A stretch of DNA of 64,000 nt from Candidatus Zixiibacteriota bacterium (GTDB lineage: Bacteria > Zixibacteria > MSB-5A5 > GN15 > JACZUZ01): NCBI GenBank assembly GCA_024280775.1, contig JAJRPM010000007.1, positions 62,001-126,000 of the forward strand. Reading direction: 5' to 3'. Under the pieces are notes generated by a model. That model was not told the DNA's origin and did no database searches. It saw only the letters and a program-made list of their open reading frames with translations. Made by a program: the position numbers and the translations under genes. Of this stretch, positions 1-64,000 are shown piece after piece. Within the stretch, counting starts at the first letter, position 1, and each line of letters starts with the position of its first letter.

Positions 1-881
1 TCTGTGCGCAAAGACTGCTGATCCAGGATACGCATCACGACCTTCTCACCAAAAATAGTCGGCAACACGGAGACACGCAGGTCAATAGGACGACCACCGA
101 TCTTAATCTTGATTCGTCCATCCTGCGGCAATCGGCGCTCAGAGATATCCAGGTCTGCCATAATCTTGATTCGCGAAATCAATGCCGCGCGATACTTGAA
201 TGGTAGCGGATCCATTTCGTGCAGGTCACCGTCAATACGATAGCGCACACGCAAACGACGTTCATAATTCTCTATGTGAATATCCGAGGCGCCCTTACGC
301 ACTGCCTCGGTAATGATGGAGTCTACCAGCTTAACAAGTGGCTTATCCTGAATGGCAGAGAGCAGTTCAGATTCGCTGGGCCCCTGATCATCTTCGACCA
401 ACTCAATGTCAGGGTCGTCCTCCATGCCCTTAATAGCCTCGGCAAACGAGGAAGCGTCGGCATAGAAGGTGTCAATTGCTTTGGTAATTGCTTCTTCGGG
501 AGAGATTACCGGCTGGATATTACAACCGGTGATGAATTTCACCGCATCCAGCACATAGATGTTGTTAGGGTCAGAAATCGCAACGATGAGATTGCGGCCA
601 ATACGAGAAACAGCTATGACATTAAACTTGCGAGCGATATCAAGAGGGATGAGACGCACAATTTCGGGATTCAACTCAACATCCGAAAGACGAAGAGCGC
701 CCATATTGAGCTGTTTGCCTACAAAGCGATATACATCATCAACAGACTCAACGGCCCCGCAATCAACAAGTCCCTGCTCAAACTTCCCTTTGCCGGATTC
801 AGCAAAGGAGCTCGCCCTGTCATACTGCTCTTGTGTAATTCTGCCGGCTTCGACCAGCAATGTCCCGAGATCTGTCTTCAT
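1..881 (-). CDS. pilB: Type IV pilus assembly / type II secretion ATPase PilB/GspE-like, partial (C-terminus beyond window start)
   Basis: Reverse frame open from ATG at 881 to the window edge (missing from ORF track because no stop): MKTDLGTLLVEAGRITQEQYDRA...VKFITGCNIQPVISPEEAI...DKPLVKLVDSIITEAVRKGASDIHIENYERRLRVRYRIDGDLHEM...RLPQDGRIKIKIGGRPIDLRVSVLPTIFGEKVVMRILD; GspE N-domain plus start of ATPase domain. Confidence 0.93.
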   Translation of the reverse strand, partial: MKTDLGTLLVEAGRITQEQYDRASSFAESGKGKFEQGLVDCGAVESVDDVYRFVGKQLNMGALRLSDVELNPEIVRLIPLDIARKFNVIAVSRIGRNLIVAISDPNNIYVLDAVKFITGCNIQPVISPEEAITKAIDTFYADASSFAEAIKGMEDDPDIELVEDDQGPSESELLSAIQDKPLVKLVDSIITEAVRKGASDIHIENYERRLRVRYRIDGDLHEMDPLPFKYRAALISRIKIMADLDISERRLPQDGRIKIKIGGRPIDLRVSVLPTIFGEKVVMRILDQQSLRT

Positions 882-1021
882 TATATTAGCAAATGACCAC
901 TTGCCATATTCTCTTGTTTAACCAATGATGAAATACTTCTTAACAAAATAAGACCGGGCGCTCCAAGCCAATATTTTAGCTTCTTCCCCGGACTACTCAA
1001 CCACACAAATCGAAAACAGAA

Positions 1022-1510
1022 TTATTCACGGAAAATATCATCAAGACGCTCTTCAGCCGAAGCGGCAAACCCTTCTTCGAGCCCGGTCTCGCCAGCCTCT
1101 TCGGAAGTCCCTACATCGTTGATGATTTTCGTCAATTCCTGCGCAACCTCTTTTGAATACAAACGAACCATGCCGATAGTAGTGCGATCATCAAAAATGA
1201 TTGCTAGAATAGCGCGATCACCAATCAACGACATGTGAATGTGGTCTTTCTTCCCCTGATGAAACAACACCGAAAACTCATGTTCACCAACCAAGCGAGC
1301 AATCTCCTTAGTAGATGCGAATGAACCCGCCAGCAATGCAGAGAGAGCGGTCGTATCTAAGGAATGTGTGAACCCTTGCTTGGTTATCAAATGTCCATCC
1401 TTGTCAACCAGCAGTGCGCACTTTGCTTCAGAGCCCTTGAGCGTTTTGCTCAACAGAGCCTCAATCTTAATTACATCTTCTTCATAAATTATCATATCCT
1501 GATCTGACAT
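1022..1510 (-). CDS. Roadblock/LC7 domain protein (MglB-like)
   Basis: IEALLSKTLKGSEAKCALLVDKDGHLITKQG...LLAGSFASTKEIARLVGEHEFSVLFHQGKKDHIHMSLIGDRAILAIIFDDRTTIGMVRLYSKE matches Roadblock/LC7 pattern. Confidence 0.88.
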   Translation of the reverse strand: MSDQDMIIYEEDVIKIEALLSKTLKGSEAKCALLVDKDGHLITKQGFTHSLDTTALSALLAGSFASTKEIARLVGEHEFSVLFHQGKKDHIHMSLIGDRAILAIIFDDRTTIGMVRLYSKEVAQELTKIINDVGTSEEAGETGLEEGFAASAEERLDDIFRE

Positions 1511-1522
1511 ATGTCCTCCGTC

Positions 1523-2746
1523 CTACTTGCGGCCAAATAATCTGCGGAAAAATCCGGGCTTTTTCTGTTTCGGTTTAGGCGGCGCCTGTTCGAGCGGGTC
1601 GTGTCCGACCATACCCGGCTGGTTAGTCGCTTCCTGCTTCTCAGCGGACAACTCCCGGACTGAGTCCATATTTTCGGTGTTGCTAATAACTTCAACCGGG
1701 CCGGTCTGCGCCCCGATGTCTTTGGCCTCACTCTTGACACCGATTTCCCCTGTTGGAGCGGTATCATTGTGCGCCGTCACAGCGTCTTCAGCGTGACCAG
1801 AAACTTGCGCAACCGGAGCTGTCACCGGGCCGGAGCCTATTGACGAATGACGCGCTCTGCCAGAAGATGACCGCGGTGCGCCAAAGAGGCCACCTCCGCC
1901 TGACCCACCGGCGCTCTTTACCAGCGGAGGCGTTACATTTGGTGTCTCCATTGTAGAGACCGCAGTGGCCCCCGCTCCAGTTTTGTTCAGCCCCCCTTGT
2001 GGCGCCCCACTGCCATGTGAGGCGGCAAGCAACGGCTCCGGTGCAGGTGAGATTGTCTGTTGTACACCTTGAGCGCCAACCGGTGAAGCGGCTATTGCGC
2101 TCTCAGGCTTTGCTTCAACACTTGCAGGCTTTGGTGATGCGGGCTTGGCTTTAGCGCTGGTTCCACCTTTTTTCGCCTTCTCAAGCACAAGCTTCATTAT
2201 GGCTTTCAGCGTATCAAAGACACCGACACCGTCAACTGCCGCGGCAGTATGACTCGGCCAATTGTGTACATTTAGCTTGGTGTCCAGTTCTTCCTGAGAA
2301 AGCGCCGTAGGCAGGTCACTCTTGTTGTACTGAATCACTATAGGCAATTCGTTTACATCATACCCATACTCTTCCAAATTCTCCTTCAAATTGGACAACG
2401 ACTCCATGTTGTCATCATGTTTGTCCGCCTGAGCGTCAGCAACGAAAACAACACCGTCAACGCCCCTGAGAACTAGCCTCCTGGTAGCGTTGTAGTAAAC
2501 CTGTCCCGGCACAGTATAGAGCTGGAACTTTGCGGCAAATCCATTGATTGAGCCAATGTTAATTGGCAGGAAGTCGAAGTACAAAGTACGGTCAGCTTCA
2601 GTCGCCAAAGAGATTAGCTTGCCGCGAGTGTTTTGCGGCACTTTCTGATGCACCACCTGCAAGTTAGTGGTCTTTCCTGACAACCCCGGGCCGTAATAGA
2701 CAATCTTGCAGCAGACTTCCCTGGTTGCGTAATTTATAGATACCAT
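1523..2746 (-). CDS. MglA-like small Ras-family GTPase with long Pro/Ala/Gly-rich C-terminal extension
   Basis: KIVYYGPGLSGKTTNL P-loop, TVPGQVYYNATRRLVLRGVDGVVFVADAQ, QYNKSDLP; about 200-residue low-complexity tail ending KPKQKKPGFFRRLFGRK. Confidence 0.93.
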   Translation of the reverse strand: MVSINYATREVCCKIVYYGPGLSGKTTNLQVVHQKVPQNTRGKLISLATEADRTLYFDFLPINIGSINGFAAKFQLYTVPGQVYYNATRRLVLRGVDGVVFVADAQADKHDDNMESLSNLKENLEEYGYDVNELPIVIQYNKSDLPTALSQEELDTKLNVHNWPSHTAAAVDGVGVFDTLKAIMKLVLEKAKKGGTSAKAKPASPKPASVEAKPESAIAASPVGAQGVQQTISPAPEPLLAASHGSGAPQGGLNKTGAGATAVSTMETPNVTPPLVKSAGGSGGGGLFGAPRSSSGRARHSSIGSGPVTAPVAQVSGHAEDAVTAHNDTAPTGEIGVKSEAKDIGAQTGPVEVISNTENMDSVRELSAEKQEATNQPGMVGHDPLEQAPPKPKQKKPGFFRRLFGRK

Positions 2747-2838
2747 TGTGTAGTTGCCTTAGTCAGTTGTTCTTACTCTTGCTCATTAAAGCCTGCTCTT
2801 CAAAGCTTGCTCTCGATAGCTCGCTTCACAAAAAACAG

Positions 2839-3180
2839 CTAGACTGCCACCGCGATTTTTCCAGCCGCATTCTTCATTTCCAGCCGAATCAACCCCATGT
2901 TGACCTCCGGTTCGGTGGTGACAACAAGTATTCCAATGCCAACCTCAGCGAGGAAGAGCTTGCCATACTGCGCCTCAACTGTAACCTCAGTCAAAGGTGT
3001 GGCATTCAAACGGTCAAGAGACTTGCGGATGTTCGCAGAAATAGAAGCCGCCAAAGCTCCAACTGTTTCTTCTTCAACCGACTCATCAAGATCCGAGGCA
3101 ATGACGATTCCGTCTTCACCAACTATCATTGACCCGGTGACTCCACTGGTCTTATTCAATTCACTCAGAGCTGCGTACAT
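2839..3180 (-). CDS. Roadblock/LC7 domain protein (MglB-like)
   Basis: MYAALSELNKTSGVTGSMIVGEDGIVIASDLDESVEEETVGALAASISANIRKSLDRLNATPLTEVTVEAQYGKLFLAEVGIGILVVTTEPEVNMGLIRLEM; start at 3180 preferred over the track start at 3240. Confidence 0.88.
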   Translation of the reverse strand: MYAALSELNKTSGVTGSMIVGEDGIVIASDLDESVEEETVGALAASISANIRKSLDRLNATPLTEVTVEAQYGKLFLAEVGIGILVVTTEPEVNMGLIRLEMKNAAGKIAVAV

Positions 3181-4234
3181 TATTTCCCTCCATGCCCACG
3201 AACAGTGTCTCACTGTATCGAGCGGATATATATTTACCAATTATATCACTTGCCTGCGATACACGCACCCCAAGCAAGTCATCATCATGTATTTCAGAAA
3301 CTACAAAGAGAATCAACCTGCCAACGAGCCGACATTCAACTCTCAAATCGTTGTAATGCAACTCCACCCTATGTGGGCCAGATTGCTGGAAACGCTCCAA
3401 TATCCAGGAATTCTCTTCAACAAGAGACAAGGCAAAAGGCGACCAGTCCTCGCTAACGAATCCGGTGCGAGAAAAAGATGCAACTTCGAGCCCATCCAAA
3501 TCAACAATCGCGGCAACCTTCACCGAAGCGTCCTCGGCCAAGTAATTGACAGCCCTTTCAAATCCATTTCCAGAATAGCTCACAGCCCCCGGAGCGTTTC
3601 TTTCTCTATCAGAGTCAGCGCCAAATGCGAATTCACCTTCTTGAGGAACGCCCTGCCCGAGAGAACTTCGAGCATTGCTACCCATTGCGTCCGTACCTGC
3701 GTCCGTGCCTGCGCTAGTTTGTTCTCCGCTGGTAAACGTGAGATCACTTGCCATCATCGCCGGAGCGCTATCTTGCATCGAAGAATGCATTGACGCCACA
3801 TTTTCATCTTCAGCGGCGTTATCAAGTCTATCAATTAACCACTTCACAAAAGACATCACCACAAACGGACTGCACAAAATAAACGTTAAGTATCCCGGCC
3901 AATAGCCATAGAACCCCTCACGCATTGCATCACCGAGGACAACACCTCCCGGCGCGAATATCATAAAACCGAAAAGCGCCGCCAGGATAAAGCGATACAA
4001 CCCGGCCATAAAGGCCCCAAGCAAAGTGGCCTTCAATCCCACACCGGAATTGAATACTGAGAAGACTATCACATAGTAAAGAGCCTCAAGAATAAGAAGT
4101 GTCGAAAATGAAAACGACAAAGTCATACCAAAAGTGTGCGGGAAAACTATCAATGGCCCAAGAACCGCCACCAACGTGAAAACCACTATCTGCATGACTT
4201 CACTGGAACCGAATGTGCTTTGCTTATATTTCAC
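3161..4234 (-). CDS. Integral membrane protein with C-terminal Roadblock-like domain
   Basis: Four or so hydrophobic segments at N-terminus, then DASVKVAAIVDLDGLEVASFSRTGFVSEDW...LRVECRLVGRLILFVVSEIHDDDLLGVRVSQASDIIGKYI resembling Roadblock. Confidence 0.72.
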   Translation of the reverse strand: MKYKQSTFGSSEVMQIVVFTLVAVLGPLIVFPHTFGMTLSFSFSTLLILEALYYVIVFSVFNSGVGLKATLLGAFMAGLYRFILAALFGFMIFAPGGVVLGDAMREGFYGYWPGYLTFILCSPFVVMSFVKWLIDRLDNAAEDENVASMHSSMQDSAPAMMASDLTFTSGEQTSAGTDAGTDAMGSNARSSLGQGVPQEGEFAFGADSDRERNAPGAVSYSGNGFERAVNYLAEDASVKVAAIVDLDGLEVASFSRTGFVSEDWSPFALSLVEENSWILERFQQSGPHRVELHYNDLRVECRLVGRLILFVVSEIHDDDLLGVRVSQASDIIGKYISARYSETLFVGMEGNNVRSSE

Positions 4235-4237
4235 GCA

Positions 4238-5215
4238 TTAAACTCCTTTTGCCGAGGAATCACGTCGCGGATTGCCTTCGTACGATTTCCAGATTTGATT
4301 GAGATTGGCTCGCAGGCGATTGGTACTTGTGCCTGAATCTGCAAAGAAGACAAAATGTTCATCTTCCCCGACTAAGAAATACATCTTTACGTCTTTGGAT
4401 TCTACTAAAACTGTTTGGCAGGCGCCAAAAGCTACCCTATCAAGGGTGGCGCTGACACAACGGAACGCCTCAAAGGCCGCTGAGCTATACTCATCCTCAA
4501 GCTCCTTGTCCTTCCAGCGTGATTCAAAGACACCGCCCTCGCTGTCCTGACGTAAAGAGCCAAAGACTCCCTCAAGCGCCACTCCCTTATCAAGCACATC
4601 TACCACAGAGAGCATCAATGTCTTTGAGATAGTTTTTGGCGCATCAGACTCCACACCCTCGCCAGAACCTTTGACCGGTTTGGCTCCCATAGGCGGACTC
4701 TTCTTTTTAGTCGGAACGCCAATCGGCTCGACACCACCTGGAAATTTTATGCCTCTGGGATGTCGATCGACTGGTTTTAGCGACTCAAGAAGTTTTTGTA
4801 ATTGCGTGTTATCGGGATTCTTCTTCTGCAGTTTCCGTATCTGCCGCTCGGCTTGTTCAAGCTCACCTTTGGAGATTAGAATCTCACAACGCAGTAATTC
4901 AATCGCGTGAACATTACCACCCTGTTTGGACGCCTTCTCAATCTCAGTTTCCGCCCAATCGTGTAGCCCCTTATCGAGATTTATCTTGGCCATAACCACA
5001 TGAGCAGAGCCGTATGTCGGGTGGCTCTTAAGCCCTTTCTGACATACCTGAAACGCCTTGTCTAAGTCTCCCTTGCGACGATGCGCCTCGGCTAACGCGG
5101 CAAAAATCTGCGAGCCCGGATTGGAGCTGAGGATGCCCTCACACTTGGAGATGCGCTCATCTATTTCTTGATGGTCAATCATTTCTACTTTCGCGAATAC
5201 CCCTGCTTTGAACAA
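4238..5215 (-). CDS. TPR protein with C-terminal Roadblock-like domain
   Basis: TPR-type repeats (FAALAEAHRRKGDLDKAFQVCQKGLKSHP) followed by SKTLMLSVVDVLDKGVALEGVFGSLRQDSEGG...TVLVESKDVKMYFLVGEDEHFVFFADSGTSTNRLRANLNQIWKSYE. Confidence 0.72.
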   Translation of the reverse strand: MFKAGVFAKVEMIDHQEIDERISKCEGILSSNPGSQIFAALAEAHRRKGDLDKAFQVCQKGLKSHPTYGSAHVVMAKINLDKGLHDWAETEIEKASKQGGNVHAIELLRCEILISKGELEQAERQIRKLQKKNPDNTQLQKLLESLKPVDRHPRGIKFPGGVEPIGVPTKKKSPPMGAKPVKGSGEGVESDAPKTISKTLMLSVVDVLDKGVALEGVFGSLRQDSEGGVFESRWKDKELEDEYSSAAFEAFRCVSATLDRVAFGACQTVLVESKDVKMYFLVGEDEHFVFFADSGTSTNRLRANLNQIWKSYEGNPRRDSSAKGV

Positions 5216-5324
5216 TAGGCCTATCGGGGCTAACTAATCACCACCGAATGTCTTAAGTCAACCAAATACTGAGGTCAACACCACTAAAAATCCAAATACC
5301 CAAAAATCTAATCTTAATTCGGTC

Positions 5325-5789
5325 TTAGCTCAATGCTCGCCTTGCTTTAATCACGCCAAGCAAGAGCAGACCTGCCATCGCGGTAAAAATCACAGGTCGG
5401 AGTAATTCCGGAGCCTGAAAGTAGCCTGCGATGTTCGCCAGTTGGAATAATTGGGCGATTACCAGGCATATTAGGGCGATTACGAAGAACTGCCAGCTCT
5501 TTGCCAGCAGACCGCCCTTTACTGTGCTATACACTCGGATAGCCCCTATCAGAGCCGCCACGGAAACTATCAAGATTGCCCCATCGAAGAGCGAAGGAAC
5601 CGCAAGCAATAGAGCGAGCTCTGCGGCATGCGCAGTCGAAGGAAACCCTATCGTCAGAATCAATCCGAGGAAAGCTCCAACTGTTGCGAGTAAGTTGTTG
5701 GAGTTCCAGGTAGTAACTCGTCTCACAGAAACTCTCTTGGAAAACAATTGTGTCAAAAACATCTCTCTATCCAATCGCTGATTTAACAA
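5325..5789 (-). CDS. Small membrane protein (signal peptide plus about 4 hydrophobic segments)
   Basis: STAHAAELALLLAVPSLFDGAILIVSVAALIGAIRVY...FFVIALICLVIAQLFQLANIAGYF; overlaps upstream gene end, same strand. Confidence 0.65.
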   Translation of the reverse strand: MLNQRLDREMFLTQLFSKRVSVRRVTTWNSNNLLATVGAFLGLILTIGFPSTAHAAELALLLAVPSLFDGAILIVSVAALIGAIRVYSTVKGGLLAKSWQFFVIALICLVIAQLFQLANIAGYFQAPELLRPVIFTAMAGLLLLGVIKARRALS

Positions 5790-7068
5790 TTCTTTCGGCC
5801 CTGTGCAATGCCGTGTAAAAATTCTCGTCTATTTGATAGCGCTTGACCAGCTCACGTCTGGCCGCAAGCGGCTCTGAAATCTCTTTTTTCACCCGGCTAA
5901 CCGCATTGCGATATTGCCGCGAACCCACGAAACGAAACACCAACTCCAATTGATCAGTCAACATAGTCTCAAGTGAGCTCATCAAAGAGTGCAACCGAAT
6001 TGGAGCCGGAATCTTCACCACTGCGGCATAGAACCTGTCAAAGGCCGGACTCCCATCTGAGCCGAATTCTATCCCCGGGAAATAGGTGGCAATACTCGCA
6101 TAATCCGGTGAACTGGCATAATTGATGAACTTGGAGCTTGGAATACTGCCCTTGCCGAAAACCTCATCGACAATCTGACGAATCTTCCAGAAACAGTTGT
6201 TGTAGAGTTGGAAAATAATGCTCAACACCACCTCTTCCTCATTCTCCATCCCGGTAACCGAAACATTCGTCGCCAAACCGGCGCCCTCGACATAGCCTCC
6301 AACAATCAGCTTGTAAAGCGCCCGATAGCTTGGAAACTCTCCAATTGGGGATAAATCAATTACCTGTGGAGTTGTGCGTTCACCGTTAATCAATGGCAAC
6401 AACCGAAATTCATCAATCGTAAAAGCCACTTCACCTGATTCACCGCCAGGCAAATTCGCCATGCGCAACAACACATCATCTTTGGGCATAACTTTTTGTA
6501 TCTCTACCCATTCATCAATACGACGAGTCCCTTCCATTATCACCGACATAGTCGGCAATTCCAATAAAAAGGGCGCATTTCTAGGAGCCTCATCCTCTTT
6601 GAAATCGAACTCACCTGCTGGCCAACTGAAGAGGTTGTAGACAATCTCCTCAATTTGCATCTTCAGACACTCAGCGACTTCATCCTGAGTAAAAACTTTC
6701 ATATCCACCAAAGTCTCACCCAACGGACGCCCGGATTGTTTGTGCAAAACAATCGCTCTCTCTAAATCATCCTTCGAGAGTCTCCCGCGCTTCAAAAGAA
6801 GCGCCCCGAGCATATCCTCAGAGTTGTTCAACGAGCTGGCGAAAATTATCACACCATCGCGAAAAGCCACTTCCTTGGAGCGATTCGCGTCAGTTATTTG
6901 CAATACTCCGGTCTTCTTGCCGGCAGAGAGCAATTGCAGAATATCTGCGAATGAAATAGTCTTAAGATTTCCAGCTAAACTCATACTAGTTTCCCGAGCC
7001 TCGTTATGGGCGCTAGCGCCCTTTGCTCTTTCAAATCGTTTCATTGACCAGTCTGTCATCAGCGACAA
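5767..7068 (-). CDS. DUF4388/PATAN domain protein
   Basis: MSLAGNLKTISFADILQLLSAGKKTGVLQITDANRSKEVAFRDGVIIFASSLNNSEDMLGALLLKRGRLSKDDLERAIVLHKQSGRPLGETLVDM; true start may be the internal MSLAGN. Confidence 0.85.
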   Translation of the reverse strand: MSLMTDWSMKRFERAKGASAHNEARETSMSLAGNLKTISFADILQLLSAGKKTGVLQITDANRSKEVAFRDGVIIFASSLNNSEDMLGALLLKRGRLSKDDLERAIVLHKQSGRPLGETLVDMKVFTQDEVAECLKMQIEEIVYNLFSWPAGEFDFKEDEAPRNAPFLLELPTMSVIMEGTRRIDEWVEIQKVMPKDDVLLRMANLPGGESGEVAFTIDEFRLLPLINGERTTPQVIDLSPIGEFPSYRALYKLIVGGYVEGAGLATNVSVTGMENEEEVVLSIIFQLYNNCFWKIRQIVDEVFGKGSIPSSKFINYASSPDYASIATYFPGIEFGSDGSPAFDRFYAAVVKIPAPIRLHSLMSSLETMLTDQLELVFRFVGSRQYRNAVSRVKKEISEPLAARRELVKRYQIDENFYTALHRAERIVKSAIG

Positions 7069-7394
7069 GGTCAGAGCAATGACACACTAAAACACATGCA
7101 CAAAAACATTAGCGAATAAAACGCGCTCCGTCTTTCCCGGCGCACTCCACACTCACAGGTCACACTAGTGACCACACTTATAGGTCAACTTTTGTGTAGA
7201 TGCTCCGGCAGAAGTATCTCATTTCGTATATCGGGTAGGAGTGGCGCTATCTTAACTCATAGAGCAAAATCACTCCGAATGAGCGCTCGGGTAACAGAAT
7301 GTGGCTCATTCTGATACAGGAATGGATGAGATTTTCGGATTATTTATTCTCAGGGAAGTAAGATTCGCCCGAACTCGGGCTAGCGCCAAACAAT

Positions 7395-9830
7395 TTAGCG
7401 TCCAACAATCGTCACAGCGCCTGTAACAGATACATAGGAAACTAACTGCGCAAAGTCTGCGGAAAGTTGCAAGCTTCGATTTCTGCGACTAGTGATGATT
7501 CTTAGTTTCATAGTCTTGGAGAGTTTCTGAAGCATAGCGCTGGTGCGAGCGTCCAACTTGTCCACTACAACCACCAATGTAGTTTCAGATTGAGACAGAC
7601 CATCAGTAGCCGGATGCAAGCGCAATAACTTCGTCACTAAATGGAACTCCAACTCATCAACCGCCAAAGACAAATACAATATCCGAACTTTCTCAAAAAC
7701 TTGCAAAGCCAATGAGGACCCGGCAATCAATGACGTCTCTCTCTTTTCTCCAGCGGTTTCATGCTCTAGAACGGCAACTAGCAATGCAGAATCAATCCCG
7801 GAGCTAAATCGTAAATGATACTTCTCATTCGGAATCCCATATTGCGCTTGATGATCCCTCCAAAGAAATTCCGCGTCTTTTGTCAGTGTAAGCGCCGCGC
7901 CGGGAAAGGAGTCACATACAGTAAGAGCATTGACCAAGGTCTGATGGTCAGCAGATAGTTGCGCCAAATGCAACTCCTGCCCTGAGCCAGTATTCGCCCC
8001 CGCTAGATGCAACGCCGGAGCGAGCACATAGCGAAACTGTTGCCCGGGAGCAGACACCAAATCCGAGATTATAAGCGTAGGAGTCGAACCACCCACAACT
8101 GCACAAATCCCGCCGCGTGACGCAAGAATTGTGGTCTTTGAGCTACTTTGACTGTGACCAAGTATGGACGGAGCTATCAAAATCACTGGCGCTAGAACCA
8201 ACGCAAAGACTGTAACCCTACGCAAGCGTCGTGAAGTCAATGACATTCCCAATAGAGCCACCAGAGTGAGCGCAACAATAACCGATAGCACAGAAAAATC
8301 TCCCGCGCGCAATTGCCATGAGTCCGCCCCTCCGAAATATTGTAGAAGAACTAGAATTCCTTTCAACCATAAATTCAAAACCGCGCCAACCAGCGACCCT
8401 AACAGCGGCAAGACCGAAGCCGCGCCTAATGTTACAAGCGATAAAGCTACCGCCCCTCCAACAGCAGGAGCCACTATCAAATTCGAAAGGGTTGCATTTA
8501 GAGGAGTGGTTCCAAAATAGTAGAGCGCGATAGGCGAGGAACTCAATTGTGCGACAAATGCAAATACCATAGGCAGCAGAAAGAACTTGTAGGCTCGTGA
8601 GACTTGTCGTCGATCAAGAAACCGATTCACCGGGGGAACGAACAAGATCAACGCCCAGGATACCGCAAAAGACAGCTGGAACCCTACATCAAATAGTTGA
8701 TTCGGACTCCAAAACAAAATAATCGCCCCAGCCGATGCGATAAGGTTGTGGTAGTCAATCCTCCGCTCAAAACTCCGACCCATCAAAAACAAGGTCACCA
8801 TCACACTAGCGCGCACCACCGAGGGATCATTATGCGACAGAAACGAAAAGAATACCGCTCCGAGAATAAGTAACAAGTAGCGCATCCGGCGCCCCAAAGG
8901 AAACGGCCAAAGAAACAACCGAAGAACCAATAGCGCCACCGCCACATTCGAACCTGAAACCGCCAACAAATGCAGTGTGCCACTGCGACGAAACTGCTGG
9001 TAGATTTCATCATCGATACCTGCGGTCTCACCTATCAAAAACCCCGAAGCCAAAGCCGCAGGTTGTTCCTGCAATGTCTCATCAAAGATTGTCAGAATAT
9101 ACTCACGTACCAAGCGAGTTACCCCGCCAACACTATATCCAATTTCAGGGTTTCTGGTTATTCCGAATTGATGTGGCAAATACACAATTCCGAAAATATC
9201 TTTCCAACGTAAATAACGCGCATAGTCAAAACCACCCGGGTTCTTCTTCTCAGGAGCCTCGGCAATCACACCATCGAGCGCTATCCTGTCGCCATACTGA
9301 AAATCAGTTGACTGCGTGTTAATGAAGACCATTATAGAGCCACTACGGCGCACACTCTTTGCATAACGCTCCGGAGCTACCATTTGCGCAGTTGAATCCA
9401 CTCGCAGAGTCAAACGTGTAGAGCGCTCACGGACATCCGGCCAGTCGCTAATGAGCCCATAAATCCGATACTGCGCCCCATCACCAACACTACTTAGGAT
9501 GTGATTCTTAGAGAGACCACTACCAGCGGCGCTAACCCGGAAGGCCATCAAACTCAGCAATCCCAGCAATGTCAGAGTGACAACCGCTATGACCTTTGCT
9601 CTTGAAGAGGTTGCGCCAAAAAGCAATACCCCGGCAACTAACAATGCCAGTATAGCAGTAACCAGCCACAGCCAGGGGGATAGCAAATCATATTGCCCAA
9701 GAATTACACCAGCGCAAATCGCCGCCAATGCAAATAGCGCCGGTCTGCGATAGGCAAGTGGCGCTATACCCGAGAGCTTACTCCATGACATTGCAGGCAG
9801 ACGACTCTCTGTAAATGAAGTTTCTTTCAC
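7395..9830 (-). CDS. comEC: ComEC/Rec2-family competence membrane protein with divergent C-terminus
   Basis: DUF4131-like N-domain (YGDRIALDGVIAEAPEKKNPGGFDYARYLRWKDIFGIVYL) and competence domain (HLLAVSGSNVAVALLVLRLFLWPF...LSHNDPSVVRASVMVTLFLMGRSFERRIDYHNLIASAGAIILFWSPNQLFDVGFQLSFAVSWALIL). Confidence 0.92.
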   Translation of the reverse strand: MKETSFTESRLPAMSWSKLSGIAPLAYRRPALFALAAICAGVILGQYDLLSPWLWLVTAILALLVAGVLLFGATSSRAKVIAVVTLTLLGLLSLMAFRVSAAGSGLSKNHILSSVGDGAQYRIYGLISDWPDVRERSTRLTLRVDSTAQMVAPERYAKSVRRSGSIMVFINTQSTDFQYGDRIALDGVIAEAPEKKNPGGFDYARYLRWKDIFGIVYLPHQFGITRNPEIGYSVGGVTRLVREYILTIFDETLQEQPAALASGFLIGETAGIDDEIYQQFRRSGTLHLLAVSGSNVAVALLVLRLFLWPFPLGRRMRYLLLILGAVFFSFLSHNDPSVVRASVMVTLFLMGRSFERRIDYHNLIASAGAIILFWSPNQLFDVGFQLSFAVSWALILFVPPVNRFLDRRQVSRAYKFFLLPMVFAFVAQLSSSPIALYYFGTTPLNATLSNLIVAPAVGGAVALSLVTLGAASVLPLLGSLVGAVLNLWLKGILVLLQYFGGADSWQLRAGDFSVLSVIVALTLVALLGMSLTSRRLRRVTVFALVLAPVILIAPSILGHSQSSSKTTILASRGGICAVVGGSTPTLIISDLVSAPGQQFRYVLAPALHLAGANTGSGQELHLAQLSADHQTLVNALTVCDSFPGAALTLTKDAEFLWRDHQAQYGIPNEKYHLRFSSGIDSALLVAVLEHETAGEKRETSLIAGSSLALQVFEKVRILYLSLAVDELEFHLVTKLLRLHPATDGLSQSETTLVVVVDKLDARTSAMLQKLSKTMKLRIITSRRNRSLQLSADFAQLVSYVSVTGAVTIVGR

Positions 9831-9877
9831 GAGGACATCCTACTTAGCTCGACACGTAAGAGCTTAACGTTCATTCA

Positions 9878-11539
9878 TCAACGACGACGAAGCCTACCCA
9901 AAAACCTTCGGGCTTCAGCAAGCCCCAAAACTAACGTAGCTATCCAGTATATAACAGCTCCGGCGCCAACTGTCAGACTCAACTCCAACGCCTTACCGAT
10001 GATGCCCGAAAGTCCCCAGGATAAGTCAAACGACTGGTAATAGAGCGCCAAAGCCATAACCGCCGCTCCGAGTATAGTCTTAATTATTGACTCAAAATAC
10101 GAGCCAACTCCGGACATCACATTTCGTTTCTGTAGTCCAACTATCAACAAAACCAAATTGAGCCAACCTGCCGCGGAAGTCGCCGCGGCCAATCCCGCGA
10201 AACCCATATGAATCCAGGGCGACTCCACCAGCGCCAAGGCCAAGACAATATTCGCCACTACCGCATAAACCGAATAGCGCATCGGTGTCTTTGAATCAGA
10301 AAAAGCATAGAAAATCGGCGTTAAAACTCTCACTCCCGACAAAGCCGGCAACCCCAGAGAATACCAAAACAATCCCCAACTAACTTCGCTAGCGTCAATA
10401 GAGGTAAAAGCCCCACGCAGGTAGATTGCATTTATCAAGTCTTCATTAAAAAACGCCAAATAAACAGCAGATGGAATAATCAGAAACAGAGCCATTCGCG
10501 CCGCCGATCGTATCGTATTTGCCAGGCTCTCGATGTCCCCGCGAGCCACTAGCTCCGAGGCCCTCGGTAGAGTCACTGTGCCGATTGCCACTGCAAAAAC
10601 TCCCTGCGGGAAATGCATCAACTGATATGAATACACCAAATACGAAACAGCGCCTGCGCCTTGCATCGACGCCAGCAATGTCCCGACAAAGATATTTATC
10701 CGACTGGCGCTAAGACCAATTATCATCGGGGCCATTAACTTGCCGACTGCCTTAATGCCCGGGTCTTTGAATTTGAAATCAAACCGCAATCGGCTACCGA
10801 CTTTATAAAGCGCTGGAAGTTGAATCGCGAACTGACCTATCCCACCAAGAAGCACACCGACAATCAAACTATAAACCGGAACCTCAAAAAAATTATAAAG
10901 CAAGAGCATAGATAGAATCATCGCCACATTGAACATCGACGATGCCAAAGCCGGAATTCCAAACTTCCCATAGGAATTCAAAATCCCCATCAGCAAAGCC
11001 GAAAGGGAGACGAACATCAAATACGGAAACATCCAGCGAGTAAGCAGAACCGTCAATTCGAACTTCTCAGGCTCAGCGGCGAAACCTCCCGCTATCAAAT
11101 AGACGAATCCCGTCGCAGTCGCGATTCCCACCAGCACAGTTGCGGCCAGCGTGAAAAACAACAGCGTAAACATCCTATCCGAGAGCTGACGTGCGCGCTC
11201 GGCGCCTTCGGAGACCAACGTCTTCTTAAAAACCGGAATAAACGCCGTCGATAGCGAGCCCTCGGCAAACAAATCGCGAAACAGATTGGGAATACGATAG
11301 GCGACAAAAAATGCATCGGCGGCCATAGAAGCCCCGAAATAGCTCGCCATCAATTGAACCCGAACCAGCCCCAATATCCTCGAAATCGCCGTAGCCCCGC
11401 TAACCACCGACACCGAACCCGACATTTTGGAGGGTTTTGGCTCACCGGACTCCCCAACAGCTAGAGGATTGCCCTGCTCATCAAATCTCGTTTTATTCTC
11501 TTTGGTCACAAACTCTCGCGTATTCTCTCTAATTCGCAA
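9878..11539 (-). CDS. murJ: Lipid II flippase MurJ (MviN family)
   Basis: SVVSGATAISRILGLVRVQLMASYFGASMAADAFFVAYRIPNLFRDLFAEGSLSTAFIPVF and polytopic MviN fold. Confidence 0.95.
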   Translation of the reverse strand: MRIRENTREFVTKENKTRFDEQGNPLAVGESGEPKPSKMSGSVSVVSGATAISRILGLVRVQLMASYFGASMAADAFFVAYRIPNLFRDLFAEGSLSTAFIPVFKKTLVSEGAERARQLSDRMFTLLFFTLAATVLVGIATATGFVYLIAGGFAAEPEKFELTVLLTRWMFPYLMFVSLSALLMGILNSYGKFGIPALASSMFNVAMILSMLLLYNFFEVPVYSLIVGVLLGGIGQFAIQLPALYKVGSRLRFDFKFKDPGIKAVGKLMAPMIIGLSASRINIFVGTLLASMQGAGAVSYLVYSYQLMHFPQGVFAVAIGTVTLPRASELVARGDIESLANTIRSAARMALFLIIPSAVYLAFFNEDLINAIYLRGAFTSIDASEVSWGLFWYSLGLPALSGVRVLTPIFYAFSDSKTPMRYSVYAVVANIVLALALVESPWIHMGFAGLAAATSAAGWLNLVLLIVGLQKRNVMSGVGSYFESIIKTILGAAVMALALYYQSFDLSWGLSGIIGKALELSLTVGAGAVIYWIATLVLGLAEARRFLGRLRRR

Positions 11540-11626
11540 CTCTGCTTAAGCCTAACTAGCTGACAATCATTACATTAGCCTGCTAAGCCCTTCTGTGGCG
11601 CCATCTGCATCCAGCGAAAATAGCCC

Positions 11627-11654
11627 TTGACTTTCGACGGCAATCCAGTATAGT
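11627..11654 (+). promoter_or_regulatory. Sigma70-type promoter of rpsT
   Basis: TTGACT (11627-11632), 16 bp spacer, TATAGT (11649-11654). Confidence 0.7.
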
Positions 11655-11696
11655 GTGTCGCTGAGTTGGTATGCAATCAGAAAGGAACAAATAGAA

Positions 11697-11954
11697 TTGC
11701 CACATCACAAATCTTGTAAGAAAAGACTTAAGACTTCTGAAAAAGAGCGGTTGATTAACCGCCGAATCAAAGGTCTGGTGCGAAACGCCGTCAAGGCCGT
11801 TATCGCCGCCGAAACCATTGAAGATGCAACTGCCGGACTCTCCAATGCCTATGCCCGACTGGACAAGGCCGTTGGTAAGTCTGTTATGCACAAAAACGCC
11901 GCGGCGCGTAAGAAAGCCAGCCTTTCCGCCCATGTAGCAAAACTTCGCGGCTAG
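11697..11954 (+). CDS. rpsT: 30S ribosomal protein S20
   Basis: (M)PHHKSCKKRLKTSEKERLINRRIKGLVRNAVKAV...GKSVMHKNAAARKKASLSAHVAKL; TTG start at 11697 with AAGGA upstream, so the track start at 11655 is too early. Confidence 0.93.
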   Translation: MPHHKSCKKRLKTSEKERLINRRIKGLVRNAVKAVIAAETIEDATAGLSNAYARLDKAVGKSVMHKNAAARKKASLSAHVAKLRG

Positions 11955-11982
11955 CTTCAAGAATCTCATAGAGTCTATGAAT

Positions 11983-12013
11983 AAGGGCAGTGATGAAAAT
12001 CACCGCCCTTTTC
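11983..12013 (+). terminator. Intrinsic terminator of rpsT
   Basis: AAGGGCAGTGAT-GAAA-ATCACCGCCCTT with one mismatch, then TTCT. Confidence 0.7.
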
Positions 12014-12052
12014 TATTGGGTCTTATTTCTGGGTCAATGGCCTAAGCGAAAA

Positions 12053-13210
12053 TCACCAATCCACATTATGAAGCTGATCGGGAGCCAAAAACAGCGCTCC
12101 CCTGCCAGTAGATTTCATCTGCACCCTTGGGTAGCCCGTGCGAGCCTTGTTGGTAATCACATAATAAAACGGTTGCTCATCCCCGTCTGAGGTAATAACT
12201 CGCAAAGCATAGCCGGCGGTCTGTTTCTCTTTGCTAACAGTTGAACCCCGAGAAACACCAATCGCCAAAGCCAGCATATCTGATTTCGCCGAATATTGCG
12301 CATCCACAAATACCCGCCCTTCACCAGTAGCGCCATACTCCATCGCAGTTACTTTTGTAAGAGTGTTGATTTTGTATAAGTACTTTTTGGTCAACACAAA
12401 CAAGCGCCCCCGCGAATCCTCATAGATAACCTTAATAGCGCTCGGGCGAGGCGCCTTCAGCGTAGACAGCAGTTTTCCGTCTTTATATAGCGACGCCTTG
12501 CCGTTGCTGAATGTCACAACTCGCTTACCAGTCAATGAGAAATCATAACGGTCAGCCGCTGGATATGACGCCACCTTCTCACCTGAAAAGAAGAAATGGA
12601 ACAAGCCTTTGGCTCCGGCGTCGACCATGAAACCCCGTTCGTTGGGGGCGAAGATAACTGTGTCACATGCGGCAACATGACAAAGACCAATCTCAGCTCC
12701 AAGACTATCGAATACCGTTATTTCCACACCGGAACCTACCTCGGAGTTCGCAACCAGGTACCTTCCGGTCGAACTCAAATAGAACTTAGCTCTCGCAGAT
12801 GAGCGTCCGGTATGTAACAACTTCCCCATGACATTGTAGAGCGCATATCCACTGACACCATCACCGGCAGCGGCTCCCGAAGTATCTGCAAGCGCTTCCA
12901 ATTCGGCAACCGATAGACCTGAAACCAGATAGTGAAACCCGCTTGGAGAAAACCAATAGCTCCGTGAGTCAACCATTTCCAATTCCAGGCGAACACGAGC
13001 TGACCTGTCATATTGACGTATTACCTGACTGTCGATTACATACATCGCGCCATTGATACTACCGGCATAACTCGCCGTGAGACTATACGGAATCTCTGAG
13101 CGTTTTCGAACGACCGCCCCACAACTATCCGACAGTACAACACTAATACCAATTGCCCCAAAGACAGCTAAGCCCAATAGTAACTTCATTGATTTCACAG
13201 GTGTTTTCAT
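12053..13210 (-). CDS. Predicted exported beta-propeller-like protein of unknown function
   Basis: N-terminal hydrophobic segment, recurring beta-rich blades (GRYLVANSEVGSGVEITVFDSLG; RGRLFVLTKKYLYKINTLTKVTAMEYG). Confidence 0.6.
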   Translation of the reverse strand: MKTPVKSMKLLLGLAVFGAIGISVVLSDSCGAVVRKRSEIPYSLTASYAGSINGAMYVIDSQVIRQYDRSARVRLELEMVDSRSYWFSPSGFHYLVSGLSVAELEALADTSGAAAGDGVSGYALYNVMGKLLHTGRSSARAKFYLSSTGRYLVANSEVGSGVEITVFDSLGAEIGLCHVAACDTVIFAPNERGFMVDAGAKGLFHFFFSGEKVASYPAADRYDFSLTGKRVVTFSNGKASLYKDGKLLSTLKAPRPSAIKVIYEDSRGRLFVLTKKYLYKINTLTKVTAMEYGATGEGRVFVDAQYSAKSDMLALAIGVSRGSTVSKEKQTAGYALRVITSDGDEQPFYYVITNKARTGYPRVQMKSTGRGALFLAPDQLHNVDW

Positions 13211-13314
13211 CAGAAACTTATACCAGATTCACGACCAAAGAGATACAACTTTGTTCTCATAAACCCCATGAGAATTCTTAATGAGGATTCTTAGCGCCAA
13301 ACATGTCTTACGTC

Positions 13315-13874
13315 TTACAGTTCTATGCCATTCTGCAAAGACATCATTTTGCCTTTTTGCGGCCATTTCAATGGATTGTATACTAGAGGAGAACTAACAT
13401 CCGAGGGGGTTTTGGGTAGCCCCAAGCAATTATGACGCGCCGGGTTATTGACCCGCTCAATCAATTTGAAATCCAGTTTGAATTTCTTGCGGTACTTTTG
13501 TAGCATCCGGGTCTTCGCTCCGGTCTTCCCGCTTCCCTGCGACTGCCCGGTTATCTGAAAATAGTACGCCGGGGAATCCACACACAATACCACATCCTCA
13601 AAATTTGCCTTCTTCAATGACACTTCAGAAAACGCAAACCAGTCACTGCCGCAGTTGCCAAACCCTCCGAAGGCAAACAAACCACTCGACAGCGAAACAT
13701 AATTCCGTAATCCGGAGTCGAAAACGATAACAACATCGGCGCTGGTCCATTTTTTTTCGTCCTTGAATCACTCGCTAAGCGCCAAGCGGCGATATACAGG
13801 TTTACTGATTTGAGGTTTACCGTCTTGCTACTGGCAGATTTGGTCTTGCTAGGTTTAACAGGTCTTTTGCTCAT
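13315..13874 (-). pseudogene. Hypothetical protein gene split by a frameshift at an A8 run (T8 on + strand, 13750-13757)
   Basis: Track ORFs 13614..13874 and 13315..13680 abut; one extra A gives one continuous product ...LASDSRTKKKWTSADVVIVFDSGLRNYVSLSSGLFAFGGFGNCGSDWFAFSEVSLKKANFEDVVL... Confidence 0.55.
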
Positions 13875-14058
13875 ACCTAGACTACAAGCAAAACCCCTGC
13901 CCTCAAGAAGCTTAGCACATTACCTAAACACGAAATGGACAGAAAAGCCTTACCGGCAACAACTTAACTGCGTCCGCCAATACGCCTGAGCACCATTAGC
14001 TTCGAAACACAAAACAGAATCCGCAATCGCCCCAAAGATTCTGAAACCGATTGCACAC

Positions 14059-14538
14059 TTAGCGGGAATCAACAGACAAACTTGAAACTAACTGATCTCG
14101 TAGCGGAGTATCAGAAACCTCGATGTATTTAGCTGTAGCGCTGGCGACCAAGCGCTCAGAATCCTCTCCAGAATCAACAGTAGCTGTGCCCTCGGTCAAA
14201 AACAGGCGCCCCCGACGTTTCAAAACTCGCCCCTCAAAGGCAATTGTTTGACCGGTGGTAACCGGAACTAAGTACTTGGTAGTTAGCTCACCCGTCACGG
14301 CAACAATACCCTGCGCCAAGATAGCCTTGATCATTACCTCATCAAATATCGTCCCGAGAATCCCGCCATGCAAAAGCTGATGATAGCCGCAAAACTGCTC
14401 AGTGGCGGTAAACGACGTACGACATACTTCGCCATCCCAAAGAAACTTCAATCGCAATCCATGATCATTCTTATCACCACAGACAAAGCATTTTGAGTAG
14501 GAGACAACTTCTACTTGTGATTCGTTGACAGGTCTCAT
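14059..14538 (-). CDS. PaaI-like hotdog-fold thioesterase
   Basis: KCFVCGDKNDHGLRLKF...YHQLLHGGILGTIFDEVMIKAIL...TGELTTKYLVPVTTGQTIAFEGRVLKRRGRLFLTEGTA. Confidence 0.8.
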   Translation of the reverse strand: MRPVNESQVEVVSYSKCFVCGDKNDHGLRLKFLWDGEVCRTSFTATEQFCGYHQLLHGGILGTIFDEVMIKAILAQGIVAVTGELTTKYLVPVTTGQTIAFEGRVLKRRGRLFLTEGTATVDSGEDSERLVASATAKYIEVSDTPLRDQLVSSLSVDSR

Positions 14539-14588
14539 TTCACAAACGCTCTTAATTTCAAGGTGTTAAAGTGGTTTTCGCCGAAGGA

Positions 14589-15272
14589 TTAAAACGCCAG
14601 AGCATTTACCACAACGTTAATGTTTGAATGCTTGAAGTCAGCGCCACCTGAGGTTGTTTGTCCACCGGATACATAAATTCCCGTCTGCCAGTGACGCGAA
14701 AATTCATAGCCAAACCCGAGAAGTATCCCAACCCCCGGATCATTAGCATCGAAATCCTGTACATCAAAGACATATACGCCAAGCCCCGCCGCAGTAAACA
14801 ACGACTTGCCGGGTGTTCCATAGTAGTGATACCAAGTAGCGCCATTGAATCCCTGCGTAATATTCTGATTACCCAGTCCCAAAAAACCACCTGCGGTCGA
14901 AGCAATATCAGAAGAAAACGCCGAAACGTTACCTTCGTAGACTATCATATTAGACTCGTCCCAGGCATACCCAATAATGAGGTTCAATCCCAACCCAGCC
15001 TTGTCCTCACTGACACTTGTCTTATCAACCTCCCAATGGGAATTCGCCGCAATGCCAAGCCCGCCACCTACTACAAATCCCTTGCGCACACCGTCAAATG
15101 CCTGAGCCGTCGAGCCTGAAAACACAAACAATCCGACTGACAAAAGTAGTACCGCCTTAAACTGCGCTCCAAAACTCAGATTTCTAAAACTCGCCGCGCT
15201 TGTTCTTGAATTACTCATTGTATTCCTCACCTCTCTTGAATAGCGCTCATTGTCACTAATGACCCCTCTCAA
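14589..15272 (-). CDS. Outer membrane beta-barrel family protein
   Basis: Signal peptide (VGLFVFSGSTAQAF), GFVVGGGLGIAANSHWEVD...GLGLNLIIGYAW...VGILLGFGYEFSRHWQTGIYVSGG, terminal ...VVVNALAF; likely start at internal MSNSRTSA. Confidence 0.7.
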   Translation of the reverse strand: MRGVISDNERYSREVRNTMSNSRTSAASFRNLSFGAQFKAVLLLSVGLFVFSGSTAQAFDGVRKGFVVGGGLGIAANSHWEVDKTSVSEDKAGLGLNLIIGYAWDESNMIVYEGNVSAFSSDIASTAGGFLGLGNQNITQGFNGATWYHYYGTPGKSLFTAAGLGVYVFDVQDFDANDPGVGILLGFGYEFSRHWQTGIYVSGGQTTSGGADFKHSNINVVVNALAF

Positions 15273-15329
15273 AGGTAGTCGCCAGTTTTAGCTGTGTCAA
15301 TTCTACCCGCATCAAAACAGCGCCCCAAA

Positions 15330-15362
15330 TAAAAAAGCTCCCCGGCGTTTTGCCGGGGAGCT
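15330..15362 (-). terminator. Intrinsic terminator downstream of the 15394-16254 gene
   Basis: Perfect 11-bp stem AGCTCCCCGGC/GCCGGGGAGCT (15336-15346, 15352-15362) with GTTTT loop; A6 at 15330-15335 reads as U6 on the minus strand. Confidence 0.88.
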
Positions 15363-15393
15363 TCATGGATTTCTCTTTGATTACAAAAACAAA

Positions 15394-16254
15394 CTACAAT
15401 GCCGGACTGCAAACCGAACGGCTATAAGTCCATGAAGTTGTTCCATCAGTAACACGAACAGTGGCGACACCACTGAGAAAAGTCGCAGAGCCGGTCCAGG
15501 CGACACTGGTAGTATCCATCGCTGAACCATTGGTGACAATCCTAGTCTGGGCCACCGAGAATGTCACATTGCCATCGGAAGGACAGCCGCTTCCCCAAAT
15601 ACCTGCGGCGGGCTGGGCGATAGAGACATTCGCCGTGCTGGAAAAAGCGAAATTATTGTCAGTGACAATCGCGCTGGTATCAACAGTATGCTTGTTGACA
15701 GAAAAGCCGTAAGAGCCACTTATGATCGCGGAGGTTGAATTCAACCCACTAAAAACGTAGCCGACATCACCAGTCATCGTTGCGAAATCAGAAGTCTGAT
15801 CGACCGGAGTAATCGCCCAATGGTGACGATAGTCGAGTACATCGGCGCCTGCTGGAGCCTGCTGTGCGGTTTGGTTGTTTCTGAACTGTATAGAATCATT
15901 GATACCGACAATTGTCACATTGTCATTGGCCGCTAGGGTGATATGATGCCAACCTTCGGCGGTGTACTCGTAGGTAGACTGATTGGTTCCACCCGGGATA
16001 CCCGGACCGTAAAATTTCCGAATCTGACCATCAGTAATCGGAACTTCATTGTGCGAACTCAGCCCCGCTGAGAAAGCGACAAACACGCTATCAATAAAGG
16101 TATTCACCTCGGGTTGAACCTCAACAAATGCCGGGTCAGTCATTGAACCGCCACTGTCTGCCGGATTGTTATCCGATCCACATCCAACCGCAAGAGCCAT
16201 CAGCGCCGAAAGCGATAATGCGACCAGTCCCCGTTTAAGTAATCTTGCGTTCAT
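15394..16254 (-). CDS. Secreted lipoprotein of unknown function
   Basis: Lipobox SLSALMALAVGCGSDNNPADSGG. Confidence 0.65.
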   Translation of the reverse strand: MNARLLKRGLVALSLSALMALAVGCGSDNNPADSGGSMTDPAFVEVQPEVNTFIDSVFVAFSAGLSSHNEVPITDGQIRKFYGPGIPGGTNQSTYEYTAEGWHHITLAANDNVTIVGINDSIQFRNNQTAQQAPAGADVLDYRHHWAITPVDQTSDFATMTGDVGYVFSGLNSTSAIISGSYGFSVNKHTVDTSAIVTDNNFAFSSTANVSIAQPAAGIWGSGCPSDGNVTFSVAQTRIVTNGSAMDTTSVAWTGSATFLSGVATVRVTDGTTSWTYSRSVCSPAL

Positions 16255-16296
16255 AAAGAACTCCTCTTCTTTGAACGCTTGCGGGGACAGTCACCA

Positions 16297-16324
16297 GGCA
16301 AAAATCACAAGAGCGATTTTTGCC
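16297..16324 (-). repeat. Perfect 10-bp inverted repeat downstream of argF (possible terminator or processing hairpin)
   Basis: GGCAAAAATC-ACAAGAGC-GATTTTTGCC between argF stop and the next gene; no clear U-tract. Confidence 0.5.
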
Positions 16325-16333
16325 GCAGGCCCC

Positions 16334-17284
16334 CTACTGTGGTTGTTTAAGCAGGAAGGCCATTATGGCCTTTTGGATATGCAACCGATTCTCGGCCTGA
16401 TCGAAAACCACCGAGTTTGGCCCATCAATCACTTCGTCAGTGATCTCACGTCCTCGCTCAGCCGGTAAACAGTGCATTACCAAACATTCCGGACTGGCTC
16501 CGGCAAGCAGTTTAGAATTTATTTGAAATTTTCTTAATAGCTCACTTTTTGCTTCAGCTTCATCTTTTTGGCCCATTGAGGCCCAAACGTCTGTATAGAC
16601 TACATCGGCTTCAGCAACCGCTTCTTGAGGGTCGTCAGTGACGGTTATTGATGATTCGGGGTTGGCTATCGCTCTGTTCAAAATTTGCTCATCAGGCTGA
16701 CAGCTCGCGGCGGTGCCAATTCGTAAATCCATCGGAACAATAGAAGCCAGATTAAGCCAGCTATTGGCGATATTATTGCCATCGCCTAAATAGGCGATTT
16801 TGTAGCGTTTGAGATTAGGGAGATTCTCTGCGCAGGTGAAATAGTCGCCGAGAATCTGGCAGGGATGCACCAAGTCAGTCAAACCATTAACCACCGGCAC
16901 ACTCGCATAAAGAGCTAACTCTTCGACATCACTCTGCTTGAACGTCCGAATCATTATCAATCCCACAAATCGTGAAAGCACCTGAGCAACATCACTGATG
17001 CTCTCACGCTTGCCTAATTGTATTTCCTGGTCTGTAATGTAAAGAGATTGCCCGCCCAATTCGCGAATACCAACTTCAAAAGACACGCGAGTGCGCAATG
17101 ACTGCTTGGCGAATACACATGCCACCGACTTACCAGCCAATGGACGAGGGGCTATTTTTCCATTCTTCATATCCGCGCAAATCCGCAGGATAAAACCCAC
17201 TTCTTCTTCGGAGAGATCAGTTATCTGCGTGAAAGAACGCGCTGTAGCTGTTCCTGCCTGTACAACTGTTTCAACTTCCATCAT
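16334..17284 (-). CDS. argF: Ornithine carbamoyltransferase
   Basis: FAKQSLRTRVSFEVGIRELGG, DVAQVLSRFVGLIMIRTF, VPVVNGLTDLVHPCQILGDYFT, SMGQKDE, HCLPAERGREITDEVIDG. Confidence 0.92.
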   Translation of the reverse strand: MMEVETVVQAGTATARSFTQITDLSEEEVGFILRICADMKNGKIAPRPLAGKSVACVFAKQSLRTRVSFEVGIRELGGQSLYITDQEIQLGKRESISDVAQVLSRFVGLIMIRTFKQSDVEELALYASVPVVNGLTDLVHPCQILGDYFTCAENLPNLKRYKIAYLGDGNNIANSWLNLASIVPMDLRIGTAASCQPDEQILNRAIANPESSITVTDDPQEAVAEADVVYTDVWASMGQKDEAEAKSELLRKFQINSKLLAGASPECLVMHCLPAERGREITDEVIDGPNSVVFDQAENRLHIQKAIMAFLLKQPQ

Positions 17285-17370
17285 ATTACTCCATCAAAAT
17301 GCTATATCAATTAATTATGCCAAAAACTACTTCTACAAAAGAATCCTAAATTCGCCAAAGTCATACAAAA

Positions 17371-19047
17371 CTAAAGCATATACCTGCTCAAGTCCTCATC
17401 CTCAACCATTCCCTGCAACACTGTCTTAACCATCTTCTCGGTAACGTTAACCGTCTTTTTCTTACTCGGAGACTCAAACATCACATCCTCCAGCAAGGCG
17501 CTCATGATAGTGTGCAGTCGTCTAGCTCCAATATTCTCCGAATTCTCATTCACTGCTTCTGCAAGCTCAGCAAGTGTTTTCAAAGCGTCGTTGGTAAAAG
17601 TAAGCTTTACTCCTTCAGTAGATAGTAGAGCCTGATATTGTTTCACCAAAGCGTTCTTAGGCTCGGTCAGGATTCGCTCAAAATCCTCTGCAGAAAGCGA
17701 GTCCAGCTCTACTCGAATCGGGAAACGTCCCTGCAATTCAGGAATCAAATCCGATGGACTGGATGAATGAAAAGCGCCAGCGGCGATGAACAACACGTGA
17801 TCTGTATGGACCATGCCATACTTGGTGGAAACAGCGCTACCCTCGACAATCGGCAGAATATCGCGTTGCACACCCTCACGTGACACATCAGGACCGGACT
17901 TGGACTTCTCGCCGCAAATTTTGTCAACCTCGTCAAGGAAGATTATCCCCGACTCCTGCGCGCGGGTTAAAGCCTCGGCGATAACCTCGTCCATATTTAC
18001 GAGGCGTCCCATTTCCTCGCCCACCAAAATCTTTCGCGCTTCAGAGATCGTGGTCTTGCGACGCTTAGATTTCTTGGGCATCAAACCCGAGAACATCTCC
18101 TGAAAATTAGCTCCCAGTTCCTCCATCCCTTGCGGCGAGAATATCTCCACCACCGGGAAATTATTCTGAGTGACATCAATCTCCACCATGCGATGATCAA
18201 GCTTGCCGGCTAACAACATCTTGCGGAACTTATCTCTGGTCTTAGAGCTACTATCATCGTCTGTGTTTTCAGTAGAAGTTTTCTGAGAAGCAGTAGCGGT
18301 CTCTTCTGGATTTGTCTCTGGCATCATCCCCGGTAACAAACGAGCCAGCTCAGCCGGAAAACTTTGGGATGGCTGTTTTTTCTTTTTTGCGCGCGGAAGC
18401 AACAGATCAAGTAAACGCTCAGTAGTGTTCTCTTCGGCTTTCTTGAGAACCTGCTGGCCCTTGTCACGCTTGACCATATTCACCGCCAAGTCCACCAAGT
18501 CACGAACCATCGATTCGACATCACGGCCAACATACCCAACCTCGGTAAATTTGGAGGCCTCCACTTTGACAAAAGGAGCGCCAACCAAATCAGCCAACCT
18601 ACGAGCAATTTCCGTTTTACCTACACCGGTAGGACCAATCATAATGATGTTATTAGGCAGAATGTCAGTGCGGATTTCTTCGGGGGCTCTTCTGCGACGC
18701 CAGCGATTCCTTAACGCAATCGCCACTGACTTCTTGGCCGCCGCCTGCCCTATTATGTAACGGTCCAACGCGCTGACTATTTCGCGCGGTGTGAGATAAC
18801 GGTCATCATTGACCAGCACACCCATAGCGCTGTCACTATCAGACGTTGAGCTTGCGCCGTCATCTGAGCCACCGGCTTCAGTCTTCTTTGAGACATTCTT
18901 GCTCTTGGCCTTGGCGCTCTTTTTCTTAATTGCGGGCTTCTTCTTATCTGCCGGAGGCTCAGTTGTCTTTAGCTGTGAACCGGAAAGCTTCAGTTCAGCC
19001 TCTCCGACCTTGGCGCCCTTTGTATCTCTTGAGATTCGTTTTGTCAT
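17371..19047 (-). CDS. hslU: ATP-dependent protease ATPase subunit HslU with Lys/Ser-rich N-terminal extension
   Basis: LTPREIVSALDRYIIGQAAAKKSVAIALRNRWRRR...PNNIIMIGPTGVGKTEIARRLA; terminal ...DEDLSRYML. Confidence 0.95.
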   Translation of the reverse strand: MTKRISRDTKGAKVGEAELKLSGSQLKTTEPPADKKKPAIKKKSAKAKSKNVSKKTEAGGSDDGASSTSDSDSAMGVLVNDDRYLTPREIVSALDRYIIGQAAAKKSVAIALRNRWRRRRAPEEIRTDILPNNIIMIGPTGVGKTEIARRLADLVGAPFVKVEASKFTEVGYVGRDVESMVRDLVDLAVNMVKRDKGQQVLKKAEENTTERLLDLLLPRAKKKKQPSQSFPAELARLLPGMMPETNPEETATASQKTSTENTDDDSSSKTRDKFRKMLLAGKLDHRMVEIDVTQNNFPVVEIFSPQGMEELGANFQEMFSGLMPKKSKRRKTTISEARKILVGEEMGRLVNMDEVIAEALTRAQESGIIFLDEVDKICGEKSKSGPDVSREGVQRDILPIVEGSAVSTKYGMVHTDHVLFIAAGAFHSSSPSDLIPELQGRFPIRVELDSLSAEDFERILTEPKNALVKQYQALLSTEGVKLTFTNDALKTLAELAEAVNENSENIGARRLHTIMSALLEDVMFESPSKKKTVNVTEKMVKTVLQGMVEDEDLSRYML

Positions 19048-19052
19048 AACTA

Positions 19053-19598
19053 TTATAAAGTTTCCACTTGGATGTTACTGTTGGTATAGACACAAATATC
19101 CGATGCAATCTCCATCGACCTGCGAGCAATTTTCTCAGCGGTTAATTTCGGCGCCTCTGACACTAGCGCCCGGGCCGCAGAAAGTGCAAATGAACCGCCT
19201 GAGCCAATCGCCAATATCCCATCATCCGGTTCAAATACATCACCGGAACCCGAAAGCAAGAATGTGTTACCTTTGTCAGCGACAATCAGCAAAGCCTCAA
19301 GTTTCTGCAAGTACTTGTCTGTGCGCCAATCTTTCGCCAACTCCACTGCCGAACGCGCCAGATTGCCAGAATACTCCTCAATCTTGCCCTCAAAGCGCTC
19401 AAAGAGCGTCAATGCGTCAGCGGCAGAACCTGCAAAGCCAGTCATTATCTGGTCGTTATACATACGCCGAACCTTGCGCGCATTGGCCTTCATAACCGTA
19501 TCATCAAAAGTAACCTGGCCATCACCGGCCATCGCCACCTGATCATTGTGTCGCACACAAATTACTGTTGTAGAGCGCACTCTTTCTATTTTCATCAA
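19053..19598 (-). CDS. hslV: ATP-dependent protease peptidase subunit HslV
   Basis: [64 protein letters not shown]. Confidence 0.95.
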
Positions 19599-19847
19599 TC
19601 AATCTTCCTTTATAATATTACGTATAAGATGCCACTCTGTATACGCATAACTTCGCTGTTCTATCAAAAAGCTCTTCCAGTTTTCATGGTCAACAAGCCC
19701 CACGAATCGGCGCTTCGAAACCCATAATTGAAACCTCAAATCGACGCCCTGAATCAACGTCCATTCTCCGGCTATGATACACTTGCTTAGTCTGCGACGC
19801 AACCTGAGCGGGGAAACTGGATAAGTAGGTCTCTGAGCGTAATTCAA
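19599..19847 (-). CDS. Small hypothetical protein between xerC-like gene and hslV
   Basis: 82-aa ORF with 4-nt overlap with upstream recombinase gene and stop directly adjacent to hslV start. Confidence 0.4.
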   Translation of the reverse strand: MNYAQRPTYPVSPLRLRRRLSKCIIAGEWTLIQGVDLRFQLWVSKRRFVGLVDHENWKSFLIEQRSYAYTEWHLIRNIIKED

Positions 19848-20788
19848 GCCCTGGGGTGGGCTTTTCGGTAAACCTCTTTGAGACGGGCGCTGGAGACTTT
19901 TGTGTATTTCTGAGTCGTCGCCAGCGATGAATGCCCCAGCAACTCTTTGATTGCCATCAAATCCGCGCCTGCGTCCAGCAAATGAGTGGCGAAAGAATGT
20001 CGCAACATATGAGGAGTAACCCTTCGCCCCAGTCGCTCGCGGCCCAGTTTGAGAATAATCCTATCAATCGAACGAGTCGAAAGCGCAGTACCGCGATTAT
20101 TGATTAGCAACCAGCCTTCGTCGCTACCGCTCTCTTTTCTGGTATCCAGAAACCGCCTGCGAGCTACAATATACTCACCCATCACACCTTTGACTGCTTC
20201 AGTCAAAGGCACAAACCTGACCTTACTGCCCTTCCCCTTGACTTCCGCTATTTCTCTGCCACGTTCGATATCTCGTAGCTTTAGCGATGCAACCTCCTGT
20301 CTGCGTAATCCTGTCACATACAGAATCAAAGCCAGCAGATGATCACGCAGAGCCAGGAAATCAATCTTATCCGGCGCCACAACGATTTTTCTAGCTTCAG
20401 CAATCGACAAACCATCCGGTAATTTCTCGCTGAACTTCAACCGTGTAATTGGGAAAACAAATCGTTTGGGAGCATGGCGCTCTTTCAGGAAAGCTTGAAA
20501 GTGACGCAAAGCCGAAAGAAACCTTGCCAGCGAACGAGCGCTAACTCCGTCTTTACGGCGTTTCGCCAGGAAACTGCGCAGAATTATCGGGTCAGCCTCT
20601 GACCGGGAGCCAGACAGACTTGATGTTTGATTGTCCTGTAAATGCGCCACCCAGGGAGCGACATCACGCACATAGGCAGACTTCGTATGGGGAGAAAGAC
20701 CTAACTCATCGTCCAGCGCTTTGCGATATTTACCAAATAGTTCTTCCGGTGACATACCGAAACATACAAGCGCAAAGCCTAAAGCCAC
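19844..20788 (-). CDS. xerC: Tyrosine recombinase XerC/XerD
   Basis: LYVTGLRRQEVASLKLRDIE, HMLRHSFATHLLDAGADLMAIKELLGHSSLATTQKYTKVS contain the R-HxxR-H-Y catalytic residues; likely start near MSPEELF. Confidence 0.9.
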   Translation of the reverse strand: MALGFALVCFGMSPEELFGKYRKALDDELGLSPHTKSAYVRDVAPWVAHLQDNQTSSLSGSRSEADPIILRSFLAKRRKDGVSARSLARFLSALRHFQAFLKERHAPKRFVFPITRLKFSEKLPDGLSIAEARKIVVAPDKIDFLALRDHLLALILYVTGLRRQEVASLKLRDIERGREIAEVKGKGSKVRFVPLTEAVKGVMGEYIVARRRFLDTRKESGSDEGWLLINNRGTALSTRSIDRIILKLGRERLGRRVTPHMLRHSFATHLLDAGADLMAIKELLGHSSLATTQKYTKVSSARLKEVYRKAHPRA

Positions 20789-20841
20789 AAGTTAAAGATG
20801 GCTTGTCATGGGAAATTGGAAGTGTTGAAAAAAGATGATAG

Positions 20842-23571
20842 CTACGCGGCGGTTTTCTTACTGGCTGTCTTCTTGGCGGCGGTCTTTTTGGTGGCTGTCT
20901 TTTTAACGGCGCTTTTTTTAGTAGCAGTCTTCTTGGCGGCGGTTTTTCGGGCTGTCTTCTTCTTAGCTACTTTTTTCTTAGCAACTTTCTTACGAGCTAC
21001 TTTCTTGCGACCTTTGCCACCACCGCTTAACAGCTTCCGCTCATAGAGAGAAACCGCCTCGTCCATAGTCAGATCGTCGATCGGAGTCCCCTTAGGAACC
21101 GAAACATTGACACTACCGTCGGTAATGTAAGGCCCGAAACGACCATCGAGAACTTTGAGCGAGACTCCCTCACGATCCGGATGGGCTCCGAGCTCTTTGA
21201 GGATTTTCTGCGCGCGTGAAAAACGACCTTGCTTCTTTTCTTGTTTGTAAACCTCAATTGCTCTCTCAAGAGTAATCGAAAGTATGTTGTCATCACCGGT
21301 AAGCGTCCGGCTATCAGTCCCGCTCTTCAAATACGGGCCATATCGCCCAAGATCAGCTACTATCATCTCACCAGTAGTCGGATTCTCTCCCAACTCGCGC
21401 GGCAATGCAAGAATCTTCTGCGCCATCTCCAGCGTCACATCAGCCATCTCAACACCCGGCGGCAGTCCTTTTTGCTTAGGCTTAACTGCGGCCTTGCCTT
21501 CCTGACGTTCCCCAAGTTGGACATAAGGACCGAAGCGACCATTTATCAGGAAAACCGGTAGCTCAGTTTCGCTGTCAACTCCCAATTCCTGCGGACCACC
21601 CGGGTCTTTCTCAAGTAGCTCTAAAGCCTTCTCGAAAGTCACTTCATCGGGAGTCATGCCATCAGGAATACTAGCGCGCTTTTCGCCACACTCTACAAAC
21701 GGCCCGTATTTTCCAACTCTAATATCAACAGCCTCACCAAGTTCATTGGCCCCAAGTCCGATGGTGCACATACTACGCGCATCGATTTCCTGCTCAATGA
21801 GCTTCTCCAGCCCTTCCCAGGAATCATCACCGTGATAGAAGCTTTTAAGATACGGCGTACGCTCAAGCTCGCCACGACTAATCGCATCGAGGTCATCCTC
21901 CATGCTGGCGGTAAACTCCGGGTTAACCAAACGCTCAAAATGGCTCTCCATCAGTTTCACAACTGCATAAGCCACAAAAGTCGGCACCAAAGCCGAGCCC
22001 TTTTTGAACACATAGTCACGACGCAAAATCGTATCGATAATAGCCGCATAGGTAGACGGCCGACCAATCCCGCGCGCCTCAAGCTCTTTGACTAAAGTCG
22101 CCTCAGTAAATCTCGCTGGCGGCTTAGTAACATGTCCCAGCGGCTCAAGCGCTTCAGCCTTCAGCTGATCACCTGTAGCAAGTTTCGGCAACGTAACTGC
22201 CTCATCACCATTGCCGTCACCGTTGGCTTTAACAGTCGGACGACCATAAACTTTCAGGAATCCGTCGAACTCAATTACCCGACCAGTAGCGCGGAAACGT
22301 GTGTCTTTAGCGGTAATATCCACAACTGTTTGCTGAATACGCGCATCCGACATTTGCGAGGCAATAGTGCGTTTCCAAATCATTTCATAGAGCTTAAACT
22401 CACGAGGGTTTAAGACACCGCGTAGCGCCTGCGGATCAGTAAACTGAAATCCCGCCGGACGAATCGCCTCATGCGCTTCCTGCGCATTCTTAACTTTAGA
22501 TTTGAACTGACGAGGCGAAGCAGGCAAATACTGCGCGCCAAAATCAGTTTCAATTTTCTTACGAATTCCAGCGAGCGCCTCCGGAGCTATCGAAATAGAG
22601 TCGGTGCGCATATAGGTGATGTAACCGTTCTCATACAACGACTGCGCCACTCGCATCGCTTCACGAGCGCTCATACCCAAACGGTTATTGGCATTCTGTT
22701 GCAATGAACTTGTGGTAAACGGCGCCGAGGGTGACTGCTTGACCGGCTTTGAAGTCGCATCAGCAACTTCCCATTTAGCGTCCTCAAGCTTGGCCTGAAG
22801 TTTCTTGATTCCACGCTCATCAAAGCACACCAGCTTGCTATCAGCAAGCTTCCCTGTATCCGGATTGAAATCCTTACCAGTCGCCAGTTTCTTGCCATCG
22901 ACTTCTTTTAGAGTCGCCGGAAAACTATCACCGGCGTCAGTGGCCAAGGTCGCCTTCAAGTCCCAATACTCAGAGGAAACAAAAGCGCTGCGCTCTTTTT
23001 CCCGGTCAACAATCAGCTTAATCGAAACAGACTGCACCCGGCCGGCTGATAGTTTTGGAGCAACTTTCTTCCACAACAAAGGAGAAATCTGATAGCCGTA
23101 GAGTCTATCAAGTACCCTGCGTGTCTCCTGCGCCTGCACCAAATTGGTGTCTATCTCGCGAGTATGCTCCAACGCTTCGGTAATTGCGCGCTTAGTGATT
23201 TCATGAAAAACCAAACGCGAGTAATTCTTAGGATTAAGAGACTCTTTCAAATGCCAGCTTATAGCCTCACCCTCGCGGTCTTCGTCTGTCGCCAGATATA
23301 GGTGATCAACTTTCTTGAGCAGGTCCTTTAGCTTCTTGACCTGAGCCTTCTTATCAGCGGGAATCACATACAGTGGGTCAAATTCATTTTCAATATCGAC
23401 ACCCAGACGCGACCATTTTTCAGACTTCAGCTTTGCTGGAATCTCAGCGGCGCTTCGCGGTAAATCGCGGATATGACCAATTGATGCCTCAACAATATAG
23501 TCCTTGCCGAGATACTTGGAGATTGTCTTCGCCTTTGCGGGAGACTCAACTATTACGAGATGTTTCGCCAT
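20842..23571 (-). CDS. topA: DNA topoisomerase I with Lys/Ala-rich histone H1-like C-terminal tail
   Basis: MAKHLVIVESPAKAKTISKYLG, YLATDEDREGEAISWHL, ENGYITYMRTDSISIA; C-terminal GRFGPY-type repeats, tail KKVARKKVAKKKVAKKKTARKTAAKKTATKKSAVKK... Confidence 0.96.
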   Translation of the reverse strand: MAKHLVIVESPAKAKTISKYLGKDYIVEASIGHIRDLPRSAAEIPAKLKSEKWSRLGVDIENEFDPLYVIPADKKAQVKKLKDLLKKVDHLYLATDEDREGEAISWHLKESLNPKNYSRLVFHEITKRAITEALEHTREIDTNLVQAQETRRVLDRLYGYQISPLLWKKVAPKLSAGRVQSVSIKLIVDREKERSAFVSSEYWDLKATLATDAGDSFPATLKEVDGKKLATGKDFNPDTGKLADSKLVCFDERGIKKLQAKLEDAKWEVADATSKPVKQSPSAPFTTSSLQQNANNRLGMSAREAMRVAQSLYENGYITYMRTDSISIAPEALAGIRKKIETDFGAQYLPASPRQFKSKVKNAQEAHEAIRPAGFQFTDPQALRGVLNPREFKLYEMIWKRTIASQMSDARIQQTVVDITAKDTRFRATGRVIEFDGFLKVYGRPTVKANGDGNGDEAVTLPKLATGDQLKAEALEPLGHVTKPPARFTEATLVKELEARGIGRPSTYAAIIDTILRRDYVFKKGSALVPTFVAYAVVKLMESHFERLVNPEFTASMEDDLDAISRGELERTPYLKSFYHGDDSWEGLEKLIEQEIDARSMCTIGLGANELGEAVDIRVGKYGPFVECGEKRASIPDGMTPDEVTFEKALELLEKDPGGPQELGVDSETELPVFLINGRFGPYVQLGERQEGKAAVKPKQKGLPPGVEMADVTLEMAQKILALPRELGENPTTGEMIVADLGRYGPYLKSGTDSRTLTGDDNILSITLERAIEVYKQEKKQGRFSRAQKILKELGAHPDREGVSLKVLDGRFGPYITDGSVNVSVPKGTPIDDLTMDEAVSLYERKLLSGGGKGRKKVARKKVAKKKVAKKKTARKTAAKKTATKKSAVKKTATKKTAAKKTASKKTAA
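20845..21010 (-). repeat. Degenerate short repeats encoding the TopA Lys/Ala tail
   Basis: Recurring (G)GCGG(T/C)TTTCTT(A)-type units on + strand; coding repeat, not CRISPR. Confidence 0.7.
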
Positions 23572-23908
23572 TGGTAGTAATCGATATTTCTTGTTTGATT
23601 ATGTGGCTGGTAACAAATATCAGTATTAAGGCCGGCGTTGAGTGTCATGACAGCTTCCACCTGAACCTGCCTACAACTCATCAAACCCGCCCAACTTGTC
23701 TCTTATTCGACAATCCAACGCAACACTTTAGTGTTTCACAATTGAATCGGCGTTTCAGAAAGAAAAAAATCCAATTCTACAATTGATTTGTCAATGAGAA
23801 ATCACGGCACAACCCTACCGCCAAGCCAGGTGGAGGGAGAAAAACCTGATGGGCGACTTGAAAGTTTTCACACAAAAGCCAGTGAAAAACCGGGATTACG
23901 CCAAACAA

Positions 23909-24151
23909 CTATTCTCCAGCGCCGTCTTCGTCGCCAGAATAATGATATTTGACCTTGCCATCGAGAACATCCCGCAAAGCCAATGTCGTAATCTTGGTGC
24001 CGTCAATTTCAACCTCAGAATCTTCCATCATCATCTCCAATAACTTCAGACGATGAGTATTGATTTCACGAGCGCGACGTGACGTCACAATGACAGCTTC
24101 GTAGCCGTTTCTAGTCACTTTTGCTATACCATCTGCGGGCAAAAATACCAT
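23909..24151 (-). CDS. rpoZ: DNA-directed RNA polymerase omega subunit
   Basis: NGYEAVIVTSRRAREINTHRLKLLEMM...TTLALRDVLDGKVKY; located downstream of gmk. Confidence 0.75.
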   Translation of the reverse strand: MVFLPADGIAKVTRNGYEAVIVTSRRAREINTHRLKLLEMMMEDSEVEIDGTKITTLALRDVLDGKVKYHYSGDEDGAGE

Positions 24152-24464
24152 TTTCCACTCTCTCCATCGTCGGCGCCAAGCAGCGCCAACTAGTCTTCAG
24201 TTACCTGAGAACAAACCGCGATTCCCAGCCACTAATAAATTCGAATATATTCGCCTAAACTCTTCTCTACTCTGATACGCTATATCATATATAATAGTAT
24301 GTAATAGCGCGCAAATCCTTCAATGGATCAACATCCTGTAATCGGAAACAGTTCCACCAGCTACTCTGCAACGGACCCGTCTCGGCGGACTATACTATGG
24401 CGCTTAACGCCCCGAGTCAAACACTCTTTTGCGCCGAAATCGCAATGCCCTACAACACAGAGAC

Positions 24465-25100
24465 TTAGCGAATTATGCTCTCAATGTACTCGAAGTCCAA
24501 ACTCTTCTTTCGAGCTTGAAACGAGTGAATAATGCAATCAACGAGCTTAGTGGCCTCATCGAGATCATCATTGATTACCGTGTAATCAAACCGTCTGAAT
24601 AGCTCCATTTCAGCCAAAGAACGATTCAAACGAATCTTCAGCTGTTCGGCGGTCTCAGTACCGCGCGCCTTGAGACGGCGACGTAATTCCTTAGTCGAGG
24701 GCGGTACAATGAAAATCGACACCGCCTGTGGAAAAGCCTTCTTGATCTTAAAAGCCCCTTTGACATCAACATCCAGCAGAATCACTCCGCCCTTTTGATA
24801 GATTTTCTCTATCGGCTCACGAGGTGTGCCATATAGATGTCCATGAACCACACAGGACTCAGCAAAATTCCCCCGCCGGCGAATCTTCGCGAATTCCTTG
24901 CGACTGCGAAAGTGATACTCGCGTCCATCCTTTTCATTAGGACGCATCGGACGAGTCGTTACTGATATTGAAAACGTCCACCCATCGCGCTTATGCTTTT
25001 TGAGAAGTTTGCGCGTCAAAGAAGTCTTCCCCCCGCCCGATGGCGAGGAAAGGATTACTATCTTCCCGGCGTTTTTTGGCCGCCGAGATTTACTCGACAT
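24465..25100 (-). CDS. gmk: Guanylate kinase
   Basis: KIVILSSPSGGGKTSLTRKLL...SISVTTRPMRPNEKDGREYHFRSRKEF...GVILLDVDVKGAFKIKK. Confidence 0.95.
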   Translation of the reverse strand: MSSKSRRPKNAGKIVILSSPSGGGKTSLTRKLLKKHKRDGWTFSISVTTRPMRPNEKDGREYHFRSRKEFAKIRRRGNFAESCVVHGHLYGTPREPIEKIYQKGGVILLDVDVKGAFKIKKAFPQAVSIFIVPPSTKELRRRLKARGTETAEQLKIRLNRSLAEMELFRRFDYTVINDDLDEATKLVDCIIHSFQARKKSLDFEYIESIIR

Positions 25101-25965
25101 TCTGCACCTGCTCGCGAATACGCTCGATTTCTTCTTTTAGCTGGATTACTTCTGATGAAATCAAACCGCTGGCGGACTTGGAGCCAATAGTATTCACCTC
25201 GCGATTCATCTCCTGCAAAATAAAATTCAAACGCTTGCCGATAGGCTTAGTTGATTTTAGCGCATCTGAAAATTCTCGCAGGTGTGACTTCAACCGAGTA
25301 ATCTCCTCACAAACATCAGATTTCTCCGCGAGTAAAGCGACTTCCTCTTCAAGACGGCGCTTATCAAACTCCACCCCGCCCAGTAAATCTTCCAGTCGTT
25401 GCTCCAGACGCTGACGATACTCAGCCATTACCTTGCCGGATTTCTTCTCGATGCTCTTAACCCCGGCCAGGATTATCTTAATCCTACCCGCCATATCTTT
25501 GGCAAGTCGCTTACCCTCACGCTCGCGCATAGTCTTTAGCCGTTCTACAGCCTTCTCAAGCGCCGGACTCAAGGCCTTCCATAAGTCAACATCGCTGGTC
25601 TCATTCTGACTCCCGCGCACAACCTCAGGAATCGAAAGCAAATCAGCTACTGTGACTTCTCCGCCGATCTTGTGCTTACGTTGAAACGCCCTGATTTGCT
25701 TGAGGTAGGCAACTGCCGCATTTTCATTAAACAGCGCCTCATTGGAATTGGAATGAGCGCGTTCAAAATTCACCAGCAAATTGACTTTACCACGCTCCAA
25801 AGATTTTTGAAGCATAGCGCGAATCTTGCCTTCCAGCGCCGTTAGATGACGAGGCGTGCGGAATGACACTTCAAGGAAACGATTGTTCACAGCGCTTACC
25901 TCCACGCTATAAACACCCTCTTTGGTCTTTACTTCGGCCCGTCCGAATCCGGTCATTGAATTCAT
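25090..25965 (-). CDS. yicC: YicC/YloC family endoribonuclease-like protein
   Basis: MNSMTGFGRAEVKTKEGVYSVEVSAVNNRFLEVSFRTPRHL ... LNFILQEMNREVNTIGSKSASGLISSEVIQLKEEIERIREQVQNVE. Confidence 0.95.
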   Translation of the reverse strand: MNSMTGFGRAEVKTKEGVYSVEVSAVNNRFLEVSFRTPRHLTALEGKIRAMLQKSLERGKVNLLVNFERAHSNSNEALFNENAAVAYLKQIRAFQRKHKIGGEVTVADLLSIPEVVRGSQNETSDVDLWKALSPALEKAVERLKTMREREGKRLAKDMAGRIKIILAGVKSIEKKSGKVMAEYRQRLEQRLEDLLGGVEFDKRRLEEEVALLAEKSDVCEEITRLKSHLREFSDALKSTKPIGKRLNFILQEMNREVNTIGSKSASGLISSEVIQLKEEIERIREQVQNVE

Positions 25966-26119
25966 ATCAAGAACTTCATAATAAGAGTCTTCCTATTTGT
26001 TGACTGTACTCGGCGGCGCAAAACGCTTCCGTGATTCGGGGCGTAAGATTAGCGACAAACTCGAATAAGTCAAATGGGAATACGCATGAATGTGAAACTG
26101 TGAAATTCAAAAGAGGTAA

Positions 26120-27094
26120 TTACTTAACACTAGAGAGCTCAGCGGAAACCACTTTCACTTTTGCTCTACCAAGATGTGCATCGGTAAGACGTGACTTAAT
26201 CCGGGGCGCCACTTTCTTAGAAATATCTATCATGTTCCCTGCAGGTGTGCCATATGAATCAGGGTTCACCAAATCTTGTAATCTCATTGTTACTTGTTGA
26301 ATCCGGCGAGCGCTGTTTTGAATCTCACGCAATCCCTCAATCCGCAGGCCAATTGACTCGCTACCCTGCGATTCGAGCATTTCCACTGTCGCCAGAATCT
26401 CGCTGAGAGGATTGTTAATCTCATGATTTATAGTTGCAACAGTCTCTCGGAACGTCTCTCGTCGAACCCTCTCCGCCAATGACTCCGTTATTACTTCCTC
26501 ACTATCAGTCCCGTCCAATAGTCCGTGACGCTCACTAGCGAAGCTTTCAACCATATTGCGCCTCTCGATTTCACGGACAATACGTCCCACCGCGGCCACC
26601 TGCCCAGCAGGGACATCCAGGAAATAGTCATCCACACCGGCTTCAAATAACTCACACAGGAATTCTTTCTCTGCGGAATCCGTCAATGCAAATGAAGCAA
26701 CCGCTTTGCTCAATGGCCAAACACTGGAGCGCCTGTGAGCTATTCGCCGCCACTCTTGTTCTGCAATTGAAAAGAGTACAAGAAAATTCGCATCAATCTT
26801 CGCAGGGTCTACATTGTTTGGAGAGATTTCACTTAGAGAGCGAAAAAGCCGCACCTCGACCAAGCCGATTCTGCGCACCAGCGATTCACGTAACGATTCC
26901 AGAGTGGCGCCGCTCTCACCACAAATACAAACAACCGTCTTTGGTAACTCTGGATTATTTCCCGGTATATTTTCCATCTTCATCAATCCCATAAGTGCGC
27001 GTAGCTGGCCAACTTTCCAGCGACGCCCTACACATATAGTATCGACAAAACCAGCGAAACAGCCAGCTCCAAGCCACGCTCGCGCGCCTGGCAA
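26120..27094 (-). CDS. Signalling protein: degenerate receiver-like domain plus HisKA-like helix pair, no HATPase domain
   Basis: ALTDSAEKEFLCELFEAGVDDYFLD (receiver-like) and FRETVATINHEINNPLSEILATVEMLESQ (H-box); protein stops before any N/G box; probable start at internal MGLMKMENIPG (26992). Confidence 0.7.
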   Translation of the reverse strand: MPGARAWLGAGCFAGFVDTICVGRRWKVGQLRALMGLMKMENIPGNNPELPKTVVCICGESGATLESLRESLVRRIGLVEVRLFRSLSEISPNNVDPAKIDANFLVLFSIAEQEWRRIAHRRSSVWPLSKAVASFALTDSAEKEFLCELFEAGVDDYFLDVPAGQVAAVGRIVREIERRNMVESFASERHGLLDGTDSEEVITESLAERVRRETFRETVATINHEINNPLSEILATVEMLESQGSESIGLRIEGLREIQNSARRIQQVTMRLQDLVNPDSYGTPAGNMIDISKKVAPRIKSRLTDAHLGRAKVKVVSAELSSVK

Positions 27095-27147
27095 ATGTGG
27101 CTAAGCAGGCGTAAACGACTCTTGTTCAACGAATTGGACAGACTCAG

Positions 27148-29271
27148 TTACGGCCTTTGGAAAAGACCCTTGAGAATATTTCCGCCCTCTTCCCTTAGAG
27201 TTTTATTGAGAGCCTTGCTGAGCGCATCGGAGTCTAGCGAAAAAACCGGTTTTTCTGAAGTTCCGGTTACAGTGAAAGGAATTGTAATCGAACCCTCCGG
27301 AGCTGTGCGCAACAAACCAGCGAGAGCGCCGACCACAGTGTTCTTGGGAGTCAAAGCTCGCATAATATCTTCAGTAGGAGTCAGCAAACCAGACAACTTC
27401 AAACGTCCTTCGGTATTTACCGTCCCGTGGATTTTCCAACGACCGAGCGCGTCACTAAACCCGCTCAAGGTGTCCACTTGAAGCAGACCATTGACAAATC
27501 GCAACTTGCTCTTAAACGAACGCAAATCAATTGTCTCGTATTGGTCTTTCACCAAAGACGCTCCAGATACCCGCCGAATCGAAGAAGTCAAAGCATCAGA
27601 AATCGATTTGCTGGTTAAACGCAGACTATCGGCATTCGAGAGCATATCCATCGTAAGGCCTCCGATAAAATCCTCCTTGCGCCAACCGCTGGCCGAATAT
27701 GAACCACTGGCGGACATCTTCCCGGTCAACAACCCCGCGCCGCCCCAGGGCGCAAAACGACCTACAAACTCACCAACATTCAAACTGCGCGCTATGTAAC
27801 TACCTGAATACACAGGCCGCTCTGCGTGAGTCAAATCCAACAACATCTCACCCTCAAATTCACCGTCCATCACCCGTCCTTTGACACTATTGCAAAATAT
27901 TCTGCGCCGCTCTAGCGTCACATTGGACTTCACCTCAGAGAACTCCATCTCCGCATAGATAAGTGTATCAACACTCACAGTCCCGCTACCCTTTATTTCC
28001 GGCAGAAAAATGGGCGGCGTTGAATCCGGCGGCGCCAAAGCGCGATTAACGCCCGAGGCCGGCGCGGCCTCTGGAAATAGTTTGTCGATATTCAAACGCT
28101 TTGACGAAAGCTCAAACTGAAGATACGGCCCCGCCGAGTTTTCTCTGACACTTTGTGAAACCGGCAACAAATATGGAAACGGATTGGTGATTATCCCGCT
28201 AAGCGCCAAATCGGATTCACTAAACTGCATGTCAAGCCTAGCAATCTCAATCCGGTTGGGGAAAACTCTGAACTCGACATTGAAAGCCTCCAGTTGTTCA
28301 GCCAGATTCGGAGATGACACAGCGCCGTCAACAATAGCCAAACGACCTTCAGGAACAATCGCCTTCATATTGGTAAGCGAACCTTTGACGCTCACATCCA
28401 ACTCAAACTTGCCGCCAAATTCCGTCGAACTTGAACCCGGCATTAGTTTCCCAATCTCCACCAATGGCGCCTCACCCGAAAGTTTCAGCAGGCCCGATGA
28501 TTCATCCGAACCAGAAATAGGTATCACACCCTCAATCAGAAACTTGCCCTCGCCCAAATTGACATAAGTATCCTCAAGTTCAACCTGCCCCATAGACGAA
28601 TCTACAGTAGCCTGATACTCTATTGACACTGAAGGAATAGACAACGGCTCAGAGCTATCATTTTCGGAAAACGAAATTGACTCAATCTCAATCCGGCCAT
28701 TACTGCGATACAAATTCTCGCCTTTCAACTCCGCAAGAGTTCCCTCAAAAGAAACACCTTTGACAGAGAGCTTCTCTCCGGTATTAGAGTTAACCCTCTC
28801 AAGCGCTCCATTGCGAATTTCCAGCTTCCCGAAACTCAAACCTCCAAGAGCCAACTTCGCACCAGTTACATCAGGGCTAAAACCGCCTTCCCGGGCATCT
28901 ACCTTTTCAGACTTTTCAGAATTATTTTTCCTGGATGTAATTCGAATATGCGGGCGCTCAATAATCAATCTGTCTACAACATACTCACCCTGCAACAAAG
29001 GCCAGAAACGCACCTTAATATCAACAGCCTCAACACTTGTACGCAGGCCAGAAGCGCTTCCCACATTGATATCAGAGACCAATGCCCCGAGCCCGCCCCA
29101 TATCGAGACTCGCACCGAACCAATACTCACCGGACTCCCAAGTTCAGCGCTAGCGCGCTCCTGCAACATCACGCGCATTTTCTCAGCCGGAAAAAACATC
29201 GCCAGCGCTCCCCACGCCAAAACAAAAACCGCAAGAAGTCCAACAGTTATCCGTAAGAGTGCTTTCTTCAT
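27148..29271 (-). CDS. AsmA family protein
   Basis: N-terminal TM; ERASAELGSPVSIGSVRVSIWGGLGALVSDINVG; GTVNTEGRLKLSGLLTPTEDIMRAL...GSITIPFTVTGTSEKPVFSLD. Confidence 0.85.
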   Translation of the reverse strand: MKKALLRITVGLLAVFVLAWGALAMFFPAEKMRVMLQERASAELGSPVSIGSVRVSIWGGLGALVSDINVGSASGLRTSVEAVDIKVRFWPLLQGEYVVDRLIIERPHIRITSRKNNSEKSEKVDAREGGFSPDVTGAKLALGGLSFGKLEIRNGALERVNSNTGEKLSVKGVSFEGTLAELKGENLYRSNGRIEIESISFSENDSSEPLSIPSVSIEYQATVDSSMGQVELEDTYVNLGEGKFLIEGVIPISGSDESSGLLKLSGEAPLVEIGKLMPGSSSTEFGGKFELDVSVKGSLTNMKAIVPEGRLAIVDGAVSSPNLAEQLEAFNVEFRVFPNRIEIARLDMQFSESDLALSGIITNPFPYLLPVSQSVRENSAGPYLQFELSSKRLNIDKLFPEAAPASGVNRALAPPDSTPPIFLPEIKGSGTVSVDTLIYAEMEFSEVKSNVTLERRRIFCNSVKGRVMDGEFEGEMLLDLTHAERPVYSGSYIARSLNVGEFVGRFAPWGGAGLLTGKMSASGSYSASGWRKEDFIGGLTMDMLSNADSLRLTSKSISDALTSSIRRVSGASLVKDQYETIDLRSFKSKLRFVNGLLQVDTLSGFSDALGRWKIHGTVNTEGRLKLSGLLTPTEDIMRALTPKNTVVGALAGLLRTAPEGSITIPFTVTGTSEKPVFSLDSDALSKALNKTLREEGGNILKGLFQRP

Positions 29272-29282
29272 ATTACCTAATC

Positions 29283-29966
29283 TCAGATTTCGACTGTCTG
29301 CATCGGTTCAAGAATAACCGGCTCAGCCTTGGTTTGGGCGCGAACTTTCTCGGCAAACTCCTGCGGGTCAGCGGCAATTGGCGGCCAGGTGTTGTAATGC
29401 ACTGGCACAACCTTCGACGGCTGAATAAAACCGGTGGCCTTAACCGCATCATCTATATCCATCGTGAAATTGCTACCAATAGGCAAGAACGCCAAATCGA
29501 TTTTGAATCGCTCGGCAATTAGTTTCATATCATAAGTCAGCGCAGTATCCCCGGCATGATGAATCAACTTGCCGCCAAAATCGATGATTACTCCTGCTGG
29601 ATTACCCACATATCTATCCCCCAACTCAGAAGCCCCGGAACTATGATGCGCGATAGTATAGCGCACCGAACCAAACGGAAAATCAAAAGCCCCGCCAATA
29701 CCCATAGGATGAACCTCGCAACCCTGATTCTGCAACCACAGCGCCAGCTCATAAGTAGCTATGCAGGTAGCATTACAGCGCTTGGCAATTGCAACCGTAT
29801 CACCGACATGGTCTCCATGCCCATGCGTCAAGACAATGTAATCCGCCTCAACATCCTCGGCCTTGATACTCGCTTGCGGATTATCCGTCAAAAAAGGATC
29901 AATTAGAATTGTAGTCTTGCCGTCGCTCAATCGAACAGCCGCATGTCCCAAAAATGTCGCTTCCAT
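29283..29966 (-). CDS. UPF0173/UlaG-like metal-dependent hydrolase (metallo-beta-lactamase fold)
   Basis: MEATFLGHAAVRL...ILIDPFLTDNP...VLTHGHGDHVGDTVAIAKR...HHAGDTALTYDMKLI. Confidence 0.93.
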   Translation of the reverse strand: MEATFLGHAAVRLSDGKTTILIDPFLTDNPQASIKAEDVEADYIVLTHGHGDHVGDTVAIAKRCNATCIATYELALWLQNQGCEVHPMGIGGAFDFPFGSVRYTIAHHSSGASELGDRYVGNPAGVIIDFGGKLIHHAGDTALTYDMKLIAERFKIDLAFLPIGSNFTMDIDDAVKATGFIQPSKVVPVHYNTWPPIAADPQEFAEKVRAQTKAEPVILEPMQTVEI

Positions 29967-30113
29967 CTTGTCTAACTCCCCTAAAATATCCTATCACAAA
30001 TCGACTGCAAACAAATCAGCGCAAAAACATTGCAACAATCATTGTACACGTCAACTACGATTCCGGCAACATAATCATCCAAGGATCATCCTCTTCGGCC
30101 GCACATTTTATTC

Positions 30114-30142
30114 TTGACCCACACTCCCTCAACAACTACGAT
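30114..30142 (+). promoter_or_regulatory. Putative sigma70 promoter of the 30185 gene
   Basis: TTGACC, 17 bp spacer, TACGAT; AAAGGA before ATG. Confidence 0.5.
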
Positions 30143-30184
30143 TCCCTATCGTAAGAGGGTAAACACCACGAAAGGAAAACTATC

Positions 30185-30430
30185 ATGAAAGACAGAATAC
30201 TCAAGATAACAGCGGTAACAGCGCCCCTGGCGACTTTGCTACCAAGCTTAGCGCTAGCCCACCCCGGCCACGGGGTCGATCAGGCTCGACCATGGAGCGC
30301 ATGGCATTTTATTGCCTCACCAGAACATGCGCTACTAACAGTCGTTGGCCTTGCGGTGGTAACATTTATCGGGATAAAACTTGTTCAAACAGGTCGCAAT
30401 CCGTCAGCGAAAACCAACAAGCGCAAGTGA
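30185..30430 (+). CDS. Small exported/membrane protein with AHPGHG motif, possible short HupE-like protein
   Basis: Signal peptide LLPSLALAHPGHGVDQ, second segment SPEHALLTVVGLAVVTFIGIKL, Lys-rich end. Confidence 0.65.
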   Translation: MKDRILKITAVTAPLATLLPSLALAHPGHGVDQARPWSAWHFIASPEHALLTVVGLAVVTFIGIKLVQTGRNPSAKTNKRK

Positions 30431-30513
30431 TTAGGAGCAGCAAACATTGAACACATCACTTCGCCTCAAAGAGCACAATCAGGAAACCATTGACAAGAAG
30501 TCTAGCAAGAAAG

Positions 30514-31701
30514 CTACGAGTTTAACGAATGGGCTTCCACATCAGACTGCACAGCGCTCCGCTCCTCAAATGAGTTAACGGTGATGATCTTTCTCTCATC
30601 CAAAGCGCGTTTTGTTTCGAGAAACAGCAGTCCGGTATTCCACACATAAGCCATGTTTTCCTTGTGATTGTACGGAAGATTGTCCTTGACACTTTCGGCG
30701 GCAGAAATGATGTTCCGCCCATGGCCATGATCGCGAAACCGATTGCGCATCTTTAGTCGCTTGTGAACAATTTCAACTTTCAGCGTCTTGAAATCATCCA
30801 TCGTAATCATGCAATTTCCCTTGTAGGCCGCAAATCGCTCTTTGACACCCTCAAAGGCATGCCCTTTAGCAGAAAAGGTAATCACCGCCACTGTGCCATC
30901 ACCAAAACAATAGGTAACTGCAATGTCAGTGTCACTTGATTCTGCCCTGGTGGGTGTGATAGTAATGGGATATGCTCGCTCAGTGGGAACAAGTCGTAAA
31001 ACAAAATCTGTCCAGTGGCAAAGATTACCAAGAACTCTCCCACCTTCCTCCTTGCGAAAATACCAGTGATCCGGCTCCAAATCATGGCCAGCCACAAACC
31101 AGTTAAAAATACTCGGCCCCTCCTCTTGAGCGAGGAAATGAGCAATGGCTAATCCGAATCTGCTTCCGGGTCGGTTGAATCCAAGAAAAACTTTGCCAGA
31201 AGTCCGGTCCATCGCCTCTATGAGTCTCTCGAGTTGGTCCACCGAAACAACATGCGGCTTCTCGATGTAAACATGCTTACCAGCATCAAGAGCCTGAATT
31301 GCGTACTCGGCGTGGGAGGAATGAAATGAAGCAATATACACTAGCTTAACTGCATCATTTGAAAGAATACCGTCCACATCCGTCGTGAACATTGGCACAC
31401 CATGAAACTTGCTAAGCGACGCGGCTCTGTTAATGTCAGTATCCATCGCGCCCGCGATTACCTTGCCATATTTCCGTTTCAAAAAATAGGCGATAGTAGT
31501 AAATGCGTAGTTGCCACATCCAATCAAGCCGACAAACGCATTTCTCGACTGCGGCTTTAGATTCTCCGGTAAGACTTCGTACTTTCGACGTGTATGCAAC
31601 TGCCCCATCACCTTAAGGTAAGTTCTTCGCACGCCAAAAAGACTTACATACCTAAGAACCTTCCTGACCCGAAATGTGGTTGATTGTTTCAAATAGTCCA
31701 T
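30514..31701 (-). CDS. Gfo/Idh/MocA family oxidoreductase
   Basis: AFVGLIGCGNYAFTTIAYFLKRKYG...VYIASFHSSHAEYAIQALDAGKHVYIEKPHVVSVDQLERL. Confidence 0.9.
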   Translation of the reverse strand: MDYLKQSTTFRVRKVLRYVSLFGVRRTYLKVMGQLHTRRKYEVLPENLKPQSRNAFVGLIGCGNYAFTTIAYFLKRKYGKVIAGAMDTDINRAASLSKFHGVPMFTTDVDGILSNDAVKLVYIASFHSSHAEYAIQALDAGKHVYIEKPHVVSVDQLERLIEAMDRTSGKVFLGFNRPGSRFGLAIAHFLAQEEGPSIFNWFVAGHDLEPDHWYFRKEEGGRVLGNLCHWTDFVLRLVPTERAYPITITPTRAESSDTDIAVTYCFGDGTVAVITFSAKGHAFEGVKERFAAYKGNCMITMDDFKTLKVEIVHKRLKMRNRFRDHGHGRNIISAAESVKDNLPYNHKENMAYVWNTGLLFLETKRALDERKIITVNSFEERSAVQSDVEAHSLNS

Positions 31702-31704
31702 AAC

Positions 31705-32973
31705 TTACTTTTCCTCCGTTGCTTGAACGGCTAACTCACGTCCTGCGTCAGAAGCCTCCTCTTCATCCATAGATTCTGTTAGGCAGACACCACCATTCAG
31801 TGTTCTCTCAAAAAGGGCGAGTGTCTGATGTGCGGCCTTTTGCCAGCTAAAGCTCTCTGAGCGACGTCGGGCGTTTTCGGACATACGCTCTCGAAGGCTG
31901 GTATCTTGATGTAATCTCAAAATTGTATCTGCAATTTCTTGTGGCTCGTAGGGATCGTAATACATCGCGCCATCCTGACAAATCTCCGGTACCACACTTT
32001 TGTTTGAGCAACCCATCACACAACCATGCGAAAGAGCCTCAATCAAAATAACCGAACAAGTCTCCAGTGTGGAGGAAAACAGGAATATTCGACAACCTGC
32101 ATACAACTCCTGCAAACTGTCGTTATCCAATGAACCGGGCAGGATAACTTTGTCCGCATGCGGAGTCTGTGCGGCCAGCGCCAGTATCTTCTCCCGGTAT
32201 TCCAGGTCGTATGTCTCACCGACTATCAGCAATGGCGGCAATGAGCTATCTTTATCAAGCGCTATCAAATAGCCTTGGACTGTTTCATACATATTCTTAT
32301 AACGATAAATATGCGATACATATAGCAGATACTCGCTTGGAATCCTCGAATCGCCTTGGATACCGGAAGCTTTGCCCTGAGCGCGAAGCTCTGGTTTACC
32401 GTGATGAACTACCGCAACACTCTTGCCACTCAAATCTACAAGTCCATCAAAAAACTCCCGGCAATATTCCGAAAGAAATATGATAGAGGATGATGAGCGC
32501 ATCGCCGCTAGTGACATTCTTTGCAGTTGGCGATTCCTGATTTTTTGATAGAATGACTCGGCGTTAATATACTCTTCAGAAAACGGCGCAATATTGTGTA
32601 ACAAAGAAACCGTGGGACAATTGACTCGAAACTTCCCATTTGAACCCGGTTCAAAAAGTAAATCACACTGAGTTTTTTCAATTACACGCGGCAATAAGAA
32701 ACGCTCCCAAAGCATCCTGGCTGGCAACCCAAACGACGGAAACTTGTGGAACTCATAATGGAAATTATCCGGCGAAGCCGTGAACATAGTTTCCTGACCG
32801 GTAACGCCGATAACCGTGAATTCGGAATCCGGCGCAAGCCTGCCGAACCACTCGATCATCTTGTTAAGATGAGCCAAACCACCGCCATAAGTGATATGCG
32901 AAGCTGAAATCGTAATTCTCATATGAATTCCCATAAAATACACGGCTATTAGCCTTGCTAGAATATCTCGCAA
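31705..32973 (-). CDS. Glycosyltransferase group 1 (GT4-like)
   Basis: YLLYVSHIYRYKNMYETVQGYLIAL...VILPGSLDNDSLQELYAGCRIFLFSSTLETCSVILIEALSHGCVMGCSNKSVVPEICQDGAMYYDPYEPQEIADTI. Confidence 0.9.
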   Translation of the reverse strand: MRDILARLIAVYFMGIHMRITISASHITYGGGLAHLNKMIEWFGRLAPDSEFTVIGVTGQETMFTASPDNFHYEFHKFPSFGLPARMLWERFLLPRVIEKTQCDLLFEPGSNGKFRVNCPTVSLLHNIAPFSEEYINAESFYQKIRNRQLQRMSLAAMRSSSSIIFLSEYCREFFDGLVDLSGKSVAVVHHGKPELRAQGKASGIQGDSRIPSEYLLYVSHIYRYKNMYETVQGYLIALDKDSSLPPLLIVGETYDLEYREKILALAAQTPHADKVILPGSLDNDSLQELYAGCRIFLFSSTLETCSVILIEALSHGCVMGCSNKSVVPEICQDGAMYYDPYEPQEIADTILRLHQDTSLRERMSENARRRSESFSWQKAAHQTLALFERTLNGGVCLTESMDEEEASDAGRELAVQATEEK

Positions 32974-33105
32974 AAAGAGGCTATTCCCTCATAAGACCCA
33001 AAATACGGCGGCAAAGAGACAATAGAAAATAAAATCCTGCGGCCAAGACTAAATATCAGAAACCGATACAGGCGTGATAATTGGTGAGTTAAGATTAGGC
33101 AGGGA

Positions 33106-34404
33106 TCATCTGCTCGCAGAGTCAATCGTACATGTTGCATTTACTTCTGAAGTAACGCGCTCAGCGGATTCCAGCGCGCCTTCCATCCAACCCAGGCGCA
33201 TTGACGCAGTGTGCTCCCCGGCAAAGTGAATACGTCCCTCAGATCGACGCACCAATTCCATTTTCTCAGGGCCCAAAAACTTGGCCACCGAACGGGAGCC
33301 GCGAATCAGCCTATCCTCGTCCCAGCAAAGCGAAACGCTACGCAAAACGAACTCCCGGAAATCCGGCAGAAACTCCTCCATCCGCTTGGCAATCGTAGCA
33401 ATACGTCCCTCCTGCGACATCCACATCAACTCCTTGGCGGCGTCATCTTTCGTATAAGAAATCGTAATAGCAGTATCGCGCGAAAAATCTATCCCCGGAC
33501 TCCAAATTTCGCCCACAGTATCTGTCACACCAAAACCGCTCAATCCTAGAGTCTGCCAGTACTCAGTAGGGACTTCAAAATAGACCAGGACACCCGGTCG
33601 ATATTCAAGCTCTGTTATGATTCCTGCTTTTTCCTGCGAAAGCCCGGGAATGAATTCAACGTCCTTCAAGACGCTATACGGAATAGCGCAGACAACCGAA
33701 TCAGCGAACTGTGTCTTGGTGGCCCCGTCGGAAACATACTCAACCAAGACACCAGACTCAGTCTGAGTAATCCGACGAACCTCGGCATGAAGAATGACAT
33801 GTTCAGAGACTCTCTCGCCCAATGCATTAGCAAAAGTATCAACACCCCCTTCGACCCGAAACATCTCAGCTTCGTTTTCCTGATCAAACATCCAGGACTC
33901 TTCCTCGGTAAGAGGACGGCTAAACCAGTTGGGCCGCAAGCGCTCGCCAAATTTTCGACGTATCAATTGTCCGTTAACATAAGCCAACATATCACCGCTC
34001 TTGTTGTAGAACGGAGCGCAACCTAAACCCAGCTCTCGCAAAGACTCGCGCACACGAAAGTGGTCAGCCGGGAACCGAAATCCGCCAGCATCCGCGCAAA
34101 GTCCTTCTCTAAACGGACGACGCACTGAGCTGGCGCGACCACCAACTTGAGCTCCAGCCTCAAGCACAGTTACCTTATGACCACAGCAAATCAGCTTGTG
34201 AGCGGCCGCAAGACCGGCGATTCCGCCACCGACGACTATCACTTCCGACTTCTGCGAACCGAATTCCAACGCCGAACCGCTTGATGAAGAACTGCCGTTC
34301 CTTCTCGCACGAAAGAGACTCTCAATTCGCACTCGGCGAATCGATCTTCTAATCCCACCGACAATTCGCCGCGGAATATCTAATCTGCGAAACTCTGCAT
34401 TCAT
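33106..34404 (-). CDS. FAD-dependent amine oxidase / protoporphyrinogen oxidase-like oxidoreductase
   Basis: VIVVGGGIAGLAAAHKLICCGHKVTVLEAGAQVGGRASSVRR dinucleotide fold; GRIHFAGEHTASMRLGWMEGALESAERV C-motif. Confidence 0.88.
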   Translation of the reverse strand: MNAEFRRLDIPRRIVGGIRRSIRRVRIESLFRARRNGSSSSSGSALEFGSQKSEVIVVGGGIAGLAAAHKLICCGHKVTVLEAGAQVGGRASSVRRPFREGLCADAGGFRFPADHFRVRESLRELGLGCAPFYNKSGDMLAYVNGQLIRRKFGERLRPNWFSRPLTEEESWMFDQENEAEMFRVEGGVDTFANALGERVSEHVILHAEVRRITQTESGVLVEYVSDGATKTQFADSVVCAIPYSVLKDVEFIPGLSQEKAGIITELEYRPGVLVYFEVPTEYWQTLGLSGFGVTDTVGEIWSPGIDFSRDTAITISYTKDDAAKELMWMSQEGRIATIAKRMEEFLPDFREFVLRSVSLCWDEDRLIRGSRSVAKFLGPEKMELVRRSEGRIHFAGEHTASMRLGWMEGALESAERVTSEVNATCTIDSASR

Positions 34405-34606
34405 TCAATTATGTATATAGCATGGGTTGATTTGGCCGATTGACTCATCACGACTGAAAAACAATTGGGTCTATCCAATACATCGACAAATCAGTGGTAC
34501 ACTTTGGGACGGCAGGACAAAGGCGAAACTGTCCGCAAGTTGGCCAAATCTCCGTACTCAAACCTCGCATTAACAGCGCCGAACTGAAACACATAAAACC
34601 AAGCCC

Positions 34607-34633
34607 TTGTCTACAGACAGCCTTTCTTATACT
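34607..34633 (+). promoter_or_regulatory. Putative promoter of ctaA/COX15
   Basis: TTGTCT, 15 bp spacer, TATACT (34628-34633). Confidence 0.45.
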
Positions 34634-34678
34634 ATGGCAACTATGACTTCGGGGCAAATGTTTCCGGGTGACTTCGCG

Positions 34679-35734
34679 ATGGAAAAAATAGACCGACCAG
34701 AAAAGTCCAACATACAGTTGATAGTATGGTTATGGATAATTCTAGGACTAACTGGCGCGATGGTCCTGATAGGTGGAGTGACACGACTGACTCATTCCGG
34801 ACTTTCCATGGTTGAATGGCGTCCATTACTCGGCGCTATCCCCCCGCTTGACGAACAAGAGTGGCAAGAAACTTTCCAAAAGTATAGAAATTTCCCGCAA
34901 TATCAAAAGCTCAATGCCGGTATGACCCTAGGAGAATTTAAGCAAATCTTCTTCTGGGAATATCTCCACCGTCTTTTCGGCAGACTCATAGGAGTTGTTT
35001 TCTTAGTCCCCTGGATTTGGTTCATCATCCGAAAACAAATCCCCAAAGGAATAAATCCAAAACTCGCAGGCTTGTTCGTCCTTGGCGGATTGCAGGGCCT
35101 GATGGGCTGGTACATGGTCAAAAGCGGCTTAGTAGATAACCCCGCTGTAAGTCACTACCGACTCGCCGCCCACCTAATGCTGGCTTTCTCAGTGATGGTG
35201 TTCTCACTACTGCTGATCTTCCGCCTCAGCAACCGTGAGCGAGCGCTAAACCCACCAAAGAAACTCCTGGCGCTTTCATACTTCATCACTGGAATAATCG
35301 TACTACAAATAGTCTATGGAGCTTTCACCGCCGGGCTAAAAGCCGGCTTTATGATGAATACTTTTCCGAAAATGAATGGAGAATGGATTCCGTCGCTGGC
35401 TTACAGCATGACACCCTTCTGGCATAATCTGGTCGAGAATCACTTTGGAATACAATTCATCCACCGCACTCTCGGCTGGTTACTGCTATTTGGGATAGGC
35501 GCCCTCGGACTTTCAGCCTGGCTCTCACCTCTAAAAAACCAATTAAGCGCAGTACAAAATAGAGCCATTCAACTTCTGCTTGCCATGACTGTCACTCAAT
35601 TCACCCTGGGCGCCCTGACAATCATCTACGTAGTCCCAATCGAACTAGCCACAGCTCATCAGGTCGGAGCGAGCATCTTGTTGTTGCTGGCTGTTTCGCT
35701 AAATCACTCGCTAGCGCCAGCTCGAAAAACTTAG
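34679..35734 (+). CDS. ctaA: Heme A synthase, COX15/CtaA family
   Basis: VWLWIILGLTGAMVLIGGVTRLTHSGLSMVEWRPLLGAIPPLDEQEWQETFQKYRNFPQYQKLN...FFWEYLHRLFGRLIG; start moved from track 34607 to ATG 34679. Confidence 0.93.
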   Translation: MEKIDRPEKSNIQLIVWLWIILGLTGAMVLIGGVTRLTHSGLSMVEWRPLLGAIPPLDEQEWQETFQKYRNFPQYQKLNAGMTLGEFKQIFFWEYLHRLFGRLIGVVFLVPWIWFIIRKQIPKGINPKLAGLFVLGGLQGLMGWYMVKSGLVDNPAVSHYRLAAHLMLAFSVMVFSLLLIFRLSNRERALNPPKKLLALSYFITGIIVLQIVYGAFTAGLKAGFMMNTFPKMNGEWIPSLAYSMTPFWHNLVENHFGIQFIHRTLGWLLLFGIGALGLSAWLSPLKNQLSAVQNRAIQLLLAMTVTQFTLGALTIIYVVPIELATAHQVGASILLLLAVSLNHSLAPARKT

Positions 35735-35760
35735 CCCCAAGAAACGTTCCCCTATCGCAA

Positions 35761-37914
35761 TCAGAATCTGCGAGAATTCTTTATCAGATGCTCACTACCG
35801 GCAGGATTTAGCTCACAAGCTCGGTTCAAATACTTTTCGCCTTCACGATTGAAATCTTCACGCTTCAAATATTTCGCTAAATAAAAATAGGAGCGCGCCA
35901 GCGAATAATTCGCAAGACAATCACTGGGGTTCTCATCGACCAACTGCTTGCCAACTTCCAACGCCCGAGTGTAACTTTCTTGTGCAAGTAGCGCCTGAAA
36001 TAGTTGCCTCTTGGCCGCGCGATTACCCGGATTGTTTGTCAGGAAAATCTCGCCATAATAAACGGCGCTATCCTGCGCGCCCGGAGACGTTGAGCGCAAA
36101 AACCGGTCACTCTTCTCCAAAGCAGTCTCCGGAAGTCCTTGCATATGCGCAAAAGACTCGCCAAGCCGAAGTATACGCACTCCGGCATCACGAAACATCC
36201 AAATCGAAACTTCCACATTATCTTTGGTGCGCGGAAATTTTCTAGCCGCCTCATCGAGATTGCCATAGTCGCCAACCAAGTGCGTTATAGGAAATCTTTC
36301 AAACAAATCCCTGTCATCAACCTTCAGCCCAAACGTATAGATGAGGTTCTTGTGACTATTATCCATTGTAAGATTCGGAGCGTAGGGACCGGTAAGAACC
36401 GCATCTGCAGGAAGAGAGCTCTCCATGTCTCTCGATGCTGTAACTGTGTCATAAGTGAAATTACTTGCCATACGATAATACCAATAACCATTTAGCGCCA
36501 ATGAAAAAGCCACAGTCACAAGCATCCCGATGCGGAATACAGGCTGGGCAAATCTTTTCATGCTCCGAGCTATCAACCAAATCACAATCAACGCTGGAGC
36601 GGCGAAGATAGAAGAAAACTTGACGACAGTGATCATATTCCCGCTGGTCATTGCAGAGCCATAAGTTGCAAGAGCGGTTTGAGTCATAATAATTGTGATT
36701 CCAACATACAAAAGTATCGCGGCCAAGCCCTTCTGCCACAACTCAACCGCCGAAGCTCCTTTGGCCCAGCGCGCTCCGTCAGCAAATACCTCTCTTACGA
36801 TACATCCAACTACACCCAAACCAGGAAACAATACAAACAGCGCGTAACGCAAAGGACGATACTGGAAAATCATCAGCGACAACCAGGCGCTGAAAAACCA
36901 AACTGTCAGGAAAGTCAAAGCCGGTCGCCTGCGCCAAAACTCAAGGGTCCAGGGAGACTCCTTTTCAATACGCAAAGTAAGCAATCCGGCATACCCGATT
37001 AGCAATATCAAGGGCATGAAGAAGCTAAACTGAAACAGACGTAGCTCACCACCGTAACTAAAGAGTTGAATGAAGAAAAACTTGAGCGACAACAACCCCG
37101 GTGGAGTTCCATACAGGCCCATTGACTGCTCCTGCAAGTAGGCATGATACGCGGTGACATCATCACCCAGCACAAACACATACCATAGAGCCACAGTCAC
37201 AATCCCACTTGCGGCAATTACCCCCAAATCCTTCCAGCGTTTATCAGATGACAGAAAAACTGTAACAGCCACCGGCGCCAGCAAAATCAATCCGAACAAC
37301 TTCCCTGCCAAGGGCGTCATAGCCAGCAAAACTCCAACAAGCGCCAGACTCCCAAGTTTCCACCTCTTAGGCTCCGCTCCCGAGCGCGCCACCACAAAGA
37401 AACAAGCCGCCGCAATTAGCAACAGTCCATTCTCAAGAAATGGCGCACGGCCATACACCACCAGCACATGCGAAAATGACAACAAGAAGGCCGAAACTGC
37501 GGCACCCAACCACAGCGCCTCACGGTCTGCATCTTTTAAGTCGCGACGAAAATGCCCGACAAACACCCCGGCAACCAGTAGCCCGGTAGCCGAAAGATTC
37601 AACAGAACCGAAGTCAGATTCGCCGTGAGTCGTGACACTCCCCCGAGGCTAAACATCAACCAGGCGAAACCCGAAACCAGTGACACCTTGAATGCCACCC
37701 AACGGTTATAGTCGAATATCTCCCATGAACCAAAGAGAACTTTGTTGCGCGCATAAATGGTAATGTGATAAGGATCCGTCATCAACGCCTGCCCCAGCCC
37801 CGCAAAATAATTCGGACTGTCAGCAGTCAAATGATAAACTCGAAAACCGGCGCCAATTAGTAAGGCCCCGAAGGTCGCGAGTATGTAGATTCTTGTGCGA
37901 GTCATGTATCTCAA
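35761..37914 (-). CDS. Polytopic GT-C/GT39-like membrane protein with C-terminal TPR-like segment
   Basis: Multiple TM segments, VYGRAPFLENGLLLIAAACF; C-terminal KQLFQALLAQESYTRALEVGKQLVDENPSDCLANYSLARSYFYLAKYLKREDFNREGEKYLNRACELNP. Confidence 0.72.
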   Translation of the reverse strand: MRYMTRTRIYILATFGALLIGAGFRVYHLTADSPNYFAGLGQALMTDPYHITIYARNKVLFGSWEIFDYNRWVAFKVSLVSGFAWLMFSLGGVSRLTANLTSVLLNLSATGLLVAGVFVGHFRRDLKDADREALWLGAAVSAFLLSFSHVLVVYGRAPFLENGLLLIAAACFFVVARSGAEPKRWKLGSLALVGVLLAMTPLAGKLFGLILLAPVAVTVFLSSDKRWKDLGVIAASGIVTVALWYVFVLGDDVTAYHAYLQEQSMGLYGTPPGLLSLKFFFIQLFSYGGELRLFQFSFFMPLILLIGYAGLLTLRIEKESPWTLEFWRRRPALTFLTVWFFSAWLSLMIFQYRPLRYALFVLFPGLGVVGCIVREVFADGARWAKGASAVELWQKGLAAILLYVGITIIMTQTALATYGSAMTSGNMITVVKFSSIFAAPALIVIWLIARSMKRFAQPVFRIGMLVTVAFSLALNGYWYYRMASNFTYDTVTASRDMESSLPADAVLTGPYAPNLTMDNSHKNLIYTFGLKVDDRDLFERFPITHLVGDYGNLDEAARKFPRTKDNVEVSIWMFRDAGVRILRLGESFAHMQGLPETALEKSDRFLRSTSPGAQDSAVYYGEIFLTNNPGNRAAKRQLFQALLAQESYTRALEVGKQLVDENPSDCLANYSLARSYFYLAKYLKREDFNREGEKYLNRACELNPAGSEHLIKNSRRF

Positions 37915-37940
37915 AAATCAAGCGGCGCGGATACCTGTGC

Positions 37941-39740
37941 CTACTGGCGCTTAACAACTAACATCGTAATATCATCCAGCAATGTTTCACCCAGCGTATA
38001 TCTATACACTGCATCACGTATTACTTCACAAATCCGCCGGGCAGTTTCATTGCGATTCTGCTTGAGCAATTCGATCAATCGCTCCTCGCCAAAATGATCC
38101 CCGGCTTTGTTTTCTGCCTCTGTCACTCCATCAGTGTAGAAAAACACAATGTCCCCAACAGACAGACTAACCGAGCGCTCTTCAAATTCCGCGCCACGAA
38201 TAATCCCAAACGGCGGCCCGCCTTTATCAAGGAAGGTAATAGAGTCATCCTGCCGGAGCGTAATAGGTGGATTGTGCCCCGCATTGCTGTAGGTAATAAC
38301 ATGATCAAGCGAATTCAAAGCGCCATACACGCCGGTAACATAATCACCAGGCTCAACTGAATCATGTAATAGCTTGTTAACTTTTCGACAAATACTGCTC
38401 AATGAAAAATGATTGCGAATCTCCGCTATCAGCGAAGCCCGAAACGAAGCCATAATCAACGCCGCAGGAACTCCCTTACCGGAAACATCCGCTATAGCCA
38501 ATCCCATTTGACCGTTTCCTATTTCAATAAACCCATAATAATCCCCGCCAACTTCACCTGAAGGGATGTTAATACCGGAAACATCATAACCCTCAATCAC
38601 CGGATCTTCATCAGGCAAAAACTCAGTCTGAATCTGATGAGCAATCTCAAGTTGCTTCTCCAAAGCCTGCGCGCTCACAATTCTGCCATGCAATCGAGTT
38701 CGCTCAATTACAGTAGCGGCCTGAGCTCCGAATGCCCGCAATACATCAGCGCTATGACCATCATAGGCCCCCTCAATATTTGACTCAAGATTGAAAACTC
38801 CTACCAATTGGTCATCCACCGCAACCGGCGCGACAATTTCCGAGCGAGTCTCCCCGCGAGCGGCAAAATAGCGTTCATCTGTTGTAACATCAGTTACAAT
38901 CGCCGTCTCTCCATTGCGAGCCACCCACCCAATCAAACCGGAATCCAATTTTAGATGTAGATCTTTTTCAGTCTGAGGATCATAACCCTGATGATACACA
39001 GCGTCGAATTCTTTCTTATCACTGTCAATCAAAAATATTCCACCGGCGTCAAAACCCACCAGCTCGCGAGTTGAATTCAAAATCAACTTCAAAGCCTTCT
39101 CCAAGTCCAAAGTCCCTGACAGCTTAGCGCCGACTTCAAAGAGCTTCTCCATCTCCTGCACACGTCTGCGCGCTTCACGCAAGAGTTGACTGTTATCGAT
39201 GCTTATAGCAATTTGATCCGAGAGACCTACCAATGTATCTCGGTCTAATTCGTCGAACTCTCCGTCACGCTTGTTGATTACCTCCAGCGCGCCAAAAGCT
39301 TTGCCTCTTGAGACTAAAGGTATCACTATCAAATTATTAATCTCAAAATCCAGCTGATCAGCAATTTCGGTAGAAAACCGAGGATCGTTCTGTGGATCGT
39401 TCAAAATCAACGGAGCTTCATTATCCAACGCCCAGCCGGCAACACCACTGCCCTGCTCTTTGCGCAACAGCCTGATATCATCATCCCCCTGCGCCCAAAG
39501 GCGAACCCGTCGATGATCAATATGTTCGTCGATTCGGAAAATAAATGCCGCCTCGGAATTTACCGCCTGACAGACAAGCTGTAACGCCAGCCTAATCAAA
39601 TCTTCATACTCAACAGTCGAGTTCAACAGACGTGATGTCTGCAACAGCAGTTTTTCCAAGCGGCTATGCCCTCCCCCGTTAGGGGCGGCGTCTTTCAATC
39701 CAGATTCTTTCAATTGTTCCTTCTTCACTTGCTCGTTCAT
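37941..39740 (-). CDS. Tandem GAF domains plus PP2C/SpoIIE-type (RsbU-like) phosphatase
   Basis: AEAAFIFRIDE-type GAF cores x2; QIQTEFLPDEDPVIEGYDVSGINIPSGEVGGDYYGFIEIGNGQMGLAIADVSGKGVPAALIMASFRA...GDIVFFYTDGVTEAENKAGDHFGEERL. Confidence 0.95.
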   Translation of the reverse strand: MNEQVKKEQLKESGLKDAAPNGGGHSRLEKLLLQTSRLLNSTVEYEDLIRLALQLVCQAVNSEAAFIFRIDEHIDHRRVRLWAQGDDDIRLLRKEQGSGVAGWALDNEAPLILNDPQNDPRFSTEIADQLDFEINNLIVIPLVSRGKAFGALEVINKRDGEFDELDRDTLVGLSDQIAISIDNSQLLREARRRVQEMEKLFEVGAKLSGTLDLEKALKLILNSTRELVGFDAGGIFLIDSDKKEFDAVYHQGYDPQTEKDLHLKLDSGLIGWVARNGETAIVTDVTTDERYFAARGETRSEIVAPVAVDDQLVGVFNLESNIEGAYDGHSADVLRAFGAQAATVIERTRLHGRIVSAQALEKQLEIAHQIQTEFLPDEDPVIEGYDVSGINIPSGEVGGDYYGFIEIGNGQMGLAIADVSGKGVPAALIMASFRASLIAEIRNHFSLSSICRKVNKLLHDSVEPGDYVTGVYGALNSLDHVITYSNAGHNPPITLRQDDSITFLDKGGPPFGIIRGAEFEERSVSLSVGDIVFFYTDGVTEAENKAGDHFGEERLIELLKQNRNETARRICEVIRDAVYRYTLGETLLDDITMLVVKRQ

Positions 39741-40067
39741 TAGAACCTCACTCCAACCGGAAAACAGGATAACGCATTCTCGCTGTACTACAAAGTTTTC
39801 TTGCGATTCTAAAGACCTTCTTCTCGCCAGAATAGCTTACTGTTTTCATCGCCTCGCCCCTCGACATTTCTACCTTAGCATTTGAGGTAGAGAAACCTTA
39901 TACTAGTAACGAACGGCTCATAGATGAAATTGTGACTTGAATTTCAACTATGACAGCCTAAAATCCGTATAATATTTCGCAAGCGGAACCAAGAGGATTG
40001 CAACCCTGTTCTATATAGAATACAGGACAGAATACAGTCAACGACATAACGCCAAGGGCCTCCCATA

Positions 40068-40727
40068 ATGACAAAAACTACTACTAAGAATGATAAAACC
40101 CTAAGTAGCTCTGTACTGGGCGCCACGGCCCTGATTCTATCAATCGTCTTTTTAACACCGAAAACATCAGATGCAATCGTACGCGTTAAAGTCGCCCCCG
40201 AAGTGGGACGCCACGTATTCCAACTCGATGCGGGTGGAACAGGCAGTTTTGAAGATTTCGCCGGTGACCAGGGTTTCTCATGGTCAGCCGGCTGGACATA
40301 TCATGCAGACAATGTACTGGGTCTAGGCGTCACCGTAGGCAACAATGCCCCCGAATCAGACGTGTTCACAAGCGTCGGTACACTACTCGATTTCCAATAC
40401 ACCTATGTCACAGCCACCGTACATGTAAGAGCCCCTACCCGAAGCGCATTCATTCCTCATCTACAAGCGGGGTTCGGTTATTACAACCTCAACATAGACG
40501 AGTTCGACAGGTTAACACGAGTCCAGCTCTTGTCAATTGACGATAACAAATTCGGTATGTTTTTCGGATTCGGCTTAGACTATCTAATAGCCCCCCATCT
40601 TTCAATCGGCGCCATTGCAAATTACCATTTCGTCTCTCTGGACCAAAACATTCCCCAAACCCAGGGCTTGGGCGAGTGGTACAACACCTGGGACATAAAA
40701 GCCGTACTCTCAATCTACACCCGATAA
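40068..40727 (+). CDS. Outer membrane beta-barrel family protein
   Basis: N-terminal hydrophobic segment; ATVHVRAPTRSAFIPHLQAGFGYYNLNIDEF, MFFGFGLDYLIAPHLSIGAIANYHFV. Confidence 0.75.
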   Translation: MTKTTTKNDKTLSSSVLGATALILSIVFLTPKTSDAIVRVKVAPEVGRHVFQLDAGGTGSFEDFAGDQGFSWSAGWTYHADNVLGLGVTVGNNAPESDVFTSVGTLLDFQYTYVTATVHVRAPTRSAFIPHLQAGFGYYNLNIDEFDRLTRVQLLSIDDNKFGMFFGFGLDYLIAPHLSIGAIANYHFVSLDQNIPQTQGLGEWYNTWDIKAVLSIYTR

Positions 40728-40754
40728 CCAAACCATTGCAGACAACCAGCAAAC

Positions 40755-40791
40755 AAAAAGGGCCGCTGACAATTCGCCAGCGGCCCTCTCT
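40755..40791. terminator. Bidirectional-type terminator between convergent genes
   Basis: AGGGCCGCTG / CAGCGGCCCT 10-bp perfect stem, 9-nt loop, A5 on left (U5 on minus strand). Confidence 0.8.
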
Positions 40792-40824
40792 ATTACTTGC
40801 TTGCTTATCTACTTGCTTACTAAG

Positions 40825-41163
40825 CTACTTAGTCAATGCCGCAACTGCGTCATCAGCATTATCCGAAATCTGGAAAATCGTCACCAATCGTGTGATAAGC
40901 AAAACCTTCTCTATCTTATCAATATTCGCCAATTGCAACTGTCCACCGCTTTTGGAAATAGTATTCAAAAGAGCAACCAACATTCCCAAACCGATAGAGT
41001 TCATCCAGTCCACATCGGAAAGGTCCAGCACAAACTTCCGCTCACCAGCCTCTATTGCTTCGACAACCTTGCCACGCAACATAGTAGCTGGCTCACCGCC
41101 CATAATCTTGCCACGCAACTCATAAACCTTGACCCCGTCCTGGGTTCGTTCCGATATCTTCAT
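40825..41163 (-). CDS. STAS domain anti-sigma factor antagonist-like protein
   Basis: GVKVYELRGKIMGGEPATMLRGKVVEAIEAGERKFVLDLSDVDWMNSIGLGMLVALLNTISKSGGQLQLANI. Confidence 0.92.
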   Translation of the reverse strand: MKISERTQDGVKVYELRGKIMGGEPATMLRGKVVEAIEAGERKFVLDLSDVDWMNSIGLGMLVALLNTISKSGGQLQLANIDKIEKVLLITRLVTIFQISDNADDAVAALTK

Positions 41164-41285
41164 TCCTATTTGCTCTCCGATCTGTGCGAATTACTGCTCC
41201 ATCAACAAGGCTAATATCAGACGAATTCAACAGAAAGGCAAGAGCCATATTTGAGCAGAATCAGACAGGATTCCCGGCGCTTGCC

Positions 41286-41362
41286 CCCCCGGACTTGACG
41301 ACAATGTCGGGGGTTGTTGTGTGAGGTCTTGATTTTCGCTTTTTGAAAATTGTGACCTCACA
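41286..41362. repeat. Two adjacent hairpins between comM-like and STAS genes
   Basis: CCCCC(G)GACTTG-ACGA-CAA(T)GTCGGGGG and (G)TGTGAGGTC..ATTTTC-GCTTTTT-GAAAAT..GACCTCACA(C). Confidence 0.65.
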
Positions 41363-41407
41363 CTTCCAATAGAAAAAAGCGTCGGATTCATCGTCCCCTG
41401 ATAATCC

Positions 41408-42973
41408 CTACAGCCACAGACTCCTATCGAGAGTGCGATAATGCACCGCCTCGGCTACATGCTCAAGTTCAATACTCTCGCAATCTCCCAAATCCGCAAT
41501 CGTACGAGAGACTTTTAGTATCCTATCATAAGCCCTTGCCGAGAGCCCCTGACGTTGAATCGCGGTCTTCAAAAGAGCCTGACATTGATCGTCAACCGGG
41601 CAATAGGTGCGAATCGCTTTTGAAGCCATACTGGCATTACAATACAGTGATTTCTCGTTTTCAAAACGCTTCAGTTGCCGCTTACGCGCCTTGTTGACCC
41701 TTTCGCGAACACTCTCTGACGACTCCTCTGCGCGAGTCGAAGCAATATCTTTGAACTTCACTGCAGGTACAGTCACATGAATATCAATCCTGTCCAACAA
41801 TGGCCCCGAAATCCGTGACATATACTTCTGAATCTGCCCCGAAGTGCAATTGCAGGAGTTGTTTTGGTCACCGAAAAATCCGCAAGGACAAGGGTTCATC
41901 GCCGCCGCCAACATGACCCGGCAGGGATAAGTCAAAGTAGTAAGCGCTCGAGAGAGCGTAACTGTTCCGTCCTCCATCGGCTGACGCAAAACTTCCAGTA
42001 CATCTCTACGAAATTCTCCCACCTCATCGAGAAACAATACTCCGTTATGCGCCAAAGAAACATCCCCCGGCTTGGGAATAGAACCACCGCCAATCAGCCC
42101 TGCATTAGAGATAGTATGGTGTGGAGACCGAAAGGGACGAGTGGCAATCAGCGCCGCATCATCCGGCAACAATCCCGCCACTGAGTGAATCTTCGTAGTC
42201 TCTATCGCCTCCTCAAGAGACATATCCGGCAGAATAGTTGGCAGACGTCTAGCCAGCATCGTCTTCCCAGATCCCGGGGGACCTATCAAGATGATATTGT
42301 GTCCTCCCGCCGCCGCAACTTCCAAAGCCCGCTTGGCGGATTCCTGACCTTTGACCTCCGAAAAATCTACCGGATACTCCTGTCGCTTGGCAAAAATCTG
42401 CTCAATATCAATCTCAAACGGCGAAATAGTCGAAGTGTCCTCCAGGAATGAGACAACCTCACGCAATGACCCCACAGGATAAACCGGAGCCCCTTGCGCC
42501 ATCGCCGCCTCGCGAGCATTCTCTTTTGGCACCAAAACCCCCTTGATACCGTTACTTTTAGCAACCCCATCGCCATTCTCCTTCGGCCCGAAATGCAAAG
42601 CCATAGGCAAAGCGCCGGGAATAGGACGCACCTGACCATCAAGAGAAAGCTCACCTAGAAGCACATATTCCGAAAAACTATCCCGAAGTATTTGACCGGT
42701 CGCCGCCAATATCCCAACGGCAATCGGCAAATCAAACGCCGCCCCCTCTTTGCGAATATCAGCCGGAGCCAAATTGATAGTGATCCGCTTGCTCGGAAAA
42801 ACAAAATCCGAGTTCTTAATTGCCGCAGTCACTCGCTCTTTTGATTCACGCACAGCGCCGTCAGGCAGACCTACCGTGCAAAACGCCGGAAGTTGCTGCT
42901 GTATATCTGTCTCCACCTCTACAGTATAGGCGTCGACACCCTCAGTTGCTGATGACACAATCCTGGAATGCAT
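41408..42973 (-). CDS. comM: YifB/ComM family Mg-chelatase-like AAA+ ATPase
   Basis: VEVETDIQQQLPAFCTVGLPDGAVRESKERVTAAIKNS...HNIILIGPPGSGKTMLARRLPTILP...RPFRSPHHTISNAGLIGGGSIPKPGDVSLAHNGVLFLDE. Confidence 0.95.
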   Translation of the reverse strand: MHSRIVSSATEGVDAYTVEVETDIQQQLPAFCTVGLPDGAVRESKERVTAAIKNSDFVFPSKRITINLAPADIRKEGAAFDLPIAVGILAATGQILRDSFSEYVLLGELSLDGQVRPIPGALPMALHFGPKENGDGVAKSNGIKGVLVPKENAREAAMAQGAPVYPVGSLREVVSFLEDTSTISPFEIDIEQIFAKRQEYPVDFSEVKGQESAKRALEVAAAGGHNIILIGPPGSGKTMLARRLPTILPDMSLEEAIETTKIHSVAGLLPDDAALIATRPFRSPHHTISNAGLIGGGSIPKPGDVSLAHNGVLFLDEVGEFRRDVLEVLRQPMEDGTVTLSRALTTLTYPCRVMLAAAMNPCPCGFFGDQNNSCNCTSGQIQKYMSRISGPLLDRIDIHVTVPAVKFKDIASTRAEESSESVRERVNKARKRQLKRFENEKSLYCNASMASKAIRTYCPVDDQCQALLKTAIQRQGLSARAYDRILKVSRTIADLGDCESIELEHVAEAVHYRTLDRSLWL

Positions 42974-43419
42974 GATTCTCGCTCACTTCCCTTTGGTACT
43001 TCTGATAGTTCAAGCAATTCTGAAGAGTAGTTCAAAATTTGTGCGCACCCGCCCCCTGAATGAAACTTAGTAACGCCACACGCCAATGCGCCGCCTCAGA
43101 GACCGGGCGCGCCACTAACAATTTCGAATTCGCAACGCTCGCTCCAAGCGCTACCATCGCCTCAATCGCTTCAATAGGCTACAACCCATTTCATAACAAC
43201 CCACTTCAAACAACTAGTCTCAAACAACTTCGTCCGGCGATAATTCAGCCGGCAAGCTGAAATTGCGCCGCACATTTGTCTCGGGTGTAGTATCGGGAAT
43301 AGCGCTGACAGGACACGTCAGTGAAAAAAATAAAACATGAAGAATTAAACAATATCGCGAAGCGTAGATAAATAGGAAGTTAAGCTACATTTGGAGTCGG
43401 GAGAGAGAAAAGTCTTGAA

Positions 43420-43914
43420 CTAACGGCGCATAGAAATCCGCATCACAGTATCAGCAAAACTGTTTCCGGAGGCAGAGCCCCCCAGGAACAAGAAGCTATC
43501 GTCTGTACAAATAAACTCAAATGTCCCGAAAGGCACATTTGAATTTCTGCCGTTGTTACCGAGGAAAACAATCGAATCAACGTACAAAGTATCTTTTATC
43601 AGACGATAAGTCGCAGTCAAATCATTAAACTTACGATCAGGAGTTAGCACGGTGGTATCTACTCGAAGAGTGAAAACTGATGGGTTACCCGCCCCATCAA
43701 CACGGAACTGGAATGTGCTGAATTGAGTCAGAGTGAAAGGCGTCAAGCCGGTATTGTCAGTCCAGGTGTATTGGCCATGCAAAGTGTCGGTTGAGGACGG
43801 ACTCGGGGTTGCACAATTCGGAGTTGTTTGAATCGTATCTTGACACCCGACAACCAATCCAACAAACACAATAGCACAACAGGCAATAGCGCAACAAGCA
43901 AATGACTTCCTCAT
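43420..43914 (-). CDS. Predicted lipoprotein of unknown function
   Basis: MRKSFACCAIACCAIVFVGLVVGCQD signal/lipobox. Confidence 0.6.
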   Translation of the reverse strand: MRKSFACCAIACCAIVFVGLVVGCQDTIQTTPNCATPSPSSTDTLHGQYTWTDNTGLTPFTLTQFSTFQFRVDGAGNPSVFTLRVDTTVLTPDRKFNDLTATYRLIKDTLYVDSIVFLGNNGRNSNVPFGTFEFICTDDSFLFLGGSASGNSFADTVMRISMRR

Positions 43915-43931
43915 AGTAACCTCTCCACCGC

Positions 43932-44519
43932 TTAAAACAATTCTGTGAGGGTCAATTCTATCATAGTACTCGCTCCGTCCGGCCGACTTGCCTGATAAAG
44001 AATAAGGCTATCACCGATGGGAACGTCTAGTGGCTGAACATTCACTGTTCTGATTGCAAACGAAACCACATTGACTGAATCATCAGGCAACCTGGAATCC
44101 GGGACCAGCCTTGGATCACATTCGGTTGCTACTGTGAAGAACTGCGGACTCAAGACAATACCAAGATTCTGAATGTACCACTCTCCCAGTGGTACATCAC
44201 ACATGTCATTGTTCACAACAGAAGCCGGGTTGAGAGTATCTAGTCTATGCGAATAGACTCCCTGAGAGAGGTCATTGGGATCCGGCAAACGCAGGTCAAA
44301 AACTACATACTCTGTAAGAGTCAACTCCCCACGAGTTATAGTTATCAAACCAGTGTACCGCCCCTCAATGCCTCGATGATGAAATCGAGAGGGACGCACC
44401 GGATCTTCACAAGCAGCGCTAAGAATCAACAGGGCAACTATACAGCAGGCAACAGAAAATCGCCCGGTGTTTACATTCCGAAGCGCCAGCAAACACACCC
44501 CCTCCCTGTAGATTGTCAA
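43932..44519 (-). CDS. Predicted lipoprotein, paralogue of the adjacent gene
   Basis: Lipobox VALLILSAACED; aligns by eye with 44529..45146 (VYSHRLDTLN / TYSHRFDTLN; GDSLILYQ / GDSLILKQ). Confidence 0.68.
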   Translation of the reverse strand: MTIYREGVCLLALRNVNTGRFSVACCIVALLILSAACEDPVRPSRFHHRGIEGRYTGLITITRGELTLTEYVVFDLRLPDPNDLSQGVYSHRLDTLNPASVVNNDMCDVPLGEWYIQNLGIVLSPQFFTVATECDPRLVPDSRLPDDSVNVVSFAIRTVNVQPLDVPIGDSLILYQASRPDGASTMIELTLTELF

Positions 44520-44528
44520 CTAAGGTAA

Positions 44529-45146
44529 CTAAGGTATATTGGTCAAAACCAATTCAAAAACGGTAGTGATACCTTCCACATTTCGCTCTTGCTTTAATAT
44601 CAGGCTATCCCCAATATCATCATCAAACGGGGGGTTATTGCTGGTTCTAATGGAGAAATTGATTTCTTCCTGCGTTCCGCCGGCTCCCTCAAAAATAGAA
44701 TTCGGAATCAACTTATCATTGCATGTCTCACTGACAGCAGGTGGGCCCGGATCCAAGCGAAGCTTCAAGTTCTTAATCAACCAGGCCCCTCTAGGCATAT
44801 CGCAAAAGTTAGGAGTGTCTGTTGTGTCTGTGTTAAGGGTGTCAAATCTGTGAGAATAGGTGCCGACTGTAAGATCGTTTTCGTCATCCAAACGCAACGT
44901 CACCACTACGTGATCTGTATCAGTCTCAACCGGAACGTTATTGTTTTGGTTTGTAATTATAATAAGCAACCCCGCATAATCTCCATCCAGACCGCGATCT
45001 TTGGGAAGAATAATGTCGGCTTTGCAACCTGTTAGAATCAATCCACCAACCACTGATCCCAGAATTAGTAGAACAATTCCCCGAAGAAATCCAAGCTTCA
45101 CTGAGGTATCCCTTTCAATATATTTTGCAATGACATCTGAATTCAA
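44529..45146 (-). CDS. Predicted lipoprotein, paralogue of the adjacent gene
   Basis: VVGGLILTGCKAD lipobox; paralogous to 43932..44519. Confidence 0.68.
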   Translation of the reverse strand: MNSDVIAKYIERDTSVKLGFLRGIVLLILGSVVGGLILTGCKADIILPKDRGLDGDYAGLLIIITNQNNNVPVETDTDHVVVTLRLDDENDLTVGTYSHRFDTLNTDTTDTPNFCDMPRGAWLIKNLKLRLDPGPPAVSETCNDKLIPNSIFEGAGGTQEEINFSIRTSNNPPFDDDIGDSLILKQERNVEGITTVFELVLTNIP

Positions 45147-45624
45147 ATCCGATAAGCGAACATCTCAAAACTCAACCCGCAGACAGAAATCAGTCCATCC
45201 GCCGAGCCAGCGAATATACGGTCTCTATCGCTCCGAATCAACTCTGCCCGGCATGAAAATCGGCCACTCCACATCAACCCGGCGGACTAGAAACACTCTC
45301 CAGCAATAAGTTAAGCGAATAAGGGGCCAAGACGCCCCCCATCCCTCCACCTCATTATACTGCCAAAGTCAACAGTGAGACACATCTGAGAGTCAATTCG
45401 AGTAACCAACACAACTCTTTTAATCACAGCGCCTTAACCAAAGGCGATAACTATTCCGAATACACCTCGCCCGCCTGCAAGTATCAAAAATGGTTGTGGG
45501 AGTTATGAGATTAGGCGCAGAAACTGCGCCTCACTGTCTGAATTTCGTAGGACTACTACATCTCACAAAAGCCAAATATCCTGAATTCTGTGACATCAAA
45601 CCCAACTAACTCAGGAGAATCCGC

Positions 45625-45652
45625 TTGACAGATTCGTCAGGATAGCTATCAT
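45625..45652 (+). promoter_or_regulatory. Strong sigma70-like promoter preceding a structured element
   Basis: TTGACA (45625-45630), 16 bp spacer, TATCAT (45647-45652). Confidence 0.65.
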
Positions 45653-45658
45653 TAAAAA

Positions 45659-45748
45659 GGGAGTCTACTACTTTCTGCGTTTGCCCTGCGGGGATTACCC
45701 CCTCTATCTCTGCACTCGGGCAAAACCGGTGGTGGACTCCTTTTTATT
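45659..45748 (+). ncRNA. Candidate small structured RNA of unknown family
   Basis: 5' GGGAGUCUACUAC pairs with 3' GUGGUGGACUCC followed by U5; internal UUUGCCC/GGGCAAA stem and GGGG-AUUA-CCCC hairpin; promoter immediately upstream. Confidence 0.6.
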
Positions 45749-45791
45749 GGGGGCTACGGTTTTGGTTTCAACAAAGAAAATCTGGGCGCAA

Positions 45792-46361
45792 TCAACGCTC
45801 AGATCCGGCCCCTGCCACAGGATACCCGCTATCCGCCCAGGCAAGCATTCCGCCTATCACGTTGTAACTGTGATTATATCCATTTTCTCTCAACCACTTT
45901 AGCGCAATGCCCGAGCGACGGCCGGAACGACATATCACATATATGTACTGATCTTTATCAACTGGCATTTTCACACCTTCACCGACGAACTTAGTATGTG
46001 GAATTACTGTGTCGGCTTGAGCAACATGCCCCGCGTTGAACTCCGCCTCGCTACGGACATCCAATAAGAAAATATTTTCGCCCTTTTCCAAAGCCGATTT
46101 CAACTCCGCTACCGTAACCTCCATCTCAAGCGCTGGAGGCGTAACCGCCACCTTGGTAGCGACTCCCCCATCTAACCCTTCGGAACTGGCTTCCTTGATA
46201 GCCACATCTGTATCTGTTTTCACTTTCGATTCCTTATTGTCCGTACAAGCGCCAAGTGTAAGGACAGTCACAAAAAGCGCCGCCATCACAGTCCTCAGCG
46301 ATTGAATTAAACCTGCAACACTATTGTAACTGTTGTAACTGTGCCTATCTAACATACTCAT
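45792..46361 (-). CDS. Exported rhodanese-like domain lipoprotein
   Basis: Lipobox VTVLTLGACTD; NIFLLDVRSEAEFNAGHVAQADTVIPH...YIYVICRSGRRSGIALKWLRENGYNHSYNVIGGMLAWADSGYPV. Confidence 0.9.
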   Translation of the reverse strand: MSMLDRHSYNSYNSVAGLIQSLRTVMAALFVTVLTLGACTDNKESKVKTDTDVAIKEASSEGLDGGVATKVAVTPPALEMEVTVAELKSALEKGENIFLLDVRSEAEFNAGHVAQADTVIPHTKFVGEGVKMPVDKDQYIYVICRSGRRSGIALKWLRENGYNHSYNVIGGMLAWADSGYPVAGAGSER

Positions 46362-46413
46362 AATATCACTGCCTCACTCCACCCAAGTGTGTTTGTGTTT
46401 GTGATTGCGTTTA

Positions 46414-47019
46414 TCACTCTGATTCTACTTGCGGCGCCACAAGAGTCCTAAAACTGAAAATCCGCCAACGCTGACCAATCTTCCGCACGCCAAATTTGTT
46501 AAAAGTTTGCTTACCTGTATCCTTATCCACAAATGAAACATCAACGTATGCAGTGTCGCCCAGAATCTCTTCATCACCTACCACGCGCTGAAACTTAAAC
46601 CAAGTCAGCTTAGTCAAACCATCATTGGTAAGATCATCAAAAATCTGCTTCGGTGAAGTAAACACCCGTGGTGTATCCAGATTCAAGGCATAATCGAGTT
46701 GCCGGGATTCCATCAAAGCCTGCAAGTCCAGCACATTCGCCAACACTGGCACCTCATCACGCTCCATCGCCCCGAAAAGCTCAATCACCACACGACGAGG
46801 AGATTGGGAAACATCGCTGGAGCAACCTGCAATTGGCAAATATGCGCCAAAAACGCCGACCCATAGGATGAAGAACCGCAACCCGAGGCGCAAAGAACTC
46901 ACTTGCCTTCTAGCTTTTTTGACGCTTCCTCTTTTCCCGCTCTCACTGCTTAGTACATTCACTGACATACTGACCATCCCCGCTCTTATGCAAGATCTCT
47001 TTTCTACCGTAATCGCCAT
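46414..47019 (-). CDS. Predicted lipoprotein of unknown function
   Basis: FGAYLPIAGCSSD lipobox; IGQRWRIFSFRTLV end; start uncertain (internal MSVNVLSS possible). Confidence 0.55.
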   Translation of the reverse strand: MAITVEKRSCIRAGMVSMSVNVLSSESGKRGSVKKARRQVSSLRLGLRFFILWVGVFGAYLPIAGCSSDVSQSPRRVVIELFGAMERDEVPVLANVLDLQALMESRQLDYALNLDTPRVFTSPKQIFDDLTNDGLTKLTWFKFQRVVGDEEILGDTAYVDVSFVDKDTGKQTFNKFGVRKIGQRWRIFSFRTLVAPQVESE

Positions 47020-47150
47020 AAACTCACTAAGGAGAATGACAACGTAACGCCAAAAGCGCTCGCGATCAAATAACAGCCCGGAAGCCCTACTGGCAACAAT
47101 AACAACCCTCGGGATAAAACTCGCAAACCCGCGAGGTAGTCGCCTAATAA

Positions 47151-48269
47151 CTAATAGAAAAACGGATCAAAATTGTGCGAGATAGTAATGCGATGCGATT
47201 CGCCAAGGTTGTTCATAGGAGTAAAGGCATAGCCGATTTCATAGCGTTCCAGCTTAAATCCGAGGCCAAACGAAAAGCCTGCAATTGATGACTTATCAGC
47301 CAGAGTCTTGAAATTCTCACCAAAGCTAGTCCAGCCGGCTCGAATTACCAGTTTCTCAATTTCATCATATTCGGCCCCGACCGCAAAATAGACATCGTTA
47401 TCAAAAGGCTTGATAGCATCGGCAGATAACGTAACCGGCACACCGCGTGGTCGACCAGCGGCCCCAACTCTCACAACCGCAGGTAGAGGCTCTTTAGTTC
47501 CTCCATTGGTAAAGGCCGAAAATGTCGCCCCCAAATTCTGGACAACCAGCCCCACTGAACCAAAGCCACGCTTACGAAGCTCATGATTTCTTTTCCGGAT
47601 TGTATAGCGCAATCCCAAATCGACTGCTCCACCAGTAGAAGTAAACGAATCAAAGTTTGAATATACAATCTTGGCATTAGCCCCCGCCTGCAGTTTTTTC
47701 CCCAGCCTGCGTGAGTAGTGACCACCAAAAACCAAAGTGGCCGCCCCGAAATCACCTAACTCCGCTCCTGCTATATCAGTGCGCACAAAATTCCCGAAGT
47801 TTCTATAGCGCATAAATACGCCGACTTTCTGGCCACTCTTATCGGTTACATCATCTCGATTAAGAGGATGTATGTAACCCAGAAATCCTGTATTGATTCC
47901 TGCAACAAAATTCTGATAGCCAGTAGTCAAACGACGACCATCAAGCGCGGCGATTCCGGCGGGATTATAGAAAAGCGCCGATGCATCATCAGATAACCCG
48001 GTAAACGCCCCGCCCAACCCAACTGCCCTAGCCCCGACATCACTCTTGAGAAAATTGAAATTACGCGTCCCGACTCTACTATTGGTTTCATCCGCCAAAA
48101 CCAAACCGGAAACCAAACTTAATGACAGCCCGCCAATTAGGGAAAACACCAAAACTTTTGAGAATCTCATCAGAATCCACCAAATAAGAGAATTTGTAAT
48201 AGAATTATTAGTCCATAAGTTTATCTGTCGTAACAAACACAAAGCAACCGCACAAGCCATAATAAGCAA
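47151..48269 (-). CDS. PorV/PorQ family outer membrane protein
   Basis: NFLKSDVGARAVGLGGAFTGLSDDASALFYNPAGIAALDGRRLTTGYQNFVAGINTGFLGYIHPL; likely start MRFSKVLVFSLIGGL. Confidence 0.88.
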   Translation of the reverse strand: MLIMACAVALCLLRQINLWTNNSITNSLIWWILMRFSKVLVFSLIGGLSLSLVSGLVLADETNSRVGTRNFNFLKSDVGARAVGLGGAFTGLSDDASALFYNPAGIAALDGRRLTTGYQNFVAGINTGFLGYIHPLNRDDVTDKSGQKVGVFMRYRNFGNFVRTDIAGAELGDFGAATLVFGGHYSRRLGKKLQAGANAKIVYSNFDSFTSTGGAVDLGLRYTIRKRNHELRKRGFGSVGLVVQNLGATFSAFTNGGTKEPLPAVVRVGAAGRPRGVPVTLSADAIKPFDNDVYFAVGAEYDEIEKLVIRAGWTSFGENFKTLADKSSIAGFSFGLGFKLERYEIGYAFTPMNNLGESHRITISHNFDPFFY

Positions 48270-48590
48270 ATTGTATGACTCTCGCCAGTGAAATTGGAGA
48301 GGATATATCCACTAGACTACTGTTACTCAGTGAGCGTCCATGAAACGTCAAAGCCCCAGACCATTCACCTCAACTACTCCAATATCACTATCAACCTAAC
48401 GCAGAATCAGCAACGACACACTAGTGACGGCTTCTCCCTGTGAGTAAAAGCAAGAAAACAGGCAAATCACTACATCGACACCCATATATTACCAAACGAA
48501 CCCATTTTTGCTCATGCCAAAACCCAAGGGATGAAGAGAAAAGAGTTGATGTGGAAGGATGTGAAAAGAAGGAGATGGAAAGTAGCAACT

Positions 48591-49157
48591 CTACCAATCG
48601 CTACGGGTAGTCTTATTGAGGATATCTGTTACAATCAAGTCGGTGGCGCGGAGTTGGCCGTCTTCTTCGGTTTGAGTGGCGGCGTCATAGATTCCTTCTT
48701 GAGTGAAAGTCTCTTTCCAGATTTCCTGCTCAGATTCTCTCTTGCGCAGGGTCAGCTCAACGGTCAATGTCACTTTGTATTCGGTAACCTGATCTGATTC
48801 GTCAAAGGCATTTGGCCGGCGGCTGTAAGCAGTCAAAGCCCCGCTGAGAATCGCCTCGGCGCTTGACGAACTGACAACCTCTATTGTGCCGTCAGATATC
48901 ATAGCCTCAACAACCAACTCAGTGATACGATCAGCTATACCAGCTTGATTGGAATTATTCTCGAGTTGTTCAATAGCGATACTCTCAACAAGAGCGCCAC
49001 CTGAGCTCTTGAAACTATAAACGCAGGAAGACAGCAAAAAAGAAAAAAGCAGGAGAGTGATAGTGACAGGCACAGCGCGTAGCGCCACTACTTTGCTATG
49101 GATTCTTGAAACTCTGAGAGCGCCATTACCCATATCATCACTCTTTATCGGAGACAA
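48591..49157 (-). CDS. lptE: LptE-like LPS assembly lipoprotein
   Basis: LLSSCVYSFKSSGGALVESIAIEQLENNSNQAGIADRITELVVEAMISDGTIEVVSSSSAEAILSGALTAYSRRP; start probably 49133 (MGNGAL). Confidence 0.75.
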   Translation of the reverse strand: MSPIKSDDMGNGALRVSRIHSKVVALRAVPVTITLLLFSFLLSSCVYSFKSSGGALVESIAIEQLENNSNQAGIADRITELVVEAMISDGTIEVVSSSSAEAILSGALTAYSRRPNAFDESDQVTEYKVTLTVELTLRKRESEQEIWKETFTQEGIYDAATQTEEDGQLRATDLIVTDILNKTTRSDW

Positions 49158-50490
49158 CTAACTTACCAGACTTTACTACATTTGTTACCAGATTCACACC
49201 ATAATGATAAGGAATCTCACGATAGTCCTTCGCATCCCATACCACAAAGTCAGCATGACGGCCTTCTTCGAGCTGGCCGCGCTCACCGGCAAGACCAAGC
49301 GCCACAGCGCCATTGACAGTCGCCGCAGAAAGCGCCTCGGCGGGACTCATGCGGTAATGCAAACATCCCAAAGAGACCATCATAGCCATCGACTCAGAAT
49401 AATTCGAACCGGGATTACAGTCAGTAGCAAGAGCCACGATACCACCCTTGCTAATCAAATCACGAGCCGGAGCGTATTTGCCCAACCCCAGGCTATAACT
49501 GGTGCCCGGCAACAATGTCGCAACAGTATTCGAGGAGGACAGCGCCTTGATTCCCGGTTTGGAAACCGCAATCAAATGGTCCGCGGATACCGCGCCAAGC
49601 TTAACAGCCAACTCTGCGCCACCGCTGGATTTCAATTCATCGGCATGCAACTTGAACCGCAAGCCATACTTTCCAGCCGCTTCGAGAATCCTGCCGGTCT
49701 CTTCAACAGTAAAGACTCCCTCCTCGCAGAACACATCACAAAACCGCGCCAGATTCTGCTTGGCAACCTCGGGAATCATCTCTTCGATGAGAATCTTTAT
49801 ATACTCTTCACGATTGGAGCGGAATTCATCAGGAACTTCATGAGCCCCAAGAAAAGTGGGAATAATCTCTATCGGATGTCGCTCATTCCAATAACGAATT
49901 GTCTCCAGCGACATCAATTCAGAGCGAGTCGAAAGACCATAGCCCGACTTAGCCTCGACGGTGGTGGTGCCCAATGACAACATCCTATCGAGACGCTTGC
50001 GCAATTCGCTTCGTAGAGTCTCCTCACCGGAAGCGCGCAAGTCGCGCACCGATGCGCGGATTCCGCCCTCTGCCCCAGCGATATCCATATAGGATTTCCC
50101 CTGCAAGCGCAGTTCGAATTCCTTTTCGCGAGTCATATTGAAAACCGGATGTGTATGACTATCCACAAACCCCGGCGTCACCAGTCCGCCCTGTGCGTCA
50201 ATCAACTCACACTGCGGCGCCACCGGAACGCGACCTTCAACTTCGTCACTCGGGCCAATAGCCAAAATACGGTCCCCGGCGACGGCAATCCCTGCATTTT
50301 CAAGTATGCCCAAGTCATTGAGCGCCGGCCCAATACGAGGAGCCGGGCCACGCATAGTCACCAGCTGGCCGATGTGCTTAACCATCAAAGTCGCCCGCGA
50401 AGGCGGGCCAACAGGCTTACCGTGGATAAATCTTACTTCCGACTCGGGAAGGAATCCGTCACTACTATCAGATGCCGATGTCAACGCCAT
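49138..50490 (-). CDS. hutI: Imidazolonepropionase
   Basis: GLVTPGFVDSHTHPVFNMTREKEFELRLQGKSYMDIAGAEGGIRASV; FKLHADELKSSGGAELAVKLGAVSADHLIAVS; ALATDCNPGSN. Confidence 0.95.
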   Translation of the reverse strand: MALTSASDSSDGFLPESEVRFIHGKPVGPPSRATLMVKHIGQLVTMRGPAPRIGPALNDLGILENAGIAVAGDRILAIGPSDEVEGRVPVAPQCELIDAQGGLVTPGFVDSHTHPVFNMTREKEFELRLQGKSYMDIAGAEGGIRASVRDLRASGEETLRSELRKRLDRMLSLGTTTVEAKSGYGLSTRSELMSLETIRYWNERHPIEIIPTFLGAHEVPDEFRSNREEYIKILIEEMIPEVAKQNLARFCDVFCEEGVFTVEETGRILEAAGKYGLRFKLHADELKSSGGAELAVKLGAVSADHLIAVSKPGIKALSSSNTVATLLPGTSYSLGLGKYAPARDLISKGGIVALATDCNPGSNYSESMAMMVSLGCLHYRMSPAEALSAATVNGAVALGLAGERGQLEEGRHADFVVWDAKDYREIPYHYGVNLVTNVVKSGKLVVSDKE

Positions 50491-50600
50491 TGTATTACCG
50501 TATTTCCCATATGGTTTCTTCGAGAGCTATGAAGAAATTGTAATCAGCTAACATTCGAAAGCGAATCAACCCTATCGCTAAGAACTATCTGAATATGCAC

Positions 50601-52265
50601 TTAAATCGAAGGTAATTGTATCTTTTTCTTTTTGGCGAAATCAATGGCCTCGGAATACCCGGCGTCAGCATGACGCATCACTCCGGTTCCCGGGTCATTG
50701 GTCAGGGTGCGCTGTAACCGAACACCCGTCTCCTTAGCGCCATCGGCGACTATTACCATACCGGAATGGATTGAGTTACCAATCCCCACTCCGCCGCCGT
50801 GGTGAATCGACACCCAACTAGCCCCCGAGGCAGTATTGAGCATGGCATTGAGCAACGGCCAATCGGCAATTGCATCGGAGCCGTCTTTCATGCTCTCGGT
50901 TTCACGATTCGGGCTGGCCACTGAGCCGCAATCGAGATGGTCGCGTCCAATAACTATCGGCGCAGAAATATCGCCTTTGGCAACAGCATTGTTAATCAGC
51001 TCGCCGAACTTGGCGCGATCTCCATAACCAAGCCAGCAGATTCTAGCTGGCAATCCCTGAAAAGGAATCTTCTCCCGAGCCATCTTAATCCACCGACAAA
51101 GTGATTTGTTTTCTTTGAATTCTGAGAGAATAATATCGTCGGTGAAATGAATATCTTTCGGATTACCAGAGAGAGCCACCCAGCGAAACGGGCCGCGGCC
51201 GGTACAAAACAGGGGGCGAATGTATTCCGGCACAAAACCGGCAAACGCAAATGCCTCACGATAACCGCCTACTTCGGCCTGTCCGCGCAAGTTGTTACCA
51301 TAGTCGAAAACAACACTGCCGGCCTTCTTGAAACGAACCATAGCCTCGCAGTGACGCACCATTGTCTCATACGAACGTCGTATATATTCCTTCGGAGATT
51401 TCTCGCGCAGAGCCTCGGCTTCTTTTAGTGTCATCTCCTGCGGCACATAGCCGTTGAGTTCATCATGAGCGCTGGTTTGGTCAGTTACAATACTCGGCAA
51501 GAGCCCACGACGGAATATCTCTGGAAATATCTCGCCACAATTGCCAACCAAACCTATTGAAATCGGCTTTTTGCTCTTAATCGAATCTTTGACCAGCTTA
51601 ATGGCCCTATCGAGTTCTTTGACTTTAATATCGCAATAGCCATCCTTGACCCGACGATTGATTCGTGACTCGTCAATCTCAACACAAAGAACCGTAGCGC
51701 CATTGAGAGTGCCAGCCAATGGTTGCGCTCCCCCCATGCCGCCCATGCCGCCAGTGAGAATCCACTTGCCCGAAAGGTTTCCGCCAAAATGTTTCTCAGC
51801 GGCCGCGGCGAAAGTTTCGAATGTCCCCTGCAGAATCCCCTGGGCCCCGATATATATCCAACTACCGGCGGTCATTTGGGCGTACATTGTCAGGCCGAGC
51901 TTCTCCAATTCACGGAATTTCTCCCAGGTCGCATAGGCCGGGACCAAGTGTGAATTCGCAAGAATGACTCTTGGTGAATATGGGTGAGTTTGAAAAACGC
52001 CGACTGGCTTGCCGGATTGAATCAATAGAGTTTCATCGTTCTTGAGCTTCTTGAGCGACTTCACAATATCGGCATAAGCTTGCCAATTGCGCGCGGCCTT
52101 GCCTGAGCCGCCGTAGACAATTAAGTCTTGCGGTTTTTCCGCCACTTCCTCGCTAAGGTTGTTTTGCAACATGCGCAAAGCGGCTTCCTGAGCCCATCCC
52201 TGACAAGAGAGCTTGGAGCCATGAGCGGGCTTTACCGGCTTGTATGTAGTATCAGATAATTCCAT
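50601..52265 (-). CDS. hutU: Urocanate hydratase
   Basis: [14 protein letters not shown]-type N-region, [60 protein letters not shown]; start probably MELSDTT at 52265 (track start 52364). Confidence 0.95.
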
Positions 52266-52501
52266 TGTCCCCCGAAAGATAATTCCAAGTTGGCTTTTCA
52301 TTTGTCCCCTGGAAAGCGGCTTTGAATATAATGATGTCGCGCCTGTCACGCAATGTGAGCGCATGTATTGCGCAAGCTCATACGTGGGCAGACAAAAATC
52401 TTTGGCTTTAGAGACTAGATGCGTGTATCATTGACCAGCGCGCTTGACGAAGCGCAAAATATCCAGCATTACCTGTATCAACACTATCAAGAGAATCTCA
52501 C

Positions 52502-53215
52502 ATGAAATTGCCCAAATCAATATATCCCAGCCGTAGCAGAATAGGCGCAATCTCAATTCTCGCCACAGTTTTGCTTTGTGGCATGCTCACAAACGTTTTT
52601 GGGATTAGCGAAAAGAAAATAAGGGCCATCCGTGGACGAGCGGAGGCTTTGCAGGCTATGCTCAAACTTGACCAAATACAAACCGACTCACTGGAAATTA
52701 TTCTTCGCCAAACCTTTGAGCAAGGCGAACTGCACAAAGAGCGCTATGACGATGACTACTACAACTTGGCGCTGGAGAATCTCAAGGAAATGGACACCAT
52801 GCGAGCGCAAGTGGACGCTCTGCTGGCTCCACGGCAGAGAAAACAATATCACTCACTGCAAAAAGAGCAGCCAGTCAGATATTCTTCGCGCAAGACAGAG
52901 GTATTGGCCCGTCGTCTACTTCTAGATAGCTCCCAGACTCGCATTGTCGATGCAATTCTCTCCTATTCTGAACAGGACATCAAGAGAATTCAGCATGAAG
53001 CCAAACGTAAAGCAGGTGGGTTCGCTAATGGACTAGGCTCGGTGGATGAACGTAGCTCCATGCTACGCAGGAGGTCGAAATTGATAAAATCCCATGAGGC
53101 AATCGAAAAAGTCCTGACCAAGGCTCAGAAAAAAGAATTCAAGGAATATCGGGAAGAGCAAATGGAAATGTTTCGCCCGCACGGCTCCGGAAGAGGGCCT
53201 AACGGAGACTTTTGA
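52502..53215 (+). CDS. Exported Spy/CpxP-like (LTxxQ-type) helical protein with duplicated core
   Basis: Hydrophobic N-terminus; LKLDQIQTDSLEIILRQ and LLLDSSQTRIVDAILSY repeats; highly charged helices. Confidence 0.6.
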   Translation: MKLPKSIYPSRSRIGAISILATVLLCGMLTNVFGISEKKIRAIRGRAEALQAMLKLDQIQTDSLEIILRQTFEQGELHKERYDDDYYNLALENLKEMDTMRAQVDALLAPRQRKQYHSLQKEQPVRYSSRKTEVLARRLLLDSSQTRIVDAILSYSEQDIKRIQHEAKRKAGGFANGLGSVDERSSMLRRRSKLIKSHEAIEKVLTKAQKKEFKEYREEQMEMFRPHGSGRGPNGDF

Positions 53216-53325
53216 GAGGCTCTACTCTTGAAATCCAGGTTTTCTTAAGTCCACAAAATTTTCTTGACGTATATCAGCAAAAAAAGCTGGCGTAATAACT
53301 CTCAACATCGCATATCAATGTCAGC

Positions 53326-53892
53326 ATGAAGTTACTGGCAAAAAGCTCAACGGCGCGACTACTGGTTTCCGCCATATATAATGACCGAACAATCCTCGAG
53401 AAAGCTCTAGATGCCCTCGAAAAGCAATTCGGGCGGATTGACGCAGAGACCGAAGAATCAGAATTCCTGCATACTCGCGCCTATGTAGAAGAGATGGGTG
53501 AGGGCCTCAAACGCCGCTTTTTCTCATTCGTAAAACCCATAAATCCGGCAAACCTTGCTGGCGCCAAGGAGCTAACTTCCAAAATAGAGACAAAACTGGC
53601 AGACCGTGTCTCGAATCTTGACTTCCGCAAGGTGAACATCGACCCGATTATGCTCGGCTCTACCGGTTTGACTTTGGCTACCAAAAAAGACGCCACATAC
53701 CGGATTTGTATAGGCAAAGAAATCTACGCCGAAAAAACCCTCGCCCTGGTAGGCCGGAAATTTATGCCCTTCCCCTGGACGCACCCGGACTATATGGAGC
53801 CGGATGTTCAAGAGTTCCTTGAATACACCCTTGCCGGGATAGAGACTTTCCCCTCAGAATTCGCCAAACATATTTCAATGAATATGTTCTAA
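53326..53892 (+). CDS. DUF4416 family protein
   Basis: KVNIDPIMLGSTGLTLATKKDATYRICIGKEIYAEKTLALVGRKFMPFPWTHPDYMEPDVQEFL. Confidence 0.8.
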   Translation: MKLLAKSSTARLLVSAIYNDRTILEKALDALEKQFGRIDAETEESEFLHTRAYVEEMGEGLKRRFFSFVKPINPANLAGAKELTSKIETKLADRVSNLDFRKVNIDPIMLGSTGLTLATKKDATYRICIGKEIYAEKTLALVGRKFMPFPWTHPDYMEPDVQEFLEYTLAGIETFPSEFAKHISMNMF

Positions 53893-54080
53893 CTGACAGC
53901 CATCACAACCCGTATCGAAATGTAGTATATATTGTTGCGAACCTGCTGACTTTGTCGGCGGTTATGCTTTTATTAGGAATCGTTATCGCTATGCAGGCGC
54001 TTTTCGATTCCTGCCCGGCTACAAGAAGTCAATGATTCTGATTGTTCTAACTTCTACCCAAAAATACGGTCAACGAATAA

Positions 54081-56462
54081 ATGAAACTTTTCCGCAAATC
54101 ACATCGACATAACAAAGCGCTGGTAACTTTCATGGGCGCGCTGATAATTTGCGCAGGACTAGTTCCGGCTCTCGCCCAAACCGTCTCAGCTCGCTCCTAC
54201 CGAATCGCGTATTTCGAACCCGGCGACTATGCATTCTACCGAACGCTTCAGGGTGAGTATCGTAAGATGCTCTTGGAGAAGGCCCCCAAGGGTGTCAAAA
54301 TCATATTCCCGCCTGATGGGTACAAGACCGCCGAATGGGACCGCCAAAAGTCACGACAGATGGCCAAAGAGCTAGCTCGCAATCGAAATGTGGATTTGAT
54401 AGTTACTATGGGCCCGTGGGCGGTTGAGGACTTGCTCGACGCTGGCTGCAAAAAACCAATCGTGGCAATGGGTCGTTTCGACCCCATTCTGGAAGGACTC
54501 GCTGAAAGTGACGGACGGCCTCTGTATAAGAACCTCACAGTTCGTATCCGACCGGGGAAAATCCAATCAGATTTAGCGGCGCTGACATCTCTATATCCAT
54601 CGAAGCGCATCGGCCTGCTCTACTTTCCTGCCGGAAAAGAATCAGCGGTGGTTGAAAACTATGTAAGTCGCATTGCAGAGAAACATGGTTCAAGAATAAT
54701 TACCGCGCCGCTTAAACCAGGCGAAGACAAGTATCACTTCTTCAAAAAGCTCGCCGAGATTACCAACAAGGTTGACGCTCTATACTTAACACCTCTATAC
54801 GGAATGCCGCTTGACCAAATCAACGGCTTCTTTCAACAACTCAAGATTAGTCGCATTCCGGCTTTCAGCTCAGAGGGACTGGCGCAAGTTGAACGCGGGG
54901 CCTTTGGCTCGAACACCGCATATAATGTATATGGACTCGCAAGGTATCATGCGGAAAAGACTTTTAAGATTCTGCAAGGCGCTTCGCCGCAATCATTACC
55001 GACTGTTTTCAGAGACGGCCGCAGATTGATAATTAACCTGGCAGTATGTAAAGAATTGGGCATAGACCCTCCCTCGGCGTTAGTCGCTGAGGCGCGGTTG
55101 CTGGATGCGCCCAGCAATCCATCCGCGAGACTCTTTACCGTTAAAGACGCAATCAACGAAGCGTCATTGGTAAACCCGGCCTATCTCGGCGACGACGAAG
55201 CGCTGGGTGTGGCCAAAGCCCAAATCGGTGAAAAACGCGCCGGTATTTTCCCTAAACTATTCGCCAGCGCCTATGCGCGAGGATATAGCGATGATCCACC
55301 CGCAAATGCGTTTCCCAGGGACGCATTGGGCAAAAACGGCTATGAAATTACTTTGCAGCAAACACTTTTCGATTTGGGAACTTTCAAATCTATTACGCTC
55401 GCCCAAAAGGATTACCAAACCTCTGAGGCCTTACGTGAGATACAAAAAGCGGATTTTGAGTATTCTGTAGCGATGGCCTATCTAAGTCTCGCGAGAGCCT
55501 ACGATGTTCGTGAGGTGTTCGAAGAGTTCCGCGAGAGAACACATCACGCTTTGCAAATAGCTCTCACACATTTCGAATTGAAAACCGCCGAGAGGCCTGA
55601 ATTGGTGCGCTGGGAAGGCCGCAAGGAGAGCGCTACAGTTGAATTGTTGAAGAAACGTAGTGACATAGAAATCGCAAGCTCCTCATTTTTGGCAAGACTC
55701 GGGCGCCCCACCAGAGAGAAATTCACCATAGACCGGGGCGAGTTTTCTGAATTGGAATTCAACTATATTCGGCGTAGTGACAGCTCTATGAATAGTGAAG
55801 GACTGCGCAACAGCGCTGAGGATTATTGGGTTTTGGAAGCTATAAAGCGCTCCCCTCTGTTAAAAGCCGCGCATGCGGCGCTGGACCATTCTGCCGCCGA
55901 GCTTAGTGTCAACACCGGTCGAGCTTTGCCAAGAGTATCAGCGAGCGTCGGGTATTTTCAGGATAACTATTTCGACATCAACCCGCCTCTAGGTGTTGAT
56001 GACAACGGACTAATCGTACAGACTCGAATTACAGCGCCGCTATTTGATGGCGGCAAACGTTTGAAAAAACGCTCGCGAATCAAGGCGCGCATTAGTGAAT
56101 TGGGCTATCGACTCGATGACGCCACCCTCCAGGTCGCAGAATCAGTGCGACGTGACTTTGCCAAAATGGTCGGAGCTCTCGACCGAGCGCGTTTTGCAAT
56201 GCGTTCAAGGAAATTCGCATCTGAGGCGCTGGAGGCGAATTTCACTGATTATGAAAATGATGTGAATTCTAGTGACGAACTCTTTCGCGGACTTGAAGGA
56301 GAGCTACGAAGCAACGCCGACGCCATTTATGCTCGATATGATTTCTTCGCCGCGCAGTTAAAACTCTGGCGTGATGTTGGATATCTCTATGGCGATCGTA
56401 GCGGGAGTGACTATCAGGCGACTCTAGAGCGGCTCCGAAGATATCAAGCCAGTCAACGCTAA
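54081..56462 (+). CDS. Fusion of ABC substrate-binding-like (ABC_sub_bind type) domain and TolC-like outer membrane efflux domain
   Basis: N-half RNVDLIVTMGPWAVEDLL...TSLYPSKRIGLLYFPAGKESAVVENYVSRIAEKHGSRIITAPL...DALYLTPLYG; C-half IGEKRAGIFPKLFASAYARGYSDD...YEITLQQTLFDLGTFKSITLAQKDYQTSEALREIQKADFEYSVAMAYLSLARA. Confidence 0.8.
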   Translation: MKLFRKSHRHNKALVTFMGALIICAGLVPALAQTVSARSYRIAYFEPGDYAFYRTLQGEYRKMLLEKAPKGVKIIFPPDGYKTAEWDRQKSRQMAKELARNRNVDLIVTMGPWAVEDLLDAGCKKPIVAMGRFDPILEGLAESDGRPLYKNLTVRIRPGKIQSDLAALTSLYPSKRIGLLYFPAGKESAVVENYVSRIAEKHGSRIITAPLKPGEDKYHFFKKLAEITNKVDALYLTPLYGMPLDQINGFFQQLKISRIPAFSSEGLAQVERGAFGSNTAYNVYGLARYHAEKTFKILQGASPQSLPTVFRDGRRLIINLAVCKELGIDPPSALVAEARLLDAPSNPSARLFTVKDAINEASLVNPAYLGDDEALGVAKAQIGEKRAGIFPKLFASAYARGYSDDPPANAFPRDALGKNGYEITLQQTLFDLGTFKSITLAQKDYQTSEALREIQKADFEYSVAMAYLSLARAYDVREVFEEFRERTHHALQIALTHFELKTAERPELVRWEGRKESATVELLKKRSDIEIASSSFLARLGRPTREKFTIDRGEFSELEFNYIRRSDSSMNSEGLRNSAEDYWVLEAIKRSPLLKAAHAALDHSAAELSVNTGRALPRVSASVGYFQDNYFDINPPLGVDDNGLIVQTRITAPLFDGGKRLKKRSRIKARISELGYRLDDATLQVAESVRRDFAKMVGALDRARFAMRSRKFASEALEANFTDYENDVNSSDELFRGLEGELRSNADAIYARYDFFAAQLKLWRDVGYLYGDRSGSDYQATLERLRRYQASQR

Positions 56463-56506
56463 GGTCGTCCGGCGTCCCCGCGAAGCTCCACGTTACCACA
56501 ATCACA

Positions 56507-57229
56507 CTACCATAGTTGCAGGGGATTCTCCCTTGCAAACAAGGCAATCAGCGTCACAAAGAACAAGACAATAGCGACAATTCGCAATCTTGCGCCCAGC
56601 GAACTTGCCGTATGTTCCTGAGGTGTTTGTTCCTGGGGCGAACTATCTTGTTGTCCCATCAGCGCAGCCCTCAACACGCGCACATAGAACCAACTGGAGG
56701 CAACCCAAAGCGCCAATGTCAAAGGCTCCAGGAAAAGTATCGCCGCTTCAAACCTCGCCAAATAAGCGGCAATCAGAAACGCCAGCGAAGCAAAATAATA
56801 CTTCCCGGGCAAGTTTGACGGTAAAACCAGCTTGTATTTACGCGCCAACACAGCCCCTGCGCCCATTATCACCAGATCTCTGCCAAGCACAACTATGGCC
56901 AACCATAACGGAAACATGCCATGCGCTATCAATCCAAAAATCAGCACAATCGCAAATATTTTATCTGCCACCGGATCGAATATGATTCCGTAGGGGTTTT
57001 TCTTGCCGGATGAAACTTCCGCCCAGCGAGCGAATATACCATCCAGGAAATCTGTCAACCCGGCGAGCGCCAAAAGCAGAACCGCCAGGCGCATTGATGT
57101 TAATGATTCGGATGTTGAAGAGTCATATGGCAGGAGTGTCACAATCCAGATTGCAAATAGAATGCGCGATAATGAGAGAAGATTTGCCGGAGCGAGAATC
57201 TCTTTAAGTGACATAACAATTGACTTCAA
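56507..57229 (-). CDS. pgsA: CDP-alcohol phosphatidyltransferase (PgsA-like)
   Basis: NLLSLSRILFAIWIV; LAGLTDFLDGIFARWAEVSSGKKNPYGIIFDPVADKIFAIVLI matches DGxxAR...G...D...D. Confidence 0.88.
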   Translation of the reverse strand: MKSIVMSLKEILAPANLLSLSRILFAIWIVTLLPYDSSTSESLTSMRLAVLLLALAGLTDFLDGIFARWAEVSSGKKNPYGIIFDPVADKIFAIVLIFGLIAHGMFPLWLAIVVLGRDLVIMGAGAVLARKYKLVLPSNLPGKYYFASLAFLIAAYLARFEAAILFLEPLTLALWVASSWFYVRVLRAALMGQQDSSPQEQTPQEHTASSLGARLRIVAIVLFFVTLIALFARENPLQLW

Positions 57230-57289
57230 TCAAATATGTTCAGGCAAGTATCCTTCTCAGCGCCTGTGGACTGTCTAATGTAACGTGAC

Positions 57290-58261
57290 TTACAGCTTAA
57301 GCTCTTTGCGCTGCCATTCAATCGTGGTTTTCAGTCCCTCTTCCATTGAAACTTGCGAGCGAACTCCCAACAACTCAAAACACTTGCTATCATCAGGTAT
57401 GCGCCGCAGGACATCCTCGTAATTCTTAGCAACGTCCTCGTAAGCGACAAACTCCAAACGAAGCTCAGGAGCATCAGGAATTAACGAGTGAATCATTCGC
57501 GCCAGTCCTTCGATAGTGATTTCTCGTGTCGAACCGATATTTATTACCTGTCCGTTGGCGCTGTCTTTCAATGTCGCGGCCACAATTCCACGCACGGTAT
57601 CGGCAATGTAAGTAAAGCTACGAGTCTGCTGACCGTCACCGTGAATCGGAATCACCTCATCACGAAGGATTTTATCAATAAACACCGACTGCGGCCCCCC
57701 CCACCAGCTTAGGTGATGTCGCGGACCATAGGAACCAAAGAAGCGCAATAGGGTAACTGGAAATCCATACGCATCCATACTCGCAAGCGCCAAATGTTCG
57801 TCATACATCTTTGAAACCGCATAGCTCCAGCGAGGCTTGGAAGGCGCTCCTATGAGCAAGTCTCCCTCTTCGTTGAATGGCAAAGCGGAGCTTTTGCCAT
57901 AGACATCAGAAGTTGAGGCAATTACTGTTTTGCAGTCCAGCTCCTTCGCTACTTTGAGAATATTGACTGTTCCAAGGTTATTGATAACCAAAGTGTCAAT
58001 GGCCTTGCCGTAGCGAGGAATTTTGAATGCGGCAAGATGAACAATGCAGTCGACTCCCGATGAGCACGACAACAGGTTCTGGTAATCGAGGACATCGAGC
58101 TTATGGAAAGAGAATTTGTCATTTTCCTGGGCGCTGGCAAGGTTCTCCATCCTGCCCATAGAGAGATTGTCAACTGCGACAATTTCATGGCCTGCCGCAA
58201 GTAAAGCGTCAGTAAGATGAGAGCCAATGAAGCCGGCGGCGCCGGTAATGAGAATTTTCAT
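57290..58261 (-). CDS. NAD-dependent epimerase/dehydratase (nucleotide-sugar epimerase-like)
   Basis: MKILITGAAGFIGSHLTDALLAAGHEIVAVDNLS...IASTSDVYGKSSALPFNEE...RWSYAVSKMYDEHLA (YxxxK). Confidence 0.94.
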   Translation of the reverse strand: MKILITGAAGFIGSHLTDALLAAGHEIVAVDNLSMGRMENLASAQENDKFSFHKLDVLDYQNLLSCSSGVDCIVHLAAFKIPRYGKAIDTLVINNLGTVNILKVAKELDCKTVIASTSDVYGKSSALPFNEEGDLLIGAPSKPRWSYAVSKMYDEHLALASMDAYGFPVTLLRFFGSYGPRHHLSWWGGPQSVFIDKILRDEVIPIHGDGQQTRSFTYIADTVRGIVAATLKDSANGQVINIGSTREITIEGLARMIHSLIPDAPELRLEFVAYEDVAKNYEDVLRRIPDDSKCFELLGVRSQVSMEEGLKTTIEWQRKELKL

Positions 58262-58269
58262 AGCTAGTA

Positions 58270-60003
58270 CTATAACCTTTTTCCAGTATTGTTGCGATTG
58301 ATTTGTCCAAAGACATTACGCTTCAGGATAGTAAAATTCCCTATGGTTTCAATAGGCGTATAATTTGAATCAATGAATTCAGCCAGGCCGCGCACGGCCT
58401 TCAACTGCTCCTTCGAGCTGTAGCGCTCACCGGTAATTAGCGGCAATCCATCTTTGTCGCCCAAGACAATGAACTCCGGTGGCGCCAACATCAAGTCTAT
58501 CATCAGCTCTACTTTCCAAGTCGAAGCGACTTCTCCGGCCAGGAAAGGCGTATTAAACAGGAAACGTGATGCAGGTTCAAGGCCCGAGAGAAAATAAATC
58601 TCCGGCTCAAAACTCCAGATAAACAATTTGTCACCCGGCTCGGACTTTTCGCGTAAAAACTTGCCTATTCTGTGGCTAACACCACAAGGGAAATTCCCGG
58701 TCGATAGCTCCTCACAATACTGTTCATGATAGTCCGAATCCAGCGCCATTTTCCCTAGCGCAAGGTATCGCTGAGGCAATTTCCAGGAATGCGCTAGCCC
58801 AATCGCCAATGTCAAAAAGGCTAAAGTCTTCACCCAGGGAGATATTCGGAAGTCTTCGATGGCCCTCAAAGTTGCAACAGCCACTACAACTGCGAATGGC
58901 CCAAGAAGCGGGAGAAAATGATAGTGCAAATACTTGCCCTGGACAGCGATTATTGAGGCGTAGACTACTCCAAAGGAGAGAACCAGATAGAGTAACGCAT
59001 ACTGGCCTCTTCCTGATTGACCAGCGCCGGCTCTCTCACTTAACCACCTTTTCACAGCCAGCATTCCAAGCAATGCCACCCCTGCTACCATCGCGGGATA
59101 GATTAGAGCCAAGTCGCGGATAATGTACAGGACTTTCGACAATTCTGTCAGAATTCCATGCGCATGCGAAACACTCGTATATGACGGCAGGTAGGTCAGG
59201 TTCAAAAATAGCCAATCTTCCATAGCTCCGGTGCGAACCAGATATATCCAACCCAATAGCAATGGCAGGGCAAAACCGAATCCGACGGCGCAAACAGATA
59301 ATAGACGATCTCGCGTCTGGCGATTCGCGGGGATTAGGTAAGCGGCAATAACAGCTGGCCCAAGAAACACGGCGCCAGTGGTTTTGAAAAGCATTGTTGC
59401 TCCGAGAGCGGCGCCTCCCCAAAACCAAAGAGTCAATGTCGTTGCGTGCGATGAGTTGTCTCGTACAAGACTTGCCTTGATTATGAAAAGTATTCCCAGC
59501 AATAGGAAAGGAGTCATAAACGACTCGCAATTTGCTAAGACGCGATAGTCATTCGGCAAATAGTACCATGCCAAGTACAGAATTCCGGCAACTACTCCCG
59601 CTCTTTGGCCGTGGATAATTCGCAAACGCATAGTTATCGTATACACCAAATACGCGCTCACTGCGGCGAAGAGCATGTCCATTATGCGGACACCTATTAT
59701 ATGGGAGCCGGAGAAATTCAACGCCAATCCATACATCCAGTAAATAAGCGGAGACTTTACATCCCACAAATCCACATAGAGCCGTGACCCATCGAACAGA
59801 CGCTGTCCAATATAGGAAAACACACCCTGATCCCGACCAATCGGATATATCAAAGTTGGCAGTCCAAGCGTTAACCAAGTCAAACCCAACCACAATGCAG
59901 ATTGCAAACTGCTTGAACTAGATGACCCGGCGACTGGATCCCTTCCCGTTGCAGTTGCTGACTGTCGGGGTTTGGGTGAGGTTTTCTGCGCTATGTCGGT
60001 CAT
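58270..60003 (-). CDS. GT39/ArnT-like polytopic glycosyltransferase
   Basis: PTLIYPIGRDQGVFSYIGQRLFDGSRLYVDLWDVKSPLIYWMYGLAL plus about 10 hydrophobic segments. Confidence 0.85.
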   Translation of the reverse strand: MTDIAQKTSPKPRQSATATGRDPVAGSSSSSSLQSALWLGLTWLTLGLPTLIYPIGRDQGVFSYIGQRLFDGSRLYVDLWDVKSPLIYWMYGLALNFSGSHIIGVRIMDMLFAAVSAYLVYTITMRLRIIHGQRAGVVAGILYLAWYYLPNDYRVLANCESFMTPFLLLGILFIIKASLVRDNSSHATTLTLWFWGGAALGATMLFKTTGAVFLGPAVIAAYLIPANRQTRDRLLSVCAVGFGFALPLLLGWIYLVRTGAMEDWLFLNLTYLPSYTSVSHAHGILTELSKVLYIIRDLALIYPAMVAGVALLGMLAVKRWLSERAGAGQSGRGQYALLYLVLSFGVVYASIIAVQGKYLHYHFLPLLGPFAVVVAVATLRAIEDFRISPWVKTLAFLTLAIGLAHSWKLPQRYLALGKMALDSDYHEQYCEELSTGNFPCGVSHRIGKFLREKSEPGDKLFIWSFEPEIYFLSGLEPASRFLFNTPFLAGEVASTWKVELMIDLMLAPPEFIVLGDKDGLPLITGERYSSKEQLKAVRGLAEFIDSNYTPIETIGNFTILKRNVFGQINRNNTGKRL

Positions 60004-60018
60004 GATGAGCTTTTGATG

Positions 60019-61713
60019 TTAGTTTTGATTCAATATGTCCGCGGGCATTGTCGCTCTTTGCGCTCTAAGCGAATCGACAATATCACTGTAGTGAAGTATC
60101 GGCAAATTTGCGTTCTTCGCCCGCTTGAATGACTCCCTCCAGCCCCACAGCAACAGCGTATCCGGCGAGTGACCCATAGTGTTAGTGTGAAAGACCACAT
60201 TCACTATTTCATTCTGAAAGCTGGAGGTGTCAAAAATCGAGTCGAGATACTCAGCGGCAAAGTCCTCATCATCCTGAAACAGAAAGGGCAATTCAAGAAT
60301 CGGCAGTGGAAAACCATTGGTGTCCAGCGGAACAAAAGGAAAACAAGTTCCGAAAAGGTATCCGGCGATTCCCTCCCCGATTGGCCCATAGGTCAAATCC
60401 AGATTTATACCAGCTCCAGCGAGTTTCCGCATCATCCCGGTGTAATTCCCCGACCAGATAAGCCAATGATTTCTGTTAATTGAGGAACTTAGTGAATCAA
60501 CCAGGCCCCTTGGGGCTAATTGCTCCAATGAGCGTTTTTGATCAGCGAGTGAATGATTCTTTTTGATTGGCCGAAGTCCCGGCAGACCGGGACGCTTAAA
60601 GTAAGAGTATTGATCCGTGTGCAAAGCCAACTCGCCGCCGGCTTTCAGTATCTCCTCTATTCCTTTTGAGGTAATTGCCGCAGGCGTCACCAGCGTTGCC
60701 GATGTAACGCCCCAAAGGCGCTCCTGACGAGCCATCCAGGCGGACTTATCGCCCATCCCTTCTTCGTCATGCGACATGATGAATGCGCCATCTGGCGAAC
60801 CTGCAAACAAAGGCGCATAAGATGGCGCCCCAAAGATAATCTCAAAAAGTAAATGTTCAAAGTTATCGAAGAATGGCGTTAACTGCATATAGTATGAGCT
60901 ATCGGCGCATAAATCTGAGCTAACTATTGGTAGCAGTCCGGTTCGTTTGGTAATTCTAGGCGTGACACTAAAATCGTCATTGGGTCTCCCCTGTTGAATC
61001 GTCACAGCAAGCTCTCCGAAATTGAATACACCAAGCAACAAACGAATACCCTTACGCTGACCTTGCCACAAAACCGGAGTGTCATTGAATTTTAACATCG
61101 GCTGGAACCCGCTAGGCGCAGTTACCGCCGCCAGCCCATCACAAGACAGATTGAATTCAGCGAGTGGAGTCTGTGTCAAACGAGAATAGTGTCGCGCATG
61201 ATACCCCGCTCCAATCAATTGCTGGATAACCTCGTTACCGGCGGCCAATGTATCAGGCGCCTCCAGATACACAACAGCTTCCTCGACATTGCTTTGCTCT
61301 AACTTATCAAGAAAGGTTTTTACCTGTTGGTCGGTGTCACCGGAGATAGCAGAACGAGTGAATATCCAAATCTTGCCGTGGTTAATGTCTCCTGCTGAGT
61401 TGAGAGCCGAGATATCAATTACATCATAGCGGCGCGCTTCCTGTAACAGCAGATTTATCCAGCCGTAGCTCCAATCTGTCTGTGAGAAACTCCCTGACTT
61501 TCCCAAGGCGCGAATCATAGTAGTGTCCACTACCAGCGTTATGCTTTCTCCGGAGTTTGAAAGAAATGGCTCACCAAATCTCTCTTGCTCTTCAACCGAC
61601 TGCAAAATCGGGTAGAAGCTAAAGTAATTCACAGCCGCGAGCGTCAACAACATCGCACCGAAGATAACCGAGAGCTTGGCGGCAGTACTAAAGGAAAAGG
61701 CGCTGGTCTTCAT
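60019..61713 (-). CDS. Membrane-anchored polysaccharide deacetylase-like protein (paralogue 1)
   Basis: N-terminal TM; FIMSHDEEGMGDKSAWMARQERLWG...ALHTDQYSYF...INRNHWLIWSGNYTGMMRKLAGAGINLDLTYGP. Confidence 0.6.
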   Translation of the reverse strand: MKTSAFSFSTAAKLSVIFGAMLLTLAAVNYFSFYPILQSVEEQERFGEPFLSNSGESITLVVDTTMIRALGKSGSFSQTDWSYGWINLLLQEARRYDVIDISALNSAGDINHGKIWIFTRSAISGDTDQQVKTFLDKLEQSNVEEAVVYLEAPDTLAAGNEVIQQLIGAGYHARHYSRLTQTPLAEFNLSCDGLAAVTAPSGFQPMLKFNDTPVLWQGQRKGIRLLLGVFNFGELAVTIQQGRPNDDFSVTPRITKRTGLLPIVSSDLCADSSYYMQLTPFFDNFEHLLFEIIFGAPSYAPLFAGSPDGAFIMSHDEEGMGDKSAWMARQERLWGVTSATLVTPAAITSKGIEEILKAGGELALHTDQYSYFKRPGLPGLRPIKKNHSLADQKRSLEQLAPRGLVDSLSSSINRNHWLIWSGNYTGMMRKLAGAGINLDLTYGPIGEGIAGYLFGTCFPFVPLDTNGFPLPILELPFLFQDDEDFAAEYLDSIFDTSSFQNEIVNVVFHTNTMGHSPDTLLLWGWRESFKRAKNANLPILHYSDIVDSLRAQRATMPADILNQN

Positions 61714-63677
61714 CCACCCTCTTCTCTACTAGTAGAACTGCGCTCAAAACTAAGCAGATATTTCCCCTTAGGAAAAACAATTCGCCAGTATGCGGAATCC
61801 ATAACACTAACACTGTCGACTATTACAGAGACCTCGCTGAGACTCATCCCGGCATCATGAATAGAAATTGTAGGTCTATACAAATCCAACATCGGAACAA
61901 TTAACGCTAAGTCAGGTTGAGTAGCGTCACAATACACTTCAACACTCTCAGAATCTATTTCCCAGTTAATAGGACTGGTTGAGCGCGCCGTTATGAATTG
62001 CTCCAGTTGGCTGGCAGTGTACATCACATGCCTGGACCCTTGCGCTAACTCGTATGACAATCTCCAGCTTTCATAAATTGAATAATCCGGCGCCCAGGCA
62101 AATGTGTTATTGTGGTAGAGCGCATTTATCACTCCATGATAATCACTAGCATTATTCTCCAATAGCCGAGCAATCCATGCGCTATCTGCGCCATTGAAGT
62201 TCTCTCCCCAGGTGACTGGCGTTTCGGTAAGTTCAAAACTTGCGCCGTTATCATCAAGCGGATAAAACGGAAACGCGCTTCCGAACAAGTATCCTTTGTC
62301 ATTCAAATCCGGCCCATAGCTGTAGTCCATTGTGAACCCTGCAGCATTCAGGTTACGAAACAACCTGTAAGGATCCTTATCCCACAGGAAATAGTGATTG
62401 CGATTGTAGGAAGTCTTAACATCAAGCGAATCAAGCCAGGCGATTTGAGAACTAAGGTTTCTCCTTCGGACAAGTGGTCTCCAGCGCCCAATACCTAGTG
62501 TCTCAAGCGAGGCTTTGTCATCACGATCAAATCTATTCCAATGTAAACCAACCTCCCCGCCGTTAGATGTTACAGCCGAAACTCCGGCAGAGCTGAGTTT
62601 CTCAGAAGGCATCAAGAAGGAAGTAGAAGTGTAGCCAAATTGACTTTCATAGACATTCATCCAGGCGCCGACATCACCAAGCGCCTCATCATCATGTGTC
62701 ATCATAAATATCCCGGAACTAGCCCCGGGCGTTGTGTGCCATCGTGGCGCGAAAGTTTTTGCGGCAATAAGATTTCCCAGAGTCTTTTCGACTATGTCCA
62801 CCCAGGGGTAGACGCTATTCAAATAAGAGGAGTCGGCGACCAAATCGTTGGCTTCCAATTTGTCCGAATGCCCTAGATCAGCATAGCGATTTACAGTATT
62901 GAGGTTCTCATCAGGCAGGCCCTGTTGAGTCAGGGTAACCCAACGGCCAAAGTCCCATTTGGTCAACAACATTCCACCTGCACCATAGTTGAAATACTCA
63001 AAGCAAGAGTTGCTCTGAATCTCAATTGAAGCCCCGGAAGCTACAGAACCATAGTTTCGTATTGTCGAAAAAACTGGAAGTGAATCCGGTATCCCGCCGT
63101 CTGCCCTCGCGTTTAAGTCTTTCCCCAGAAAAAGCCCCAATTCCAATCGAGAAAGTCTTTGTCGCTCATCTCTATTTTTCTTACTAGCTAATCCAAACCA
63201 ATCAATGATTTCATTTGAGGGATAATCCAAAACTGCCATACCGCCAGCGGAAACATATTCAACTAGTTGTTTCGTCATAGCCGGAGTCTCTGCTAGCCCT
63301 TTCAGGGCTGATTCGCTATACACAACTATCCGGTATTCAGCGAGGGAGGCGCTATCAACAGCGCTGATTTCTCTGATATCGAAATATCCAAATTCCTGCT
63401 GAAGAACATTCGTCCAACCGTAGCTGAAGTCCGCCCTGCTCAGAGTCTTATGCGCCCAATTCTGTCGTATGACACTAGTGTCAACCAGAAGCGTTACCTG
63501 AGCGCCATCATTCTTGAGGACAAAACTAGCGGCCTTCTCGGCGTCTGCCGAAACTGGAATCCTAATTGGGTATCTATGCAAGAAATATGCGCCCGAAACG
63601 CCAATCAATAGCGCTCCAATCACACCATAGAGAAAACTTCCTCGGCGACTACCTGCTTTGTGCTTTACCGAATTCAT
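61710..63677 (-). CDS. Membrane-anchored polysaccharide deacetylase-like protein (paralogue 2)
   Basis: N-terminal TM; FMMTHDDEALGDVGAWMNVYESQFGY...GLHWNRF...YNRNHYFLWDKDPYRLFRNLNAAGFTMDYSYGP; 4-nt overlap with 60019 gene. Confidence 0.6.
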   Translation of the reverse strand: MNSVKHKAGSRRGSFLYGVIGALLIGVSGAYFLHRYPIRIPVSADAEKAASFVLKNDGAQVTLLVDTSVIRQNWAHKTLSRADFSYGWTNVLQQEFGYFDIREISAVDSASLAEYRIVVYSESALKGLAETPAMTKQLVEYVSAGGMAVLDYPSNEIIDWFGLASKKNRDERQRLSRLELGLFLGKDLNARADGGIPDSLPVFSTIRNYGSVASGASIEIQSNSCFEYFNYGAGGMLLTKWDFGRWVTLTQQGLPDENLNTVNRYADLGHSDKLEANDLVADSSYLNSVYPWVDIVEKTLGNLIAAKTFAPRWHTTPGASSGIFMMTHDDEALGDVGAWMNVYESQFGYTSTSFLMPSEKLSSAGVSAVTSNGGEVGLHWNRFDRDDKASLETLGIGRWRPLVRRRNLSSQIAWLDSLDVKTSYNRNHYFLWDKDPYRLFRNLNAAGFTMDYSYGPDLNDKGYLFGSAFPFYPLDDNGASFELTETPVTWGENFNGADSAWIARLLENNASDYHGVINALYHNNTFAWAPDYSIYESWRLSYELAQGSRHVMYTASQLEQFITARSTSPINWEIDSESVEVYCDATQPDLALIVPMLDLYRPTISIHDAGMSLSEVSVIVDSVSVMDSAYWRIVFPKGKYLLSFERSSTSREEGG

Positions 63678-63721
63678 TGCGATGAACTATTGTGCTGTAG
63701 ACAAATGTTCTAGTTACTGTT

Positions 63722-64000
63722 TCAACCGGAGCTTGCGCTTGCTACTTCCTGAGCGCATTGCTTTCCGAGATTCACAGCGGCGTTGTTGTTTAGCGTGGAA
63801 TTGTAAATCATTGAAGTATTCACGACATATACATTGGGCATCGGCGTAACGAACCCGCCGAGACGTTGCAAGTAATTGACTTCCTGAAGCGGCTGGACAT
63901 ACAACTCGCGAAATACATTTCGATGCAATATGTCCTCATCTTCTAAATCAGGGTGAACCAATTTGAGTGCGCTGATAAACTCATCAAGAACCTTCTCATC
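63722..64000 (-). CDS. Partial NAD(P)/FAD-dependent oxidoreductase-like protein (N-terminus beyond window)
   Basis: Reverse frame open to window end: DEKVLDEFISALKLVHPDLEDEDILHRNVFRELYVQPLQEVNYLQRLGGFVTPMPNVYVVNTSMIYNSTLNNNAAVNLGKQCAQ; C-terminal NNAAVNLG-type FAD-oxidoreductase motif. Confidence 0.55.
   Translation of the reverse strand, partial: DEKVLDEFISALKLVHPDLEDEDILHRNVFRELYVQPLQEVNYLQRLGGFVTPMPNVYVVNTSMIYNSTLNNNAAVNLGKQCAQEVASASSG

Follow-up and report, generated by a model that had tools for sequence, protein, structure and literature searches.

Gene Content of the Locus

The window, that is, the whole stretch of 64,000 nucleotides, in which reading frames were listed up to 16 kb, opens with eight consecutive minus-strand genes, and all eight reading frames listed in the earlier note are present. 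First in the direction of transcription is the gene for a PATAN/DUF4388 protein with an MshE-like c-di-GMP-motif insertion (5767..6984), which was assigned by Pfam DUF4388 (2e-33), by the NCBIfam c-di-GMP_motif model, and by its orthologues; the latter favour an ATG at about 6984 within a reading frame that opens at 7068. It is followed by a small membrane protein, smTM (5325..5789), which gave no family match above cut-off and is recognized by an orthologue at the same place in 41 of 41 loci. The next gene encodes a TPR protein with a C-terminal Roadblock domain (4238..5182; TPR match 8.5e-10), with a probable start at 5182 in a reading frame opening at 5215, and the one after it a membrane protein of four to five helices, likewise ending in a Roadblock domain (3161..4234). 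These two are referred to as TPR/Roadblock and TM/Roadblock. RobA (2839..3180) is a free-standing Roadblock protein, whose reading frame opens at 3240 while its likeliest start is at 3180 (Pfam Robl_LC7, 1.1e-12 for 2839-3240). Then follow MglA (1523..2746), with a Pfam small GTPase match, a second free-standing Roadblock protein, RobB (1022..1510; Robl_LC7, 1.4e-12), and the 5′ part of pilB (1..881), which scores 674.9 bits against a cut-off of 675.65 in TIGR02538, the rest of the gene lying beyond the window. MglA is a single match in the genome, and RobA and RobB are the only Pfam Roadblock matches across it.

Past the window edge the operon goes on, with the remainder of pilB and with genes for PilT, PilC, and a sensor histidine kinase, as read from locus L003 (window positions are L003 positions minus 12000). 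The genome holds a type IVa pilus set, with PilB, PilT, and PilC encoded in the operon. Outside it lie PilM, pilin-like genes, and, named by eye from sequence, PilN, PilO, and a secretin. Directly upstream of the operon, on the same strand, lies comEC (7395..9830, minus strand), also named from its sequence.

The MglA GTPase and the MglB Orthologue

Alignment of the window MglA with its M. xanthus counterpart covers residues 3-197 (E 4.5e-79). Arg53, Thr78, and Gln82 of the M. xanthus protein are found at the same numbers, and the corresponding columns are conserved in the 41-row alignment. To judge from this alignment, the operon GTPase is a canonical MglA, with putative GTP binding and putative MglB-stimulated GTPase activity. 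Past the G domain, which spans about residues 1-195, the MglA of all 41 loci has a hypervariable linker, 77-427 residues long and with many disorder-type residues, that leads to a basic-aromatic C-terminal motif, for example, GFFRRLFGRK. A hydrophobic pair occurs within the last 18 residues in 41/41 loci and a basic pair within the last 25 residues in 39/41, the mean net charge over the last 22 residues being +7.4. The solved MglA chains that were matched are 195-203 residues long and, therefore, lack such a tail. The tail motif resembles the Ras hypervariable region, which is a comparison only; membrane binding would be putative. A membrane-amphipathic helix was considered for the tail and rejected, since the last 22 residues have a hydrophobic moment no higher than that of shuffled sequences (mean z 0.36).

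RobB aligns with M. xanthus MglB over its residues 5-162 (E 1.6e-35), which is a full-length match including the region of the C-terminal helix. In M. xanthus MglB this helix drives nucleotide exchange, while Asn37 and Arg98 are the GAP residues (PMC11016934); in the alignment with RobB, Arg98 is kept and Asn37 is replaced by Asp. RobB reached 89.5 bits in the NCBIfam equivalog NF052242 (GTPaseActivMglBThm), below the cut-off of 200, a miss that weighs little because the model, by its name, looks made for Thermus-type MglB. On the strength of the full-length match, RobB is taken to be an MglB orthologue.

Additional Roadblock Proteins

For the window copies of TM/Roadblock and TPR/Roadblock no Pfam Roadblock match was obtained. 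Among their orthologues, Pfam Robl_LC7 matches 14 of 27 of the TM type and 18 of 28 of the TPR type, and hhalign relates the C-terminal parts of the two fusions to RobA with probabilities of 96.9% (TM/Roadblock) and 99.2% (TPR/Roadblock), controls with other domains of the same operon remaining below 10%. AlphaFold2 models of both C-termini consist of a helix, two strands, a helix, three strands, and a helix, with pLDDT mostly above 90. The best Foldseek match in the PDB is MglB (6hjm, E 1.4e-7) for TM/Roadblock and an archaeal Roadblock protein (7yh1, E 7.5e-6) for TPR/Roadblock; Foldseek groups both domains with MglB, archaeal Roadblocks, and the Ragulator LAMTOR proteins. The Roadblock folds that the earlier note had suspected in the C-termini of 3161-4234 and 4238-5215 are, thus, supported by orthologue profiles, profile alignment, and structure prediction alike. 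Since both fusions carry a Roadblock domain, four such domains accompany one GTPase.

In 36 of 41 loci the stop codon of TM/Roadblock overlaps the likely RobA start by 8-41 nt, the RobA starts for this count having been picked by expected protein length. The overlap suggests translational coupling of the two genes, and we infer from it that their products may act in a joint complex. For RobA itself, a role as an MglC-like protein was also considered and rejected; a PDB profile search returned archaeal Roadblocks first, then CvnB5, MglB, and LAMTOR2, with no MglC among the matches.

One branch has dispensed with the membrane part of TM/Roadblock. In L088 (10995-11396), L089 (9056-9502), and L090 (8951-9397) a protein of 133-148 amino acids is all that is left of it, while the remaining operon is kept; the anchor is, therefore, not always needed. 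Within the predicted helices of the membrane part, two charged residues, Glu50 and Arg81, are invariant in 58 of 58 aligned sequences.

The PATAN Protein

In the window PATAN protein, Pfam DUF4388 scores 115.5 bits (cut-off 25) and the NCBIfam MshE-like c-di-GMP motif 47.2 bits (cut-off 38), the latter being at or over cut-off in 9 of 10 orthologues scanned. The insertion is related to the PilB N-terminus by profile comparison (97.5%). Some residues of its first RLG..L...G pattern differ in the window protein; the families of L093 and L103, for example, have the pattern in full. With scores over cut-off, the insertion is predicted to be a c-di-GMP receptor motif of the MshEN type.

Conservation of the Gene Order

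Gene order was compared in 41 loci, namely, the window's own and 40 from relatives, from 17 families of Candidatus Zixiibacteriota. As far as the genes were found in each stretch fetched, the succession PATAN, smTM, TPR/Roadblock, TM/Roadblock, RobA, MglA, MglB, PilB, PilT, PilC, and kinase is fixed in 41/41 loci; PilT and PilC are missing from the fetched stretch in four loci and the kinase in six. In a separate scan of named genomes with one peptide pattern, which found 83 relatives, 79 of the 80 loci listed are a contiguous part of the same gene order; both sets come from the same phylum and overlap in species. The gene order is conserved far beyond chance, and the neighbourhood of the earlier note's operon is kept phylum-wide. 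In L077 the operon ends after an enlarged PilB reading frame; no PilT, PilC, or kinase gene was found in the part fetched.

Proposed Function

Most of what is known in detail about polarity control by MglA comes from Myxococcus. In M. xanthus, MglA recruits the TPR protein SgmX, which in turn brings PilB to the pole (PMC11580455), and in Synechocystis the PATAN protein PixE was reported to interact with PilB1 (reviewed in PMC7690835). From the family assignments, the folds, and the synteny described above, we infer both the interactions and the function of the Zixiibacteriota proteins. The locus is probably, though by no means certainly, a phylum-wide operon for the spatial control of type IVa pili, in which the MglA/MglB switch and the extra Roadblock modules would act on PilB. 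A switch for pilus placement is the most economical reading, by analogy, of an operon that combines parts of these kinds with PilB. Family membership and synteny lend good support to the expanded polarity controller of the pilus motor that the earlier note had proposed and that none of the note's own tests refuted. Zixiibacteriota would, then, probably site pili on the cell with an expanded version of the Myxococcus switch.

In the proposed pathway, MglA would cycle between GTP and GDP under the control of MglB. TM/Roadblock and RobA would dimerize with each other, and MglA would dock on this mixed, membrane-anchored pair, aided at the membrane by the basic-aromatic tail of the GTPase. The TPR/Roadblock protein would serve as the adaptor from MglA to the pilus, the role that is played by SgmX in Myxococcus, and the PATAN protein would meet PilB, as PixE does in Synechocystis. 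Eventually, PilB would be recruited or licensed at the chosen site, and pili would be extended there. A more specific version is put forward only tentatively and appears rather less likely than not to hold in full: TM/Roadblock and the coupled RobA may constitute a membrane-anchored heterodimer, as a bacterial counterpart of Ragulator, that captures the tailed, Ras-like MglA at the membrane and acts as scaffold or exchange factor for pilus placement.

The neighbourhood of comEC raises the question of which kind of pilus is controlled. In 39 of 41 loci the gene is the immediate upstream neighbour on the operon's strand, at a distance of -4 to 5 nt in several families, and is therefore regarded as linked to the module; such a link would suit DNA uptake no less than motility. 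The module could control a competence pilus instead of a motility pilus, setting when or where it is extended for transformation, with ComEC as the inner-membrane channel. This we consider unlikely; adjacency alone is no proof of co-function, murJ, which is unrelated to pili, being also nearby in 31 loci, and motility polarity is the setting from which MglA and MglB are known.

The extra Roadblock proteins could, instead of regulating MglA, belong to the structure or scaffold of the pilus base, with MglB alone acting on MglA. Roadblock domains act as scaffolds in other complexes, and the TM and TPR fusions are divergent from MglB, to which hhalign relates them with probabilities of 61-80%, lower than the 97-99% obtained against RobA. 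However, the extra Roadblocks are kept beside mglA and mglB in conserved order, and small GTPases are commonly regulated by heteromeric Roadblock complexes (PMC9481161), so that a purely structural role has a distinctly low probability.

For the organization as one operon the intergenic regions were inspected. In this genome gaps of 109, 140, and 296 nt occur, and promoter-like matches lie in the gap just before PilB, in a scan that overall gave no more matches than shuffled sequences. The gaps between smTM and TPR/Roadblock, RobB and PilB, and PilB and PilT contain no terminator-like site on the coding strand. In other families the first two shrink to single digits or overlaps, that between RobB and PilB measuring down to -4 to 20 nt in several of them, and PilB and PilT are -29 to 60 nt apart. 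With promoter-like sites ahead of it, PilB could be expressed separately. That the cluster is nothing but several transcription units of different function kept side by side is highly improbable in view of the gap shrinkage, the lack of terminator-like sites in these gaps, and an order that is fixed across 17 families.

Comparison with Known Systems

The polarity module of Myxococcus xanthus comprises MglA, MglB, MglC, RomR/RomX, and RomY, together with SgmX, FrzS, and SopA. Both systems have MglA and MglB orthologues; they also resemble each other in having further proteins of Roadblock type, a TPR protein that is linked with MglA and PilB, and a role, putative in Zixiibacteriota, in controlling the extension of type IVa pili (PMC11580455, PMC9481161). 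In Zixiibacteriota, by contrast, a single operon, which includes pilBTC, encodes all the parts; the TPR protein has a Roadblock domain of its own, one Roadblock protein is membrane-anchored, and MglA is long-tailed. SgmX is built of 14 TPRs and an MglA-binding C-terminal part, whereas TPR/Roadblock combines a short TPR stretch (about residues 15-145) with a Roadblock domain; it is not an SgmX but may, by analogy, work like one.

The actinobacterial conservons (CvnA-D) are likewise operons of an MglB-type Roadblock protein, a small GTPase, and a kinase. As described in PMC4316618 they comprise four proteins and no pilus genes, while the Zixiibacteriota kinase sits after pilC. In the cyanobacterial PATAN response regulators PixE, PixG, and LsiR, the PATAN domain acts on PilB (PMC7690835); the Zixiibacteriota PATAN protein differs from them by its MshE-like c-di-GMP motif, and no receiver domain was found in the window protein. 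In eukaryotes, the membrane-anchored Roadblock set of Ragulator (LAMTOR) docks the Rag GTPases, and LAMTOR proteins are among the fold matches obtained here. The comparison is one of architecture, by analogy only. Finally, a canonical mglB-mglA pair, that of the deltaproteobacterial MAG RBG_13_61_14 (G132), the closest MglA of which is a protein of 195 amino acids without a tail, resembles the present locus in the adjacency of the two genes. In Zixiibacteriota mglA precedes mglB, the reverse of the order in G132, and PilB, PATAN, or TM/Roadblock genes do not adjoin the G132 pair.

In the open-licence literature no description of this gene combination or of MglA in this phylum was found, nor any report on DUF4388 with type IV pili. 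The suggestion that the combination may be undescribed, thus, stands for the set as a whole; for one part it does not, MglA or MglB near PATAN genes having been noted earlier for some MglA groups (PMC4316618).

The significance of the locus lies in the fact that a whole uncultured phylum keeps a GTPase and its GAP together in one block with extra Roadblocks, TPR and PATAN proteins, and the pilus motors. For the question of how MglA acts on PilB, the operon supplies a set of candidate partners; it may also include, in bacteria, a membrane-anchored Roadblock platform comparable to those on which the Rag GTPases are held in eukaryotes.

Distribution within and beyond the Phylum

Of 132 genomes from the phylum, 122 were found to have MglA and 120 TM/Roadblock. 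The records matching a TPR/Roadblock profile are almost all from Candidatus Zixiibacteriota, candidate division Zixibacteria RBG-1 included. Four MAGs (L113, L120, L123, and L130) are labelled Calditrichaeota, Calditrichota, Ignavibacterium, or FCB group, yet carry the Zixiibacteriota operon; since the same operon is present, these labels are probably wrong or broad.

A plasmid search with MglA gave as its sole result a Deinococcus Roadblock-GTPase pair, with no annotated pilus genes adjoining. Among the 80 relatives listed, one lies beyond the phylum, namely, the deltaproteobacterial MAG L183; in three genomes searched from the phylum of L183, the TM/Roadblock family was not found. L183 holds at 9953-11595 a gene for a TPR protein related to the TPR part of the fusion, followed by a separate Roadblock-like gene, and the TPR/Roadblock fusion may have originated from a separate gene pair of this kind. 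The L183 pair is located downstream of genes resembling pilN, pilO, pilP, and pilQ.
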